NCBI RefSeq assembly: GCF_001548115.1
Contig: NZ_AP014821.1
Location: 372,001-436,000 of the forward strand
Direction of reading: 5' to 3'
DNA: 64,000 nucleotides
Origin: Geminocystis sp. NIES-3709
Lineage (GTDB): Bacteria; Cyanobacteriota; Cyanobacteriia; Cyanobacteriales; Cyanobacteriaceae
Numbering within the stretch: the first letter of the stretch is position 1; every line of letters starts with the position of its first letter. Below the pieces are notes generated by a model. It saw only the letters and a program-made list of their open reading frames with translations, had not been told where the DNA came from and did no database searches. This document shows positions 1 to 64,000 of this stretch, piece after piece. The position numbers were made by a program, and so were the translations under genes.

Positions 1-400
1 CCAATAATTCTAATCCTATTTGATGAAACTGTCGTTGTCTTCCAGCTTGGGGACGTTCATAACGAAACATTGCCCCACAATACCATAGTCGATCGACTCC
101 TCCAGAAGCAAACAATTTATTTTGAATGTACGATCGTGCTACTCCTGCAGTACCTTCAGGACGTAATGTAATACTTCGATCTCCTTTGTCAATAAAAGTG
201 TACATTTCTTTTCCGACTACATCAGTCGCTTCTCCGATACCCCTTTCAAATAGAGGAGTTTGTTCAAAAATTGGTGTCCTAATTTCCTGATAACTAGCTT
301 TAGCAAAAATTTCTGAAGCGGTTTTTTCCAAAAATTGCCAGTAAATAATTTCTTCAGGAAGAATATCTTTTGTTCCCCTAATAGCTTGAATAATGCTCAT
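1..400 (-). CDS. hisS: Histidyl-tRNA synthetase, N-terminal part (cut by window edge)
   Basis: This is the first ~133 codons of a class II aminoacyl-tRNA synthetase that charges tRNA-His in the cytoplasm. Translation from the ATG at 398-400 begins [17 protein letters not shown], the typical HisRS opening. Class II motif 1 follows around residues 45-60 ([20 protein letters not shown]). A motif 2 region then shows [14 protein letters not shown] and, near the edge, [16 protein letters not shown]. The stop lies beyond base 1, so the catalytic remainder and anticodon-binding domain are not visible. The gene points out of the window and has its own upstream AT-rich region. Family identity is clear; ATP-PRT regulatory HisZ paralogues share the fold, but the intact RxxxP-like class II residues favour HisRS. 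Confidence 0.93.
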
Positions 401-801
401 AAAATTTATTTATTTTAGAAGTAAAGTATATATAAAGTATATAAATTTAAGATAAAATAGCTAATTATTGTTTAATATTGATTATAAACTATTTTTTAAG
501 TATATTTTGATTATATATTAATTTTAGAATAACATGGCGTTTTTTTTTTAAATTTTAATTAATAGTATTTTTATGTATTATGTATTTATTGTACTATTTT
601 GCCATAAAACTCCCATGGCTTTTCTACAGTAGTTATGATAGATTACTAGAAAATAATTGATAGAAATCTTAATCTATCTAGTTTGAAGTATAAAAAAAAG
701 CAATTGTTATAAATTAACAGTTTTAATTTAACGTAACACTTAACACCTTTTTTTCGGAATAATTTATCACGACGAGAAGTAACCGAGGCACTTATATTGT
801 C
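401..801. other. Intergenic region between hisS and tatC
   Basis: About 400 bases of very AT-rich DNA lie between two minus-strand genes. It must hold the hisS promoter and the 3' end of the tatC transcript. I see homopolymer T runs (near 540-550 and 751-755) but no convincing ORF, RNA gene or strong hairpin. Confidence 0.5.
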
Positions 802-1596
802 CTATTTACCAGTTAATTTAACAATACCGATACCACTAAAATATAAGGCTAAAACTGCCCCTCCAAGCAAAGACTGAGTAAGTGGGTCTGTTGAAGGTGT
901 TAGTACTGCACCTAAAATCACCCCTCCCAATACAACGATACGCCAAGCAGATAACATTTGTTGAGAAGAAACGATGTTTAATGTGCCTAAAAGTAATTGA
1001 ATTATAGGGATTTGAAAAGCTAAACCAGTGGAAAACATTAACAATAATATAAATTTGAAGTACTTATCGATCGACCATAACTGTTCAACTACATCACCAC
1101 CATAATTCACGAAAAAATTGAGGGCGGCGGGGATAAGTAAATAATAAGCAAAGGCTAAACCAGAGAAAAAGAGAATACTAGAACCGAATACAATAGGAGC
1201 TATGGTTTTCCTTTCTTTACGAGTTAATCCGGGAGTAACAAACTGAACGATTTGATATAAAATGACGGGAGCGGAAATTAAAATACCTGTATAACCAGCT
1301 ACTTGAATAGAAACAAAGAAAAATTCTCCCGGTGCTAATTGTAAAAACTTGACATCTCCAGCAGGAATTTCTAACCATGCTACAATCTTTTTGACAAAGA
1401 AAAAACAGGAAATCGCACCAATTCCCATCGCAATTATACTGACGAAAATTCGTTGTCGTAATTCTTCAAGATGATCAAAAAAAGGCATTTCCGCCTCCGT
1501 CTGATTTGGTATTTCATTCCAGTAGTCTTCGTTTTTATCTTGAGATTTTTTTTCTAATTCCTGAGTTGTCATTTTGAATAAATTAATAATTGACAT
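802..1596 (-). CDS. tatC: Sec-independent protein translocase TatC
   Basis: TatC is the polytopic receptor of the twin-arginine translocase, which moves folded proteins across the thylakoid and plasma membranes. The 264-residue product has a long hydrophilic N-terminus and then the signature [15 protein letters not shown] near residues 39-53. About six hydrophobic segments follow, with the conserved loop [10 protein letters not shown] between helices 2 and 3. Length is normal for cyanobacterial TatC. ATG at 1596 is used here; ATG at 1572 (MTTQELEKK) is an alternative start. No tatA/tatB gene is adjacent. A Fur-like palindrome lies about 120 bases upstream (1715-1733). A possible client in this window is the transporter binding protein at 51871, whose signal peptide carries SRRRFL. 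Confidence 0.95.
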
Positions 1597-1714
1597 ACCA
1601 CAAGTTTTATTCTATCAAATTTAAGGGTTAGGATTTTAATAATTTCTTTAACAATTATGAGAAATTTATAGATGAGACAACCCAAAACATGATCAACTTT
1701 TGTTCCCCATGAAT

Positions 1715-1733
1715 AATAATGATTATCATTTTA
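1715..1733 (-). promoter_or_regulatory. Candidate Fur box upstream of tatC
   Basis: AATAATGATTATCATTTTA matches the 19-bp Fur consensus (GATAATGATAATCATTATC) at 15 of 19 positions by hand alignment and is nearly palindromic. It sits ~120 bases upstream of the tatC ATG, the only gene start that it could serve; the gene on the other side (1891-2691) ends towards it. AT-rich DNA makes chance matches easier, so this is suggestive only. Confidence 0.35.
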
Positions 1734-1890
1734 TCAATATTAAAAAATGTCTTTAAGCTAAGAGTCATTTAACTTGCATTAATCAAATTTTCCTTATTCT
1801 TAAATTTTTTACTCCAATTTATCTCTAATTTATTTTCATTTAGTAGCCTTGTAATTGTTTTTTCCAACTCATTATTTCTTCTCATAAATC

Positions 1891-2691
1891 CTATAACATA
1901 TATTCTAAATAGGTAGATAGGATTCGATCACCCCAAAACATAGTTGAAATTGCTCCTAATACTAAGAAGGGGCCAAAAGGCATAGGTTGACCTTTTTTAA
2001 GTAATTTAAACACGATCGCACAAACTCCAAAAATCGTACCTAAAAGACAAGCAAGAAACCCTGTTAATAATACTCCTTGCCATCCTAACCATGATCCTAT
2101 CATAGCGGTCAATTTGGGATCGCCTCCCCCCATAGCTGGTTTACCAAAAATAATCGTACCAAGAACACGAATAATATCAAATAACCAAATACCAATTACG
2201 GTACTAAAGATACTAATAAAAAGATATTGCAAAGCGCTGTTAATTCCACCTATGGTAAAACCTAACCATGTTTGCCACCCCAAACCAATAATTAATCCAG
2301 ACTGAGTCAGAGAGTTAGGTAATGTCATGGTATCAAAATCAATCATCGCCAAAGCAATTAACCAACTGAGGAGAATACTATAACCAAGAGTTAACCATGT
2401 AAACCCAAATTGATGGAATATCAAAACAAAAAGAAAGCCTGTAATAGCTTCAATAAGAGGATAACGAGGAGAAATAGAAGTATGACACCAACGACATTTA
2501 CCTGCCAACCATAACCAACCAAAAACAGGGATATTTTCGGTGATACCAAGAGGATGTAAACATTTTGGACATCGGGAGGGTGGATTAATTAAAGATATTT
2601 TTGCCGGTAGCCGATATATTACCACATTCAAAAAACTGCCGATCGAAGCACCCCAAATAAAAATTATTAAATAGATAAAAAAGTTAGCCAT
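1891..2691 (-). CDS. pilD: Type IV prepilin peptidase / N-methyltransferase
   Basis: This membrane aspartyl protease cleaves type IV prepilin leader peptides and N-methylates the new N-terminus, so it is needed for pili, motility and competence. The order of features is typical: an N-terminal helix with GASIGSFLNVVIYRLP, a cytoplasmic zinc-type loop with two CxxC pairs (CPKC and CRWC), then several membrane helices. The two catalytic aspartates lie in IDFDTMTLPN and in the GGGDPKL motif. At 266 residues it has the usual length. I chose ATG at 2691, giving MANFFIYLIIFIWG; an upstream TTG at 2706 would add only five residues. No other pilus gene is adjacent. Confidence 0.93.
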   Translation of the reverse strand: MANFFIYLIIFIWGASIGSFLNVVIYRLPAKISLINPPSRCPKCLHPLGITENIPVFGWLWLAGKCRWCHTSISPRYPLIEAITGFLFVLIFHQFGFTWLTLGYSILLSWLIALAMIDFDTMTLPNSLTQSGLIIGLGWQTWLGFTIGGINSALQYLFISIFSTVIGIWLFDIIRVLGTIIFGKPAMGGGDPKLTAMIGSWLGWQGVLLTGFLACLLGTIFGVCAIVFKLLKKGQPMPFGPFLVLGAISTMFWGDRILSTYLEYML

Positions 2692-2750
2692 AGAATAAAA
2701 ATGCAAAATTTAAGAATTATAGAATGACAAACTTTTAAATTATATTAATC

Positions 2751-2782
2751 AAGGTCATCCTTTGATGTTAGGATGTAACCTT
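2751..2782 (-). terminator. Hairpin downstream of nrdB
   Basis: AAGGT-CATCCT pairs with AGGATG-(TA)-ACCTT around an 8-base loop, giving 11 paired bases with a two-base bulge. It begins ~50 bases past the nrdB stop on the minus strand and is followed there by an AT-rich stretch rather than a clean U run. It could be a terminator or a 3'-end processing hairpin. The adjacent CTCCTACCTTCATC stretch resembles repeat elements found near other gene ends in the window. Confidence 0.45.
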
Positions 2783-2832
2783 GAAATCTCCTCTCTCCTA
2801 CCTTCATCAAAACACTTTTTCAATAATCCTAC

Positions 2833-3900
2833 TTATATTTCATCCCAACCAGAAACCCCTGAAGACATAACGTAACTGGTAACACTTGATTCAAAAAAAT
2901 TCGCTTTAGTGTTACCTTCTTTTTTAGTATCGGAGAATTTTTCGAGATGAGTATAAGGACTTTTGCTATACTGGGAATTATTATAAATAGGATCAAGCCC
3001 GATCGCTCTCAAACGAATATTGGCAAGATATTTAGTATAACGTTCAGTACTAGATTCAGTAATCCCTAAAATATTATTCCCTACAATATGATTAGTCCAT
3101 TTACACTCATGTTCTACAGCAGTATTAAACATATCGTAAATTTGGTCTAGGGAATAATTAAAACTTTCCATCGCTTCAGGAATTAATTTTTGATACAATC
3201 TCACATGACTTAACTCATCACGATTAATCATTTTGAAAATGTCAGCAGAGCCAGGCATTAACATTCTAGCGGCTAAATTATAAAAATAAATAAAGCCATT
3301 GTAAAAATATAAACCTTCTAATAAATAATCACTTAAAAGGGCAATAAAATAATTTTCTTTAGTGGGATTATCGATATATTTTTGATAAAAACCAGCAATA
3401 AATTCACACCTTGCCGATAATACTTTATCTGTGCGCCAAAAATCGTAAACTTGATCTCTTTTATCACTAGGAATAATCGTCTCAATCATATATTGATAGG
3501 CGTGATTGTGCATTCCTTCTTGAGAGATTTGTTCTGCCATACAAAGACTAATTTCTGGGGCTGTAATAGCACTTTTTAGATGGGGAATATTGCAAGTTTG
3601 AACAGAGTCTAAAAAAGTCAAATAAGATAAAATTCCTTCAAAGGCACGACGTTCATCGTTGGTTAAATTCCAATAATCTGTAACATCTTGTGTTATATCT
3701 AGCTTCTGAGGAATCCAAAAATTTTCCCGCATCTGTTGATATAATCCGATCGCCCATGAGTATCTTACATCGTTTAGTTGCATTAAATTGGTTGTATTAC
3801 CAAACCATATTGTTCTGTTCTCAATACGATCGTCTCCCAAAGGATTAAAGATGGGAGTTAGAGGCATTTTTTGATTTATCTCGTTAAATGTTGCTACCAT
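2833..3900 (-). CDS. nrdB: Class I ribonucleotide reductase beta (R2) subunit
   Basis: R2 houses the di-metal centre and radical that start reduction of ribonucleotides to deoxyribonucleotides. All ligands can be placed by comparison with E. coli R2: D98, E128 and H131 (EGMH), E195 (LLEGLYFY), E229 and H232 (RDELSH). The tyrosyl-radical residue is present as Y135, seven residues after E128 as in E. coli Y122. So this is a tyrosyl-radical enzyme and not an R2c type. At 355 residues the length is normal. The conserved C-terminal tail used to dock to the large subunit ends in SGVSGWDEI. The partner nrdA is not in the window. ATG at 3900 gives MVATFNEI. Confidence 0.95.
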   Translation of the reverse strand: MVATFNEINQKMPLTPIFNPLGDDRIENRTIWFGNTTNLMQLNDVRYSWAIGLYQQMRENFWIPQKLDITQDVTDYWNLTNDERRAFEGILSYLTFLDSVQTCNIPHLKSAITAPEISLCMAEQISQEGMHNHAYQYMIETIIPSDKRDQVYDFWRTDKVLSARCEFIAGFYQKYIDNPTKENYFIALLSDYLLEGLYFYNGFIYFYNLAARMLMPGSADIFKMINRDELSHVRLYQKLIPEAMESFNYSLDQIYDMFNTAVEHECKWTNHIVGNNILGITESSTERYTKYLANIRLRAIGLDPIYNNSQYSKSPYTHLEKFSDTKKEGNTKANFFESSVTSYVMSSGVSGWDEI

Positions 3901-4081
3901 AGGATGTGATTATAATTGCAGTAAAATAATTGACAATAATCTTCTAAGATAAAGTCAATAGAACCTAGATTTTATCACATTTTTTCTTTTTCAAAAAAAC
4001 AAAATGATAAATTGTTAATAAACAAGATAAACCATATATAATAAACAAAAAATACTTTAATTATTCAGGATTTAACATTAA

Positions 4082-4504
4082 TTAATTAATAGTAATAATT
4101 CCTTTCATTCCGGCTTCTTTGTGACCTTTTATTGAACAATATAGGTCGTAACTTCCTTTTTTTTCAGGTATAAAAACCCATTCTGCAATCCCTTCAGGTT
4201 TTAATTCTAATTCGTGAATTGCTCCTTTTACTTCTACTTTTCCTGCTTGTACTTTTTGAGTCCAACTTGCGTCAGCAAAATCTTTAGCTGTAAAATAATG
4301 TTTTTCTGGACTTGGATTATTTAAGACTAATTTATATTTTTTACCTGTAGAAAATTTCAATTCATTGGGGGTAAAAATTAATTGTCCTTGTTCATTCCCT
4401 AAGCTAACATCAATTATTTCATAATCTGTATTTGCTTGAACATCAATAATGAAGTTACAGAAAAAAAGAATATTTATAGAAATAATAATTAACAGTTTTT
4501 TCAT
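4082..4504 (-). CDS. Secreted cupredoxin-like copper protein
   Basis: This is a small exported blue-copper-fold protein. Starting at the ATG at 4504 gives a clean signal peptide (MKKLLIIISINILFF, cleavage near VQA-NT) and a 140-residue precursor; a longer ORF start upstream would bury the signal. The mature part has a beta-rich pattern with a plausible type I copper set: H69, then C123, H128 and M133 in YCSIKGHKEAGM. That order matches plastocyanin/azurin-like proteins. It is not a standard plastocyanin: the loop between Cys and the second His is longer and the first His lies in SPEKHYFTAKDF. That type of sequence is seen in proteins annotated as plastocyanin/azurin family or DUF-type cupredoxins. 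An electron carrier or copper-handling role in the periplasm or lumen is inference. Confidence 0.82.
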   Translation of the reverse strand: MKKLLIIISINILFFCNFIIDVQANTDYEIIDVSLGNEQGQLIFTPNELKFSTGKKYKLVLNNPSPEKHYFTAKDFADASWTQKVQAGKVEVKGAIHELELKPEGIAEWVFIPEKKGSYDLYCSIKGHKEAGMKGIITIN

Positions 4505-4665
4505 AATTTTTAGTTTTAAATATTGACTAATTTTTTCGTTTATTTTAGGGAGCAATGTTTATCCTTGAAGTATTCATTAATCTCTTAATTTGCGTTTCTA
4601 CCTAAGTTTAATCTGGAATAGAGAGATAGGAGTAGATATATTTTTTACTTGACGAAATATTTTGC

Positions 4666-5538
4666 CTAGAGATACTTCTGTAAAATTGATGCCAGTTTCT
4701 CTTTTATTTCAGGGGATACTTTATCTAAAGGAGTGAAAATGGATGTTTGAAGAGCTGAATGGGCAGTACTTACAAAAGGTTTATCTGCAATTAATTTAAC
4801 GGTTTCTCGAATCACTTTTTGGGCATTAATAGCATTTTGATGCAAATTTTGAATCACTGTCTCCACTGTCACATGATCATGTTCGGGATTCCAGCAATCG
4901 TAATCAGTCACTAGTGCAAGAGTGGCATAAGCAATTTCCGCTTCTCTTGCCAGTTTGGCTTCTGTTAAGTTTGTCATACCAATAATACTGCCTCCCCAAC
5001 TACGATAAAGATTTGATTCCGCAATAGTTGAAAATGCAGGACCTTCCATACAAATATAAGTCCCCCCTTGATGTAAGGTAATATCGGGAAGGTTTAAGTT
5101 TTTCATGGCTTGAGCCAATACATCACCCAACTTATCACAAACGGGATTCCCAAAAGCTATATGTGCCACTATTCCTTCTCCGAAAAAGGTGGCTTGACGG
5201 TTTTTGGTTCGATCGATAAACTGATCAGGTATAACAAAATCAAGGGGTTTAATTTCTTTCTGCAATGAGCCAACCGCAGAAGCAGAGATAATATACTTAA
5301 CTCCTAATTGCTTTAAGGCATAAATATTGGCTTGAAAGGGTAATTCTGAGGGTAAAAGATGATGATTTCTGCCATGACGAGGCAAAAAAACTACCTTAGT
5401 ATTATCTAAAGTTCCCGTAATAAGACTATCAGAAGGCGAACCGAAGGGAGTATCGAGGGTTATTTCTTCAATGTTTTGTAAGGCTTCCATTTTATACAAC
5501 CCACTACCGCCGATAATCCCAATTGTAACTGCTTCCAT
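4666..5538 (-). CDS. mtnP: S-methyl-5'-thioadenosine phosphorylase
   Basis: This cytosolic enzyme phosphorolyses methylthioadenosine, a by-product of polyamine synthesis, to adenine and methylthioribose-1-phosphate for methionine salvage. The product opens with [14 protein letters not shown] and carries the phosphate-binding [18 protein letters not shown]. The purine-binding region reads [18 protein letters not shown], followed by [18 protein letters not shown] and the TDYDCW segment, which favours MTA (DYDCW) over a guanosine/inosine phosphorylase. At 290 residues it is of normal length. It stands alone between the cupredoxin and the divergent glycan operon. Confidence 0.94.
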
Positions 5539-5700
5539 CTTTTTTATGATACTTAAAAAATTTGATTCTTGTTATATTCTACCAATCTATGACAATTAAG
5601 GATTAGATAAATCTTCGTTCTATTCTTAAAAAGAGAGTTTAGAATAAAAGTTATATAGCAATCCTATTTGATTTGTAAAATAAGATTCCCCCTAACCCTT

Positions 5701-6546
5701 ATGAAAATATTAGTAACGGGTGCTGCTGGTAGTGTCGGTCAAATTATTACTAACCATCTTTGCAAAGCTGGACATCAAATGATACCCGTAGATTTTATTG
5801 AGCCAGAAAAAATTATTTTTGCTGACTTGCGTGATGAAAAAGTAGTTTTCCAGCTTTTTGATCAATATAATCCAGATTTAGTTATTCATCTCGCAGCAAT
5901 AAAAAATATTCAGTTCTGCGAACAGAACAAAGAATTGTCTCACATAACCAATTTTGGAGTCACAAAACTAATCACAGAAATATGCCAAGAATATAAAGCT
6001 CGAATGATATACTTTTCAACTGATTATGTTTTTGGTAAATATGACCAATTTTGGCAAGAAAGGGATCAACCTTGTCCCACAACTCAATATGGCAAAGATA
6101 AAGTTGCATCAGAGCTTTTCATTCAAAATAAACTTCGCAACCATTCTATTATAAGGACAGCTCAACTTTATGGAATAAAAAATGACTTTATTACTTTAAT
6201 CTGTAATACACTGAACTGTGGTAATAAACTAAAGGCTTTTACAAATCTTGTTAATTGTCCAACTTGGATTAATGACTTATTAGTCATGCTTGATAGAATT
6301 ATTAATCAAAGCCAGCACGGTACTTTTCATTGTGTGGGTCCAGAAGCACTTTCTCGATATGATTTTGCGATCAAAATTGCCACTAAATTAGGATTAGATA
6401 CGGCATATATTGAGCCAGTAGCGTTAGACTTTTCTGTTGATATTCGTCCTTCCATAGTCAGATTAAATGGAGAAAAAACTTATCAGACATTAGGTTTTTA
6501 TCCAAAAACACTAACTGAAAATCTATCTAAAACTACTATGAAATAA
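5701..6546 (+). CDS. NAD(P)-dependent sugar epimerase/reductase, RmlD-like
   Basis: This is a short-chain dehydrogenase of the extended (NDP-sugar) type, first gene of a four-gene glycan cluster. The N-terminus MKILVTGAAGSVGQ is the Rossmann dinucleotide loop (G7, G10, G13). HLAAIKNIQFCEQN, the YFSTDYVFG strand and a YGKDK (YxxxK) catalytic pair follow. At 281 residues it is close to dTDP-4-dehydrorhamnose reductase (RmlD), and the TTQYGKDK and NCPTWINDL segments also fit that family. The exact sugar substrate cannot be read off. ATG at 5701 puts the Rossmann strand at the start; a TTG at 5668 is unlikely. The next gene starts about 100 bases downstream. Confidence 0.8.
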   Translation: MKILVTGAAGSVGQIITNHLCKAGHQMIPVDFIEPEKIIFADLRDEKVVFQLFDQYNPDLVIHLAAIKNIQFCEQNKELSHITNFGVTKLITEICQEYKARMIYFSTDYVFGKYDQFWQERDQPCPTTQYGKDKVASELFIQNKLRNHSIIRTAQLYGIKNDFITLICNTLNCGNKLKAFTNLVNCPTWINDLLVMLDRIINQSQHGTFHCVGPEALSRYDFAIKIATKLGLDTAYIEPVALDFSVDIRPSIVRLNGEKTYQTLGFYPKTLTENLSKTTMK

Positions 6547-6644
6547 TCATGAAATATTATATTCCTGAAATTATCAAAATAGAACTAAGAATTAAACCTC
6601 AAAAGAAAATATAGTTTGGCAATAATTAAGTACTGGTAATCATC

Positions 6645-8204
6645 ATGACAAAAAAATCCTTTTATATAGTCATTATTAAAAGTTTTAAATACCTGATACT
6701 CTTTGTATTGGCACTTGTTTTTTTATTGAGTGTCATTTTTTCTCTTAATAAGAGAATGCATTATGACCTAGCTTTTATGAATTATATTGCCTACTTAATT
6801 AATGAACACGAGTTTGTGCCTTATCGTGATATTTTCGAGATTAATATGCCAGTTTCCTATTTGTTCCATATAGCAATAGGCAAATTACTAGGTTACTCAG
6901 ATATAGCTTCAAATATTGCTAATTTGATTTGGCTAAGTATTATGGTTGCAGTAACATGGCTCATTATGAAACAATTTGATCGCTTAATCGCTTTTACAAG
7001 TTGTATATTGTTTGGATGTATATACATACAAAGCAATTTTTATATGGAAAGAGATATGATTGCAGTTTTACCCATAGCCACAACAATTCTATTATCTATT
7101 TATTTAAAAAACACTAATTTACTTAAATTTAAGTATTTTTTGATCGGTGTTCTTTTTGGGGTTGCGGCAATGTTCAAGCCTCATCTGATTTTAGGATTTC
7201 CCTTTCTCATGATATACAATTTTATAAATGATTTTAATAATGATAAAAAAAATTTAATTCTTAACTATCTAAAAAATACCTTGTTGAGTTTGTTGGGATT
7301 TTCATTAATTATTTTTATCTGTATCTTATGGCTTTGGCAAATCGACGCATTAGAATCATTTTGGCAGATATTATCATCTTATACACCCTTATATACTAGA
7401 ATGACAAGAGAGTTGCAAAGCAACTATTTATCTTATTTATTTAATTCCTATCGGAGTTTTGGTGGTTATGGGTTATTGATTGTTACTTCTGTCTTGGGTG
7501 TATATATCGTTTTAAGCGAAGCATTTCTTGAAAAAACCAAGAGATTGTCAATATTACTACTGTTTCTTGCATTTATCTATAGCTTATACGTGGTTATCAG
7601 CGGTAGATTTTTAGGTTATCACTGGGCTCCATATGTTTATTTTACCAGTCTATGTACAGCACTTGTCCTTTTTAATCCAAAAACATCTCAGAAATTAGAT
7701 CGTATCTTGTTTCCGCTCATTGTGTTTATATTTACTGTGACTTTGACTATTGGCTCATCAGTTAAAAGTACAATTGCACAGTTTATATTTAAAATTCCTC
7801 CACAATCAAATGAACTGTATTTTAATCAGGCTGATGAAATTACAAATTATTTGAAGAAAAGTTTAATACCGGGAAGCCTAGTTCAACCTTTAAATTACTG
7901 CTCAGGCCATTTATATGGCATGCTTAAATCAAATGCAGTAATTGCGACTCCTTATATAGTCGACTTTTATTTCTATCATCATACATCAAACAAATACATT
8001 AAACGATTACGTAAAGATTTTATCCAAAGACTAAAGACACAAATGCCAACTTTTATTATTAGAAGCCTTATTAATGAAGATTCGTGCGTAAATTATTCTT
8101 TATCTACTTTTCCTGAATTATATAATTTTATAGAAAAAAATTACACAGTAGATTATGCTAGTGAAACTACTATAATCTATAAAAACATTAAAATTACAGA
8201 TTAA
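6645..8204 (+). CDS. Polytopic membrane protein, GT-C (PMT/ArnT-like) glycosyltransferase
   Basis: The 519-residue protein has an N-terminal helix and then a non-cytoplasmic loop with MHYDLAFMNYIAYLINEHE and PYRDIFEINMPVSYLF. This is the arrangement of GT-C enzymes that use a polyprenyl-phosphate sugar, with an acidic residue in the first loop and a PYRD..P motif. Roughly ten further hydrophobic segments follow. The C-terminal ~130 residues are soluble. It lies between the epimerase and a methyltransferase. With the downstream GT2 (which resembles polyprenyl-phosphate sugar synthases) it would form a donor-plus-transferase pair. Acceptor and sugar are unknown. Composition is very AT-rich and CGATCG sites are absent. 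Confidence 0.7.
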   Translation: MTKKSFYIVIIKSFKYLILFVLALVFLLSVIFSLNKRMHYDLAFMNYIAYLINEHEFVPYRDIFEINMPVSYLFHIAIGKLLGYSDIASNIANLIWLSIMVAVTWLIMKQFDRLIAFTSCILFGCIYIQSNFYMERDMIAVLPIATTILLSIYLKNTNLLKFKYFLIGVLFGVAAMFKPHLILGFPFLMIYNFINDFNNDKKNLILNYLKNTLLSLLGFSLIIFICILWLWQIDALESFWQILSSYTPLYTRMTRELQSNYLSYLFNSYRSFGGYGLLIVTSVLGVYIVLSEAFLEKTKRLSILLLFLAFIYSLYVVISGRFLGYHWAPYVYFTSLCTALVLFNPKTSQKLDRILFPLIVFIFTVTLTIGSSVKSTIAQFIFKIPPQSNELYFNQADEITNYLKKSLIPGSLVQPLNYCSGHLYGMLKSNAVIATPYIVDFYFYHHTSNKYIKRLRKDFIQRLKTQMPTFIIRSLINEDSCVNYSLSTFPELYNFIEKNYTVDYASETTIIYKNIKITD

Positions 8205-8224
8205 ATTTTAAATTTTCTCTCACA

Positions 8225-9460
8225 ATGAAAAATTTTTCCTGCATGAATTGTCATGGTTTGAGTTTAAAGCGTTTTTTTGATCTTGGGTATCAGCCAAACG
8301 GTAATAATTTTCCTCGGTTATATGAATTTAAACAAGAACAAACTTTCCCTTTTGCTATGTTAGTTTGTACCGATTGTTGGCAAGTACAAATAGAAGAATT
8401 TCCCCCAGTTGATTCTATGTTTGTCAATCATCCGTATGTCACTGGTTTGAATCAGCCTGTTGTATCCCATTTCGAGGAATTAGTTCAAGAAATTATTAGA
8501 AAATTTCAGATTTCGTCAAACAGTTTGATTCTTGATATTGGAGCAAATGATGGTTCATTGTTGACTAAATTTCGTGACCACGGTATGCGTGTATTAGGTA
8601 TTGATCCATGTAAACGGAGCAATCAATTAGCTAGTAATATGGGTATTATCGTTTTTGAAACTTTTTGGAATAAAAAAAGTGCTGAAGCAATAAAAAGTCT
8701 GGGTATTCGCCCAGATATTATTACCGCCACTGCTGTCTTTTATCATATAGAGGATATTCATGATTTTATTCAGGGGCTGGATATGATTATGGATGAAAAC
8801 ACTATATTTTGCACACAATGCGTATATTTAAAAGATATTATTGAAAAATTGCAATTTGATCATTTTTATCATGAACATACTATGATTCATGCAATAGCTC
8901 CGTTGAAAGATTTATTCGCAAAATATAAGATGAGATTATTGGATGTTGACTTCTATCCAATTCATGGTGGTTCTTTCGTTTTGTATGTTGCGAGAAACGA
9001 TTCACCCTTTGTCACTTCAGAAAAAATTGAGAATGTTATTAAAGACGAATGCCGTTTTGGTTTACACAATCTTAAAACTTATCAAGAATTCTTTGAACGG
9101 GTAGAAAAAAACAAAAATGATTTATTATCACTTTTAAGGCAAATTAAAATGAGTGGTAACAATATATTTGGTCTTGGAGCACCCCTAAAAGGTAACACTT
9201 TATTGAATTATTATAATATTGGTACCGATTATCTTGATTATGTGACAGAAGTTAACACATATAAGGTTGATCGATACACTCCGGGAACTCATATTCCGAT
9301 TATTCATGAAGATAGTGTTAAGGAACAACCAGACTATTACTTAATCTTATCATGGAATTTTTTGGACTTTTTTGTGGAAAAATATGCAGATTATCTGAAT
9401 AATGGGGGTAAATTTATTGTTTCTCATCCAAAGGTTAGAATTGTTGAGAAATATCTATGA
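8225..9460 (+). CDS. SAM-dependent sugar C-methyltransferase, TylCIII/TcaB9-like
   Basis: The 411-residue protein has the three-part layout of NDP-hexose C-methyltransferases. An N-terminal zinc-binding domain has two CxxC pairs (C6/C9 and C48/C51). The class I SAM-binding core has motif I as LDIGANDG at residues 103-110. A C-terminal NAD-like fold domain contains GLGAPLKGNTLLNYY. The YHEHTMIHAIAPL segment carries the His-Glu-His signature of this family (catalytic in TcaB9-type enzymes). It would act on a keto-sugar nucleotide, which fits the reductase upstream. The next gene overlaps its stop by four bases (ATGA at 9457), so translation is probably coupled. Confidence 0.85.
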   Translation: MKNFSCMNCHGLSLKRFFDLGYQPNGNNFPRLYEFKQEQTFPFAMLVCTDCWQVQIEEFPPVDSMFVNHPYVTGLNQPVVSHFEELVQEIIRKFQISSNSLILDIGANDGSLLTKFRDHGMRVLGIDPCKRSNQLASNMGIIVFETFWNKKSAEAIKSLGIRPDIITATAVFYHIEDIHDFIQGLDMIMDENTIFCTQCVYLKDIIEKLQFDHFYHEHTMIHAIAPLKDLFAKYKMRLLDVDFYPIHGGSFVLYVARNDSPFVTSEKIENVIKDECRFGLHNLKTYQEFFERVEKNKNDLLSLLRQIKMSGNNIFGLGAPLKGNTLLNYYNIGTDYLDYVTEVNTYKVDRYTPGTHIPIIHEDSVKEQPDYYLILSWNFLDFFVEKYADYLNNGGKFIVSHPKVRIVEKYL

Positions 9461-10173
9461 AAATATCTCTTATTATTCTTTTTAAAAATGAATTGGAATA
9501 TGCAAAAGTTACACTAGAAACTGTCTATGGTTATCTTTCCGAACGGCATATTGATTTTGAACAAATTGCAGTAGATGATAGTAATGATGGGACATGGGAT
9601 ATTCTACAAGAATTTGCCAGTTTACACCCAAATAATACCATTGTTGTAAAAGGAGGAGAACCTTCTGGTTATGGAAAAGCACTACAGAGAGGATTCGGAG
9701 AAGCTAATGGAGATATTATAATCCCATTCAATGGAGATATGTGTGATTCACTTGACGATGTAATTCGCTACATCCAACTTATCAAAGCTGGTAATGATAT
9801 GGTTTTTGGATCACGTTTTATGCAAGGATCAACTATCAATGGTTTTTCTAATTTCAAAACTTTAATATCTCGTTTGGGCAATTTATTTCTTCAAGTACTA
9901 TTTAGAGTCGATTGTAATGATTTAACTAATTCATTCAAAGCATATAGAAAAGATGTTTTAAAAGAAATACAGATAACCTCATCAGGGTACAGTATTGGAT
10001 TAGAAGTTGCTTTGAAAGCTATACAGAGAAAATATAAGTACACAACTATTCCCATTAGCTGGAGCGATCGCCAGTATGGTCAATCTAAAATGTCCATTGT
10101 AAAATCTATTATAAGCTACTTGTATGTTGCATATAAGCAATTTTTCTTTCCCTCTATTATGGCAGAAACCTAG
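9457..10173 (+). CDS. Family 2 glycosyltransferase, polyprenyl-phosphate sugar synthase-like
   Basis: This 238-residue GT-A enzyme starts with MKISLIILFKNELEYAKVTL. It carries IAVDDSNDGTWDILQ (nucleotide-binding Asp), then FNGDMCDSLDD as the DxD-like metal region, and ends with DRQYGQSKMSIVKSIISYL, a C-terminal amphipathic/hydrophobic tail. The GQSKM tail motif and size resemble dolichyl/polyprenyl-phosphate mannose synthases (DPM1/ArnC-like without the two membrane helices). It could therefore charge a lipid carrier for the GT-C enzyme two genes upstream. It overlaps the methyltransferase stop by four bases. The only CGATCG in the operon (near 10065) is here. Confidence 0.83.
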   Translation: MKISLIILFKNELEYAKVTLETVYGYLSERHIDFEQIAVDDSNDGTWDILQEFASLHPNNTIVVKGGEPSGYGKALQRGFGEANGDIIIPFNGDMCDSLDDVIRYIQLIKAGNDMVFGSRFMQGSTINGFSNFKTLISRLGNLFLQVLFRVDCNDLTNSFKAYRKDVLKEIQITSSGYSIGLEVALKAIQRKYKYTTIPISWSDRQYGQSKMSIVKSIISYLYVAYKQFFFPSIMAET

Positions 10174-10175
10174 GG

Positions 10176-10232
10176 TTGATTGAAAGCAAGTTGAAGATTG
10201 GTATCCCCGCCCTTTAACTAAGTTTCAATCAA
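10176..10232. repeat. Inverted repeat after the glycan operon
   Basis: TTGATTGAAA (10176-10185) and TTTCAATCAA (10223-10232) are perfect 10-bp inverted arms around a 37-base spacer, starting two bases after the GT2 stop. The right arm is followed by GTTTTCCGATCCTTTTTC. It may act as a factor-dependent terminator or mark an insertion edge; there is only one copy, so it is not a CRISPR array. Confidence 0.45.
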
Positions 10233-10284
10233 GTTTTCCGATCCTTTTTCAGAAATCACCTAATTTGGCACTGTACAACAAGAA

Positions 10285-10358
10285 TGGCTCGAGGCAGATT
10301 TGAACTGCCGACCTTGGGCTTATGAGTCCCCTGCTCTAACCAACTGAGCTACCAAGCC
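10285..10358 (-). tRNA. tRNA-Met (CAT anticodon), elongator type
   Basis: The minus strand folds as a 74-nt tRNA including discriminator A; no CCA is encoded. The acceptor arm starts GGCTTGG and closes with wobble pairs at 5 and 7. The D arm is GCTC/GAGC, the anticodon loop CTCATAA (anticodon CAT), the variable loop AGGTC and the T arm GGCAG-TTCAAAT-CTGCC. Overall it resembles the E. coli elongator tRNA-Met. The anticodon stem is odd: GGGGA opposite GCCCA leaves only three Watson-Crick pairs, with mismatches at 27-43 and 31-39. A lysidine-modified tRNA-Ile(CAT) is the alternative, but the acceptor and D-arm sequence favour Met. Confidence 0.9.
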
Positions 10359-10443
10359 TTTTCATTAATGGTTTACTATTATAAACTATATTCCTTAATT
10401 TTTCAAGATCTTTTTATATGTGTTAACTGCTAATTGTTTTTTA

Positions 10444-11256
10444 TTAATCGTTTTCAAGAGTTAAAAATTTTTCTAATGCTAAAACCATATTAGGAGGCCA
10501 ACGTCTTACTTCCTTTAACCAGTATAAATCTTTGTAACGACTATCAATCCCGATCGTAGCTACCCAATTACTTTCAGCTTCACCCTGTTGTCCATTTTCC
10601 CATAAAACTGCTGTTAAAGCGGCACGCATATCAGGAAACATGGGATATTTTCGTACAAGATTACGCATCTTTTTTAGAGCTTCTTCTTTTTTTCCTAGTT
10701 GATATAACGCTAAGGATTCATTAGCACTGGCAAAGGCAAAATTAGGGGATAATTCTGAGGCTTTATGATAATATTCCGCTGCATTTTTCCAATTTTTTAA
10801 TCCTGCATTAGCATTTCCTAGATTATTGTAAGCCATTGCATCTTCAGGATCTAATTGCAGTACTTTTTCATAATCAGCGATCGCTTTATCATACTCTTTC
10901 AATCCTTCATAAGCAGTACCACGATTGAGATAGGGATCTGGTGCGCTGGGGGCTAATTTGATAGACTCATTATAATCAGCGATCGCATCTTGTAACTTAT
11001 TTTGGCTCACTCTGGCATTACCTCGATTACTCCAAACCGCCGGATTTGTAGGAAATTTCTCAACTAATTGAGTCCAATAAATTTCAGCTTGAATAAAATC
11101 ACCATTTTCAGTAGCTAAGATAGCTTGATGAGCAATATTTTCCCCTTCTTGTAATTGTTCTTCGGTAAACGTATTACTAGGATTATCTTCCGCAAGAGTG
11201 GGATTTTGGAAAAAACAAAAACAACACAGGAAAATAACAATAATAATTTTGAGCAT
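10444..11256 (-). CDS. Secreted tetratricopeptide-repeat protein
   Basis: The 270-residue protein opens with a signal peptide (MLKIIIVIFLCCFCFFQNPTLAED, cleavage probably after ALAE-like TLA). It is then built of about five 34-residue TPR units, for example NPAVWSNRGNARVSQNKLQD, DPYLNRGTAYEGLKEYDKAI and AMAYNNLGNANAGLKNW. The C-terminal portion (DSRYKDLYWLKEVRRWPPN) is a conserved cyanobacterial tail. TPR proteins of this type serve as scaffolds, several for photosystem assembly. No specific partner can be inferred, as the neighbours are tRNA-Met and a HIT protein. Confidence 0.85.
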   Translation of the reverse strand: MLKIIIVIFLCCFCFFQNPTLAEDNPSNTFTEEQLQEGENIAHQAILATENGDFIQAEIYWTQLVEKFPTNPAVWSNRGNARVSQNKLQDAIADYNESIKLAPSAPDPYLNRGTAYEGLKEYDKAIADYEKVLQLDPEDAMAYNNLGNANAGLKNWKNAAEYYHKASELSPNFAFASANESLALYQLGKKEEALKKMRNLVRKYPMFPDMRAALTAVLWENGQQGEAESNWVATIGIDSRYKDLYWLKEVRRWPPNMVLALEKFLTLEND

Positions 11257-11331
11257 AAAATTAATTTTAGATAACGATTATTGTTTGATTGTACAACCTT
11301 GAGTGTCTCTGTCTTTCCCGTACTTTACTGA

Positions 11332-11691
<360 letters not shown>

Positions 11692-11825
11692 TCAAGATAA
11701 AAGCTTAGTGGTGCAGAAAAGTCCTGAAAAGTAGATATGGTAATCTTTTTGCTTTTGATAAGGTCTTGTCAGTAGAAGTGGATTTTTGAGATAATTTTTT
11801 TGTCTATATTTCATCATTATCTCTC

Positions 11826-12177
11826 ATGAACACACCCCTACCTTATCTTCAACTTATACAACATTTTAGCGAATACATTCAACCCAGAGATAGTGGATTA
11901 ATCGCATATTGTCACCAAGCAAAAAAGCCGAGTCTCCGTTTAGAATGGCTTTTACTTCAATCTGCTTAACCAAAACTCAGGTTATTTACTGGCATATTGG
12001 GTTTATTTACAAGACGAAAATCATGATAATTTAGACTGGTTTTATTCGGCTCAAAAGGCTCTTATTTTACTTTTACCTCATATTTTACTTCTTTCTTTAC
12101 TCAAGGAATTAGAAACAATAAGAATATGGTTAAATAGTAGTGGTTTTGATTTTTGCTTAATCAGGTGCAGGATCTGA
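11826..12177 (+). pseudogene. Frameshifted remnant of an unidentified protein gene
   Basis: An ATG at 11826 opens 47 codons (MNTPLPYLQLIQHFSEYIQP, ending LEWLLLQSA) that stop at TAA 11967-11969. In the +1 frame a second open stretch runs on directly from LNQNSGYLLAYWVYLQDENH through SAQKALILLLPHILLLSLL to TGA at 12175-12177. The two halves read as one continuous helical protein of about 115 residues if one base near 11964-11966 is removed. I do not recognise the family; there is no transposase motif that I can name. It stands alone on the plus strand between a HIT gene and the DUF4330 gene. A programmed frameshift is possible but unsupported. Confidence 0.45.
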
Positions 12178-12322
12178 GTTTAACTTAAGTATTTGTATTT
12201 AGTGCAAAAATGGGATGTTCTGAGTTCTCTTGGCTTCAAGTTTAATTTTTCTTCTTCATTTTGGCGAAGGTACTGTATTAAATGGTATATTTTGAAAAGT
12301 CTATTTTTATAATTTAATTTCT

Positions 12323-12853
12323 ATGAAAATTATTGACTCTAAAGGTCGTTTATTCGGTAAAGTAAATATTTTAGATTTAGGTGCGATCGCCGTTATCCTA
12401 TTAGTGTTAATCGGTATCTTTATTGTACCAGGTCCAACAGGATCGATCGCTCAAGTGGGAAGTGGTGCTAGTGATACGATCGAATTAAATGTATTAGTTA
12501 GAGGTTTAAGCGTGAAAGATGCTCCACAATTTCTTGCTTCTTTAAAAGACACCACGGTTAAAATTATTGTCAGAAATGAACCTTCAGGCACATTAAAAAT
12601 AGAGTCAGTAGAAGAATTGCCCAATTATATTATTGCTAGTCAACCCGATGGCAGTGTCAAAGCTGTACTTGATCCTCGTCCCATTGTAGCATTTAGTACT
12701 GATATGTTAATGTTAACCAGTGGAAAAGGACAAATGACTGATGATGGAGCGGTGTTAGCTAATCAAAAAATTAAAATTGGTACGGTATTAGAGCTAGATG
12801 GGAATAATTATAACTTCAGAGGTAGTGTTATAGGTGTAAATAAGAGAAACTAA
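12323..12853 (+). CDS. DUF4330 family membrane-anchored protein
   Basis: The 176-residue protein starts MKIIDSKGRLFGKVNILDLG, the hallmark of DUF4330. A single transmembrane helix follows (AIAVILLVLIGIFIV, residues 24-38), with an extracytoplasmic domain of short beta strands. The family is widespread in cyanobacteria and of unknown function; resemblance to the membrane-proximal part of secretion or envelope proteins has been suggested, but nothing here tests it. It contains two HIP1-type sites. No operon partner: upstream is the gene remnant and downstream an AT-rich gap with a convergent gene. Confidence 0.85.
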   Translation: MKIIDSKGRLFGKVNILDLGAIAVILLVLIGIFIVPGPTGSIAQVGSGASDTIELNVLVRGLSVKDAPQFLASLKDTTVKIIVRNEPSGTLKIESVEELPNYIIASQPDGSVKAVLDPRPIVAFSTDMLMLTSGKGQMTDDGAVLANQKIKIGTVLELDGNNYNFRGSVIGVNKRN

Positions 12854-13086
12854 TAAAAAATAATTTCCTCTTGTTTTCGGGGAGATTATAACTTCATATA
12901 GATATAATTTTACGGATAAAGATGAAAGTAGTAAAAAGATTTAGAACTCAAATCTTAAATTTTCAGCCTAAGAATTTAAAATATTGTTTTTATTTATAAA
13001 ATTTGTCACTAAAAACTAAGAGATTTTGTTTTTAAAATTTAGTAAAAAATATGGAAATTAAATATTTTTGAGATTATCAATTTATT

Positions 13087-13659
13087 TTAAGCCACAACCC
13101 CTTTAGACACAAAATCGAATAAAATAAAGCCTACAGAAAAAGCGATAGAAGCCATCACAAAAATAAAAAAAAGTACTTGTGAATTATTATTATTAAACTT
13201 TTGTAAATCTAAACGAAGCAAAATATTACTGGAAGTTATAACTAATAAATCCGAGAAATAATCGAAAGAACAAAAGACAAAAACAAGAACGATTGACCAA
13301 AATAAAATAGCAATAAAAGCCTTTAAATCGGAGTTAATACTTTCTTCAAAAATAATAGTAATTAAAACCAAAGGACTGCTCAAAATTAAGGAAAGAAAAA
13401 CAGTTCCAAACAATATTGATAACTTAATAATTAAGGGTAATAAATCCTCTTGAATTAATAAATTAATAATGGTATTTTGTTCTGTAATTATCTTAGCCCA
13501 TTTATTGGCTAAATTCGCGATCGACCATCCCACGACTGCATAAGTGCAGAAGAAAAGACTTAGAGAAAGAAAGAAATTCGTGTCTAGCCAAGAAGATTCC
13601 TTCCTTATATCATTAAGAGATTTTTTACTTGGCATAGCAACGGTATTTTTATCTTTCAA
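13087..13659 (-). CDS. Hypothetical membrane protein, four predicted helices
   Basis: This 190-residue product has no family that I recognise. It has a charged N-terminus (MKDKNTVAMPSKKSLNDIRK) and then hydrophobic segments near residues 29-47 (FFLSLSLFFCTYAVVGWSIA), 75-105, 113-133 and 163-182 (FFIFVMASIAFSVGFILFDF). It lies downstream of apcD on the same strand, but a perfect 8-bp hairpin (13706-13736) separates them, so it is probably its own unit. An HIP1-type site near 13521 suggests long residence in the genome. Confidence 0.65.
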   Translation of the reverse strand: MKDKNTVAMPSKKSLNDIRKESSWLDTNFFLSLSLFFCTYAVVGWSIANLANKWAKIITEQNTIINLLIQEDLLPLIIKLSILFGTVFLSLILSSPLVLITIIFEESINSDLKAFIAILFWSIVLVFVFCSFDYFSDLLVITSSNILLRLDLQKFNNNNSQVLFFIFVMASIAFSVGFILFDFVSKGVVA

Positions 13660-13705
13660 AAGTAAAACTATCTATCAAAAAAGAAAAAAAATATTATTTC
13701 TGTTA

Positions 13706-13736
13706 GAGGGTTTCAAAATTTTATAAGTAAACCCTC
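13706..13736 (-). terminator. Hairpin terminator downstream of apcD
   Basis: GAGGGTTT (13706-13713) and AAACCCTC (13729-13736) pair perfectly over 8 bp around a 15-base AT loop. It begins 44 bases past the apcD stop on the minus strand, and a run of T residues follows about 15 bases later in that direction. Confidence 0.6.
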
Positions 13737-13779
13737 CGTTAAAAATCAACCAATAACCAATCAAAAATTCCTATTAAAT

Positions 13780-14265
13780 TTAAGACATAAATTGAACTAT
13801 ATAATCGAAATAAGGACCCGTTTCTTCTCCTTCTTCTTTACTAAGTAAAGCTAAGGAAGCCTCTTTTAGACAACGAATAGACTCTATCATTCCCGCTAAA
13901 GGAACTCCAAGAGAATTGTACATTTCTTTTACTCCGATTAAGCCAATTTTTTCGATCGGTTCTTTATCCCCAGCTAAAACTCCATAGGTAGCTAAACGTA
14001 AATACCAACTAAAATCTCTTAAACATTGATTATATTGCTTTTGTCCAGAAGCATTTCCACCGGGTGCTCTAAAATCAGGACGTTTTCTGAATAATTCCCG
14101 ACTAGCTTTTTCTACGATTTTTTTCTCGTTTTCTGCTAGAGTTTCAGCAATTTTTAATCTTTGTAAACCGGAGTCTAAAAAAGTTTTAATTCCTTGTAAT
14201 TCACCGCTACTGGGGTAGCGTAATTCATTATCTGCTTTGAGAATAACTTGACTAACTATGCTCAT
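13780..14265 (-). CDS. apcD: Allophycocyanin alpha-B (terminal emitter)
   Basis: ApcD replaces one alpha subunit in an allophycocyanin trimer of the phycobilisome core and funnels energy mainly to photosystem I. The 161-residue length and the opening [20 protein letters not shown] match ApcD. So do [40 protein letters not shown] with the phycocyanobilin-binding cysteine in NQCLRD (about residue 81), and the C-terminal [12 protein letters not shown]. ApcA differs at these points (for example TATCLRDLDYYL). As usual in cyanobacteria, apcD is a lone gene away from apcABC. A hairpin terminator follows. Confidence 0.95.
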
Positions 14266-14441
14266 TTTATTAACGAGTATTATTTTTTATATGATTAGTT
14301 TAACCTAATTTGGTCGCTCTCTTAGAAGCTATAACTGTTACAAATTGTTGAAAAAAATCACAAATCTTAACAAAAATAACCAAAGACAAAAGAAAAGTAT
14401 TGTGAGGTATTAACGCACCTACAAAAAAGATCTCATTAAAT

Positions 14442-15077
14442 TTATTTGCGTAAGTGAGAGGGTAATTCAATATGAGGTAAAATTGGACGTAAATCATCGT
14501 AAGAAATAAGTCCATAGTTAAGAATAGTTGGTAGAGGTAAATGACAATCTATAAGTGTCGTTCTTATACCATATTTAGATTTGCCACCATCAATGATTAA
14601 AGATACTTCATCCCCAAAAAAATCTTTTGCCGTGTCGGCATTATTTGCTCTTAATTCACCTCCTAAACTAGCAGTACCTGCCACAATGGGAAAAAATGAT
14701 TGTGTCACTAAATTATAAATAAAATCATCAGGACAAGAAACAAAAATCGTCTTATGTCCTGCGGTGACAACGTCAGGAAGATTTTGACGATGAGGAATAA
14801 TTATACTAATGGGATAAGGGAATTTATTCACTAAAATTTTTGCATCTTGATTTAAAACTGCATATTCAGAAATTTTGTGTTGATTAGAAAGTAATGTTAA
14901 TGGTTTAGGAGGATTCCATCCTTTTAATTCATGAATTTTATTAGCTGAAGAAGGAATTAAAGCGTTTGCTAAAAGGAGATAAACTATATCGGTATGCAAG
15001 ACAATGATTTCTCCCCGAGCTAAGTAATCAATAATTCGGGGAATTATCTTGATGGATTTTAGACAAGTTTCAGTCAT
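14442..15077 (-). CDS. Sua5/YciO/YrdC family protein (divergent)
   Basis: The 211-residue protein has the TsaC/Sua5 fold that makes threonylcarbamoyl-AMP for the t6A modification of ANN-decoding tRNAs. Recognisable parts are an N-terminal GEIIVLHTDIVYLLLANA, then HELKGWNPPKPLTLL, PISIIIPHR and a GTASLGGELRANNADTAKDF segment corresponding to the SAN(xSG) region. The normally strict PTDTVYGL motif is altered to HTDIVYLL, and SANLSG becomes TASLGG. This may be a paralogue with a different or weakened activity rather than the main TsaC enzyme. It lies downstream of another minus-strand gene of unknown function, with a 190-base gap. Confidence 0.75.
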   Translation of the reverse strand: MTETCLKSIKIIPRIIDYLARGEIIVLHTDIVYLLLANALIPSSANKIHELKGWNPPKPLTLLSNQHKISEYAVLNQDAKILVNKFPYPISIIIPHRQNLPDVVTAGHKTIFVSCPDDFIYNLVTQSFFPIVAGTASLGGELRANNADTAKDFFGDEVSLIIDGGKSKYGIRTTLIDCHLPLPTILNYGLISYDDLRPILPHIELPSHLRK

Positions 15078-15265
15078 GATTCTTTTTTGTAAATAATGTA
15101 TCTAATTTTACATTATGCAATTATGGGATTATGTAATTTTTAGATTGAAAATATTTATTTAATACATAACTAGAAAAGTTCTAAAAAACAGAAAACCTAC
15201 TTTCATTAGTGAATTTTATTGAACCAGCAAATTAAAGTGATAAAAGTTTCATCTTTTTGAGACGA

Positions 15266-15679
15266 TTAAAATAATTGAAATATATCTCGACAAAATTCCT
15301 TGAGTTTATTGGTAATTTCTTCCGTCGGCAAACATCTGCCTTCTAATTGCCAATTATCGACGGTGGAAAGTCGCCACACTTCTCCTGTATGATTAAATCC
15401 TGCGGTTTCGATCCCAATTAAACGTTGTTTGTTATCGACTAAGTCTTGATGAAATCGAATTTGCAGTAAAATACTCCTACTTTGAATTTTTCGACTCCAA
15501 CCGGGAAAATGAAAGGCAATATCGATCGAGTCAGGATCAACTAAATTAATAGTATCAGGATCGTTATGCCAAGGTTTGAGATCTGCTTTCCCATCAGGAA
15601 AATATTGTTTAAATAAATTGACGATAGAAGCGATTTTGCTAGTAATTTCTAATCCTTTTGCTTGTTCAGATGCGTTCAT
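15266..15679 (-). CDS. Conserved cyanobacterial hypothetical protein
   Basis: I do not recognise a named family. The 137-residue protein is soluble and mixed alpha/beta, beginning MNASEQAKGLEITSKIASIV. Its central part is rich in aromatic and charged residues (PWHNDPDTINLVDPDSIDIA, FHFPGWSRKIQSRSILLQIR), and it ends in an amphipathic helix (EITNKLKEFCRDIFQLF). The W-rich pattern and absence of low-complexity sequence suggest a real conserved gene. There are two CGATCG-type sites nearby. No operon partner is obvious. Confidence 0.7.
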   Translation of the reverse strand: MNASEQAKGLEITSKIASIVNLFKQYFPDGKADLKPWHNDPDTINLVDPDSIDIAFHFPGWSRKIQSRSILLQIRFHQDLVDNKQRLIGIETAGFNHTGEVWRLSTVDNWQLEGRCLPTEEITNKLKEFCRDIFQLF

Positions 15680-15853
15680 AAACCTTTATATTATATTTTT
15701 TTAGAATAGAATTAGTGGTAGAGTGTTTAAGCAAAACAGGAATTTTAAATTCTCGTAAGCCATAAAAATTAAAGGTTTTCATTCTACATTCTCAATTCTG
15801 GATTCTGACCCTAGACTCCTTTTTTTACGGTTATCTTCGTAACGATTTTGTTT

Positions 15854-16807
15854 CTAATTAGAAGAAGTTTCTTTTTTTACTAAAGGTTCAATATCTTTAT
15901 TAGTAAAAAATTTACGAGTATCATTTAATAATTTTTCTCCCCAAAGATTTTCTTTTAAAAATTCAATACTTCCATAGCTGTTATCCATTTTTAGAGCCGT
16001 TTGTCCTAATTTTACTGCTTCTTCCTGTTTTCCTTGAGCATAAAGACCTACGGCGATCGCCAAAGTGGGTTCGGCTTGTTTAGAGTCAATTTTCAAAGCC
16101 TTACGCCATGATTCAATAGCTTGATCAATTTTTCCTTGTTCATACTTAATCAAACCAATATTATTAATAGCAGGCCAAAATTCAGCTTCTAATTTTACAG
16201 CTTGTTGATAGGAGGCGATCGCCTCAGAATATTTAGTTAATTTAAAGTAAGCATTACCAAGATCAAAATAAGATTGAGGTACTTCTGTATTTATTTTTAA
16301 ACCTGCTTGTAACTCTTTGACTGAAGCCTCATAATCTCCCACTTGAAAATAAGAATTACCCAAGGAAAATAACACATCAGCTTGTTGAGGAGCTAACTTT
16401 TTCGCCTCTTGTAAGGCTTTTACCCCTTGTTCAAGATTATTTGATTGAATTTCTAAAGTACCTAAAATAAACCAAGGCTCATAACGATTCGGAGATAATT
16501 GCACCGCCAATTTTGCCCTAGATACTGCTAATTCATATTCTTGAAAACGAGTTAATTGAACAGCATCTTGTAACAACTGAGAACCATAATTATCAAAAAA
16601 ATCCTGATTCAATTCAGGAGTATAGGGTAATAAGGCTTGTGCTTTCAAAGCGGGGGAAAAAGAGAAAATACCGAAAAAAACTAAAATAGAGAGGAGATAA
16701 CGACGGGATAACACTATTTTTAACAAGCTAATAATAAAAAATCTGGACAATTTCAATCTTAGCAGTATTTTCAAGTTCCTAGTACTTGTTTTTGAGCAAA
16801 AAGCCAT
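15854..16807 (-). CDS. Tetratricopeptide-repeat protein with N-terminal membrane anchor
   Basis: The 317-residue protein has a basic N-terminus, a hydrophobic helix at about residues 38-53 (LLSILVFFGIFSFSPALKAQ) and then about six TPR units. Examples are YEPWFILGTLEIQSNNLEQG, ADVLFSLGNSYFQVGDYEAS, PQSYFDLGNAYFKLTKYSEA and WPAINNIGLIKYEQGKIDQA. The hydrophobic segment ends in a plausible signal-peptidase site (ALKAQA), so the TPR domain is probably lumenal or periplasmic. The annotated start may be too early: a start near the hydrophobic helix would give a normal signal peptide. Its role is unknown; photosystem-assembly TPR proteins are the nearest analogy. Confidence 0.8.
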   Translation of the reverse strand: MAFCSKTSTRNLKILLRLKLSRFFIISLLKIVLSRRYLLSILVFFGIFSFSPALKAQALLPYTPELNQDFFDNYGSQLLQDAVQLTRFQEYELAVSRAKLAVQLSPNRYEPWFILGTLEIQSNNLEQGVKALQEAKKLAPQQADVLFSLGNSYFQVGDYEASVKELQAGLKINTEVPQSYFDLGNAYFKLTKYSEAIASYQQAVKLEAEFWPAINNIGLIKYEQGKIDQAIESWRKALKIDSKQAEPTLAIAVGLYAQGKQEEAVKLGQTALKMDNSYGSIEFLKENLWGEKLLNDTRKFFTNKDIEPLVKKETSSN

Positions 16808-16891
16808 AGTAAAAGAATAGGATATAGAATAAAAATTTTTTTACAGAATAGTTTCATATACATTATTAATGTTCTAATGATCTTTTTTTAA

Positions 16892-17458
16892 TTAAGATAA
16901 TTGACCAATTAATTTACTAAAAACTATAGTTTTAGGGGAAGAAATTTTCAGCATATTTTCTGGAGAATCATGGATATTTTTATCTTTTTTTCTCTTGTTA
17001 CTACGCATTGGTACAAGAATCTTCGCAAAGCTAACAAAACGATAATTATAATTGTCTAAAAAATTCAAATTTTGCCAAAACTCTTTACCTATAATTTGAA
17101 AATATTTTACCAAACACTTACCTCCTTTTAATTGTTGTATAATTTCTTTGTTATCACCCTTACCTGATTTCATTTCAATAAATATGATAAATTTACGATT
17201 TTCTTCATAACTAATTATTATAAAATCACATCTTTTACATTCTCGTTTTGTATTTTTGAATATACTTTCAGGGGATTCAAAACAATCACTTTTTATTACT
17301 ATGGTTTCCTCTGGAATATTTTTAATTGTTACTGAATATTCATGTCCATCAATTTCTTTTAAAATGACTTCTTTTTTCTTGTTATTAGTAATTAAATTAA
17401 GTTTACTATTATCATTAATCATCTCGTCAAGAATTTGAAGATCATCTGAATTATACAC
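16892..17458 (-). CDS. Candidate PD-(D/E)XK nuclease partner of an OLD-like ATPase
   Basis: I know no named family for this 188-residue protein, but it carries a convincing PD-(D/E)XK pattern. CDFIII supplies the first Asp (D78), FIIFIEMKSG supplies E95-x-K97, and IIQQLKGG supplies the trailing Gln and Lys seen in many such nucleases. The start was chosen as GTG at 17458 because a GGGGGGA Shine-Dalgarno-like tract sits a few bases upstream. A TTG at 17476 would overlap the ATPase stop and add six residues. The gene begins five bases after the ATPase stop, so the two are almost certainly co-translated. A two-gene ATPase/nuclease unit resembles anti-phage modules; that role is inference. Confidence 0.62.
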   Translation of the reverse strand: MYNSDDLQILDEMINDNSKLNLITNNKKKEVILKEIDGHEYSVTIKNIPEETIVIKSDCFESPESIFKNTKRECKRCDFIIISYEENRKFIIFIEMKSGKGDNKEIIQQLKGGKCLVKYFQIIGKEFWQNLNFLDNYNYRFVSFAKILVPMRSNKRKKDKNIHDSPENMLKISSPKTIVFSKLIGQLS

Positions 17459-17463
17459 TCGAA

Positions 17464-18798
17464 TTATTCCCCCCAAATAATCTCATCCTGAATACGATTC
17501 ATCGTTTCGATCGTATCATCAAAGCTACTAACTTCAATACCCAAATCAGGAGTTATATCTGCTTCTACTAAAGTCTGACAACGAGTACGACGTTGACGAT
17601 TATCTAAAGAGATTAATTCTTCTTTGGCTATATAAACTTTTAATTGATTTGGAGATAATAATTCTTCTTTTCGATAACCTTCACGCAAAGCAATTTCTTG
17701 TAAATAAGGTTTATCTTGATTTAACATTATTAGAGTATTTAATTCTTTAATAATATAATCACTGTGAGTAGTAATTAATACTTTAATATCTAAATTAATT
17801 AATCTGGCTAAAAGTCTAGCAATTAAACGCTGATTTTCTGGGTGTAAGTTTAATTCAGGTTCATCAATTATTAACAAATCTCCTTTTTTAGCTATATGTT
17901 TAAGATAAAAACCTAAATCTAATAATGATCTGACACCACTAGAACTTTCATCCATTGATAACTTAATTTTTTTTCCGGTTGGGACAAAATAAATTTGATC
18001 ATTTTTATTAATATTATAAATACCCCCAATAATATTAGTAAAATCATTTAATATATCAGGATATTCTTTAATAATAAAACTATCTTGTTTAACAATAATA
18101 TCAAGATCTTTGATAAATTCAATATTTTTTTTAACAGCTAAAGGATATTTAATTGTTTTTGCTTCATGTAATAAAATACGAGGAGTTTCTAACTCTTGTC
18201 GGAAAATTGCAGTACCTGTTCTTTCTGCACTAACAATAAAAGGATTAGGAAAAAATTGAGAAAAAACTATATTTTTAATAATAGATGAAATAATTTTTTT
18301 TATAACATTTTCAGAAATTTCTATTTCCTTATTTTCTGATAATAAAGTAATAACTAATTCTTTTGAATCTTCTTTTTTTTCTAAGGAAAATATTTGCTTG
18401 TTTGTCGAACCAATAAATTCTTCATATTTTTGATTAAGTTGATTTTTTCCCAAATCTATATCAATAGAAAAACTTGTATTTTTAAAGCTATTTTCAGGGG
18501 AGGAAAAAACGAAGGGTAATAAGTCAATATATTTACGGCATCCGTATTCAATAATCTGTTGACTATTATCTAAATATTTTCCTAAATTTATATGAACGAT
18601 TCCTTCCCTTAATAATTTTTCAATATCAGTTTGTTCTATTTCACAACTAATAATATTGTGCCAAAAATTTAAGAATCCAAATAATGAATAAGTTACATAA
18701 GTTTTTCCAGTATTATTCTTGCCACAAATAATTGTTAAATCACCTAAAGTAAATTCTGCTTGTTTAAAAATACCCAGATTTTTTATTTTTATTTTCAT
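17464..18798 (-). CDS. OLD-like AAA/ABC ATPase without TOPRIM domain
   Basis: This 444-residue ATPase is of the RecF/SMC-like OLD group. Walker A is GKNNTGKT at residues 26-33. A signature-like SSSGVRSLLDL precedes Walker B LLIIDEPELNLHPENQ (about 308-323), and a switch His lies in LITTHSDY (about 341-346). The C-terminal ~90 residues lack the TOPRIM motifs of full-length OLD nucleases. Such truncated ATPases usually work with a separate effector gene, and here the next gene encodes a PD-(D/E)XK-type protein. The module lies between a TPR gene and clpB. The ATPase has a single CGATCG in 1.3 kb. Confidence 0.82.
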   Translation of the reverse strand: MKIKIKNLGIFKQAEFTLGDLTIICGKNNTGKTYVTYSLFGFLNFWHNIISCEIEQTDIEKLLREGIVHINLGKYLDNSQQIIEYGCRKYIDLLPFVFSSPENSFKNTSFSIDIDLGKNQLNQKYEEFIGSTNKQIFSLEKKEDSKELVITLLSENKEIEISENVIKKIISSIIKNIVFSQFFPNPFIVSAERTGTAIFRQELETPRILLHEAKTIKYPLAVKKNIEFIKDLDIIVKQDSFIIKEYPDILNDFTNIIGGIYNINKNDQIYFVPTGKKIKLSMDESSSGVRSLLDLGFYLKHIAKKGDLLIIDEPELNLHPENQRLIARLLARLINLDIKVLITTHSDYIIKELNTLIMLNQDKPYLQEIALREGYRKEELLSPNQLKVYIAKEELISLDNRQRRTRCQTLVEADITPDLGIEVSSFDDTIETMNRIQDEIIWGE

Positions 18799-18887
18799 AA
18801 ATTAAATAACTATTTGTGACTGTAGAAATAAAAATTACTTTAGATATTGTCAGTTTTAAAAGTTCCCCAATTTGGGGACTTATATAT

Positions 18888-21518
18888 TTAACTATCCAAA
18901 CTTTTATTAAATACTAATCGATCGTCCTCAAAAGTCACCATCACTTTATCTCCTTCAGTGAAAGTATTTTCAAGAATTTTTGTAGCTAATGGATTTTCTA
19001 ATTCTCTTTGTATTGCCCGTTTTAATGGACGAGCGCCGTAAGTAGGATCATAACCGACATCTACGATATAGTCTTGTGCTTCAGGAGTAAGTTCGATCGA
19101 AATATTTTGTTCTCCTAATAGTTTTTGTAACCTGACAAGCTGTAAACTGACAATTTCCCGTAACTCCTCTTTCTTCAATCCATGAAATATAATTAAGTCA
19201 TCGATACGATTGAGAAATTCAGGACGAAAATGCTTGTTTAAAGCCACTAACACTTTATCTTTCATCGCTTCGTAATTTTTATCATCCCCTGCCAACTTCA
19301 AAATATATTCACTACCGATATTAGAAGTCATGACAATAATAGTATTGCGAAAATCCACCACACGCCCTTGACTATCCGTAATTCTACCATCATCTAAGAC
19401 TTGCAAAAGGATATTGAACACGTCCCGATGGGCTTTTTCTACCTCATCAAGTAAGACAACGGAATAGGGGCGACGGCGTATAGCTTCCGACAATTGCCCC
19501 CCTTCTTCATAACCTACATATCCCGGAGGCGCACCAATTAACCTCGACACTGCGTGTTTTTCCATATACTCAGACATATCAATTCTGATCATAGCGTCTT
19601 CTGAGTCGAACAAAAATGCGGCTAAAGCCCTCGCTAATTCGGTTTTTCCGACACCTGTCGGCCCCATAAACAGGAATGAACCGATCGGACGACTGGGATC
19701 TTTCATTCCAGCTCTAGCCCTGCGTATGGCAGCGGAAACAATGGCTACGGCTTCATTTTGTCCGATAACTCGATCGTGCAAATGAGATTCTAATTCGAGG
19801 AGTTTTTGGCGCTCGGTTTCCAAGAGACGATTAACGGGGATACCAGTCCATCCTGCCACAATTTCAGCAATATCTGACTCCGTGACATCTTCCCTGAGCA
19901 TGGCGTTTTCCTGAGACTGAATTTCGAGTAATTTCACTTCCTTGCTCTCAATATCCTGCTGTAATGTCTCTAATTTGCCATATTTTAACTGGGCGGCGGT
20001 GTTCAAATCATAAGCTCTTTCGGCTTGTTCAACTTGTAATCTTAGCTCTTTTTCTTCTTCTTTTAAGGCATGAATTTCGTCTAATAATTCTTTTTCGATA
20101 AGCCATTGAGAAGACAATTCTCTCTGTTTGATTTGTAAATCATCAATTTCTGCGGTGATGCGCTCTAAATTATCCTGCGCGGATTTATCATTTTTTTCCT
20201 CTCCTTGCAATGATAACTGCTCCATCTGCAACTGCATCAAACGTCGATCGAGTACTTCCAATTCTACAGGCTTTGAGGTGATTTCCATTTTCAATTTAGC
20301 CGCCGCCTCGTCAACTAAATCAATGGCTTTATCAGGTAAAAATCGTCCTGTAATATAACGATGAGAAAGAGTTGCCGCCGCAATCAAGGCAGAATCGGTA
20401 ATTTTCACCCCGTGATGGACTTCATAACGCTCTTTTAAACCCCGTAAAATCGAGATGGTATCTTCAACACTAGGTTGTTTGATATACACTTGTTGAAAAC
20501 GTCTTTCAAGGGCGGGATCTTTTTCAATATGTTTGCGGTATTCATCAAGGGTACTCGCCCCGATACAGCGTAATTCTCCCCTTGCCAATAAGGGTTTAAG
20601 AAGGTTTCCAGCGTCCATTGCTCCGCCTTCCCTTGAACCTGCACCCACTACGGTATGAAGTTCATCGATAAATAAAATTATTTGTCCATCGGAGTTGATA
20701 ACCTCTTTTAATACCGATCGAAGTCTCTCCTCAAATTGTCCTCGATATTTAGCACCAGCGATTAAACTGCCCATATCAAGGGAAATCAATTGACGATTTT
20801 TCAAGGATTCTGGCACATCACCATTAACAATTCTTTGGGCTAAACCTTCTGCGATCGCTGTTTTACCGACTCCCGGCTCACCAATTAACACGGGATTATT
20901 TTTCGATCGTCTTGATAAAACTTGAATAACGCGCCTAACTTCATCATCTCTACCGATAACGGGATCAAGTTTACCAGCTTTCGCTTCTTCTGTCAAATCT
21001 CGTCCAAATTTAGTTAAAGGAGGCTCTTTTTCCGTTGTTTCTTCAGGCTCTGTCGTTTGGGCTTCTTCTTTCTCAATCTTAGTCTTAAAATCTTTGACTT
21101 TGATTTGAAAATCTTGAGGATCGATATTGAAACTTTTAAGAGTTTTTTTCCCAATACGTTGATCTTCGGAAAAAGCAACTAATAAATGAGAAATGCCGAT
21201 AAATTCATCCTGCCAACTTTCTCGACAAATTTCTGCTCTATCCAACATTGAATCTAAACTGCGTCCTAAGTATAACTGATTGACGCTAAACATTCTTGGT
21301 TGACGAGTGGCAAATGTCTGTAATTGCTTATTTAAAAGAGTTGTATCAATATTGGCTTGACTAAAAATTTTTGTGGCGATCGTATTTTCTTCTAATAAAG
21401 CTAGTATTAAGTGTTCTACTTCTAAATTTTGGTTTTTTAACTCTTTACAAATATCTTGCGATCGCACGATGGCATCCCAAGCAATTTCAGTAAACTTATT
21501 CGGATCAGTTGGCTGCAT
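18888..21518 (-). CDS. clpB: ATP-dependent disaggregase ClpB
   Basis: ClpB is a hexameric Hsp100 that threads aggregated proteins through its pore with DnaK. The 876 residues show the full order. The Clp N-domain (1-145, [14 protein letters not shown]) and a short acidic linker come first. AAA-1 has Walker A GEPGVGKT at 213-220 and Walker B ILFIDELH. The long coiled-coil M-domain spans about 410-540. AAA-2 has GPTGVGKT (about 620) and [11 protein letters not shown]. The pore loop [10 protein letters not shown] and the C-terminal [18 protein letters not shown] are present. The M-domain separates it from ClpC/ClpA. The opening [11 protein letters not shown] resembles the heat-inducible ClpB1 paralogue. 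It holds about ten CGATCG sites. Confidence 0.96.
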
Positions 21519-21624
21519 CTTATATCATTTATTGATTATCACAGATCAATTATTAATCTTTTTTAACAAAATGTCATCTAGCTTTTAGGTTTTAGCTGTT
21601 AGCTGAGGTTTATCCAAATCGAAA

Positions 21625-21642
21625 TAAGGGCAAAAGCCCTTA
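21625..21642 (-). terminator. Short perfect hairpin downstream of cruF
   Basis: TAAGGGC-AAAA-GCCCTTA is a perfect 7-bp stem with a 4-base loop, 25 bases past the cruF stop. On the minus strand it is followed by TTTCGATTT. Similar GGGC/GCCC hairpins occur at 54122-54135, so this may be either a terminator or a dispersed palindrome. Confidence 0.5.
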
Positions 21643-21666
21643 CTAATAGGTATTGAAAAAAATATT

Positions 21667-22599
21667 TTACTGAGGCACAGAAGCTAAAGTTTCAGCAGAA
21701 GCATTCTTTTCTTGGTTATTATTTTGATTTGCTAACCATAAAAATACGACTAAAGGTAAAATTCCTAATAATATTCCTAAAACAATAGGTAAATAGAATC
21801 CTGCACCCATACTCATCACCATCGCAAAACCAAAGTTTCCGATATATACTCCAGCAGGAATAGTGAGAGAAATGTTGTCAAAATCTAAGGGTTTCAAGTT
21901 CCAAAGATAAGTAGCTACAGTCATAAAAATAAATCCTGTACCAAACCAGCCGATAAAGTTTTGATAAGGCATTCCGAAAAATTCTCCGGGTTGATCCCAT
22001 AACCAGAATGGTACTGTTGTTTGACTCATAGCCGGATCTAAAACAAAATCCCATGACATTAATAGTAATGAACCAAATACGATCGAGCCTAAATCTTTTA
22101 ACCAAGAATGAATTGCTAATTTATTTAAGCCAACTCTAGCAATGAGATAACTGCTAAAACCAAGATAAAACCAAGATAAAGGAATGGTAAAAGGCACTAA
22201 ACCTGATATTTTGTAGCCTAAACCAGAAAGGTAGTGATAAGCACCAAAGGGGAATCCTGTACTTGTACCTAATAATTCGCTAATGAGAGAAATTCCCAAA
22301 GCAGGAATCATAAAAGCTAACCAGTGAAATGTACCTAATTGACGATAAGCATAAATAGCGATCGCAGCCCACCCTAGAATCATATATACAACTCCTCCTC
22401 CAATCATTGACCAGCTAAAAGCCCATTGTCCAATTTCTGGTAAACTGGCGATAAATTCCGGGTGAGGTAAAACCAACAGTAATCCGGCTAAACCAAAGAT
22501 CATTGCCACGACATGGCTGATCAAAAAATAACCTTCTTTTTCTCTAAATATGTCTTTAAACAAGGGTTTTTCTCCTCTCAAGTTGCACTTTTCTATCAT
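21667..22599 (-). CDS. cruF: Carotenoid biosynthesis protein CruF (gamma-carotene 1'-hydroxylase)
   Basis: CruF hydrates the psi end of gamma-carotene derivatives on the way to myxoxanthophyll-type carotenoid glycosides. The 310-residue protein has about eight hydrophobic segments, with the DUF422 signature regions LISELLGTSTGFPFGAYHY and MSWDFVLDPAMSQ plus FWLWDQPGEFFGMPYQNFIG. Length and helix pattern are those of the family. The usual partner glycosyltransferase CruG is not adjacent. Its product class is typical of cyanobacterial cell envelopes. ATG at 22599 gives MIEKCNLRGEKP; a later start is possible. Confidence 0.92.
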   Translation of the reverse strand: MIEKCNLRGEKPLFKDIFREKEGYFLISHVVAMIFGLAGLLLVLPHPEFIASLPEIGQWAFSWSMIGGGVVYMILGWAAIAIYAYRQLGTFHWLAFMIPALGISLISELLGTSTGFPFGAYHYLSGLGYKISGLVPFTIPLSWFYLGFSSYLIARVGLNKLAIHSWLKDLGSIVFGSLLLMSWDFVLDPAMSQTTVPFWLWDQPGEFFGMPYQNFIGWFGTGFIFMTVATYLWNLKPLDFDNISLTIPAGVYIGNFGFAMVMSMGAGFYLPIVLGILLGILPLVVFLWLANQNNNQEKNASAETLASVPQ

Positions 22600-22812
22600 G
22601 AAAATTACCGAAATTGGTAAAATTAAATTTATTCTTCATATTTTACAAATATTTATTAAGTTTTATGTAGAATCTTATCAAAATTTACTCGATCGATGAT
22701 ATTTGGGGTTGATGAAAAAGTCTTTTGATGAAGAGTAGGTGTTAGGTATTAGGTTTAATAATTAAAAATCAACCTATAAAAGCTATCAGGAGTGAAGTAT
22801 AAAAAAATATTT

Positions 22813-24450
22813 TTAGATTCCTTCAAAAAGAGGACAATAACCATCTGCAGGTACTTTTAAAGTATTAAGTGGAGAATCATTATTGCTACAAATTTGCTCT
22901 CGATAATAAATACAATTACCACAGGATTCAGGGTTTAATTGACGACGCAATATACTATTCTGTTGTAATAATTCTCTTTGAGATAATCCTCTTAATACTA
23001 ACTCTTCTCCTTGCCATCGAGCTTCAACTAATCCTGTATCAGCAAAATTTTGCCAACGAGGATCTCTGTTAATTTGTTCAGGCAAAGTTATAGTAATATA
23101 TGCCCCTGTTTCGTTTAATTCCCCTTCATAGTTGGTTTGAGGAGTTACTTTTGGTTGCATAAACTGCGCACCAATGGGCAAATCTACCGTGATACCTACA
23201 GAAGGAGAATGTAATTGATAACGATTTTGTAATTCTTCTAAACTGGTTAAATCGGCTAGATAATTGGGTGATCCATGAATAAATACAATATGTTGTGGAC
23301 GTAAATTATGAACGAGTTGAGTTGTATTTCTTCCGTCACTATGTTCTGCTAGAAGGTAGTTTTCGACGAGGATGTTTTTAGGGTTAATATTCGTAGTAAA
23401 TTCTTGAAATATAGAGCTATGATTGATTTTAGATTGTTCTGGTATCAAAACTAACCATTTTTCCCGACTTTTACCACAATATTCTTGTAAATGGCTTAAT
23501 TTGTCTGTTAAAACAATGCTTGGAGAAATTGTTAAATCATGACGAGAGGAAACCTCTGTAACTCGACGCATTCTTGGTTTGATTTTATCATCCCAAAATA
23601 AAGATTGATGTTTAGCAAAATTCTGCACATTAGCCGGAAAATAGTCCATTAATTCTAAATACAAGTCACAAGCCGTGGGTAAGTCTCCATCCACCCATAT
23701 ATCTAAGTTTGTTCCTGTAAATTGATGATGCGATCGTAACAATTTTAACAATTCTTGTCCTAAACCAAAAGTAGGTACCGGCAAAATAACATTAATATTA
23801 CTATTTAAAGCCGTTTTGATTCTTTCCATTAAATGCTTTTCTTGTTGACGGCGATGAGGATGTCTTGCAGTACCATAGCTACCTTCAACAATTAATACAT
23901 CTGGATTTAATCCTCGCAAACTATCAAGAGATAATCCTTCCACCAATTGTAAATTAGATAAACAAAAATCTCCCGTGTAAAAAATTTTATAAACTCGATT
24001 ATTGTAGCTATATTGAAATAAAAAACAAGCCGCACCGGGTAAATGTCCAGCAGGATATAATTCTACTGTTAAATCTGATTGTAAACTAATTGGCGATCGC
24101 CAAGGCAAAACTTGAGCAAAAGAATTAGTATTATTTTCTTCTAGCCAATTTAGAGGTAATAACTTAGCCGTAACATCACTGGTGTAAATAGGTAATTTAG
24201 GAAATTGTTGATGTAAAGACAATAGACTACGTGCATGATCTTGATGAGCGTGACTACAAAAAACCCAATTCGCTGGGGGTTGATTTGAAGGAGAGAAACA
24301 GTCTATATCGGCGATTCCACAATCAAGTAAAATGCGATAGTTGCCAATTTGAAGTAAAATGGCTACCCCCTCAGTATAGTTACCCACACCGAAGGGATAA
24401 CAGGAAAGAGGTACTTGCGGTATTGAAAGTATTTCTTGCCGCCTGATCAT
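22813..24450 (-). CDS. Beta-CASP metallo-beta-lactamase hydrolase with C-terminal Cys4 motif
   Basis: The 545-residue protein has the MBL zinc motif SHAHQDH (H67, H69, D71, H72), the later metal Asp in YTGDFCLSN, and a beta-CASP insertion containing VEGSYGTARH. A terminal His lies in LLAEHSDGRNT, and IVFIHGSPNYL closes the domain. Members act as RNA exo- or endonucleases (RNase J/YSH1/CPSF-73-like). It lacks the RNase J C-terminal domain, so it is a second paralogue. The final 36 residues add four cysteines (C510, C513, C521, C539; CGNCIYYREQIC and GYCPLF) that could bind zinc or an Fe-S cluster. The small membrane-protein gene at 24463-24585 lies just upstream on the same strand. Confidence 0.82.
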   Translation of the reverse strand: MIRRQEILSIPQVPLSCYPFGVGNYTEGVAILLQIGNYRILLDCGIADIDCFSPSNQPPANWVFCSHAHQDHARSLLSLHQQFPKLPIYTSDVTAKLLPLNWLEENNTNSFAQVLPWRSPISLQSDLTVELYPAGHLPGAACFLFQYSYNNRVYKIFYTGDFCLSNLQLVEGLSLDSLRGLNPDVLIVEGSYGTARHPHRRQQEKHLMERIKTALNSNINVILPVPTFGLGQELLKLLRSHHQFTGTNLDIWVDGDLPTACDLYLELMDYFPANVQNFAKHQSLFWDDKIKPRMRRVTEVSSRHDLTISPSIVLTDKLSHLQEYCGKSREKWLVLIPEQSKINHSSIFQEFTTNINPKNILVENYLLAEHSDGRNTTQLVHNLRPQHIVFIHGSPNYLADLTSLEELQNRYQLHSPSVGITVDLPIGAQFMQPKVTPQTNYEGELNETGAYITITLPEQINRDPRWQNFADTGLVEARWQGEELVLRGLSQRELLQQNSILRRQLNPESCGNCIYYREQICSNNDSPLNTLKVPADGYCPLFEGI

Positions 24451-24462
24451 ATATCCTAATCT

Positions 24463-24585
24463 TTAATGTGCCGAACCGTTACCATCATAGTCATCCGTAT
24501 CATAAAAACCATTCCTAGTACCAAAAAACAACGCTGATACGATAAATAATCCTGTTAAGATTACTATTAATATTTTAACATCCAT
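24463..24585 (-). CDS. Small (40-residue) single-span membrane protein
   Basis: Translation of the minus strand from ATG at 24583-24585 gives a complete 40-residue protein. It has a short N-terminus (MDVK), one transmembrane helix (ILIVILTGLFIVSALFF) and a polar tail (GTRNGFYDTDDYDGNGSAH). GGAG lies about 12 bases upstream of the ATG as a ribosome binding site. The regular helix-plus-tail design and the FYDTDDY.GNGSAH ending look like a conserved cyanobacterial small protein, possibly a thylakoid complex subunit. I cannot name it. It lies 12 bases upstream of the beta-CASP gene on the same strand, so the two may be co-transcribed. Confidence 0.65.
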   Translation of the reverse strand: MDVKILIVILTGLFIVSALFFGTRNGFYDTDDYDGNGSAH

Positions 24586-24663
24586 AAGTCATGATTTCTC
24601 CATATTATTGACCTTTGATCTGTATGATATAACAATTGATAGTGAAAAGATAAATAGAACCTC

Positions 24664-24707
24664 AGTTCGATATAAAACTTTCGATAGTTCGATATAAAAC
24701 TTTCGAT
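24664..24707. repeat. Perfect 22-bp tandem duplication
   Basis: The unit AGTTCGATATAAAACTTTCG(AT) occurs twice head to tail at 24664-24685 and 24686-24707. Related sequence recurs at 41478-41500 and, inverted, at 50412-50435, so it belongs to the dispersed family found at gene ends. The flank reads GATGAAGATAGGAGATAGGA, like the other copies. The rest of 24586-24963 is AT-rich without an ORF that I can support. Confidence 0.8.
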
Positions 24708-24963
24708 GAAGATAGGAGATAGGAGACAAGAGATAGCAATAATAATTGGTTTAAATATTAGTCTATTAGTCAAATTGATTTTAGATAATTATTTACGCTT
24801 ATTTAATTTTTTTGTTAAGGTAAAATGTGCTTACCTAACATTCTTAAACTCTTATTAATAAAAAGGTTTCTAACATCGAACTCACGTAAATAGAAGGTTA
24901 AAAAAATAGTTTTAGCAGTTGACTTTTCTAATAGTCAATTATACGACTATGTCTAAGAAATTT

Positions 24964-27438
24964 TTATTTACTTTGATTAAGACAATAATTAAGGGTTTTT
25001 ACTAAATTAGTTTCTACTTCTGGTAAAAAGTATTTTTCCCTCAGAGGGGTTTTTGTTAAAAAACTATTCACTATTTCTATCCATTCTTTATCTTGTTTTG
25101 GCAACAATAGACCATAATAATCACAGTTTAATGGTAATGAAGGTACTATCTGATATTCTTTCGGATTTTTGAGAGATGATAATTGATTTTCTAATAGAAT
25201 TCTACTGTCTATAATTGCATCGATCGAGTTATTTTCGAGAGCTTTTATTTCTTCTTTGAATCCTTCTAATTCATTAAAGTATATTGGCTTAACTTGGGGA
25301 TATTTTTCTGCTAAAAAAGTTGCAGTAGAAGTATTTTTTATAACCCCTATTCTAAAATTTTGTAGAGATTGATTTGTATTAAATTTATTATCTAAAGCTT
25401 TCGGAATTAGAAAGTAATTACCCGTGACGAAAAAAGGAATAGAGAAACTAGCATCTTCAAAAGTTTTAATCATGCTATTTGCACCACATTCTAAATGAAC
25501 TTGATTGGTTTTAACTAAATCAAAACGATTGTTTAAATTAGAAGGTAAAAAAACTATATCAGGCTTTAAAGATAAATCTAGTTGAGTTTGTAAGTAAGTG
25601 GCTAATTCATCACCTAAAAATCCACAATAACCTTCCCAATATCCTTCATTATTGATATAGCCAAAAGGAGGACTATTTTGGGGATAAGCAACTTTTAAGA
25701 TCCCATTACTTTTTATATCTTCTATTATGGAACGATCGTCATTTTCTAAAGGAAAAGAAACGACTAAAGGAGGGATAATTTGTAGAGGTAAATTATTACC
25801 ATAAACTTGAATAATATTGTCTGGTGTTAAATTACTAATTTGAGAGACTTTAAAATTCTCTGAGCCAGAAAAATCTCCATAATTAGCAGTTAAATAAGCT
25901 AAATATTTTTGATTATTATTTAAGTAGGCTTCCATAAAAGCCACGGCTATTCCATAAAAGTATTGACTTGTTATCGCTCTATTTTTTCCAATTAACACTT
26001 CTGGCATATTATTCAAAGTGTACTCTGGAATTGGCTGAGTCGAACTAAAATGAGTACCCGGTTGGAAAAATAATAAATATTTAAAAGGACTTTTTAACCA
26101 CAGAAAAGGATGTATTTGTTCGATGACAACAGGAGTAATAACGTCATTACTTCCTGCAGTGATCATAATTGGTATTTTTATCTTACTCAAACTTTCAGGC
26201 CCAAAAATAGCACTTGTGAGAGGATGAGTCGATATTATGGCTTTTATTCTCGAATCTTGAAGATTGTATTCTACGGGGGGAAGATGACTTGCTTGGCATT
26301 GTAAAATCAAAGCCGTGTTAACAATCACTTGATTTTGCTGACATTCTGTCTTTAGTCGTGCTATGTTTAAGGGAGCACCGGCTAGAGACAAAACTGTAGT
26401 ACCACCTAATGAATCCCCGATCGCACCAATTTTACTAAAATCGACTCTTTTTTGCCAAATTTCTTGTTTAGAGGCTAATTCTTTGATTTTATCTATCACT
26501 GAGGATATATCTTGAGGCCTAGCTATATATTCTACTGGACTTAATGCACTGCTTAATGTACCTTTTAATAATTCTTCTCTATATTGTAAATTACTCCCAA
26601 TATGCTCAGGCACTGCTACTATAAAACCATAACTAGCTAAATGTTGAGCTAAATTGACGAAATTTTCTTTTAATGAGCCAAATCCGTGAGATATTAGTAT
26701 TAATGGTTTTTTTTCTTCTTGATTTTGAGGAAAATAGACATCTACCTCGAAACTATATTCTCTGACAAATCCTTGAGTTGTTTGTCTTAAGTCTTGTCTT
26801 TCCACCATGATAGTTTCTTGACTGACTTGATACTTTCCTTTCTGACTCAAGTTTTCTAGGGTATTTAAGTTGGTATTTGCAAATTGTGCTTTTTCTGTGT
26901 TAGCTTGAAGCTCGATCGATTTTGCAATAGCATCTCTATAACTTTGATATGAAAACATATCATCTTTTAACTGTGCTAACAATTCTAAATTAACAAAAAC
27001 ACCAGAGGCAGGAAAATTACGTAAAACGTCAAGAATTGTCCATGAGGATTGTTGATTAGCGGTGGTTAAAATAGCACCACGAATAGCATAAAAACCATTT
27101 TTATCTCTATGAGTTGAAATTACTTTTCCTAATTCTGTCAATAAATCTTCTCCTAAAGAAGTATGACTTAATTTAGAAACAATTATCTTGTCAAAATTAT
27201 AATTTTTATTAAGAAAAAAACGAATTTCTGCTAAGGTTTTTTCATCTAAAGATGATGTATATTGCTTTAGATCACTTTTTAATTCACCGGTTTTAGCAAA
27301 ATGTTCTAAAGAATCGATCGAAATAGAAAAAACAAGAGAATTATAAACTAAATTAATTTTTTCAGCCGCTTCAATTGATTTAGGAAAAAATATTGTTATT
27401 ATAAGACTAATACTAATCCATATAATTTGTTTTTTCAT
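24964..27438 (-). CDS. Secreted alpha/beta-hydrolase (DUF1400) fused to a solute-binding domain
   Basis: The 824-residue protein starts with a signal peptide (MKKQIIWISISLIITIFFPKSIEAAEK). Residues ~25-200 match DUF1400-type helical sequence (LVYNSLVFSISIDSLEHFAK). An alpha/beta-hydrolase follows with LILISHGFGS (oxyanion region), the nucleophile elbow IGDSLGG (about 341) and a candidate acid in TAGSNDVITP. A late His lies in PGTHFSS. From about 575 to the end is a second domain, GILKVAYPQNSPPFGYINNE through to the tail, of the bacterial solute-binding family 3 type (amino-acid receptor). I do not know this fusion as a standard architecture. A periplasmic esterase that senses a small ligand is one guess; there are no operon partners. 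Confidence 0.75.
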   Translation of the reverse strand: MKKQIIWISISLIITIFFPKSIEAAEKINLVYNSLVFSISIDSLEHFAKTGELKSDLKQYTSSLDEKTLAEIRFFLNKNYNFDKIIVSKLSHTSLGEDLLTELGKVISTHRDKNGFYAIRGAILTTANQQSSWTILDVLRNFPASGVFVNLELLAQLKDDMFSYQSYRDAIAKSIELQANTEKAQFANTNLNTLENLSQKGKYQVSQETIMVERQDLRQTTQGFVREYSFEVDVYFPQNQEEKKPLILISHGFGSLKENFVNLAQHLASYGFIVAVPEHIGSNLQYREELLKGTLSSALSPVEYIARPQDISSVIDKIKELASKQEIWQKRVDFSKIGAIGDSLGGTTVLSLAGAPLNIARLKTECQQNQVIVNTALILQCQASHLPPVEYNLQDSRIKAIISTHPLTSAIFGPESLSKIKIPIMITAGSNDVITPVVIEQIHPFLWLKSPFKYLLFFQPGTHFSSTQPIPEYTLNNMPEVLIGKNRAITSQYFYGIAVAFMEAYLNNNQKYLAYLTANYGDFSGSENFKVSQISNLTPDNIIQVYGNNLPLQIIPPLVVSFPLENDDRSIIEDIKSNGILKVAYPQNSPPFGYINNEGYWEGYCGFLGDELATYLQTQLDLSLKPDIVFLPSNLNNRFDLVKTNQVHLECGANSMIKTFEDASFSIPFFVTGNYFLIPKALDNKFNTNQSLQNFRIGVIKNTSTATFLAEKYPQVKPIYFNELEGFKEEIKALENNSIDAIIDSRILLENQLSSLKNPKEYQIVPSLPLNCDYYGLLLPKQDKEWIEIVNSFLTKTPLREKYFLPEVETNLVKTLNYCLNQSK

Positions 27439-28139
27439 AATTAATCATAATAGATACTTTGATAAAATGAGATTCAAATAAATAATCTTAAAGAAAAACT
27501 GAATCTTAAACAAATTGTTACAAAGAATATTGTATTAAGAGAGTATTTTCCATCAAGAATAGTTAAATTGATAAAAAATTATGAATAATATTTTGAGCTT
27601 CGTGTCTGATTATAAGTTCTGAATAGTTTCATTAGACATAATGGTATTAGAGGAAATAGCATTTATCGTCTTAACTAAAATCAATGACATCCCTCAAATT
27701 ATTCAAGAATGTTTTTGAGAATAGAATTTTAATCTATTTTTTTGAATGTTTCAAGTTTAATCTTTACAAAGAATAGTTAAGTTTTCTATCAAAAATCAAA
27801 AACCTTTCACTACATCTGCTTTAATAAAATTAGATTGAAATAAATAATTTAAAATTTAAAAACAATCAGAAACAAGAAAAATAGTTATATCTTATAATTT
27901 ATAGTTTACAGATACTTTGAAACTTTTTACAAGTAGCTAGAATAAACTATAATCAATAAGTAAATTAAAATAATTATTAGGGCTTATCTTTTGCTTTGCT
28001 TAATATTTATTTAGAAAAAACTTAGGTTTTGAACAAAGATTAAAGATAAAAATTGCCATTAATAACATAAAGAAAAGATTTACCGATAATTGACTTTCTT
28101 TACTGTTTTTTGATTTTATAGTCAAGGAGATTCATCATT
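27439..28139. other. Long AT-rich intergenic region upstream of ppsA
   Basis: Seven hundred bases lie between divergent transcription units. An AAGGAG ribosome binding site lies ~11 bases before the ppsA ATG. A 25-codon ORF (27642-27719, MVLEEIAFIVLTKINDIPQI) is the only open stretch of note and cannot be supported as a gene. No tRNA, riboswitch or strong hairpin was found. Confidence 0.5.
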
Positions 28140-30650
28140 ATGATAAATACCGCTCCCGAAAAAATTAGTACTACTACCAAACAGGAAAAATTCGTTTTGT
28201 GGTTTGAAGAAGTAGGCATCGAAGATGTGCCAATGGTGGGAGGAAAAAATGCCTCTCTAGGGGAAATGATTCAACAATTAACAGCTAAAGGTGTTAACGT
28301 ACCCACAGGATTCGCTACTACTGCTTATGCTTATCGTTACTTTATCAAAAAAGCAGGTTTAGAAGATCAACTCCGCAAAATTTTCGCTAATTTGGATGTA
28401 GAAGATTTACCCAATTTACAAACAGTTGGGCGACAAGCAAGGGCATTAGTTTTAAATACGCCCTTCCCTAAAGAGTTAGAGTTAGCAATCTCCGACGCTT
28501 ATTTTAAACTCTGTCAACGCTACGGTGCAGATCCTACTCTTTGTACTACAGAAGACGAAGAAGAAATGATGCGTTTGCGTAACTGTTCTTACGATACAGA
28601 TGTGGCAGTCAGATCATCCGCAACGGCGGAAGACTTGCCCGATGCTAGTTTTGCCGGACAACAGGAAACCTACTTAAATGTTCATGGGGTAAAACAAGTT
28701 CTCGAATCTTGTCATAAATGTTTCGCTTCCATTTTTACCGATCGAGCTATATCATATCGTACTGTGAAAAACTTTGATCATTTTGAGGTAGCCTTATCGG
28801 TGGGTGTGCAAAAAATGGTACGATCGGACTTAGCATCTTCTGGAGTTATGTTTAGTATCGACACGGAAACAGGCTTTAAAGATGCCGCCTTCGTTACTTC
28901 CGCCTATGGTTTAGGGGAAAATGTGGTACAAGGTGCCGTCAACCCTGATGAATTTTTCGTCTTCAAACCCACTCTAAAACAAGGCTTCAAACCCATTTTA
29001 AATAAGCGTCTCGGCTCGAAAGAGATCAAAATGGTATATGATTTGGGTGGTGGTAAACAAGTTAAGAACGTTCCTGTCTCGGAATCTGAGCGTCTTCAAT
29101 ATTCTATTACCGATGAGGAAGCCTTAACCCTTGCTCGTTGGGCTTGTATTATCGAAGATCATTACAGCGAAAAAAGGGGGCAAAATAGCCCGATGGATAT
29201 AGAATGGGCAAAAGATGGTCAAACGGGTCAATTATTCATCGTCCAAGCCCGTCCAGAGACCGTACAATCGCAAAAATCTAGTAATGTCCTCAAAGACTAT
29301 AAACTAAAAGCTACAAGTGAAGTATTGATTACGGGTCGTGCTGTGGGTGAAATGATTGGTCAAGGTTTAGCCCGTGTTATCCTCAATGTCCATCAAATTG
29401 GTGAGTTTAAAGCGGGTGAAGTACTGGTAACTAACAAAACTGATCCCGATTGGGAGCCTATCATGAAAAAAGCTAGTGCGATCGTCACTAACCAAGGGGG
29501 GCGCACCTGCCATGCCGCAATTATCGCCCGTGAAATGGGAATACCAGCGATCGTTGGTTGTGGTAATGCTACGGGTATCTTAAAAACAGGTCAAGATGTT
29601 ACGGTGTCTTGTTCAGAGGGAGAAGAAGGACGGGTGTATTCTGGTTTAGTACCCTTCGACATCATTGAAACCCAACTGGATAATTTACCGAAAACTCGCA
29701 CAAAAATCTTGATGAATGTGGGTAATCCCGAAGAAGCATTCAAATTAGCCTCCATTCCTTGCGATGGCGTTGGTTTAGCTCGTTTAGAATTCATTATCGC
29801 TAACCATATCAAAGCGCATCCTTTAGCCTTGATGAAATTCGATGAATTAACCGATGAATCCGTCAAGAAAGAGATTGCCGAGTTAACTTTAGGCTACCAA
29901 AATAAAGCCGATTTCTTTGTCGATAAAGTCGCTCAAGGTGTAGGTACGATCGCAGCCGCCTTCTATCCCAATCCCGTAGTGGTTCGTATGTCTGACTTTA
30001 AATCCAATGAGTATGCTAACCTCTTGGGGGGTGCAGACTTTGAACCGAAAGAAGAAAACCCCATGATTGGTTGGCGTGGTGCGTCTCGTTACTACGATGA
30101 AAAATACCGTGATGCTTACGGTTTAGAATGTAAAGCCTTAAAACGTGTCCGTGACGACATGGGCTTAACTAACGTAATTCCAATGATTCCTTTCTGTCGT
30201 ACTCCCTACGAAGGTCGCCGAGTATTAGCAGAGATGGAAAAACATGGTTTAAAACGGGGTGAAAATGGCTTACAAGTCTATGTAATGTGTGAAATTCCTA
30301 GTAACGTTATCCTTGCAGATCAATTTACCGAAATTTTTGACGGTTTCTCCATTGGTTCAAATGATTTAACTCAGCTTACACTAGGACTCGATCGAGATTC
30401 CTCATTAGTAGCACACATTTTCGATGAACGCAACCAAGCCGTTAAAGATATGGTAGCCATGGTGATTGAAAAAGCGAAACGCAACGATCGTAAAATCGGT
30501 ATTTGTGGACAAGCGCCCAGCGATTACCCTGAATTTGCCCGTTTCTTAGTGGAGTTAGGTATTGACTCCATCAGTTTAAATCCTGATTCCTTACTAAAAA
30601 CTTTGCTTGATATTGCTAAGTTAGAAGAAAGATTAGACGCAAATAAATAA
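28140..30650 (+). CDS. ppsA: Phosphoenolpyruvate synthase
   Basis: PpsA converts pyruvate and ATP to PEP, AMP and phosphate through a phosphohistidine. The 836 residues show the ATP-grasp N-domain (GGKNASLGEM near 35, VAVRSSATAEDLPDASFAGQ near 155-175). The swivelling phosphohistidine domain has GGRTCHAAIIARE with catalytic His458, and the TIM-barrel PEP domain follows. The C-terminal catalytic Cys is C789 in GICGQAPSDYPEF. The motif GGRTCHAA rather than the PPDK GGMTSHAA separates it from pyruvate phosphate dikinase. Length is a little over the ~800 of E. coli PpsA, mainly at the N-terminus. AAGGAG precedes the ATG. It is rich in CGATCG sites. Confidence 0.95.
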   Translation: MINTAPEKISTTTKQEKFVLWFEEVGIEDVPMVGGKNASLGEMIQQLTAKGVNVPTGFATTAYAYRYFIKKAGLEDQLRKIFANLDVEDLPNLQTVGRQARALVLNTPFPKELELAISDAYFKLCQRYGADPTLCTTEDEEEMMRLRNCSYDTDVAVRSSATAEDLPDASFAGQQETYLNVHGVKQVLESCHKCFASIFTDRAISYRTVKNFDHFEVALSVGVQKMVRSDLASSGVMFSIDTETGFKDAAFVTSAYGLGENVVQGAVNPDEFFVFKPTLKQGFKPILNKRLGSKEIKMVYDLGGGKQVKNVPVSESERLQYSITDEEALTLARWACIIEDHYSEKRGQNSPMDIEWAKDGQTGQLFIVQARPETVQSQKSSNVLKDYKLKATSEVLITGRAVGEMIGQGLARVILNVHQIGEFKAGEVLVTNKTDPDWEPIMKKASAIVTNQGGRTCHAAIIAREMGIPAIVGCGNATGILKTGQDVTVSCSEGEEGRVYSGLVPFDIIETQLDNLPKTRTKILMNVGNPEEAFKLASIPCDGVGLARLEFIIANHIKAHPLALMKFDELTDESVKKEIAELTLGYQNKADFFVDKVAQGVGTIAAAFYPNPVVVRMSDFKSNEYANLLGGADFEPKEENPMIGWRGASRYYDEKYRDAYGLECKALKRVRDDMGLTNVIPMIPFCRTPYEGRRVLAEMEKHGLKRGENGLQVYVMCEIPSNVILADQFTEIFDGFSIGSNDLTQLTLGLDRDSSLVAHIFDERNQAVKDMVAMVIEKAKRNDRKIGICGQAPSDYPEFARFLVELGIDSISLNPDSLLKTLLDIAKLEERLDANK

Positions 30651-30703
30651 TTATAATATTTGGGTAGGGTCAAATTATAAAGCCTTACCCACTCATCAAG
30701 AAG

Positions 30704-31915
30704 ATGCAACAAAATATTCCTAGAATAGAATCTCTAAAAGTCCAAAATTATCGGGCTTTACATAACCTTGAATTAAAAGAGATTACTCCTTTAACAGTAT
30801 TTTTGGGTCCAAATGGTAGTGGAAAATCTACCATATTTGATGTTTTTGCTTTTTTATCAGAATGTTTTACAGAAAGTTTAAGAACGGCATGGGATAGACG
30901 AGGACGATTTCGTGAATTGCGTACTAGGGGCAGTGAAGGGTATATTGTAATTGAAATTAAATATAGAGAAGAATATCATCCCAGAAAATCACCAATCATC
31001 ACATATCATTTGGCGATCGCAGAAGAAAATAATCGCCCTTTTGTAGCTGAAGAATGGTTACAATGGAGAAGAAAAAGTAGTGGTAAACCTTTTCGCTTTT
31101 TAGACTTTAAAAGAGGGGAAGGACAAGTTGTTAGTGGTGATACTCCCGATGCTGAAAATGAACGTATTTCAGAAAAGTTAGAATCGCCTGAATTTTTAGC
31201 GGTGAATACTTTAGGACAATTCTCTAAACATCCAAGGGTTAGTGCTTTACGGAAATTTATTACCAGTTGGTATTTATCTTATATTAGTGCTGATAATACT
31301 AAAACTTCTACTGAAGCAGGCGCCCAAGAAAGATTAACTCCCATGGGAGATAATTTACCCAATGTCATTCAATATCTAAAGGAAGAACATCCAGAAAGAC
31401 TAGATAAAATATTGGAAATTCTTTCTCTTCGTATTCCTCGTCTGGAAAAAGTGGAAGCATCAATTATGCCTGACAATCGTCTTTTATTACAAATCAAAGA
31501 TGCTCCTTTTGTTCAACCGATACTCTCAAAATTTGCTTCTGATGGAACATTAAAAATGTTAGCTTATTTAACTCTCTTGTATGATCCTCAAGCACCTCAA
31601 TTAATAGGTATCGAAGAACCGGAAAATCATTTACATCCTCGTTTATTGCCTGAATTAGCCGAAGAATGTCGTAGTGCGTCTAGTAATACTCAGTTAATGG
31701 TAACAACTCATTCTCCTTTCTTTGTAGATTCTTTAAAACCTGAAGAGTTATGGGTTTTATACCGAGATGAAAAAGGTTTTACCCAAGCAAAAAGAACGGC
31801 AGATATGAAGGGAGTAAAAGAATTTATTGAACATGGTGCATTATTAGGCTCTTTATGGATGGAAGATTATTTTGATGTGGGAAATCCTTTGAAAAATTCT
31901 GGTAAGGGAAGATAA
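30704..31915 (+). CDS. OLD-like AAA_21 ATPase of a two-gene ATPase/TOPRIM module
   Basis: The 403-residue ATPase has Walker A GPNGSGKS at residues 35-42, a Q-loop region with [14 protein letters not shown], and a signature-like [10 protein letters not shown]. Walker B is [13 protein letters not shown] (about 300-312; Glu replaces the usual first Asp, as in many AAA_21 proteins), and [11 protein letters not shown] supplies the switch His. It is the first gene of a pair: the DUF4276 TOPRIM-like gene starts 19 bases downstream. Full OLD nucleases fuse these two activities; split pairs are known in anti-phage and plasmid-exclusion systems. Only one CGATCG lies in the two-gene region. A small stem-loop (30662-30690) separates it from ppsA. 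Confidence 0.85.
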
Positions 31916-31934
31916 ATTTTAGGAGTAAACAACC

Positions 31935-32654
31935 GTGAATTTAGAGTTTTTAGTTGAGGAAGCATCTTTAAAAGAAGCGTTACAAAATTTATTACCAAAG
32001 ATATTACCTTCTGAAATAACCTTTAATATTCACGATTTTCGAGGGAAAGAAGATTTATTGAAAAAACTGCCTAATCGTTTAAAAGGTTATAAGGCTTGGA
32101 TTCCTAATGATTATAAAATTATTGTGATGATTGATGAAGATAGAGAAGATTGTCTTAAATTAGGTGATTTCTAATAATAAATATACCTGCTAAATCCCCC
32201 TAGCCCCCAAAACACAAAGAGGAAATTATAAAGAAGATGGGTAAATTCTTTCTTGGAAATGGCCTTAAAACAAAAATTAGAAGGTATTGCGAAACAAACT
32301 GGTTTTATTACTAAAACGTCAAGAACAAATAATCAAGATTTTCAAGTTCTTAATCGCATTGTTGTAGAAGAATTAGAGGCATGGTTTTTTGGTGATATAA
32401 ATGCTATTCGTCAAGCCTATCCAAGGGTATCACAAAATTTGATCAATCAAAAACCCTATCGAAATCCTGATAACATCAAAGGGGGAACTTGGGAAGCATT
32501 AGAAAAAATTTTAAATAAAGCCGGTTATTTTCAAGGTGGATTACAAAAATTAGTCTGTGCTAGAGAAATTTCTGGGTATATGAATCTAAATGAAAATCGC
32601 TCTAAAAGTTTTCAAATTTTTGTTCAAGGTTTACTAGAAATAATTAAAACTTAG
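31935..32654 (+). pseudogene. DUF4276 TOPRIM-like gene split by a 102-bp insertion
   Basis: The 5' part (GTG at 31935 after TAGGAG) encodes NLEFLVEEASLKEALQN..KIIVMIDEDREDCLKL. It contains the TOPRIM Glu (LVEE) and DxD (DEDRED). It then runs into in-frame stops at 32172. The same frame resumes at 32265-32268 with KQKLEGIAKQTG and continues through FQVLNRIVVEELEAWFFGD and PDNIKGGTWEALEKIL to 32654. Removing 32163-32264 plus one TTA joins ...DCLKL to KQKLEG and gives a 204-residue protein of normal DUF4276 length. The intervening DNA has terminal inverted repeats. Unless the element excises, the TOPRIM product is truncated after its metal motifs, so the module is probably inactive. Confidence 0.85.
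32163..32264. mobile_element. 102-bp MITE-like insertion with TIRs and TTA target duplication
   Basis: The insert begins GGTGATTTCTAATAATAAAT and its other end, read on the opposite strand, begins GGCCATTTCCAAGAAAGAAT; 18 of the first 25 positions agree by hand alignment. TTA flanks both ends (32160-32162 and 32265-32267), as expected for a 3-bp target duplication. The centre holds a C-rich tract (AAATCCCCCTAGCCCCC). It has no ORF, so a transposase would have to act in trans. Insert plus duplication is 105 bp, an exact multiple of three, which leaves the host frame intact but adds stop codons. Confidence 0.75.
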
Positions 32655-33118
32655 TATGTGTAAAATTACCATTACTAGACTTAAAATATGATAATTTGTT
32701 TATAATATTGATCAAAAAAATTTATCTTAATTTAAACTTAAGAATATAATTTATAATCTCTTTAAATAAGAATGAGAGTGACAAGTTTTGTAAATCTTGC
32801 AATTAAAATATTATAGCTTTAAGAAAATAAAAATAGTGTTTCATATTTAATTAAAATAAATATAATTGATCAAAATATCTATCAAAGAGATAATGTTATT
32901 TATAGTTTTATTTCCTTCTTTACAAATTAATCAATGATTGAGGAAATATAGTTGATTATATACTAACTAAAACTCGATCGAGATTCTTTTTTTGTTTTAA
33001 AATAAGGCTTAATAATTAGTCAAAATTAGAAAAACTCTTACAGCCGATAAAAACTTTTATTAATTAAAGTTAAAATCCTTATACAATATTTGATAACTTT
33101 TTCAACAAAATTTAATCG
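32655..33118. other. AT-rich intergenic region before the M16 gene
   Basis: About 460 bases separate the split DUF4276 gene from the next gene on the same strand. The DNA is extremely AT-rich, with one CGATCG near 32976. I see no ORF, RNA or strong hairpin. Confidence 0.45.
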
Positions 33119-34363
33119 GTGAAGCAAAATCAAAAACATATCCAAAAAACAACTCTTAACAACGGTATAACATTAATTGTTATTGAAAATCCTACCACAG
33201 AAATAATAGCAGGACGAATTTTTTGCCGTAATGCAGGAAGTTTATGGGAAGCAACCCATCAAGCCGGAATTTTTCATCTTTTAGCTAGTGTAATGTCTAA
33301 AGGCACACGTCATCTATCTTCTTTAGAAATAGCAGAAAAAGTAGAATCGATCGGTGCAGCATTAGGTACAGATACTTCTAGTGACTATTTTTTAGTAGGT
33401 ATGAAAACTATTACCGAAGATTTTAGCGAAATTCTTGCTCTTGCCGGAGAAATTATCCGTTATCCCTCTTTTCCTGATACGGAAATTGAATTAGAAAAAA
33501 AAATAACTTTACAGAACATCCTTTCACAAAAAGAACAACCCTTTAACCTTGCTTTTAGTCAGTTAAGGGAAATGATTTATGGACAACATCCTTATGGTTT
33601 TTCTGTTTTAGGTACGGAAAATACTTTGAATCAATTAACTGCTTTTGATTTGAAAGAATGTCATCAAAAACACTTTACTCCTGATAACTTTGTTATTAGT
33701 CTAGCAGGAAAAATTAATTTGGATCAAGCGATCGAGATGGTAGAAAATATTTTCGGTGATTGGCAAAAATCCCATAATAGGAATAAACTTAACCCTTATC
33801 CATTGTACCCCCAAGCACTCGATCGAAAAATTGAACAGGAAAACCAACAATCTATCATCATGATGGGATACCTATCCCCAGAAATTACCCACCCAGATTA
33901 TCCCATACTCAAACTATTAACCACCTATTTAGGTAATGGCTTATCAAGTCGCTTATTTGTAGAATTGAGAGAAAAGAGAGGATTAGCTTATGATGTCTCA
34001 GCTTTTTATCCCACAAGGCTAGATAAATCTCAATTTGTGGTGTATATGGGTACAGCTTCTCAAAATATTGAAATAGGAAAAGAAGGTTTATACAACGAAA
34101 TTCAAAGATTAAGACAGGAAAAATTAAGTGCCAAAGAGTTAGAAATAGCTAAGAGTAAACTTTTAGGGCAATATGCTTTAGGAAAACAAACAAACGCCGA
34201 ATTTGCTCAAATTTTTGGATGGTATGAAACCCTCGGCTTAGGAATTGAATACGACGAAATTTTCCCCCAACAAATTAATAATGTCACCCTTGAAGATATA
34301 CAACGAGTAGCTAATACTTACTTAAAAGATAGCTCTTTATGCACTTCGATCGTAGGAAAATAA
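33119..34363 (+). CDS. M16 peptidase-family protein lacking the zinc motif
   Basis: The 414-residue protein has the two-domain half-clamshell of M16B processing peptidases, including HKHFTPDNFVISLAGKI and the C-terminal EKRGLAYDVSAFYPT (the R/Y substrate-binding segment). The inverted zinc motif HxxEH is degenerate: the sequence reads GIFHLLASVMSKGT, so H53 is kept but the catalytic Glu is Ala56 and the second His is Ser57. It should therefore be the non-catalytic, substrate-binding partner of an HxxEH subunit, as with alpha-MPP. In cyanobacteria two M16 genes are often adjacent, but the catalytic one is not next to it here. The start is GTG at 33119. Confidence 0.88.
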   Translation: MKQNQKHIQKTTLNNGITLIVIENPTTEIIAGRIFCRNAGSLWEATHQAGIFHLLASVMSKGTRHLSSLEIAEKVESIGAALGTDTSSDYFLVGMKTITEDFSEILALAGEIIRYPSFPDTEIELEKKITLQNILSQKEQPFNLAFSQLREMIYGQHPYGFSVLGTENTLNQLTAFDLKECHQKHFTPDNFVISLAGKINLDQAIEMVENIFGDWQKSHNRNKLNPYPLYPQALDRKIEQENQQSIIMMGYLSPEITHPDYPILKLLTTYLGNGLSSRLFVELREKRGLAYDVSAFYPTRLDKSQFVVYMGTASQNIEIGKEGLYNEIQRLRQEKLSAKELEIAKSKLLGQYALGKQTNAEFAQIFGWYETLGLGIEYDEIFPQQINNVTLEDIQRVANTYLKDSSLCTSIVGK

Positions 34364-34401
34364 ACAAAAACACATTTTATATTCTAATTTGTAGTCAAAG
34401 T

Positions 34402-34779
34402 TTAATCATCAAGACGTAAGAGTTTACGGTAAAACTTTTGCGAAAAATCCGTTTGACGAGATTGTTTAAAATTTTTAATTAATAGAATTAGAAATTCGAT
34501 AAATTCCGAATTAGATAAGTTAACCTCATAACTCAAATCTGCACTGCCATCAAACTGAATCCGACACCGAGTTGGTTCAGCTGGTAATCTTGAAACATAC
34601 CAAATAGCGACAAAAGGAATATTTTTTTTCCCCTCGATGATTCTTTCTCCTTCTAAAAATCCTTGTTGATATAAACTTAAAGCATAGGGCAATATTTCAT
34701 GTTGTTCTTTTCCATAGTAAGGTTGATACATTAAAGTATCGGCTTTACTGGCAGGTTGTAATTTTTCAATACTAGACAT
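34402..34779 (-). CDS. Conserved cyanobacterial protein, EbsA-like (type IV pilus-associated)
   Basis: The 125-residue soluble protein reads MSSIEKLQPASKADTLMYQP, GFLEGERIIEGKKNIPFVAI and EPTRCRIQFDGSADLSYEVN, and ends FSQKFYRKLLRLDD. The pattern is strongly reminiscent of EbsA, a cyanobacterial protein required for type IV pilus assembly and biofilm self-suppression. I recall this from memory and could not check it. No signal peptide or membrane helix is present. It is convergent with the M16 gene and has a long upstream AT-rich region. If it is EbsA, the PilD peptidase at 1891 would belong to the same pathway. Confidence 0.6.
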   Translation of the reverse strand: MSSIEKLQPASKADTLMYQPYYGKEQHEILPYALSLYQQGFLEGERIIEGKKNIPFVAIWYVSRLPAEPTRCRIQFDGSADLSYEVNLSNSEFIEFLILLIKNFKQSRQTDFSQKFYRKLLRLDD

Positions 34780-35390
34780 CTTTTTTTCCCTTTATGTGCC
34801 TTAATTTAAGTCAATGCTTATTGTAACTAAAATGTTAATAAAAATCTCCATTAATTTTCTAGGGGATACTTGCTAACAAGATAATTTGATTTTTATAAGG
34901 GTAAATAAGAAACAACAGACAATAGATAAATATTGTCAATTATTGGAATTTATTATCGATTTTATATCTCATATTCTAATCATTAAGTTTTATTAGATCG
35001 ACATATTTCTCAAATGCTTTTTATTTTATGAACAATATTATATAAATGTAAAAATTTAAAAACAATAGAGTAAAAATTCATTCTATATAGTATTATTTAA
35101 TCCTATAGCTTATATAAGTCTTGAGTGATTTAGAATACAAAAACAACAAACATATATCAAAAAAAATTGATGTATTTTATTTAAGAATTAATATCTATTC
35201 TAAAATTAACTCATGAAATATTAACTTCTCAATGGGTTTTTATGTTTTTAAAAAACTATTGTTAAAAGATCTGAAAAATGTAAATTAGAAATTATAACAT
35301 GATATTTAAGAACATAAAATAATTGACAGCAAAGTGAATTTATTTACACTTAATTACTGATTTTACTATACTTTCTTAGGAGAAAATACG
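34780..35390. other. Divergent intergenic region upstream of the RTX-like gene
   Basis: Six hundred bases between divergent genes hold both promoters. Towards 35391 there is a good candidate promoter (35323-35350) and a ribosome binding site AGGAG at 35379-35383, eight bases before the ATG. The rest is AT-rich without an ORF. Confidence 0.5.
35323..35350 (+). promoter_or_regulatory. Candidate promoter of the RTX-like gene
   Basis: A perfect -35 hexamer TTGACA (35323-35328) is followed after 16 bases by TACACT (35345-35350) as -10, 41 bases before the ATG at 35391. A TATACT at 35367-35372 is an alternative -10 that would lack a matched -35. Confidence 0.4.
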
Positions 35391-38300
35391 ATGACAACAC
35401 TTAATGGAACAGGTTTAGCCGATTCACTCAATGGATCTTCTTTGAGTCCTTTAACTATAAATGGTCTTGCTGGAGATGACACTTTACTTGGTGGTCTTCA
35501 GGGTGATACTTTAGATGGAGGAGATGATAATGATTCAATTATTGCCAGTCGTGGAAATGATAGTATTATTGGAGGCAGTGGAGATGACACTATCAACTAT
35601 GCAAATATCGGTACTGCCGTTACTCTTCAAGCTACGGGATTATTAAGTAAAGGTTCTTTTGGTACAGATACTCTTGTCGGTGTAGAAACTATTATTGGTG
35701 CAACCAATCGGGCAAACGTTATAGATGCATCTAGTAGCACATCAGCAGTATTAGTAGATTTGGCAAATGACACTCTAACTGTTGTTGATTTTGATGGTAT
35801 GGGTGGTGATCTCAATTTTCAAATCATTAATTTTGTTAATGTCACTGGTGGTAGTAATGATGATACGATTATCGGCAATTTAAGTAACAATGTTTTAAAC
35901 GGCAGTGCTGGAAACGATAGTATTCTCGGCGGTTTAGGCAACGATACGATCGATGGTGGTGCTGATAATGATTCATTGCTTGGAGGAGATGGAAACGATC
36001 GAATCCTGAGTGGCATCGGTGATGACACAATTTTAGGTGGCATGGGCAATGACACTATTGTTCTTGTTGCAGGAGATAAATTAGTCTATGGTGGAAATGA
36101 TACAACTTTTGATCAAGGAACCGATACTGCTGACTATTCCCAATTAAATGAAAGTATAACTCTTCAAGCTACTGGTTTAGTCGTAAAAGGGGCTGGTGGT
36201 GCTTCTGGTACAGATACTCTAGCAGGAATAGATAATATTATAGGTGATACAGGAACTGGTATTGTTAACACGATCGACGTTTCTAATGAAGATTTGGGTG
36301 GTGGTGCGATTGATGTTGATTTAGGTACAAACACCCTAGATGTTGTCAACGTAGATTTTGGATCGGGTGTTATTCCTTTAGTTTCTTTTGGAGTAACTAA
36401 CTTCATTAACGTAGTTGGTAGTAATGGCAGTGATACCATTACAGGAAGTAGCCTTGCCAATAACTTACAAGGTGGAGATGCAGACGATACCATTAATGGC
36501 GGTTCAGGAAACGATACTATTCTTGGAGACGCAGGAAGTGATACTCTAAATGGTGGGTTGGGGAATGATAGTGTAGTTGGTGGTGATGGTGACGACACTC
36601 TTATCGGCAGTCGTGGTAACGATCGACTCATTGGTGGTGACGATATGATGACCACAGACACCGCCGACTATTCTGATTTAGGTCAACGTGTTACCCTCAG
36701 ACCACAAGGAGTTGTAGCTAAAGATGGAGGGTTTGGAACTGATACTTTAGTAGGCGTTGAAACAATCATCGGAACGACGGGGCAATCAAACCTTATTGAT
36801 GTTTCCACTAGCAGTTTAGACATAAACGTTGACTTGGGTAATGATACTTTAACCGTCATTGATTTTGACGGTATGGGTACTGATCTTAACTTCGATGTCA
36901 TAAACTTTGTTAATGTAACTGGTGGTAGTGGCAACGATACTATAATTGGTAGTGCTGTCGCTAATACATTAAATGGAGGTGTTGGTGATGATAGCATCCA
37001 AGGAGGTGCTGAAAATGATAATCTTAATGGTGGTAATGGTAATGACATCCTAGAAGGTGGTGACGATAACGATACAATAATTGGCAGTAGCGGTAGTGAT
37101 TCTATTTTTGGTGGTGTTGACGGAACTGACAGTGGAACAGACACCGCAAATTACTCTGCACTAACTCAAGCCATTACCTTACAACCTTTGGGAGTAGTAG
37201 CAAAAGGCACTCTTGGTACGGATACCTTATCGGGAATTGAAACTATTATCGGTGCAACCAATCGAGCAAATGTCATAGATGTCTCTACTGCTAGTGCAGG
37301 TCTGAGCATTGAAGTTGACTTAAGTAATACGAGTACAGATAATTTAACAGTTGCCGATAGTGGAATGACTTTCATGGGTAGCTTTGCCGTACGAAATTTC
37401 CGTAACGTAATTGGTACTGACGGTAATGATACGATTACAGGTGATTCTTCCACCAACTTATTAGATGGTGGTGATGGTGATGATACCCTTAATGGCGGTA
37501 CTGGAAATGACACTCTTGTCGGTAGTAGTGGTAATGATAGCCTTTTGGGAGGCACTGGTACTGACACCGCCAATTACTCCTCTTTGGGGGAAATTGTTAC
37601 TCTGGGGGCAACAGGAACAATTACTAAAGAGACTTTAGGCACAGATACACTCAGTGGAGTGGAAGTTATTATCGGCGCGACAGGAGAAAATAATGCGATC
37701 GATGCGAGTACCGCCACAAGTGGTGTTAGTATTACCGTTAACTTAGCTACTACTACTAACAACTTGACTATTGCAGGAGTTCCTTTTGCGACTCTACCAA
37801 ATCCCATCTTTTCTGTACGCAATTTTGTCAATGTTACTGGAACAAATAGTGTTGACAATATTACTGGTAGTACGGTAGATAATACTCTTAGTGGTTTAGA
37901 TGGTAATGACTTCATTGATGGAGGAAGCGGTAATGATAGCCTTGACGGTGGTATTGATGGAGATACTCTTATCGGTGGTATTGGAAATGATACTCTAATT
38001 GGTAATAATGGTGCAGATAGTCTTGTAGGTGGTACAGGCAATGACACTCTGACTGGTGATAGTGGAAATGATACTCTCATTGGTAGTGCAGGAAAAGATA
38101 CTTTGACTGGTGGTGGTGGAAGTAATGTTTTAGATTACAGAACTTTAAGTGATTCTTTGCTCAGTAATTTTGACATCATCACCGATTTTAGTGACACAGA
38201 TGATGACTTCCGAGTCTCTTCCTTCGGGGGATTCAATAATGGAACGTTTAATGTTGCTAGTTTAACTGCTAGTGCTATTGCTTCAGGTTTAAGCGGTATA

Positions 38301-38462
38301 AGTTTTGGTGCATTCCAAGCCGCCACTTTTACATTGACTACCGACGTAGGTAGTAGTTATCTCGTTATTAATAATAGTACTGCTGGGTACTCATCTTCTA
38401 CAGATGCGATCGTTCGTCTGGAAGGTTTCGCCGGAACATTAACTAATGCAAACTTTGTTTAA
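35391..38462 (+). CDS. Large RTX-like calcium-binding surface/secreted protein
   Basis: The 1023 residues contain many GGxGxDxLxG nonapeptides (for example GGLGNDTIDGGADNDSLLGG), which fold as calcium-loaded parallel beta-rolls. They alternate with five copies of a longer unit of the form ITLQPLGVVAKGTLGTDTL plus SGIETIIGATNRANVIDVS, spaced about 120-180 residues. There is no N-terminal signal peptide (MTTLNGTGLADSLNGSS), as expected for type I secretion. The C-terminus (SYLVINNSTAGYSSSTDAIV, RLEGFAGTLTNANFV) resembles the bluetail-type C-terminal domain of cyanobacterial RTX proteins. No ABC exporter or membrane-fusion gene is nearby. S-layer, adhesion or motility roles are possible. A terminator follows. 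Confidence 0.88.
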   Translation: MTTLNGTGLADSLNGSSLSPLTINGLAGDDTLLGGLQGDTLDGGDDNDSIIASRGNDSIIGGSGDDTINYANIGTAVTLQATGLLSKGSFGTDTLVGVETIIGATNRANVIDASSSTSAVLVDLANDTLTVVDFDGMGGDLNFQIINFVNVTGGSNDDTIIGNLSNNVLNGSAGNDSILGGLGNDTIDGGADNDSLLGGDGNDRILSGIGDDTILGGMGNDTIVLVAGDKLVYGGNDTTFDQGTDTADYSQLNESITLQATGLVVKGAGGASGTDTLAGIDNIIGDTGTGIVNTIDVSNEDLGGGAIDVDLGTNTLDVVNVDFGSGVIPLVSFGVTNFINVVGSNGSDTITGSSLANNLQGGDADDTINGGSGNDTILGDAGSDTLNGGLGNDSVVGGDGDDTLIGSRGNDRLIGGDDMMTTDTADYSDLGQRVTLRPQGVVAKDGGFGTDTLVGVETIIGTTGQSNLIDVSTSSLDINVDLGNDTLTVIDFDGMGTDLNFDVINFVNVTGGSGNDTIIGSAVANTLNGGVGDDSIQGGAENDNLNGGNGNDILEGGDDNDTIIGSSGSDSIFGGVDGTDSGTDTANYSALTQAITLQPLGVVAKGTLGTDTLSGIETIIGATNRANVIDVSTASAGLSIEVDLSNTSTDNLTVADSGMTFMGSFAVRNFRNVIGTDGNDTITGDSSTNLLDGGDGDDTLNGGTGNDTLVGSSGNDSLLGGTGTDTANYSSLGEIVTLGATGTITKETLGTDTLSGVEVIIGATGENNAIDASTATSGVSITVNLATTTNNLTIAGVPFATLPNPIFSVRNFVNVTGTNSVDNITGSTVDNTLSGLDGNDFIDGGSGNDSLDGGIDGDTLIGGIGNDTLIGNNGADSLVGGTGNDTLTGDSGNDTLIGSAGKDTLTGGGGSNVLDYRTLSDSLLSNFDIITDFSDTDDDFRVSSFGGFNNGTFNVASLTASAIASGLSGISFGAFQAATFTLTTDVGSSYLVINNSTAGYSSSTDAIVRLEGFAGTLTNANFV

Positions 38463-38507
38463 TTTTGATTATTTGAGAATTAGTTTCCCATAAATCATAA
38501 TCATTTG

Positions 38508-38540
38508 CCCTCTTTATCTACTCTGGTAAAGGGGGTTTTT
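38508..38540 (+). terminator. Rho-independent terminator after the RTX-like gene
   Basis: CCCTCTTTA pairs with TAAAGGGGG (nine pairs, one G-T) around a 10-base loop and is followed by TTTTT. It lies 46 bases past the stop codon at 38460-38462. Confidence 0.75.
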
Positions 38541-38619
38541 GAATTATGATGATCAAGGATAGTTTAAAATAATATTAGTATTAAATTTCATAGACTAAAT
38601 ATAAAGCGAAATTAAGGTC

Positions 38620-39699
38620 ATGACAAAAGTAGAATCAGTAAATACAGAAATAAATATAATGGATGTGCCGAAGCAAGGTTTACCTGTCACTATCATTACA
38701 GGTTTTTTAGGCAGTGGTAAAACTACTTTACTTAATCATATTTTGCAAAATCAACAGGGTGTTAAAACAGCAGTATTGGTGAATGAATTTGGAGAGATTG
38801 GTATTGATAATGATTTAATTATCTCCAGTGATGAAGATATGGTGGAGTTGAGTAATGGTTGTATTTGTTGTACCATCAACACAGATTTAGTGGATGCTGT
38901 ATATAAAGTTTTAGAAAGAGATGAGAAAATAGATTATTTAGTAGTGGAAACCACTGGTTTAGCCGATCCTTTACCTGTGGCTTTAACTTTTTTAGGAACT
39001 GAACTACGAGACATGACAAGGTTGGACTCGATCGTAACCTTAGTGGATTCAGAAAATTTTAGTCTTGATTTATTCAATAGTGATGCGGCTTATAATCAAA
39101 TTGCTTACGGTGATATTATTTTACTTAATAAAACCGATTTAGTGGATTCCGCAGATGTGGATTTGTTAGAGGTTAGATTAAGAGATATTAAGCAAGATGC
39201 GAGAATTATGCGCACCACTAAATCTCAAGTGCCGTTACCATTGATCTTAAGTGTGGGTTTATTCGAGTCAGATAAATATTTTGATCAGGATGATTCTTCT
39301 GATGATCACGAACATAATCATCATTGTACAGAAGATCACGAACACGATCATAATTGCGGTCATGATCACCATGATCACTCTCATCATCACCATTCGGATC
39401 ATTTAGAAAATGATGGTTTTACCTCCGTTTCCTTTGTTAGTGATAAGCCTTTTAATATTCGTAAATTACAAAGTTTTTTAGATAATGAATTACCTGTTAA
39501 TGTGTTTCGTGCCAAAGGTATTCTTTGGTTTCAGGAAAGTCCCGATCGCCATATTTTCCATTTAAGCGGTAAACGTTTCACCATTGAAGATGATGAGTGG
39601 AAAAAAGGACAAACAAGAGAAAATAAATTAGTTTTTATCGGCCAAAATATTGATGGCGATCGCATTAAACAACAACTTGAAGAATGTTTGTACCGTTAA
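38620..39699 (+). CDS. CobW/COG0523 G3E GTPase with His-rich metal loop
   Basis: This 359-residue GTPase has Walker A GFLGSGKTT (28-36), the metal-binding CICC motif (81-84, within GCICCTINTD), the switch region ETTGLADP and the NKTD guanine motif. A histidine-rich stretch spans about residues 229-265 (DHEHNHHC, GHDHHDHSHHHH), followed by the CobW C-terminal domain. COG0523 proteins of this design are metal-insertion chaperones, many under Zur control and used in zinc limitation (ZNG1-like). folE, encoding a zinc enzyme, lies two genes downstream. The His loop argues for zinc rather than cobalt. I saw no clear Zur box upstream. Confidence 0.9.
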   Translation: MTKVESVNTEINIMDVPKQGLPVTIITGFLGSGKTTLLNHILQNQQGVKTAVLVNEFGEIGIDNDLIISSDEDMVELSNGCICCTINTDLVDAVYKVLERDEKIDYLVVETTGLADPLPVALTFLGTELRDMTRLDSIVTLVDSENFSLDLFNSDAAYNQIAYGDIILLNKTDLVDSADVDLLEVRLRDIKQDARIMRTTKSQVPLPLILSVGLFESDKYFDQDDSSDDHEHNHHCTEDHEHDHNCGHDHHDHSHHHHSDHLENDGFTSVSFVSDKPFNIRKLQSFLDNELPVNVFRAKGILWFQESPDRHIFHLSGKRFTIEDDEWKKGQTRENKLVFIGQNIDGDRIKQQLEECLYR

Positions 39700-39780
39700 G
39701 AAGTAATGAAAAGATCCTTAAAACGATAAATAAATCCTAATAGGTAACAGCTAACAGCTAATTCCTAATTCCTTTCGTGT

Positions 39781-39824
39781 TATAATAGTGAAGGTGATTT
39801 TTGTTACAAAACTTCACATTATTA
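39781..39824 (+). promoter_or_regulatory. TATAAT with overlapping inverted repeat upstream of the SDR gene
   Basis: A perfect -10 hexamer TATAAT (39781-39786) overlaps the left arm of an inverted repeat. TAATAGTGAAG (39783-39793) pairs with CTTCACATTATTA (39812-39824), 11 bp with a two-base bulge. The placement could fit an operator or a 5'-leader stem-loop. No good -35 was seen. Confidence 0.35.
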
Positions 39825-39891
39825 GAATGAAACTCTATTAATAATCACTTTTTTTAGAGTGGAAAAACTCAAAACAGAAAGCAATAATATC

Positions 39892-40620
39892 ATGGAAATT
39901 TCCCCAAATCAAACACGAGCTATCATAACCGGAGCTAGTAGTGGGATTGGTAAAGCAACAGCCATCGCCTTTGCATCATCAGGGATTGATTTATGTTTAA
40001 TCGGTCGTTCTCATGCTAAATTGACGGAAGTAGCTCATCTTGCACAAGAATATGGGGTACAAGTTAAAGTAATTTCTGCTGATTTCAGTGATGTATCCAC
40101 AATTAGGAGTAAGATACAGTCGATCGCAGAAGAATATGGTAATATTGATATTCTAGTCAATAATGCGGGGATGGGTTATACAAACCTGTTAAGAGACACG
40201 TCCTTAGCAGATTGGCAAAAAGTTTTAGATCTCAATTTAACCAGTGTGTTTGAGTGCGTCATGGGGGTTTTACCATCCATGAGAAAACATGGTAAAGGTA
40301 CAATTGTTAATGTGGCTTCCATCTCTGCCCAGACTTTTTTCCCAGAGTGGGGAACTTATTCTGTCAGTAAAACTGCCCTTGTTACTTTTGGTCAATGTTT
40401 GGCTTTGGAAGAAAGAAGTAATGGCATCCGAGTTACGACTATTTTTCCGGGGGCAGTAGATACTCCCATTTGGGATACAAATACTGTACAAGCACAACTC
40501 GATCGAACAGCGATGTTAAAACCCGAAACCGTTGCTCAAGCCATTTTACAAACAGTATTGCTACCTCAAGAGGCGGTTATTGAACAATTAACAATTACCC
40601 CTAGTATTGGTGCTTTATAG
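39892..40620 (+). CDS. Short-chain dehydrogenase/reductase (classical SDR)
   Basis: The ~242-residue oxidoreductase has the Rossmann glycine motif TGASSGIG at residues 13-20, ILVNNAGMG, the catalytic Ser in NVASISAQ, and YSVSK (YxxxK). VTTIFPGAVDTPIWD closes the active site. The downstream TAMLKPETVAQAIL segment is typical of FabG/YdfG-like SDRs. Substrate cannot be inferred; an NADP-dependent 3-hydroxyacyl or small-molecule reductase is likely. ATG at 39892 was preferred over GTG at 39859 because it places the Rossmann strand near the start. It lies between CobW and folE on the same strand with its own candidate promoter. Confidence 0.87.
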   Translation: MEISPNQTRAIITGASSGIGKATAIAFASSGIDLCLIGRSHAKLTEVAHLAQEYGVQVKVISADFSDVSTIRSKIQSIAEEYGNIDILVNNAGMGYTNLLRDTSLADWQKVLDLNLTSVFECVMGVLPSMRKHGKGTIVNVASISAQTFFPEWGTYSVSKTALVTFGQCLALEERSNGIRVTTIFPGAVDTPIWDTNTVQAQLDRTAMLKPETVAQAILQTVLLPQEAVIEQLTITPSIGAL

Positions 40621-40747
40621 ATAGATAACTTTATCGTGGTTTCATAATTTCTTGAGGCGTTAATGTTCATTTCTTGAGCTTTTCTTGTTCATGTAACGAA
40701 AATCTCCCGCCGAAATCTAAAAATTAAACTAATTTGCTAACTTAACT

Positions 40748-41470
40748 ATGACAGAATTTTCCAACGGTTCTAACTCTCCTAAGATTTCTCCCGATGCTTC
40801 TTTATCTATTAGTACTGAAGTTTATAATAATGTGGCCACCCGTCCCGATCGAAATACTCATAACGGACAAGTAGCTCAAATCAATCTCAGTCACGAAGAA
40901 AATAAACAACAGATGATGGATTCTGTTCGTATTATATTAGAGTCAGTGGGAGAAGATCCAGAAAGAGAAGGGTTATTAAAAACCCCCAAAAGAGTTGCCG
41001 AAGCCATGCAGTTTTTAACTCAAGGTTATAGCCAATCGTTAGAAAAATTAGTCAATGGTGCTATTTTTGATGAAGGGCATAACGAAATGGTGTTAGTCAG
41101 AGATATTGACTTTTTCAGTCTTTGTGAACACCATATGTTGCCTTTTATGGGAAGGGCGCACGTTGCTTATATTCCTAACCAGAAAGTAGTAGGATTGAGT
41201 AAATTAGCGAGAATTGTTGAAATGTACTCAAGAAGATTGCAAGTTCAAGAACGTCTTACTCGTCAAATTGCGGAAGCAATACAAACTATTCTCGATCCTC
41301 AAGGCGTTGCGGTGGTAATGGAAGCAACTCATATGTGTATGGTTATGCGGGGAGTTCAAAAACCCGGTTCTTGGACAGTCACCAGTGCGATGTTGGGTGT
41401 ATTCCAAGAAGAAAATAAAACCCGAGAGGAATTTCTGAATTTAATTCGTCATAAACCTAGTTTTCTCTAA
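40748..41470 (+). CDS. folE: GTP cyclohydrolase I (zinc type)
   Basis: FolE turns GTP into dihydroneopterin triphosphate, the first step to folate (and pterin glycosides in cyanobacteria). The 240-residue protein has a ~55-residue variable N-terminal extension, then [18 protein letters not shown]. The zinc ligands are C126 and H129 ([10 protein letters not shown]) and C197 (THMCMVMRG). [20 protein letters not shown] completes the active site. All catalytic residues are intact, so it needs zinc; the CobW-type chaperone gene upstream fits that need. Immediately after the stop begins a dispersed repeat. Confidence 0.95.
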
Positions 41471-41475
41471 TTATC

Positions 41476-41600
41476 TGAGTTCGATATAAAATTTATAGGT
41501 GAAGGTAGTGGTTAGCTTTTAGCTTTTTTTCTATTAAAGAATAAGTAATCAATTACTAATGTTGACAAGAAATTTAACTTAACAATAGTTCATAACTATT
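41476..41600 (+). repeat. Dispersed repeat family, copy A (3' of folE)
   Basis: It starts with GTTCGATATAAAATTTATAGG and GTGAAGGTAG, then TTAGCTTTTAGCTTTTTTTC, ATTAAAGAATAAGTAATCAA and TTACTAATGTTGAC. It contains the hairpin AGTAAT-CA-ATTACT. Copies B (42924-43043) and C (45141-45260) share the second half; the element at 50296 shares the first half. Confidence 0.75.
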
Positions 41601-41640
41601 CTATCTTTTGAACAATATTTTTTCATCGAACAAACCTAAG

Positions 41641-41827
41641 TTAGAGAAAAATTCTTGATGTAGGTAGGTTTTGGGCTTTGAGGTTTAGGTTTTAGGTTCT
41701 AAAAATACCAAATTTGATTGAATTATTTAATTAAATTAATCTAAGTAAAATCAATTGTTAACAGTTTTTGATCAATTATTTACCTAATACCTAATGCCTT
41801 GCTATTATCCATACATTTTGCATCGAA
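41641..41827 (+). repeat. ~190-bp dispersed element, copy 1
   Basis: This stretch recurs, inverted and nearly unchanged, at 60076-60270. Landmarks shared in order are CTTGATGTAGGTAGG, TTTAGGTTTTAGGTTCTAAA, AATACCAAAT, GATTGAATTATTTAATTAA, AAGTAAAATCAATTGTTAAC, ATCAATTATTTACCTAATAC and CCATACATTTTGCATCGAA. Both ends carry TTAGGT-type heptamers in inverted orientation, as in a palindromic element. No ORF. Confidence 0.85.
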
Positions 41828-41886
41828 CGGAGGAGAACAAAAGTTCTAATTAGTATTGAGGGAATAAGTTTTTTGACCAAAGAAAA

Positions 41887-41909
41887 GAGACGTAGAATAA
41901 TTACGTCTC
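41887..41909 (-). terminator. Perfect hairpin terminator downstream of tic22
   Basis: GAGACGTA and TACGTCTC pair perfectly over 8 bp around a 7-base loop, 42 bases past the tic22 stop. On the minus strand the hairpin is followed by TTTTCTTTGG. Confidence 0.75.
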
Positions 41910-41951
41910 CACAATTTTAAAATTATTTTTCTCTCCTCACATAATAGGACT

Positions 41952-42680
41952 TTATTTTTCTTTAGGTGCGTTAGCGCGTAGGAATTCGATCGATTCTTTA
42001 GAAGGCCATAAAACAATTTTCGTTAACATTTCATCATCTCCTTGTTTTAATGCCTCTAATATTCCTTCTAAAATAACTACTTCTATTTTTACACTAGAGG
42101 CTAAATTAGGTTGTGCCTTTTTGAAATTATCCACTAATTGTTGTACCTGTTGTTGATCAAAAAAGAATGGGATTACTTCTTGTTCATTTTGTTTAATAGT
42201 TAAGTAACCTTGATCTTCTCCTGCTTTTGCCACAAATAAAGGAACTCCAGATTGATATTCTGTATTCAATTTTTTCGCTTGTTCCACTTGTTCTCTAGTG
42301 GGTACATAGGCAAAGATAATCGGTTCTTTTTCTTTGGCGTTGGTTTCTGATAATTCAAAAATTTCCCCTAAAGATACCGGTACAACTTGGACTTGTTTTC
42401 CTAAATCTGGATTATCTTTTTTCAGTTTTTCTACAAAGCTATTGGCATCTTGTTTGCTAATAAAAACTCCAGCAACTTTACCATTTTGATCATTAGAGGC
42501 AATCAGAGGCGCACCTTGACCATCTGCGATCGTAAATACTGGAATGGGTCTGAGTTTTTGAACAATTGCGTCTTGGGGTAATGCTAATAATTTGGTAGTT
42601 TGGGTTAACCAGCAACTAATAACAGTAGCACCGATTAAACTAGCATTTCTTATCTGAGTCAATAAAGATTTATTTTTCAT
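41952..42680 (-). CDS. Tic22-family protein
   Basis: The 242-residue protein opens with a signal or membrane segment (SLIGATVISCWLTQTTKLLA). Two related Tic22 lobes follow, each with the pattern PIPVFTIADGQGAPLIASND.. and GVPLFVAKAGEDQGYLTIKQ... Each is completed by a VxVVxLxEILE-type strand (VQVVPVSLGEIFEL and KIEVVILEGILEAL). Cyanobacterial Tic22 is a periplasmic/thylakoid protein needed for outer-membrane biogenesis and is the ancestor of the chloroplast Tic22 import component. Length fits. A strong hairpin terminates it; the upstream gene on the same strand is speA, separated by a repeat. Confidence 0.9.
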   Translation of the reverse strand: MKNKSLLTQIRNASLIGATVISCWLTQTTKLLALPQDAIVQKLRPIPVFTIADGQGAPLIASNDQNGKVAGVFISKQDANSFVEKLKKDNPDLGKQVQVVPVSLGEIFELSETNAKEKEPIIFAYVPTREQVEQAKKLNTEYQSGVPLFVAKAGEDQGYLTIKQNEQEVIPFFFDQQQVQQLVDNFKKAQPNLASSVKIEVVILEGILEALKQGDDEMLTKIVLWPSKESIEFLRANAPKEK

Positions 42681-42923
42681 AGGGGTTTAAAGGTAGAGAT
42701 TTTATTTATCCTTTTTTGATGACGATTCTTTAAAGTGGATAGTTTCTGGCAAAAAAAATCAAAGTAAATTAAGTATCAATTTCCTTTTCACTACTATATC
42801 ACTTGATTTCAGAGTTAGCAGTTTTTTGTATATTTAATCTAATAACATTTAGGTTACAAAGTTAAAGAGGAAATGAGAAACAGAAAAATATAGGAAGATT
42901 AGATACTTTTAATTAAAGCGATG

Positions 42924-43043
42924 AGCTGTTAGCTGTTAGTTTTTAGCTTTTTTTCCATTAAAGAATAAGTAATCAATTACTAATGTTGATCAGAAATTTA
43001 ACTTCACAATAGCTGATAACTAATTGCCAATTGCTAATCGCTA
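42924..43043 (+). repeat. Dispersed repeat family, copy B
   Basis: Heptamers GCTGTTA-GCTGTTA-GTTTTTA lead into GCTTTTTTTCCATTAAAGAA, TAAGTAATCAATTACTAATG and GAAATTTAACTTCACAATAG. The run ends in TAATTGCC-AATTGCT-AATCGCT units. It lies between speA and tic22, immediately 3' of the speA stop. Confidence 0.75.
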
Positions 43044-43086
43044 ATTAAATATAATTATTTCTCACTACTCATATAGGATTACTAAA

Positions 43087-45024
43087 TTAGCTTAAATAAG
43101 TATAACCTCGTAAATTTTCTTCGTAGTTTTTAATTAATAGTTGAGATTTTTCTAAGTCAATTTGTTTTTCTAATAAGGCATTTTCTGTTAAACATCTTAG
43201 TTTTTCTGTTAAATCCTCTGCTGAATATTCTACATATTTTAATACGTCTGTGACGGTATCTCCTTTCACTACATATTTAATTTGATAATTTTCTTTTTTA
43301 CTTTGAATATGGATCACATTAATATCTCCAAATAGATTATGTAAATTCCCCATAATTTCTTGATAAGCACCAACTAAAAACATTCCTAAATAATAAGGTT
43401 TAAAATCCGTATTTTCTGGATTATCAATATCTTGTTCTTTGATTGGTTTTAATGGATGTAATTCTAAAGCATTTTTGACATCTAATAAATCAATAAATTT
43501 ATCAATTTTTCCATCACTATCACAGGTTAAATCAGCTAACACTCCTTTTATGGTAGGCTTTTCATTTAATCGATGAATAGGTAAAATAGGAAATAATTGA
43601 TCGATCGCCCAAGCATCAGGAGCAGACTGAAAAACCGATAAGTTAATATAATAAGTAGCGATCATTAAGTCATTTAAGTCGTTTAAATCGTCACTAACAT
43701 AAGCCTCATTTTTGGTAATTTGATAAATTTTATGACAACATCCCCAATATAATTGTTCTGCTTTAGCTCGATCGATTAAAGTAAGATAGCCGAAATTAAA
43801 TAAACTAATAGCTTCATCCTTAAATTGTACCGCATCATGATACATTTCCTGATAATTATCTTCATTAATCGTCTCGTAAGTTTCCCATAAATTGCGAATA
43901 ATTAAATGCTCTTTTTCTTCCGTCGGTTGAGGTAATTCGAGAGGAGGATTATTACTACTTACTACATTAAAAATTAACACCGAATGATGAGAAGTAATTG
44001 CCCTACCACTTTCGCTAACTAAAATCGGTGAAGAAATATTATTTTCGTCACAGGCTTCTTTTACTGCGGCAACAATATCGTTAGCATAATTCTGCATATT
44101 ATAGTTTTTGGACGCATAAAAATTCGTTTTTGAACCATCATAATCAACGGCTAAACCACCGCCAACATCTAAATATTTCATTCCCGCACCCATTTTGCTT
44201 AGTTGCACATAAATTTGACTAGCTTCTCTAATAGCATCTTTTATTACTGCAATAGAGGAAATTTGTGAACCAATATGAAAATGTAATAATTTTAAACAGT
44301 CTAATTTATCCTCGGATTTGAGCTTATTTATTACCGTTAAAATTTCTGGAATAGTTAAGCCAAATTTGGCTTTTTCTCCCGTAGAATTTCCCCAGTGTCC
44401 TGAACCTTTTGTTTGCAGTTTTGCCCTAACTCCTAATTGAGGTTTTAAGTTTAATTTTTGGGCTAATTTTAAGATAATAAATAATTCGCTAATCTGTTCA
44501 ATAACAATAATTAAATTATGGCCTAACTGTTGAGCTAAAAGAGCCGTTTCTAAATATTCTTCATCCTTGTAGCCATTACAAATTAATAATCTTTCTCTAT
44601 TTTTATCTACTTCTAAAGTAGCTAAAGCAATCATTAATTCTGGTTTTGAACCTACTTCTAATCCAAAATTATAGGGTTTTCCATATTCTACTAATGCCTC
44701 GACTAACTGTTTATGCTGGTTACATTTGATAGGATATACTCCTCGATAAACATTGTTATAATTATATCTATCGATCGCTTCATTCATACAGTCATGTAAC
44801 CGTTTCAATCGATCGTCTAGCATATCAGAAAAACGAATTAGTAAAGGTAAATTAATATCTCTTTTTTTCAAACTTTCTACTAATTCAAATAAATCAATTT
44901 TATGCTCATCACCCCTAGTAGAAACGACAATATTACCTTCTGCATTAATAGAAAAATATGGTTCACCCCAACCCTCAATTTGATAAAGTTTATTACTGTC
45001 TTCAATAGTCCAAAATTTAGTCAT
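43087..45024 (-). CDS. speA: Biosynthetic arginine decarboxylase
   Basis: SpeA is a PLP-dependent enzyme that makes agmatine from arginine for putrescine/spermidine synthesis; cyanobacteria rely on it. The 645-residue length and full domain order match: the PLP-lysine K100 in RGVYPIKCNQHKQLVEAL, the barrel with LLHFHIGSQISSI and KYLDVGGGLAVDYDGSK, then SESGRAITSHHSVLIF and a C-terminal beta domain. The tail reads QEIMGNLHNLFGDINVIHIQ. Its methylthioadenosine by-product pathway enzyme (mtnP) is also in this window. Repeat copies B and C flank the gene on both sides. Confidence 0.96.
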   Translation of the reverse strand: MTKFWTIEDSNKLYQIEGWGEPYFSINAEGNIVVSTRGDEHKIDLFELVESLKKRDINLPLLIRFSDMLDDRLKRLHDCMNEAIDRYNYNNVYRGVYPIKCNQHKQLVEALVEYGKPYNFGLEVGSKPELMIALATLEVDKNRERLLICNGYKDEEYLETALLAQQLGHNLIIVIEQISELFIILKLAQKLNLKPQLGVRAKLQTKGSGHWGNSTGEKAKFGLTIPEILTVINKLKSEDKLDCLKLLHFHIGSQISSIAVIKDAIREASQIYVQLSKMGAGMKYLDVGGGLAVDYDGSKTNFYASKNYNMQNYANDIVAAVKEACDENNISSPILVSESGRAITSHHSVLIFNVVSSNNPPLELPQPTEEKEHLIIRNLWETYETINEDNYQEMYHDAVQFKDEAISLFNFGYLTLIDRAKAEQLYWGCCHKIYQITKNEAYVSDDLNDLNDLMIATYYINLSVFQSAPDAWAIDQLFPILPIHRLNEKPTIKGVLADLTCDSDGKIDKFIDLLDVKNALELHPLKPIKEQDIDNPENTDFKPYYLGMFLVGAYQEIMGNLHNLFGDINVIHIQSKKENYQIKYVVKGDTVTDVLKYVEYSAEDLTEKLRCLTENALLEKQIDLEKSQLLIKNYEENLRGYTYLS

Positions 45025-45140
45025 AGTTTAAGAAAAAGTTAACAAAAACAATTAAAAGTTAACAATGAACAATGAACAATTATTCGTCATCAATTATTAA
45101 TTGTCAATTACTAATTATAACTTTATTTTAATTAGAGGGA

Positions 45141-45260
45141 TTAGCTGTTAGCTTTTAGCTTTTAGCCTTTTTTTCATTAAAGAATAAGTAATTAATTACT
45201 AATGTTGACGAGAAATTTAACTTCACAATAGCTGATAACTGATTGCTAATTGCTAATAGT
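45141..45260 (+). repeat. Dispersed repeat family, copy C (5' of speA)
   Basis: Heptamers TTAGCTG-TTAGCTT-TTAGCTT-TTAGCCT lead into the shared core TTTTCATTAAAGAATAAGTA, ATTAATTACTAATGTTGACG, AGAAATTTAACTTCACAATA and GCTGATAACTGATTGCTAAT. It lies in the divergent speA/cyclophilin region with a further heptamer run (AACAATG x3) at 45061-45081. Confidence 0.75.
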
Positions 45261-45353
45261 ATAAATTTTGTCTAATTAACACCATTATTGTAGAAAATCC
45301 GTAGATGGTCGAGACACAGTAAAATTGATCAAGATAATTAGAAATTAAAAGTA

Positions 45354-46148
45354 ATGAATATTGTATTAATCTTGTTTCTAATAACTGCCTTGAGTTTATC
45401 AGGATGTCAGCAGTTAGAAGCTACAAATGGCACAGAAAATAACACAACGGCAAATCAGGAAAATGTCACTTCGCAAACTGAAACCCCAGTTGATCAAACA
45501 TCACAAATGGCTCAAAATAGTCAAAATAATCAAAATACTCAAAATACTATGAATTTACCACGTTTAGAAGGCACTGCTACGGTTGTAATGAAAGTCAATG
45601 GTCAATCTATTACGATCGAAGTTGATGGTAATAATGCACCTATCACCGCAGGAAATTTCGTTGATTTAGTCAAAAAAGGTGTTTATAATGGTGTGGTTTT
45701 TCACCGTGTAGTTAAAGATCCTTCTCCTTTTGTAGTACAAGGTGGTGATCCCCAAGGCAAAAATCCAAAAATTCCGGCTTCTGCTTTGGGTACTGGTAGT
45801 TATATTGATCCCGTGACAAATACTCCCCGTTATATTCCCTTAGAAATTCGTCCTGAATATGATGAAACCAAAACCGATGTTGAATCTCCTGCTATCATTT
45901 ATAGTCAAACCATTACCCAACCACCTGAGTTAAAACATGATTATGGTGTAATTGCTATGGCTCGATCGCAAATGCCCGATTCTGCATCTTCCCAGTTTTA
46001 TTTTACTTTAGCAGATCTTCCTTTCCTTGATGGTAGTTATGCTGTTTTTGGTAAAGTGACGGAAGGTATGGATGTAGTTGAAAAAATTAAACAAGGCGAT
46101 CGTATTGAGTCTGCAGAAGTCATTGCTGGTGCAGAAAACTTGAAATAA
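45354..46148 (+). CDS. Cyclophilin-type peptidyl-prolyl isomerase, lipoprotein
   Basis: The 264-residue precursor starts with a lipoprotein signal ([18 protein letters not shown]; lipobox LSGC, C18). A Gln/Asn/Thr-rich linker to about residue 75 follows, and then a cyclophilin domain. Recognisable motifs are [36 protein letters not shown] and [10 protein letters not shown] (the FxxxS/Q active-site region), with [20 protein letters not shown]. It would fold periplasmic or lumenal proteins while tethered to the membrane. Cyanobacteria often have such a lipid-anchored form. It is monocistronic as far as can be seen. Confidence 0.92.
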
Positions 46149-46319
46149 TTAGTAGTGAATAATGAATAGAGGTTGATAACTCTTGCCTAAAGGCGGAGGA
46201 TTCTTCCTTCACCGAATCGAGTGATGCTTTATAAAAACTTTATCTTTGCTGAGTCTTATCTCCTGATGCAGTAGCGATATGTAACACTACCAAAATACGC
46301 AAACCTTCATTTCTGATTC

Positions 46320-47441
46320 ATGGTTAAAGTTGTTGTCACAGGTATTAGTATTATTTCCTGTTTGGGAGATACAAAAGCCACTTGGCAAGGTGTAATAAAT
46401 GGTATTTCGGGAATCAAATTTCGACAACCTTTTGATTATTTATCCTGTTTACCTTTAGGTTTAATTAAATCTCATCCCTCTTTTATTGGGGATGTCACTT
46501 TTACATTAATCAAAGATTTGATAAATCACTCAAACCTTGAACTGCCTTTAAAAGATACGGGTATTGTAATTGGTTCAAGTCGTGGTTGTCAAAGTCAATG
46601 GGAAATATTTTTATCATCTCCAAAACCTTCATTTTCTCCCCTATGGTTAAATACTTTACCTTATCAACCGTCTATTATTACCGCTAATTATATTCAAACT
46701 AACGCTTCTGTACTTTCTCCTACAAATGCTTGTGCTACAGGATTAAGCTCGATCGCCCAAGGCTATGAATTAATTAAACAAAAACGTTGTAAAAGCGTGA
46801 TTGTAGGAGCGGTGGAAACTCCTATTACTCCCCTCACGATCGCCGGATTTAGCCAAATGAAAGCCTTAAGCAATAAAGGATGTGATCCCTTTGGTAAAGA
46901 AAGATCAGGTTTTGTATTGGGGGAAGGGGGTGCAATGTTGATGTTAGAAACGGAAGAATCTGCTCGGAATCGTCAAGCTAAAATTTATGGAGAAATATTA
47001 GGATGGGGTATGAGTTGCGATGCCCAAACGATGACCGCGCCTGAAAAAGAAGCCTATACTGCAATAAAAACTATTAAACTGTGTTTAGAACGTTCTCAAA
47101 TACAACCCGAGGAAATTGATTATATTAACGCTCATGGCACGGGTACTATTTTAAACGATCGACGAGAAGCTAAAATTATTAATCATCTATTTCCTCAAAA
47201 CCCTAAAGTTAGTTCAACAAAAGGAGTGACAGGACATACACTAGGTGCTTCAGGTGCGATCGCCACTGCCTTAAGTTTTTTGTCTTTAGAAAAACAAATA
47301 TTATTACCAAATACAAACCTTTCTTGTCCAGAATTTGACCTTAATTTTTGTACTCAAGGAGAGAAATATTCTTTACAAAAAATGCTTTGTTTTAGCTTTG
47401 GTTTCGGTGGACAAAATGCAGTATTGGCGATCAGAAAATAA
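46320..47441 (+). CDS. Beta-ketoacyl-ACP synthase (FabF-like, short form)
   Basis: This 373-residue thiolase-fold condensing enzyme has the complete Cys-His-His set of elongating KAS enzymes: C138 in TNACATGLSS, H272 in INAHGTGT and H306 in STKGVTGHTLGASG, plus K301. It is about 40 residues shorter than FabF (missing parts of the early region around FDYLSC). It therefore looks like a second, specialised KAS rather than the housekeeping FabF. It might serve a lipid or polyketide side pathway; no ACP or reductase gene is adjacent. ATG at 46320 gives MVKVVVTGISIISCLG. Confidence 0.88.
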   Translation: MVKVVVTGISIISCLGDTKATWQGVINGISGIKFRQPFDYLSCLPLGLIKSHPSFIGDVTFTLIKDLINHSNLELPLKDTGIVIGSSRGCQSQWEIFLSSPKPSFSPLWLNTLPYQPSIITANYIQTNASVLSPTNACATGLSSIAQGYELIKQKRCKSVIVGAVETPITPLTIAGFSQMKALSNKGCDPFGKERSGFVLGEGGAMLMLETEESARNRQAKIYGEILGWGMSCDAQTMTAPEKEAYTAIKTIKLCLERSQIQPEEIDYINAHGTGTILNDRREAKIINHLFPQNPKVSSTKGVTGHTLGASGAIATALSFLSLEKQILLPNTNLSCPEFDLNFCTQGEKYSLQKMLCFSFGFGGQNAVLAIRK

Positions 47442-47619
47442 AACACTTTAATCAAAGAGAGAGAATAGGGAACAGGCAAAAGTGATAATAATTGATTTAA
47501 AACTATAAAAAATTTATTTATTTCAATTGTTTATTAAATTTAACACCTCTGATTTGTACAGATTTTGTCTGATTAATTAATACTCTTTTTCCTTATTTAT
47601 TAAAGTTTGAGACATCGAA

Positions 47620-47647
47620 CTCCTAACTCCTAACTCCTAACTCCTAA
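47620..47647 (+). repeat. (CTCCTAA)4 heptamer tandem repeat
   Basis: Four perfect copies of CTCCTAA run from 47620 to 47647, followed by TTCCT. It sits between the convergent KAS gene and the coiled-coil gene, 8 bases from the latter's stop. It is one of several unrelated heptamer runs in gene gaps. Confidence 0.9.
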
Positions 47648-47654
47648 TTCCTCT

Positions 47655-48341
47655 TTAAGAGGCTTTTTTTGAAATAGTCATATCCTTACGGGGAGGAATA
47701 GATACTGTTTGTCTATGAACTTGTACTTGCTGACGGCCATTGGTGACAACTCTTAACATATCACCGAGATCTTTTTCTAATTTAGATAGTACAGAATCAG
47801 CATAAATATCCGCTTCATTTTGTATATCTTCTGCTTCTAAAATAGCTTGTTGTCTAGTTTTCATGGCTTCTTGTTGAATCCGTTGCCTAATTTGTTCAAC
47901 TTCACTAATGGTTTTCCGTTGCAAATTTTCGCAATCTTGTTGAACTTGTCTTCTAATTTGATGTGCTTGAGTTTCTGCTTGTTGAACAATCCGAGACTCA
48001 TCTAATAATTGTGTCGCTCTTCTTTGCGCATTTTCTACTATTTTTTGGGCATAATTTTGGGCTTCGGCCAATATTTGTTCTCTATGTTGTAGAATTTGAG
48101 TTGCTTGTTCTAAACAGTCTGGAATATTAATTCTAATCGCATCTAATTGTTTCATCAATATATCTTCATCGACAAGAGTCTTACCGACAAAAGGAATACG
48201 AGTACTATTAAGAATGAAATCTTCTAATCTTTCTATTTCTTCTACCATATCTACCGCCATTTCCTCAATTTGAGGTGGTTTTTCTTGGGAAGATGGAATA
48301 TGAGAAACGGGCAATTGAGAAGGGACATTATTCGCAATCAT
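47655..48341 (-). CDS. Coiled-coil protein, DivIVA/ATP-synthase-b-like
   Basis: The 228-residue protein has a Pro/Ser-rich start and then an acidic patch (EEMAVDMVEEIERLEDFIL). A long helical region, about residues 75-195, is full of Ala, Gln and Arg (EQATQILQHREQILAEAQNY, EVEQIRQRIQQEAMKTRQQA). The helix strongly predicts a coiled coil and resembles DivIVA-type or F0 b-subunit helices, so automatic annotation varies. There is no signal peptide or membrane span. In cyanobacteria similar proteins are conserved and uncharacterised; a role in division or envelope organisation is only a guess. The next minus-strand gene upstream encodes a dihaem cytochrome. Confidence 0.7.
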   Translation of the reverse strand: MIANNVPSQLPVSHIPSSQEKPPQIEEMAVDMVEEIERLEDFILNSTRIPFVGKTLVDEDILMKQLDAIRINIPDCLEQATQILQHREQILAEAQNYAQKIVENAQRRATQLLDESRIVQQAETQAHQIRRQVQQDCENLQRKTISEVEQIRQRIQQEAMKTRQQAILEAEDIQNEADIYADSVLSKLEKDLGDMLRVVTNGRQQVQVHRQTVSIPPRKDMTISKKAS

Positions 48342-48451
48342 TAATTTAAAATCTCCTTTGTTGTTGTTAGTATAATAAATCAGAAATTATTTGAAATAAA
48401 CATAATAATAAACCATAAACAATGGACTATTTATTTTATTTACTATAGCTC

Positions 48452-48952
48452 TTAATTGCGATCGAAATTAACTCGATAATTAAAGTCTTTTGCTTGAGTA
48501 TGACATTCAATGCAACTATTAAGAGTTATAGGCGAAGGTAGAGTTACATTAGGATGAAGAGCGAAAAAATAACGAGATTGTGCCATATATTTCGGTTCGA
48601 TTTCATCTTTTAATAACTGTCGGGAATAATTTTGTAAATATTGCCACATTAGCCGTTGACTAAAACCTGTTAATCCTTCTACTTTTACTCCGTAATGATT
48701 ACCCGGATTTTCTAAGATTCTTTGCCAAGTTTCTTGAGGTAACACCGCAGGAGGTACAGGAATATGACAAGTTGCACAGTTTTCTAGGTAAAAGTCTTCA
48801 CCAATTTTAAAATTTCCTGTGGCTTTATCTACAGATTTGGTATTTTGAACGATCGAATTAGAGCTAAAACCATAGGATGCACCCCATCCTAAAATAACGC
48901 TACAGCTAACGATAAATGCCAAAATAAGCATTTTCCAACGTTTTTTGATCAT
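48452..48952 (-). CDS. Dihaem cytochrome c-type protein
   Basis: The 166-residue precursor has an N-terminal membrane or signal helix (MLILAFIVSCSVILGWGASY). Two haem c sites follow: CATCH (C59, C62, H63) and CIECH (C147, C150, H151). Spacing of nearly 90 residues and the PVPPAVLPQETWQRILENP segment match the dihaem cytochrome c family seen in cyanobacteria. It is probably anchored in the plasma or thylakoid membrane facing the lumen/periplasm and passes electrons; partners are unknown. It is divergent from purK. Confidence 0.87.
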   Translation of the reverse strand: MIKKRWKMLILAFIVSCSVILGWGASYGFSSNSIVQNTKSVDKATGNFKIGEDFYLENCATCHIPVPPAVLPQETWQRILENPGNHYGVKVEGLTGFSQRLMWQYLQNYSRQLLKDEIEPKYMAQSRYFFALHPNVTLPSPITLNSCIECHTQAKDFNYRVNFDRN

Positions 48953-49143
48953 TTTAATTATGATAATAGAGTTTTTCTTAATTAGGGAACAGAATTATTT
49001 TTATTAATTTTAAAATATACAAACTCTTATCTGTTGCCTTTTGCCTATCAACATCATTCTACTTAGATGCCTTTGCTACTTCCTATATTCGATCGTCAAT
49101 ATTTGATAAAATATATCAGAAAAACATTAAGTAGTTTACAGTA

Positions 49144-50304
49144 ATGACAAAAAAAGTAGGGGTAATAGGAGGAGGACAATTAGCATGGATGATGGCACAA
49201 GTTGCACCCCAAGAAGACATACATTTATTAGTACAAACTCCTTCCCATAATGATCCTGCGGTATCTTTAGCCACTAAAACCATTTTCGCTGCCATTGATG
49301 ATCCACAGGCTACGGCTCAATTAGCTTTAGATTGTGATGTAATTACCTTTGAAAATGAATTTGTCAATTTATTAGAATTACAAAAATTAGCTGATCAAGG
49401 TGTTTGTTTCTATCCCCGTCTTTCGAGTTTATCGCCGTTACTTGATAAATATGAGCAAAGATGTTTTTTACAAAATCAAGGTTTACCCGTACCCAATTTT
49501 AAGGCTTATGAATCCCTTGATGATTTTAACTCTTTTTCTTTTCCTTTGGTACTAAAAGCTCGTCGTCATGGTTATGATGGTCAAGGTACAATGATTGTCA
49601 ATTCTTCTACAGAGTTAAAGGCTATTTTAGCCAAATTTGATGGCATTCCCTTATTAATTGAAGAATTTATCCCTTTCGATCGAGAATTAGCTATTATCGG
49701 AGTGCGTAGTGTTACTGGTGAAATAAAAATTTATCCGGTGGTGGAAACCTATCAACAAAATCAAGTTTGTCGTTGGGTAATTGCTCCCACTAGATTAACA
49801 GAAATTCAACAGGAAAACATAAACTCGATTGTTGAAAAATTATTAATCGCCTTAGACTATGTGGGAGTATTAGGAATTGAATTATTCTTAACCAAAAACG
49901 GTGAAATTCTAGTTAATGAAACCGCTCCTCGAACTCACAATTCTGGTCATTATACATTAGATGCCTGTTATACTTCTCAGTTTGCTATGCAGTTACAAGC
50001 CATAACAGGGAAAAAACTCGGTAATATTGAGTTAAAATCATCTGGAGCCGTAATGGTTAATTTACTTGGTTTCGAGGTTGCGTACAGTGATTACCAAGAA
50101 AAAAGAGCAAAAATCGCTCAAATGGGAGCTTTTGTTCATTGGTATGGCAAAAATGAGTCTCGATGGGGAAGAAAATTAGGTCATGCCACTATGTTGTTAA
50201 CAAAAAATACTCCCGAAGAAATTGATCAACAAGGAAAGTTAATTGCTCAACAAATAGAGTCTATTTGGTTTGACACTCCGTTATCATACATTAGAGAGCT
50301 ATAA
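49144..50304 (+). CDS. purK: 5-(carboxyamino)imidazole ribonucleotide synthase
   Basis: PurK carboxylates AIR with ATP and bicarbonate in purine synthesis, giving the substrate for PurE. The 386-residue ATP-grasp protein starts KVGVIGGGQLAWMMAQVAPQ. It has VLKARRHGYDGQGTMIV (ATP-binding loop), EEFIPFDRELAIIGVRS, and the metal-binding region LFLTKNGEILVNETAPRTHN, followed by SGHYTLDAC and the C-terminal HWYGK. These are all typical of PurK and distinguish it from PurT. The gene ends at the left arm of a palindromic element that fills the gap to convergent ispH. Confidence 0.95.
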   Translation: MTKKVGVIGGGQLAWMMAQVAPQEDIHLLVQTPSHNDPAVSLATKTIFAAIDDPQATAQLALDCDVITFENEFVNLLELQKLADQGVCFYPRLSSLSPLLDKYEQRCFLQNQGLPVPNFKAYESLDDFNSFSFPLVLKARRHGYDGQGTMIVNSSTELKAILAKFDGIPLLIEEFIPFDRELAIIGVRSVTGEIKIYPVVETYQQNQVCRWVIAPTRLTEIQQENINSIVEKLLIALDYVGVLGIELFLTKNGEILVNETAPRTHNSGHYTLDACYTSQFAMQLQAITGKKLGNIELKSSGAVMVNLLGFEVAYSDYQEKRAKIAQMGAFVHWYGKNESRWGRKLGHATMLLTKNTPEEIDQQGKLIAQQIESIWFDTPLSYIREL

Positions 50305-50437
50305 AATTTATGGGTGAAGGTAGAGATTAGCTTTTAGCCTTTTTTCAATTAAAGAATACTTTGAAATTGGTGTTTTTTAAGATATTTTTCCTAACTCCTA
50401 TCTCCCACCTTCATCGAAAATTTTATGTCGAACTGAG
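50296..50437. repeat. Palindromic element between convergent purK and ispH
   Basis: The left arm (50296-50330: ATAAAATTTATGGGTGAAGG, then TAGAGATTAG) is mirrored by the right arm (50391-50437), whose reverse complement reads CATAAAATTTTCGATGAAGG, then TGGGAGATAGGAGTTAG. The centre has the family sequence CTTTTAGCCTTTTTTCAATT. The arms overlap the purK stop and reach within 8 bases of the ispH stop, so a long hairpin would form in either transcript. It is a partial copy (D) of the family described at 41476. Confidence 0.75.
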
Positions 50438-50444
50438 ATTTTTT

Positions 50445-51638
50445 TTAGGATTTAGATATAAAAATTTTCTCGATAACTTCTTCTACCACTTTATCAGGAG
50501 TTGAAGCACCAGAAGTTATTCCTACTGTAATTTTTCCTTGAGGAAGCCAGTTATTTTTTATTTCTAAGTCTTTATCAAGGGGTTTATGTTCAATTTTATT
50601 ATTTAACAATATTCGATCGCTACTATCAATATGATAAGAAGGAATCTTATACTCGATCGCAATTTCTTGAAGATGAGTGGTATTAGAAGAATTAAAACCA
50701 CCGATAACCACTATTAAATCTAGCTTCTCCTTAACTAAATCCAACATAGCATCTTGTCTTTCTTGAGTAGCATCACAGATAGTATTGAAACTCATAAAGT
50801 GATCATTTAACTCATTAGGTGGATACTTCTTAAGCATTGTTTGCTCAAATAACTTCCCAATAGCTTCCGTTTCACTTTTCAACATCGTAGTTTGATTGGC
50901 AATACCAAGCCTTTCTAAATCTACATCAGGATTAAAGTCTTCCGAGTAAGCATTCTTAAATTTAGTTAAAAATTCTTCTTTATTTCCTCCCTTGAGAATG
51001 TAATTAGCTACATACTCGGCTTCTATCATATTTAAAACCACAAGATAAGTACCAGCGAAAGAACTTGTAGCGACAGTTTCCTCATGTTTATACTTACCAT
51101 GAATAATAGAAGTATAACTACGTTTTTTATGTTTTTCAACAGAATTCCAGACTTTAGAAACCCAAGGACAAGTGGTATCAACAATAGTACAATCTTTATT
51201 ATTTAATAACTGCATTTCCTCTACACTTGCACCAAAAGCCGGTAAAATAACCACCTCACCGCTATTAACCACGGAAAAATCTTTAATACCCTCATTGAAG
51301 GGAATAAAATCAACATTCATCTCTTTTAACCGTTGATTTACGGAAGGATTATGTATAATTTCATTGGTAATCCATATCTTTTGGGTTGGAAAATGAGTAC
51401 GAGTTTCATAAGCCATGGCTACAGCCCTTTCTACTCCCCAACAAAAACCAAAGGCTTCAGCGAGACGAATTGTTACATTACCTTTTGTTATTTCGTAGTT
51501 ATTTTGACGAATAGTTTGAATTAAACTGCTTTGATATTCTTGATTTAAAGTAGCAGTAACTTCCTCTTGATGTCCAAATCCTTTGCGATGATAATTCTCA
51601 GATTGTTGTAGATTGCGTTTAAAAGTCTTTGTATCCAT
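50445..51638 (-). CDS. ispH: 4-hydroxy-3-methylbut-2-enyl diphosphate reductase
   Basis: IspH is the last enzyme of the MEP isoprenoid pathway, a [4Fe-4S] reductase that uses ferredoxin and makes IPP and DMAPP for carotenoids and chlorophyll side chains. At 397 residues it is the long cyanobacterial/plastid form. The three cluster cysteines are C66 ([14 protein letters not shown]), C157 ([12 protein letters not shown]) and C288 ([14 protein letters not shown]). The substrate-binding HGKYKHEET and GGFNSSNT segments are present. It is convergent with purK and separated from it by a palindromic repeat element. Confidence 0.96.
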
Positions 51639-51870
51639 GAGTGTCTTAAAAGTTAATAAGTCCTTAGAATATCTTAACTGAGTTAGGTACTAGCAGTTAG
51701 ATGTTACTTTCAAAGAAAAATTATGTATAAGATTTCTTAATTTTTTATATCTAAAATCATGAATTAAAATCATAGACTTTTAGGAATTTTAACGATATTA
51801 TCTCTTATATAGATTTTATTCTATGATAAAAACTTATTCATAGAATTTTAGTTATAGCAAAAGAGGCTAA

Positions 51871-53217
51871 ATGTCAAATTTTTCCCGTCGTCGATTTTTA
51901 GTTACTACTGGAACTTCTGCGATTACCGCAGTTTTCCTCAAAGGATGTTTAGGTAATCCACCAGAGACAACAAGCAGTACATCAAATACAGAAGTTACTC
52001 CCGTTACCTTAACACCCGAAATAACTCCCGAAACTCCTGTCATAAAGTTAGGATTTGCTCCGATTTTTGAAGCTGCACCCTTAATTGTGGCTAAAGAAAA
52101 GGGATTTTTTGCTAAATATGGCATGAATGAAGTAGAAATAGCGAAACAAGCCAACTGGGGCTCGGCAAGAGATAATGTTGAAATTGGTTCGGCTGGTGGT
52201 GGTATTGATGGAGGACAATGGCAAATGCCTATGCCTTATCTTATCTCTGAAGGATTAATCACCAAAAATAATGTCAAAATACCAATGTATGTTTTGGCAA
52301 TGTTGAACACTCAAGGAAATGGTATTGCGATCGCCAAAACTCAAGAAGGCAAAAACATTACCTTAGACATGACTAAAGCGAAAGATTATATAGTCGGCTT
52401 AAAGCAATCAGGAAAACCATTTCGAGCCGCTTTTACTTTCCCCAAAGCAAATCAAGACTTTTGGATTCGTTACTGGTTAGCCGCCGGAGGTATCAATCCT
52501 GATACAGATGTAAATTTAATGACTGTACCTGCCGCCCAAACTGTAGCAAACATGAAAACAGGCTCTATGGAAGGATTTAGTACAGGCGATCCTTGGCCTA
52601 CCCGTATTGTTGCCGATGGCATTGGTTTTATGCCAGCATTGACGGCTCAAATGTGGGCGAATCATCCCGAAGAATATCTGGCTATTCGTGCTGACTGGGT
52701 GGACAAAAATCCCAAAGCGACAAAAGCAGTATTAAAAGCGGTGATGGAAGCTCAACAATGGTGTGACACTCAGAGTAATCGATCGGAATTAGCACAAATA
52801 TTGTCGGGTGCTAACTATTTCAATGTACCCGCTACCGTACTCGAACCAGCTTTAATGGGTAAATACAAAATGGGTGACGGGCAACCAGATATAGATGATT
52901 ACAAACTAGCAGTACAGTACTGGAAAACTGAAAAAGGTAGCGTTTCCTATCCTTATAAGAGCCTAGATTTATGGTTTATTACTGAAAGTGTACGTTGGGG
53001 ATTCTTACCTTCTAGTTACTTAGATAATGCTAAAGCCTTGATTGATAAAGTGAATCGTGAGGATATTTGGAAAGAAGCGGCAAAAGAAGCTGGTATTCCT
53101 GAAGCGGATATTCCTACAAGTACATCAAGGGGAATTGAGAAATTTTTTGACGGCAAAGAATTTAATCCAGAAAATCCCAAGGCTTATTTAGATAGTTTAT
53201 CAATCAAAAAAGTTTAA
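51871..53217 (+). CDS. cmpA: ABC transporter substrate-binding lipoprotein, CmpA-type (bicarbonate) of the NrtA/CmpA family
   Basis: The 448-residue binding protein starts with a combined Tat and lipoprotein signal ([22 protein letters not shown]; Cys26), so it is probably exported folded and lipid-anchored. The family is clear: [34 protein letters not shown] and TGDPWP. Ligand residues point to bicarbonate: [14 protein letters not shown] supplies Thr and Gln six apart, and HPEEYLAIR supplies Glu 78 residues after that Thr. From memory this spacing equals CmpA T192/Q198/E270. NrtA instead has His196 and Lys269. The nitrate reading (NrtA) is the alternative, but no nirA or narB is in the cluster. 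No clean NtcA box was found upstream. Permease, ATPases and an FeS protein follow. Confidence 0.75.
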
Positions 53218-53262
53218 TTATTACTAATAAATATTAATCAAAAAAAGGAGGAAATTAATATC

Positions 53263-54093
53263 ATGGCTACCACCATCAGAACATCAAGAAATAATAGTAA
53301 TTTTTTAAGTAAATTTTGGAAGAAAAATGGTAAAAATATTTTACCGCCCATTTTAGGAATTTTAGGTTTTTTATTAATTTGGCAATTATTTTCAAGTATT
53401 GGATTAGTTAAATTACCGGGGCCAATTTCTCTTATTACTAATGAACGAACTCGCATTTATTTAATGTACCCATTTTTCGATCGTGGTGGTACTGATGTTG
53501 GTTTATTTTGGCAAGCAATGGCTAGTTTACAAAGAGTTTTAATCGGCTATTCTTTTGCGGCAATTGTTGGCATTGGAGTTGGTATTTTAGTTGGTTTAAA
53601 TCCTTTCTTAAATAAGGCATTAGATCCCCTATTTCAATTCTTAAGAACCGTACCTCCTTTAGCATGGGTACCCATTGCCCTCGCTGCATTACAGCAAAAC
53701 CAACCCGCCGCATTATTCGTTATTTTTATTACCGCAGTTTGGCCTATTTTACTTAATACTGTAGTTGGTGTTCAACAAATACCTCAAGACTATATTAATG
53801 TCCAACAAGTTTTACAACTTTCTAATAAAAAATTCTTCTTTAAAATTTTAATTCCTTCTGCTTTACCTTACATTTTTACTGGTTTAAGAATTGCTATTGG
53901 TTTAGCTTGGTTAGCAATTATTGCGGCAGAAATTGTTATGTCTGGTATTGTTGGTATTGGCTTTTTTATCTGGGATTCTTATCAAAATAATTATATCAGT
54001 GACATCATTTTAGCACTAATTTATATCGGTGCAATCGGTTTAATTCTCGATAAATTAATGGCTTGGATTCAATCTAAAATTGTTCGTGAATAG
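53263..54093 (+). CDS. cmpB: ABC transporter permease, CmpB/NrtB-type
   Basis: This 276-residue inner-membrane permease has about six helices and the coupling-helix EAA-like segment PQDYINVQQVLQLSNKKFFF followed by ILIPSALPYIFTGLRIAIGL. It also has WLAIIAAEIVMSGIVGIGFF, and the N-terminal long helix (ILPPILGILGFLLIWQLFSS). These features match NrtB/CmpB/SsuC-type permeases. AGGAGG lies 11 bases before the ATG, a very strong ribosome binding site. It is second in the transporter operon, 45 bases after the binding-protein gene. The bicarbonate versus nitrate choice depends on the binding protein; the permease itself does not decide it. Confidence 0.85.
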   Translation: MATTIRTSRNNSNFLSKFWKKNGKNILPPILGILGFLLIWQLFSSIGLVKLPGPISLITNERTRIYLMYPFFDRGGTDVGLFWQAMASLQRVLIGYSFAAIVGIGVGILVGLNPFLNKALDPLFQFLRTVPPLAWVPIALAALQQNQPAALFVIFITAVWPILLNTVVGVQQIPQDYINVQQVLQLSNKKFFFKILIPSALPYIFTGLRIAIGLAWLAIIAAEIVMSGIVGIGFFIWDSYQNNYISDIILALIYIGAIGLILDKLMAWIQSKIVRE

Positions 54094-54121
54094 TTCGTAG
54101 TAAATTTTTTAAGACGAGAAA

Positions 54122-54135
54122 AGGGCTTTAGCCCT
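54122..54135 (+). repeat. Hairpin in the cmpB-cmpC gap
   Basis: AGGGC-TTTA-GCCCT is a compact 5-bp stem with a 4-base loop, 28 bases after the cmpB stop and ~46 before the cmpC start. It resembles the hairpin at 21625. It may tune mRNA stability or mark an attenuator between transporter subunits. Confidence 0.5.
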
Positions 54136-54181
54136 AACTACAAACTATTAATTATTTTAAGTATTTTAAGGAGTAAAAATT

Positions 54182-56182
54182 ATGTCAGTTTTTGTCGCTG
54201 TTGATAATATTGAAAAAGTATTTCCTCTCACTGGTGGAGGTGAATATTTAGCATTAAAAGGAATTAATTTAGAAATTAAAAAAGGTGAATTTATTTCTTT
54301 AATTGGTCACTCTGGTTGCGGTAAGTCCACCCTATTAAATATGATTGCTGGTTTAGATTTACCCAGTGAAGGAATTGTAACTTTAGAAGGGCAAAAAATT
54401 CAAAAACCAGGTCCTGAAAGGATGGTTATTTTTCAAAGTTATTGTCTTTTACCTTGGTTAACTGTTCGTCAAAATATTGCTTTAGCAGTTGATCAAGTTA
54501 TGGCTACTTTTTCCCAATCTGAACGAGATGAAATCATTGAAGAACACATCGACTTAGTGGGTTTACGTCATGCCGTTGATAAGTTACCTAATCAGTTATC
54601 TGGGGGGATGAGACAACGAGTTGCCATTGCTCGTGCTTTATCTATTCGTCCTAAATTACTTTTATTAGATGAGCCTTTTGGAGCTTTAGATGCTTTAACC
54701 AGAGGCAATTTACAAGAACAGTTAATGCAGATTTGCGATCGCTATCAAATCACGGGAATTATGGTAACTCATGACGTGGATGAAGCCGTCTTATTATCTG
54801 ATAAAATCGTCATGTTAACGAACGGGCCAGGATCAAAAATTGGCGGTATTTTAGAAGTAGATATTCCTCGTCCTCGCCAAAGAATGGAAGTAGTAAATCA
54901 TCCTAGTTATTACAGTTTAAGAAGCGAAATTATTTACTTTTTAAACCAACAAAAACGCATCAAAAAAATTCGAGCTCAAAAACAAGGAGTTATCTCTCGA
55001 CATGGCTTAGAAAAAGTTAATTTAGAAATCGGTTTTGTACCTTTAACTGCTTGTGCACCCTTAGCGATCGCGAAAGAAAAAGGATTTTTTGTCAAACATG
55101 GCTTAGATGAAGTTAATTTAGTCAGAGAAACCAGTTGGCGAGGAATTGTTGACGGTATCGCTGGAGGTTATTTAGATGCGGCTCAAATGCCAGCAGGAAT
55201 GCCAACTTGGTTGACGGTTGGTGGCAATCAAGATGAACCTTTGCCCGTTGTAAGTGCTTTGACGATGACTCGTAATGGCAATGGTGTAACTCTCGCTAAA
55301 AAATTTTATGACATGGGAATCCACGATGGCCATCATCTTAAAAGAATGTTATTGGAATCTGTGGAAGAAAATCATACTTTTGGGATGGTACATCCATCAT
55401 CTATGCACAATATTTTACTACGATATTGGTTAGCCGCCGAAGGTATAGATCCAGATCAAGATGTACACTTACAGACTATTCTCCCGGCACAAATGATCGC
55501 CGATTTAAAAGCAGGTAGTATTGATGGTTACTGTGTAGGTGAACCTTGGAATTTACGAGCGGCGATGGAAGGATTTGGCTTCACCGTAGCCACAGATTTA
55601 GAGGTATGGAATGGACATCCGGGGAAAGTATTAGGGGTGAGGGAAGATTGGGCAAACGCCTATCCTAACAGCCATATAGCCCTTGTCAAAGCACTTTTAG
55701 AAGCCTGTCAATATTGTGCTGATGCTAATAATCAAGAGGAAATACGCACTATTTTAAGCGATCGCAAATATTTAAGTACGAATATTGATTACATTCAACT
55801 AGGCGATCCCAATTCTTATAGTTGCAACTTAGAAAAATCTGTCGAATATGCCCACCATCGGTTTTATGGAGACGGCATGAATCGTCCAAGTCGTACAGAA
55901 CATTTATGGATGATGACGCAAATGGCACGATGGGGCGATATTCCTTTTCCTCGCAATTGGGTAGAAATTTTAGAAAGAGTATGTCGGGTTGGTGTTTTTA
56001 GTACAGCTTGTCGTGAATTGGGATTAAGTGACTTAAAATATCGCCGAGAAGCCATCAAACTATTTGACGGTGTGCCTTTTGACGGTGAAGATCCCATCGG
56101 TTATTTAAACCATCTTGAAATTAAGCGTAATATTACCATGGCAGAAATTCCTTTAAATAGTCGTATTTTAATTGCCGCCTAA
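54182..56182 (+). CDS. cmpC: ABC transporter ATPase fused to a solute-binding domain, CmpC/NrtC-type
   Basis: The 666 residues combine an ABC ATPase (1-~255: Walker A GHSGCGKST at 42-50, signature LSGGMRQRVAIARAL, Walker B LLLLDEPFGALD) with a C-terminal domain (~275-660) homologous to the binding protein. This architecture is unique to NrtC/CmpC. The C-domain has FVPLTACAPLAIAKEKGFF, HPSSMHNILLRYWLAAEGI and WNGHPGKVLGVRED. Its His and Lys are 73 residues apart, like NrtA His196/Lys269 and unlike the Gln/Glu set of the upstream binding protein. In NRT the C-domain is regulatory (ammonium response); here it may sense a different anion from the one carried. AAGGAG precedes the ATG. Confidence 0.85.
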   Translation: MSVFVAVDNIEKVFPLTGGGEYLALKGINLEIKKGEFISLIGHSGCGKSTLLNMIAGLDLPSEGIVTLEGQKIQKPGPERMVIFQSYCLLPWLTVRQNIALAVDQVMATFSQSERDEIIEEHIDLVGLRHAVDKLPNQLSGGMRQRVAIARALSIRPKLLLLDEPFGALDALTRGNLQEQLMQICDRYQITGIMVTHDVDEAVLLSDKIVMLTNGPGSKIGGILEVDIPRPRQRMEVVNHPSYYSLRSEIIYFLNQQKRIKKIRAQKQGVISRHGLEKVNLEIGFVPLTACAPLAIAKEKGFFVKHGLDEVNLVRETSWRGIVDGIAGGYLDAAQMPAGMPTWLTVGGNQDEPLPVVSALTMTRNGNGVTLAKKFYDMGIHDGHHLKRMLLESVEENHTFGMVHPSSMHNILLRYWLAAEGIDPDQDVHLQTILPAQMIADLKAGSIDGYCVGEPWNLRAAMEGFGFTVATDLEVWNGHPGKVLGVREDWANAYPNSHIALVKALLEACQYCADANNQEEIRTILSDRKYLSTNIDYIQLGDPNSYSCNLEKSVEYAHHRFYGDGMNRPSRTEHLWMMTQMARWGDIPFPRNWVEILERVCRVGVFSTACRELGLSDLKYRREAIKLFDGVPFDGEDPIGYLNHLEIKRNITMAEIPLNSRILIAA

Positions 56183-56267
56183 CTTTTAACCTTACCTCTC
56201 ACCCGAAAATAAATATCTTTGTACCTTTGCATCTTTGTGAGAAAAAACAAAACAGGAGATCAAAATT

Positions 56268-57110
56268 ATGGAAACATCTACCAAAAAATTCGCTCAAAAA
56301 ATGGAAAAACAACTCTATCAAGACTCATTTTTAACCATCGAAAATGTTTCTAAAGTATATCCAACTCCCACAGGAAGTTACACCGTTCTTCAAGACGTTA
56401 ATTTGAATGTTAATCAAGGAGAATTTATCTGTGTAATTGGTCATTCTGGTTGTGGGAAGTCCACTCTTTTAAATATGGTTTCTGGCTTTGCTCAACCCAC
56501 TTCAGGATCAGTTAATTTGAAAGGTAAACCCATTACTAAACCCGGACCCGATCGTATGGTAGTATTTCAGAATTATGCTCTTTTACCTTGGTTAACGGTA
56601 TTTGAAAACGTCTATCTAGCCATTGACTCCGTCTATCCTCAAAAAAAAGAAGCCGAAAAAAGAGCGATCGTTAGAGAACATTTAGCATTAGTTGGTTTAA
56701 CGGAAGCTGCCGACAAGAAACCTACCCAAATTTCAGGAGGTATGAAGCAACGTACTTCGATCGCCCGTGCTTTAGCTATACGTCCTGAAGTACTTATTTT
56801 AGATGAACCTTTTGGAGCATTAGATCCTATCACTAAAGAAGAATTACAAGAAGAATTACTTAACATTTGGAATGAATATCGTTGTAATGTTTTAATGATT
56901 ACCCATGATATTGATGAAGCCTTGTTTTTAGCCGATCGACTCGTTATGATGACTAATGGTCCTTCTGCTACTATTGGTGAAGTATTAAATATACCTTTTC
57001 CTCGTCCTCGTGACAGAGAACGTATTATGGAAGATCCAACATACTATGATTTGCGTAATTATGCTTTAGATTTTCTCTATAATCGTTTTGCCCACGATGA
57101 TGTGGCTTAA
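56268..57110 (+). CDS. cmpD: ABC transporter ATPase, CmpD/NrtD-type
   Basis: This second ATPase subunit has 280 residues, with Walker A GHSGCGKST, Q-loop VVFQNYALLPWLTVFEN, signature ISGGMKQRTSIARALA, Walker B VLILDEPFGALDP, and the H-loop ITHDIDEAL. It lacks the C-terminal binding domain of CmpC and pairs with it as the heterodimeric ATPase. AGGAG lies ~10 bases before the ATG at 56268. Eighty-five bases after its stop the FeS/CNB fusion gene begins on the same strand, so it probably shares the transcript. Several CGATCG sites occur in the gene. Confidence 0.88.
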   Translation: METSTKKFAQKMEKQLYQDSFLTIENVSKVYPTPTGSYTVLQDVNLNVNQGEFICVIGHSGCGKSTLLNMVSGFAQPTSGSVNLKGKPITKPGPDRMVVFQNYALLPWLTVFENVYLAIDSVYPQKKEAEKRAIVREHLALVGLTEAADKKPTQISGGMKQRTSIARALAIRPEVLILDEPFGALDPITKEELQEELLNIWNEYRCNVLMITHDIDEALFLADRLVMMTNGPSATIGEVLNIPFPRPRDRERIMEDPTYYDLRNYALDFLYNRFAHDDVA

Positions 57111-57195
57111 ATAATGAACAATTAATAATTAACAATTAACATTTTATATTTAATAAATATTTTGTATTTTTTATAACTTTAATATCACAATTTTT

Positions 57196-59979
57196 ATGTT
57201 TAATAAAACTCCAGAAAAAACTATGCACTCTGTTAGGTGGATCTTAACAACTGCTTGGTTTTTGATCATTCTATCTTTATTTTATGATCCGATTTCTCCT
57301 TTTTTAACTTCTCCGGATAATTTAGCTAGTCCATTAAGGGTTAATTTAGATACTTGTGTGGCAGTTCAAGGTAATTGTTTAGAAAAAAATGCTTATTATT
57401 TAGGTGCTCCTATTTTTTGGGGAATTGTTGTCCCTAGTTCTATCTTTATTCTCCTTATTTTTGGTCATGAATTATGGCGTAGAATTTGCCCTTTATCTTT
57501 CCTTTCTCAAATTCCTAGAGCGTTGGGTTGGCAACGTAAAATTAAACGGGTTAGTGCCAATGGTTCAGTACGTTTTGAGATACCTAGAATTGATAAAAAT
57601 TCATGGCTAGGACGTAATTATTTATATTTACAAATGAGCTGGTTTTTTATCGGTTTATGCTCTCGTATTCTCTTTGTTAATGCCGATAGATTAGCCCTAG
57701 CTATTTGGTTATTATTTACTATTTTTATTGCTATTTTTATTGGTTATTTTTTCGGTGGAAAATCTTGGTGTAATTATTTTTGTCCCATGTCTCCTGTTCA
57801 AAAAATTTATGGTGAACCTCAAGGATTATTTACCAGTAAAGCTCATATTGGAGATGATAAGATTACTCAATCTATGTGCCGAATTATTGAAGACAATCAA
57901 GAAAAAAGTGCCTGTATTGCTTGTCAAAGTCCTTGTATTGATATTGACTCCGAAAGAAGTTATTGGGATAGTATCAATCAAACCGATCGTCAATTATTAT
58001 ATTATGGTTATTTTGGTTTAGTGATCGGTTATTTTCTTTACTATTACTTATATGCTGGTAATTGGGATTACTATTTTTCTGGTATTTGGGCTTATGAAAA
58101 AGATCAACTAAATACTCTTTTAAATCCCGGGTTTTATCTTTTTAATCAACCTATTAATATTCCTAAAATTATCGCTGTACCCCTAACATTGGGAATGTTT
58201 ACCTTTATCAGTTATTTTCTAGGTAAAAGTATCGAAAAATTTTATCAAAATAAATATAAAAATAAAATTTCACCAGAGTTAGTTAGACATCGAATATTTA
58301 CTATTTTAACCTTTATAATTTTTGATTTTTTCTTTATTTTTGCTGGTAGATCATGGTTAACTTTATTACCGATAAAAATTCAATATATTTGGGATTTTGC
58401 TTTAGTTTTCTTAAGTTCAATTTGGGTATATCAAACATGGAGAAGAAGTCCAGAAATTTACTCCAAAGAAAGTTTAGCAACTCGTTTTAGAAAACAGTTA
58501 ACAAAATTAGGTTTAAATATTGGTCGTTTTTTAGATGGAAAATCCCTCGAAAATCTTAATACTGATGAGGTTTATGTCTTAGCAAAAGTTTTACCCGGAT
58601 TTAGTAAAGATAAACGTCAAGAAGTTTATAAAGGGGTTTTAAAAGAATCTTTAGAAGAAGGCTATGTTAACACTGTTAGCAGTTTAGAAGTTTTAGAACA
58701 ATTACGATCAGAATTGAGTATTACAGACGATGAACATCGCACCATTTTAACAGAATTAGGTGTAGAAGATCCCTCTTTGCTTGATCCTTCCAAACTACAT
58801 TCTGTCGAAAATTCTGTACGGTTAACTGGTTATCGCAAAGCCTTAGAAAGAATGTTATCTTTACAGCAAAAGGCTTCCCTTGACGAACTTTTAGAAAATA
58901 ATTCTCAGGATATACGCAAATTACGTCAAGAATATTGTATTACTTACCAAGAAGAAGAAGAAATTTTACATGGTTTACAGCCAGAATCAGGAATAATTGC
59001 ACGATCAGAGCATATAATATCACAACTAGAACAATTAATTGAACGTTACCACGCCCTCAATCAACCTCGTTTTCTTCCCCAAGGAGACATTTTGAACTTG
59101 TTAAGAAAAACTGTTAGACAGAAAAAACGTCTTTTAGTGAGAGGATTATTAGAAATTATTGAAAATTGTGAAGATTTAACTATTGCTCGGGAAATTGCCC
59201 GTAGATTAGGAAATATTTCTCCCGGTGTTTTGCCAGATATTTTAGAAAATCCCACTTCTAATTGGTATTATCGATTACAACCAGAAATTTTAAATTTATT
59301 AAGCCAACCTACCAATACAATTCCAACTTGTTCGTTAGATATTGACATACAGACAATTATCAGTCATTTACAAGGGTTATTAATGGAATCCAATCCTATT
59401 ACTCAAGCTATTAGTCTTTATATTCTGGCACAAATTGATTTAAAATTAGCACAAGCAGAAGCTCAAGAATTATTAGTAATAAAAAATCATTTTTTAGTCC
59501 AAGAAACTGCTAATACTTTACTAAAGTCTGACACACTAAATCTATCTAATTTTAACACATTAGAAAAATTAATTTACTTAGGTAATGCTAACTTTTTTGA
59601 GGAGATTCATAGCAATACTTTAATAGCATTAGCTGAATTATCTTACTTTAATAATTATCAAGAAAATCAGGTTATTTCTGATGAAGGAGATACTTGTAGA
59701 GAACTATTATTATTAATTAGTGGTAGAGTAGAAATTATTTTATCTCGTGAAAATGATACTCCCATTATTTCTAGTTTATTACCTGGACAAATTCTCGATG
59801 AATTAGAAGTTTTATCTCATGGAAAACAGTCTGGAAAAATTATTGCAAAAACTAATCCTACAAAAATTTTAGCTGTAGCAATAGATAGTTTTGACGATAT
59901 TTTGGAGGAAGATCATGAATTTTCTCGCCGTATTTTAGAATTAGAAACTAACCGTCTAAAACAACTGATTACAAAATAA
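57196..59979 (+). CDS. NapH-like iron-sulfur membrane protein fused to a cyclic-nucleotide-binding-like domain
   Basis: The 927 residues fall into three parts. Part one (1-~415) is polytopic with cysteines in polyferredoxin-like positions: C98 (RRICPL), C192 and C196 (WCNYFCPMSP), C228, and C240/C243/C247 (CIACQSPC). This resembles the NosR/NapH membrane domain that binds two 4Fe-4S clusters and handles quinol electrons. Part two (~430-815) is helical with HEAT-like repeats (VRQKKRLLVRGLLEIIENCE). Part three (~820-925) is a cNMP-binding-like beta-roll (ISDEGDTCRELLLLISGRVE). Its phosphate cassette is poor (GQILDELEVLSHGKQSGKI; the usual Arg is absent). It follows the transporter genes 85 bases downstream. 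I do not know a named family; redox control of transport is a hypothesis. Confidence 0.72.
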   Translation: MFNKTPEKTMHSVRWILTTAWFLIILSLFYDPISPFLTSPDNLASPLRVNLDTCVAVQGNCLEKNAYYLGAPIFWGIVVPSSIFILLIFGHELWRRICPLSFLSQIPRALGWQRKIKRVSANGSVRFEIPRIDKNSWLGRNYLYLQMSWFFIGLCSRILFVNADRLALAIWLLFTIFIAIFIGYFFGGKSWCNYFCPMSPVQKIYGEPQGLFTSKAHIGDDKITQSMCRIIEDNQEKSACIACQSPCIDIDSERSYWDSINQTDRQLLYYGYFGLVIGYFLYYYLYAGNWDYYFSGIWAYEKDQLNTLLNPGFYLFNQPINIPKIIAVPLTLGMFTFISYFLGKSIEKFYQNKYKNKISPELVRHRIFTILTFIIFDFFFIFAGRSWLTLLPIKIQYIWDFALVFLSSIWVYQTWRRSPEIYSKESLATRFRKQLTKLGLNIGRFLDGKSLENLNTDEVYVLAKVLPGFSKDKRQEVYKGVLKESLEEGYVNTVSSLEVLEQLRSELSITDDEHRTILTELGVEDPSLLDPSKLHSVENSVRLTGYRKALERMLSLQQKASLDELLENNSQDIRKLRQEYCITYQEEEEILHGLQPESGIIARSEHIISQLEQLIERYHALNQPRFLPQGDILNLLRKTVRQKKRLLVRGLLEIIENCEDLTIAREIARRLGNISPGVLPDILENPTSNWYYRLQPEILNLLSQPTNTIPTCSLDIDIQTIISHLQGLLMESNPITQAISLYILAQIDLKLAQAEAQELLVIKNHFLVQETANTLLKSDTLNLSNFNTLEKLIYLGNANFFEEIHSNTLIALAELSYFNNYQENQVISDEGDTCRELLLLISGRVEIILSRENDTPIISSLLPGQILDELEVLSHGKQSGKIIAKTNPTKILAVAIDSFDDILEEDHEFSRRILELETNRLKQLITK

Positions 59980-59993
59980 TAATAAAACAAAAA

Positions 59994-60010
59994 AGGGGAA
60001 TAAATCCCCT
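59994..60010. terminator. Short hairpin after the FeS/CNB gene
   Basis: AGGGGA-ATAAA-TCCCCT is a 6-bp stem with a 5-base loop, 14 bases after the stop. It is not followed by T on the plus strand; on the minus strand it is followed by a T-rich run, so direction is uncertain. Confidence 0.4.
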
Positions 60011-60075
60011 ACTAAGCTCAGACGCATATTAAGTTGAGTAATGAAGATAAGCAATGAGCTATTGATAATACCCAC

Positions 60076-60270
60076 TTCGATGCAAAATGTATGGGTAATA
60101 ACAAGGTATTAGGTATTAGGTAAATAATTGATGAAAAAGTGTTAACAATTGATTTTACTTAAATTAAATTAATTAAATAATTCAATCAGATTTGGTATTT
60201 TTAGAACCTAAAACCTAAACCCTAAACCCTAAACTTTAAAACCTACCTACATCAAGGATTTTTTCTCAAA
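60076..60270 (-). repeat. ~190-bp dispersed element, copy 2 (inverted)
   Basis: This is the reverse complement of the element at 41641-41827, with only scattered substitutions and one small length change in the heptamer region. That region here reads ACCTAAA-ACCTAAA-CCCTAAA-CCCTAAA (60206-60233). The two copies are in opposite orientation 18 kb apart. It fills most of the gap between the FeS/CNB gene and the convergent beta-solenoid gene. Confidence 0.85.
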
Positions 60271-60343
60271 TTCAGGTGATAATAGTTTATTTGATTTTTT
60301 ACTAATTTTAAAAGATCCAAGTTAAATGGGTTTTAGCTTAAAA

Positions 60344-60862
60344 TCAAAGTTTTGAGCATTGATCTTCTTTGTTACCTTCAACAATATTATCTCCACCTAC
60401 AGGAATCATTTTATTTTCTTTACATTGCAAATTACCACCAATATTATTTTTACTGACGGTTAATTTTCCTGAATTAGACTCTAATTGAACATCTCCCTGA
60501 ATTTTGTTACTAACAATACTAGCACTGCCTCCTTGTTTAATTTGAATACTTCCTCCCACGGTGGTATTTGAATTAACATTAACGGCAGTAGCACCTTCGG
60601 CTTGAATATTACCATTCACTTTTGCACCATTGGCTTTTAAAGTAGCCCGATTATTTACTACAATATTACCTTTAACAGTTGTGCCGTTTAAAGTACAAGT
60701 TTTACCTTGAGGTACTTTAACATTATCGACGGTAATTGCACCTAAAGTTCCTTGACAGCTTATTTCTTCGGCTTTAGCAATATTCATAAAGCTCAAGTTA
60801 CTAGCAATGGCAACTAAAGTGATAGCGACACCAGAAATTTGTTTTTGTGTTGTGAATAGCAT
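60344..60862 (-). CDS. Secreted beta-solenoid protein
   Basis: I do not recognise a named family. The 172-residue precursor has a signal peptide (VAITLVAIASNLSFMNIAKA-EE). It is then a regular series of short strands of the form TVKGNIVVNN, AKVNGNIQAEG, TTVGGSIQIKQ, KIQGDVQLES and NIGGNLQCKE. These suggest a right-handed beta-helix of ~20-residue turns, as in bactofilins and DUF3060-like proteins. Cysteines at the two ends (ISCQGTL, GKTCTL; NLQCKE, EDQCSK) could form disulfides that cap the solenoid. It would sit in the periplasm or cell surface. Its neighbours are unrelated. Confidence 0.72.
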   Translation of the reverse strand: MLFTTQKQISGVAITLVAIASNLSFMNIAKAEEISCQGTLGAITVDNVKVPQGKTCTLNGTTVKGNIVVNNRATLKANGAKVNGNIQAEGATAVNVNSNTTVGGSIQIKQGGSASIVSNKIQGDVQLESNSGKLTVSKNNIGGNLQCKENKMIPVGGDNIVEGNKEDQCSKL

Positions 60863-61015
60863 AGAATTAGATATTTATAGGTTGTTATGCCCCTCTGACT
60901 GATGGGGTTATTTTTTTGTTCCTATATTTTTTTCTACATGAGATAATTAAACAAATATAAAAATTTATTAAAATAGTCACAGTCACAGGAGTTTTAAAAA
61001 TCTTTCTGGTTAATT

Positions 61016-62200
61016 ATGATGGAATATCGCCGATTTGGTAGAACAGAATTACAAATGCCCGTGTTTTCCTGTGGAGGAATGCGTTATCAATATAAATGGC
61101 AAGATGTGCAAATAAGTGAGATTCCCGAAGATAATCAACGTAATTTAGAGGCAACTATCAAGAAAAGTGTTGAATTGGGTATAAATCATATTGAAACGGC
61201 TAGATTTTATGGCTCATCAGAGATACAATTAGGGCAAATTCTACCAAAATTACCACGAGAAAAATTAATTATTCAAACAAAAATTGCTCCGGAAGAAGAT
61301 AGTAAAATTTTTAGAGCCAATTTTGAAAAATCTCTACGTTATCTCAATGTTGATTATGTGGATTTACTCGGTTTACATGGCATTAATACTCTACAATTGT
61401 TGGATTATAGCACTCGATCGAGCGGTTGTTTAGAGGAGGCTAAAAAACTTCAAGAGGAAGGGAAAGTAAGATTTATTGGTTTTTCTACCCATGCACCAAC
61501 AGATTTAATTATTAAAACCATTCAAACGAATCAATTTGATTATATAAATTTACATTGGTATTGGATCTATCAAAAAAATTGGGAGGCAATATTAGAAGCT
61601 AATCGTCATGATATGGGGGTTTTTATCATTAGTCCATCAAATAAAGGAGGAATGCTTTATCAATCGCCATCAACCTTAAAAAAATTAACAAAACCTCTCT
61701 CTCCGATGGTTTTTAATAATCTATTTTGTTTATCTCATCCTCAAGTACATACTTTAAGTATAGGTGCGAGTCAACCTTCAGATTTTGAAGAACATTTAGA
61801 AACGTTGCCATTATTATCTCAAAGTCAAAAACTATTATCACCTATTATTAAGAGATTAGAAAATCACGCTGAAAAAGTTTTAGGAGAAGAATGGTTAAGG
61901 AATTGGGAAATTGGCTTACCTAATCATGAAGAAACCCCCGGAAATATCAATATTCCTATGATTTTATGGTTAAGAAATTTAGCAGTTGCTTATGACTTAG
62001 TTGAATATGGCAAAATGCGTTATAACTTATTAGGAAATGGAGGACATTGGTTTCCCGGACAAAAAGCAGATAAATTGAATGAATTCGACTTAAAAAAATG
62101 TCTAATTAATAGTCCTTATAAAGACCAAATACCGAAGTTTCTAGCAGAAGCAGAGAGAATTTTAGGAGGACAAGAAGTTAAGCGTTTATCACAAAGCTAG
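61016..62200 (+). CDS. Aldo/keto reductase family protein
   Basis: This 394-residue TIM-barrel reductase begins MEYRRFGRTELQMPVFSCGG (second ATG at 61019). It carries the catalytic set: Asp/Glu region NHIETARFYGSSEIQLG with Tyr, LIIQTKIAP with Lys and LLGLHGIN with His. The NADPH site reads LSIGASQPSDFEEHL. The usual AKR active-site Asp of HIDTA-type motifs is Glu here (IETA). The C-terminal ~100 residues are a helical extension found in cyanobacterial members; it does not show the Cys motif of the 4Fe-4S variants. The substrate is unknown. It stands alone between a divergent gene and an MITE-like stretch. Confidence 0.88.
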   Translation: MMEYRRFGRTELQMPVFSCGGMRYQYKWQDVQISEIPEDNQRNLEATIKKSVELGINHIETARFYGSSEIQLGQILPKLPREKLIIQTKIAPEEDSKIFRANFEKSLRYLNVDYVDLLGLHGINTLQLLDYSTRSSGCLEEAKKLQEEGKVRFIGFSTHAPTDLIIKTIQTNQFDYINLHWYWIYQKNWEAILEANRHDMGVFIISPSNKGGMLYQSPSTLKKLTKPLSPMVFNNLFCLSHPQVHTLSIGASQPSDFEEHLETLPLLSQSQKLLSPIIKRLENHAEKVLGEEWLRNWEIGLPNHEETPGNINIPMILWLRNLAVAYDLVEYGKMRYNLLGNGGHWFPGQKADKLNEFDLKKCLINSPYKDQIPKFLAEAERILGGQEVKRLSQS

Positions 62201-62342
62201 AAAACGATCGAGATTTATTTATACTCAGTAAGAGAATAAAAGATAATGGTGAGGGTAGGCAAAAACAAAACATTGTTTAATTAGATGATTGTTTTAAAGT
62301 AATTTTTGTTATTTTCAATAGTTTATTTAAACTAAATTATTC

Positions 62343-62449
62343 CAGCAATTCCCATTTTGAGCGAAAATTTATATTATTTCAAAACAAAGAAAATAAATTG
62401 GTAGTTTTTTTTATTAATTAGCTTAAAATTTTCACAATAAGAATTGCTG
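62343..62449. repeat. MITE-like sequence with CAGCAATTC terminal inverted repeats
   Basis: CAGCAATTC (62343-62351) and GAATTGCTG (62441-62449) are perfect 9-bp terminal inverted repeats of a 107-bp AT-rich segment. The similarity continues inward more weakly to a shared GAAAATTT. No ORF and no obvious target duplication were seen. The remaining part of 62201-62544 holds nothing else that I can support. Confidence 0.45.
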
Positions 62450-62544
62450 AAGGTAATAGATCAAAAAAAGAAAAATCTAAACTTGAAAGTAATTTTGCCT
62501 TAAATTTTAAAATTCTCCTAGTCTTCTAGTCTTCCTCTGTTTAA

Positions 62545-64000
<1,456 letters not shown>

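Follow-up and report, generated by a model that had tools for sequence, protein, structure and literature searches.

The window analysed here is a stretch of 64,000 nt from Geminocystis sp. NIES-3709 (NZ_AP014821.1, positions 372,001-436,000 of the forward strand). With regard to the gene under study, termed the focal gene in the following, and the transporter operon that precedes it, these features were assigned (window coordinates, strand, evidence in brackets):

51871..53217, + strand, cmpA, bicarbonate-binding protein (similarity to solved CmpA)
53263..54093, + strand, cmpB, permease (ntrB family model, common to Nrt and Cmp)
54182..56182, + strand, cmpC, ATPase with a C-terminal solute-binding-like regulatory domain (ABC_tran and NMT1_2, Pfam)
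56268..57110, + strand, cmpD, ATPase (family model)
57111..57195, + strand, AT-rich gap of 85 bases between cmpD and the focal gene (sequence inspection)
57196..59979, + strand, focal gene, ATG start, 927 aa (ORF, Pfam, homologues throughout cyanobacteria)
57196..58440, + strand, eight-helix membrane domain, residues 1-415 (AlphaFold2 model, K+R count)
57355..57378, + strand, C54 and C61, residues 54-61 (invariant in 56 sequences; periplasmic side inferred from topology)
57475..57510, + strand, WRRICPLSFLSQ, residues 94-105, remnant of a CxxxCP/CxxCP motif (invariant; profile alignment)
57766..57801, + strand, WCNYFCPMSPVQ, residues 191-202, full CxxxCP motif with C192 and C196 (Fer4_5 match; invariant)
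57877..57936, + strand, C228, C240, C243 and C247 (C...CxxCxxxC), residues 228-247 (invariant in 56 sequences)
58441..59550, + strand, helical middle, residues 416-785 (AlphaFold model, segment comparison of family types)
59551..59976, + strand, CNB-fold domain, residues 786-927 (Pfam, Foldseek, alignments)

In a preliminary description, the upstream genes had been addressed as a CmpABCD/NrtABCD-type operon. Bit scores and one diagnostic site narrow this to CmpABCD, i.e., the bicarbonate transporter BCT1. The binding protein reaches 628 bits against solved CmpA vs. 441 bits against NrtA, and it carries Glu (HPEEYL) where NrtA has Lys (HPEKAF), at a site that we take to be the position of NrtA Lys269. 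A nitrate transporter (NrtABCD) was ruled out on the basis of this CmpA-type binding protein and of a separate NrtA-like gene, 50% identical, that resides elsewhere in the same genome (G000:C1:3697486). When the CmpR-like box is assumed to read TTA-N7/8-TAA, four such boxes are present upstream of cmpA in the window vs. 1.5 expected; with the same assumed pattern, the divergent cmpA/focal-gene regions of Pseudanabaena are not above shuffled sequences in most cases. A LytB/IspH gene is located just upstream of cmpA on the opposite strand (50445-51638, - strand) and a gene for a dihaem cytochrome c lies further off (48452-48952, - strand).

In full agreement with the earlier account, the focal gene starts 85 bases past the second ATPase gene on the same strand (end of cmpD at 57110, start of the ORF at 57196). 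No terminator-like hairpin was found on the + strand of this gap, a promoter scan of the gap returned hits no more frequently than in shuffled sequences, and tRNA and Rfam searches yielded zero matches. In Pfam, residues 171-205 of the encoded protein match Fer4_5 with 26.3 bits (cut-off 22) and residues 820-906 match cNMP_binding with 43.7 bits (cut-off 27.5). In its AlphaFold model, eight membrane helices are followed by a helical middle part and, at the C-terminus, by a CNB roll. The helices previously called HEAT-like are indeed predicted at residues 456-777; zero matches were obtained to HEAT families, and the label is descriptive only.

Structure prediction with AlphaFold2 on 56 membrane-domain sequences (pLDDT 84.5, pTM 0.85) places the membrane helices at residues 7-29, 70-97, 137-161, 165-186, 263-287, 324-353, 360-382 and 393-415. 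The loops assigned to the cytoplasm contain 22 Lys and Arg residues vs. four in the periplasmic loops, as expected from the positive-inside rule. Nine Cys residues are invariant in the 56 relatives. Seven of them, C98, C192, C196, C228, C240, C243 and C247, had been listed before at exactly these positions, while C54 and C61 had escaped attention. In the predicted topology the former seven reside on the cytoplasmic side together with the C-terminal domains, and C54 and C61 are located outside, where they may form a disulfide or a metal site.

For further interpretation of these residues, another Fer4_5 protein encoded in this genome (822 aa; L204:157-2625, G000:C1:1619900-1620600, at about 1.62 Mb) provides a useful comparison. 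In a profile alignment of the focal membrane domain with this NosR-like protein (probability 60%, E 8.6e-5), C98 falls on the first Cys-Pro motif of the latter, at its second Cys, and C192/C196 fall on the second Cys-Pro motif. Of the first motif, WRRICPLSFLSQ retains the second Cys (C98) only and features WRR (WRRICP) instead of the first Cys in all 56 sequences. The intact WCNYFCPMSPVQ can also be aligned with FCSWVCPLNP of Escherichia coli NapH, and the NapH alignment covers this second motif only. C228, C240, C243 and C247 are likely the ligands of one putative 4Fe-4S cluster, in a loop (residues 228-247) that is poorly predicted by AlphaFold2, with low pLDDT. Like the focal protein, this other Fer4_5 protein combines a CNB domain with a NosR-like Fer4_5 membrane domain; it differs in that its CNB domain is N-terminal, with a sigma54-type AAA domain in between, and in that its Cys motifs are complete, and is a distant profile match only.

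With the NapH/NosR/CcoG polyferredoxins the focal protein has in common the Fer4_5 match, a CxxxCP motif at a helix end, a polytopic domain and a Cys-rich loop on the cytoplasmic side, while it lacks their CxxCxxCxxxCP ferredoxin repeats. Among NCBIfam models none spans the protein above its cut-off, and its relatives score 8.9-12.2 bits to TIGR02163 and TIGR02745, the cut-offs of which are 213 and 317, respectively. The membrane-domain profile found zero matches among PDB sequences, and its fold found nothing among PDB folds at E <= 0.001. We therefore read the NosR/NapH-type membrane domain of the preliminary description as a distant, half-degenerate NapH/NosR relative with a four-Cys loop and a three-Cys site in which one position is possibly open: the Fer4_5 match and one CxxxCP motif stand, and a full domain is unsupported because the first Cys is gone from one of the two CxxxCP motifs and curated models are not matched. 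CcoG/RdxA is an assembly factor for cbb3 oxidase. The weak similarity to CcoG/NapH (E 0.18-0.66) and the predicted periplasmic pair C54/C61 could be taken to indicate a maturation or assembly factor involved in the metal or disulfide chemistry of some part of a transporter. This is highly improbable in our view, as the curated models are not reached and the Ca2+ bound to CmpA is the only metal centre known in BCT1 (PMC13249358).

The C-terminal part matches the CNB domains of HCN, PKA-R and CRP in Foldseek searches and contains two conserved motifs, GDTCREL (with C834) and DELEVL (with E869). Across distinct CNB tails the cassette Glu that holds the ribose (E869) is kept in 74 of 77 and Asp occupies the position of Gly71 in 67, while the Arg holding the cyclic phosphate (the column of CRP Arg82) occurs in none and is Lys in ten. 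The previous observation of a CNB-type roll with a phosphate cassette devoid of Arg thus holds for the focal protein and for all 77 tails. Conservation of DELEVL and GDTCREL argues that the pocket is maintained but changed. Second-messenger control had also been suggested; in its canonical form, by cAMP or cGMP, it is unsupported because all homologues are devoid of the cassette Arg. An ordinary cyclic nucleotide in the standard binding mode is probably not the ligand of this domain. HCN channels and SLC9C1 resemble the focal protein in combining a membrane domain with a C-terminal cytoplasmic CNB fold; they differ in their unrelated membrane domains and in the cassette Arg that is missing here.

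Matches at E <= 0.001 were obtained in 123 of 386 cyanobacterial genomes and are in many cases confined to the CNB domain. The membrane domain plus the next approximately 130 residues also occurs with EF-hands, with FHA plus CNB, or almost alone, and the first part of the helical middle (up to residue ~560) is common to the CNB, EF-hand and FHA types and to most short ones. The protein belongs to a cyanobacterial family in which the Cys-rich eight-helix membrane domain is constant and the cytoplasmic part (CNB, EF-hands, FHA plus CNB, or none) can be exchanged. Versions without any sensor domain comprise 420-425 aa (L153, L156). As the membrane part is constant and able to stand alone while the cytoplasmic parts vary, we take the former as the output and the CNB-like domain as the input. 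The EF-hand version, present in Microcystis (L051, L052, L075-L078, L116-L124) and in others, suggests calcium control of the same membrane domain.

The main reason for regarding the membrane domain as an electron-transfer unit is the pairing of short and FHA paralogues with a reductase. A gene for a flavin-NAD-2Fe2S reductase follows the short or FHA types in 28 of 57 distinct loci (L057:5744-11940, L054, L049, L063 and about 24 more) and the CNB type in one of 76 loci; the Pfam architecture is FHA-FAD-NAD-Fer2 in both examples examined. These reductase-paired paralogues are possibly haem-free NADPH-oxidase-like systems. In some genomes, they are followed by a gene for a CuZn superoxide dismutase (L057, and L054 with one intervening ORF on the opposite strand) or for a vanadium chloroperoxidase-like protein (L065 and L066). 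Together with the EF-hand variants, which recall NOX5, such neighbours would be consistent with outward electron export, in which electrons are passed to O2 or a metal outside and the protons left inside balance the charge of HCO3- entry. NOX5 is indeed comparable in so far as, in sibling branches of the family, an electron-transfer-type membrane domain is likewise accompanied by EF-hands or by an FAD/NAD reductase, the latter encoded by a gene of its own; their domain is, however, predicted to be of the Cys/Fe-S type and not a haem domain, and the likeness is one of arrangement. We regard electron export as decidedly improbable for the focal protein, given that it has no haem and no clear periplasmic redox centre apart from C54/C61, that the predicted Cys sites are otherwise all on the cytoplasmic side, and that superoxide dismutase or chloroperoxidase-like neighbours are absent from the CNB type.

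Association of the CNB type with bicarbonate uptake genes is well supported. The cmpABCD genes lie beside the CNB type in 21 of 76 distinct loci from many lineages, the window excluded, vs. none of 70 loci for the EF-hand, FHA-CNB and short types; an additional cmp-linked gene, that of L050, belongs to the CNB branch and is disrupted by stop codons. Three arrangements around cmp occur. Homologues follow cmpD on the same strand in the window, in L031, L037, L050, L071 and Prochloron (L088), in Chamaesiphon (L094, L100, L102, L106, L111) and in Nostocales (L098, L165, L168, L189), at a distance of 34-296 bp with the exception of 1.6 kb in L189, where the gap is wider because a gene identified by eye as transposase-like (L189:11710-12591) intervenes. 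They are divergent beside cmpA at 264-367 bp in Pseudanabaena (L090, L096, L101, L104, L113) and in L040, and located 491 bp upstream of cmpA on the same strand in Leptolyngbyaceae (L099). In L074 the cmp genes are 4.5 kb away. Beyond cmp, three single cases were noted in which a CNB-type gene is found 599 bp upstream of sbtA (L036), 894 bp downstream of a SulP/BicA-like gene (L089) or 97 bp downstream of a beta-carbonic anhydrase gene (L187). The anion uptake for which a partner had been proposed is hence that of bicarbonate, by recurrent adjacency to cmpABCD in several families, and not that of nitrate. Scattering of homologues without any link to the transporter, named at the outset as evidence against such a role, applies to most CNB-type loci and to all EF-hand, FHA and short ones, while part of the family is linked.

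Co-occurrence with CmpA is strong across the phylum (19 of 23 genomes with the CNB type vs. 64 of 363 without it; Fisher p = 1.5e-10) and weak within the order (34 of 56 vs. 164 of 335; p = 0.07; 29 of 43 with p = 0.016 when 13 deep-branching genomes are left out), and it was for this reason dropped as main evidence. Since the within-order signal is weak, the phylum-wide enrichment is largely attributed to ancestry, and the case rests on adjacency. The two genes are adjacent in about 12 of the 29 order-sample genomes that contain both (both numbers tallied by hand), as compared with about 0.6% expected at random per genome (p about 7e-20), which makes chance adjacency very unlikely. In the phylum sample, the CNB type is absent from most CmpA-containing genomes and is therefore an accessory that is not needed for BCT1 in general.

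An adjacent gene may still be functionally unrelated and owe its place to inherited gene order or to the same low-CO2-inducible promoter. About 70% of the CNB-type loci lie away from cmp, within-order co-occurrence is weak, and the identities of the focal protein and of CmpA plus CmpB correlate across linked loci (r = 0.77), which is expected if the cassette is inherited together. On the other hand, a single CNB branch of the tree (SH-aLRT 99) contains all 20 linked rows, and among its CNB rows the label changes between linked and unlinked at least nine times; several of these changes may represent loss of an ancient linkage. These repeated changes, the three arrangements around cmp and the single cases beside SbtA and the SulP-type gene render a mere neighbour rather unlikely.

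Taken together, we tentatively favour, as a quite conceivable reading, that the focal protein is a regulated membrane electron-transfer (Fe-S) module that serves bicarbonate uptake, with putative cofactor, electron partners and direction. A redox function, as envisaged in the preliminary description, is plausible in view of the invariant Cys residues and the paralogues linked to a flavin/2Fe-2S reductase. The Cys residues at the cytoplasmic face would hold one or two Fe-S clusters, one at C228/C240/C243/C247 and one at the incomplete C98/C192/C196 site. By passing electrons, the membrane domain would connect a soluble carrier (either ferredoxin or, by way of a reductase, NAD(P)H) with an acceptor located within the membrane or beyond it, most likely plastoquinone. 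The CNB-like domain would report a cytoplasmic state and turn the flow on while bicarbonate uptake is running. Such a flow could supply ATP (cyclic) or drain reductant when CO2 is scarce, a benefit insofar as bicarbonate uptake demands ATP and a low-CO2 cell would be over-reduced. It weighs against this module that the cognate reductase is not encoded beside CNB types and that linkage to SbtA, to SulP and to the upstream carbonic anhydrase was noted only once each.

Direct control of transport has to be considered as well. The protein might be a regulatory subunit whose Fe-S domain senses redox state and whose CNB-like domain senses a ligand, and which switches transport by binding CmpBCD (or SbtA/BicA). 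It would differ from the known regulators of BCT1, namely SbtB, the CmpC regulatory domain and CmpR, none of which it resembles and with which the likeness is one of gene neighbourhood. Genetic linkage to cmp is in accordance with such a subunit, and CNB domains gate transporters, as in SLC9C1 and HCN, which are top fold matches. Native BCT1 is inactive in E. coli and unidentified cyanobacterial factors have been proposed (PMC11349869, PMC13249358), all the more reason to retain direct regulation as a serious rival. We nevertheless consider it unlikely, as three unrelated transporter types would require three different contacts, as paralogues pair the same membrane domain with a reductase, which suggests catalysis over sensing, and as most CmpA-containing genomes lack the protein. 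Because more than one transporter type is linked, a common physiological service as provided by an electron-transfer module fits somewhat better than direct contacts.

A more specific and doubtful proposal is that the CNB-type protein is an unrecognised accessory of bicarbonate uptake that would activate or energise BCT1 and, in certain lineages, SbtA or BicA through regulated electron transfer by Fe-S centres, and that it belongs at the same time to a wider family with plug-in cyclic-nucleotide-type, calcium and phospho-threonine sensors. Bicarbonate transporters are being introduced into crop chloroplasts (PMC11349869, PMC13249358), and the focal protein offers a testable candidate for one missing link from photosynthetic electron flow to carbon uptake, while its family illustrates the coupling of a single membrane redox domain to a variety of signals. 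The parts, a polyferredoxin-like membrane domain and a CNB domain, are of known kinds; the way in which they are combined, the family with its modular make-up and the association with bicarbonate uptake appear undescribed, and in the literature covered by our search, which was partial, neither the focal protein nor the family is described.

Several further gene neighbourhoods deserve mention. Some paralogue-reductase operons continue with a gene for a beta-carbonic anhydrase or a Ser/Thr kinase; in L144:2481-6453, paralogue, reductase and beta-carbonic anhydrase are encoded consecutively on one strand. In Nostoc (L153, L154, L156), the sensor-less version is directly followed by a cation/proton-antiporter-like protein, as judged by eye. 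Two Pseudanabaena operons (L040:14732-16489, L090:6431-8158) contain a gene for a protein of 575-585 aa, perhaps a porin, between cmpA and cmpB. A deep CNB-type branch (L046, L047, L191, L192, L195-L197) is encoded in a different conserved operon, where it is preceded by the gene for a ParA/MinD-like ATPase and, in most of these loci, also by that for a protein of ~115 aa.
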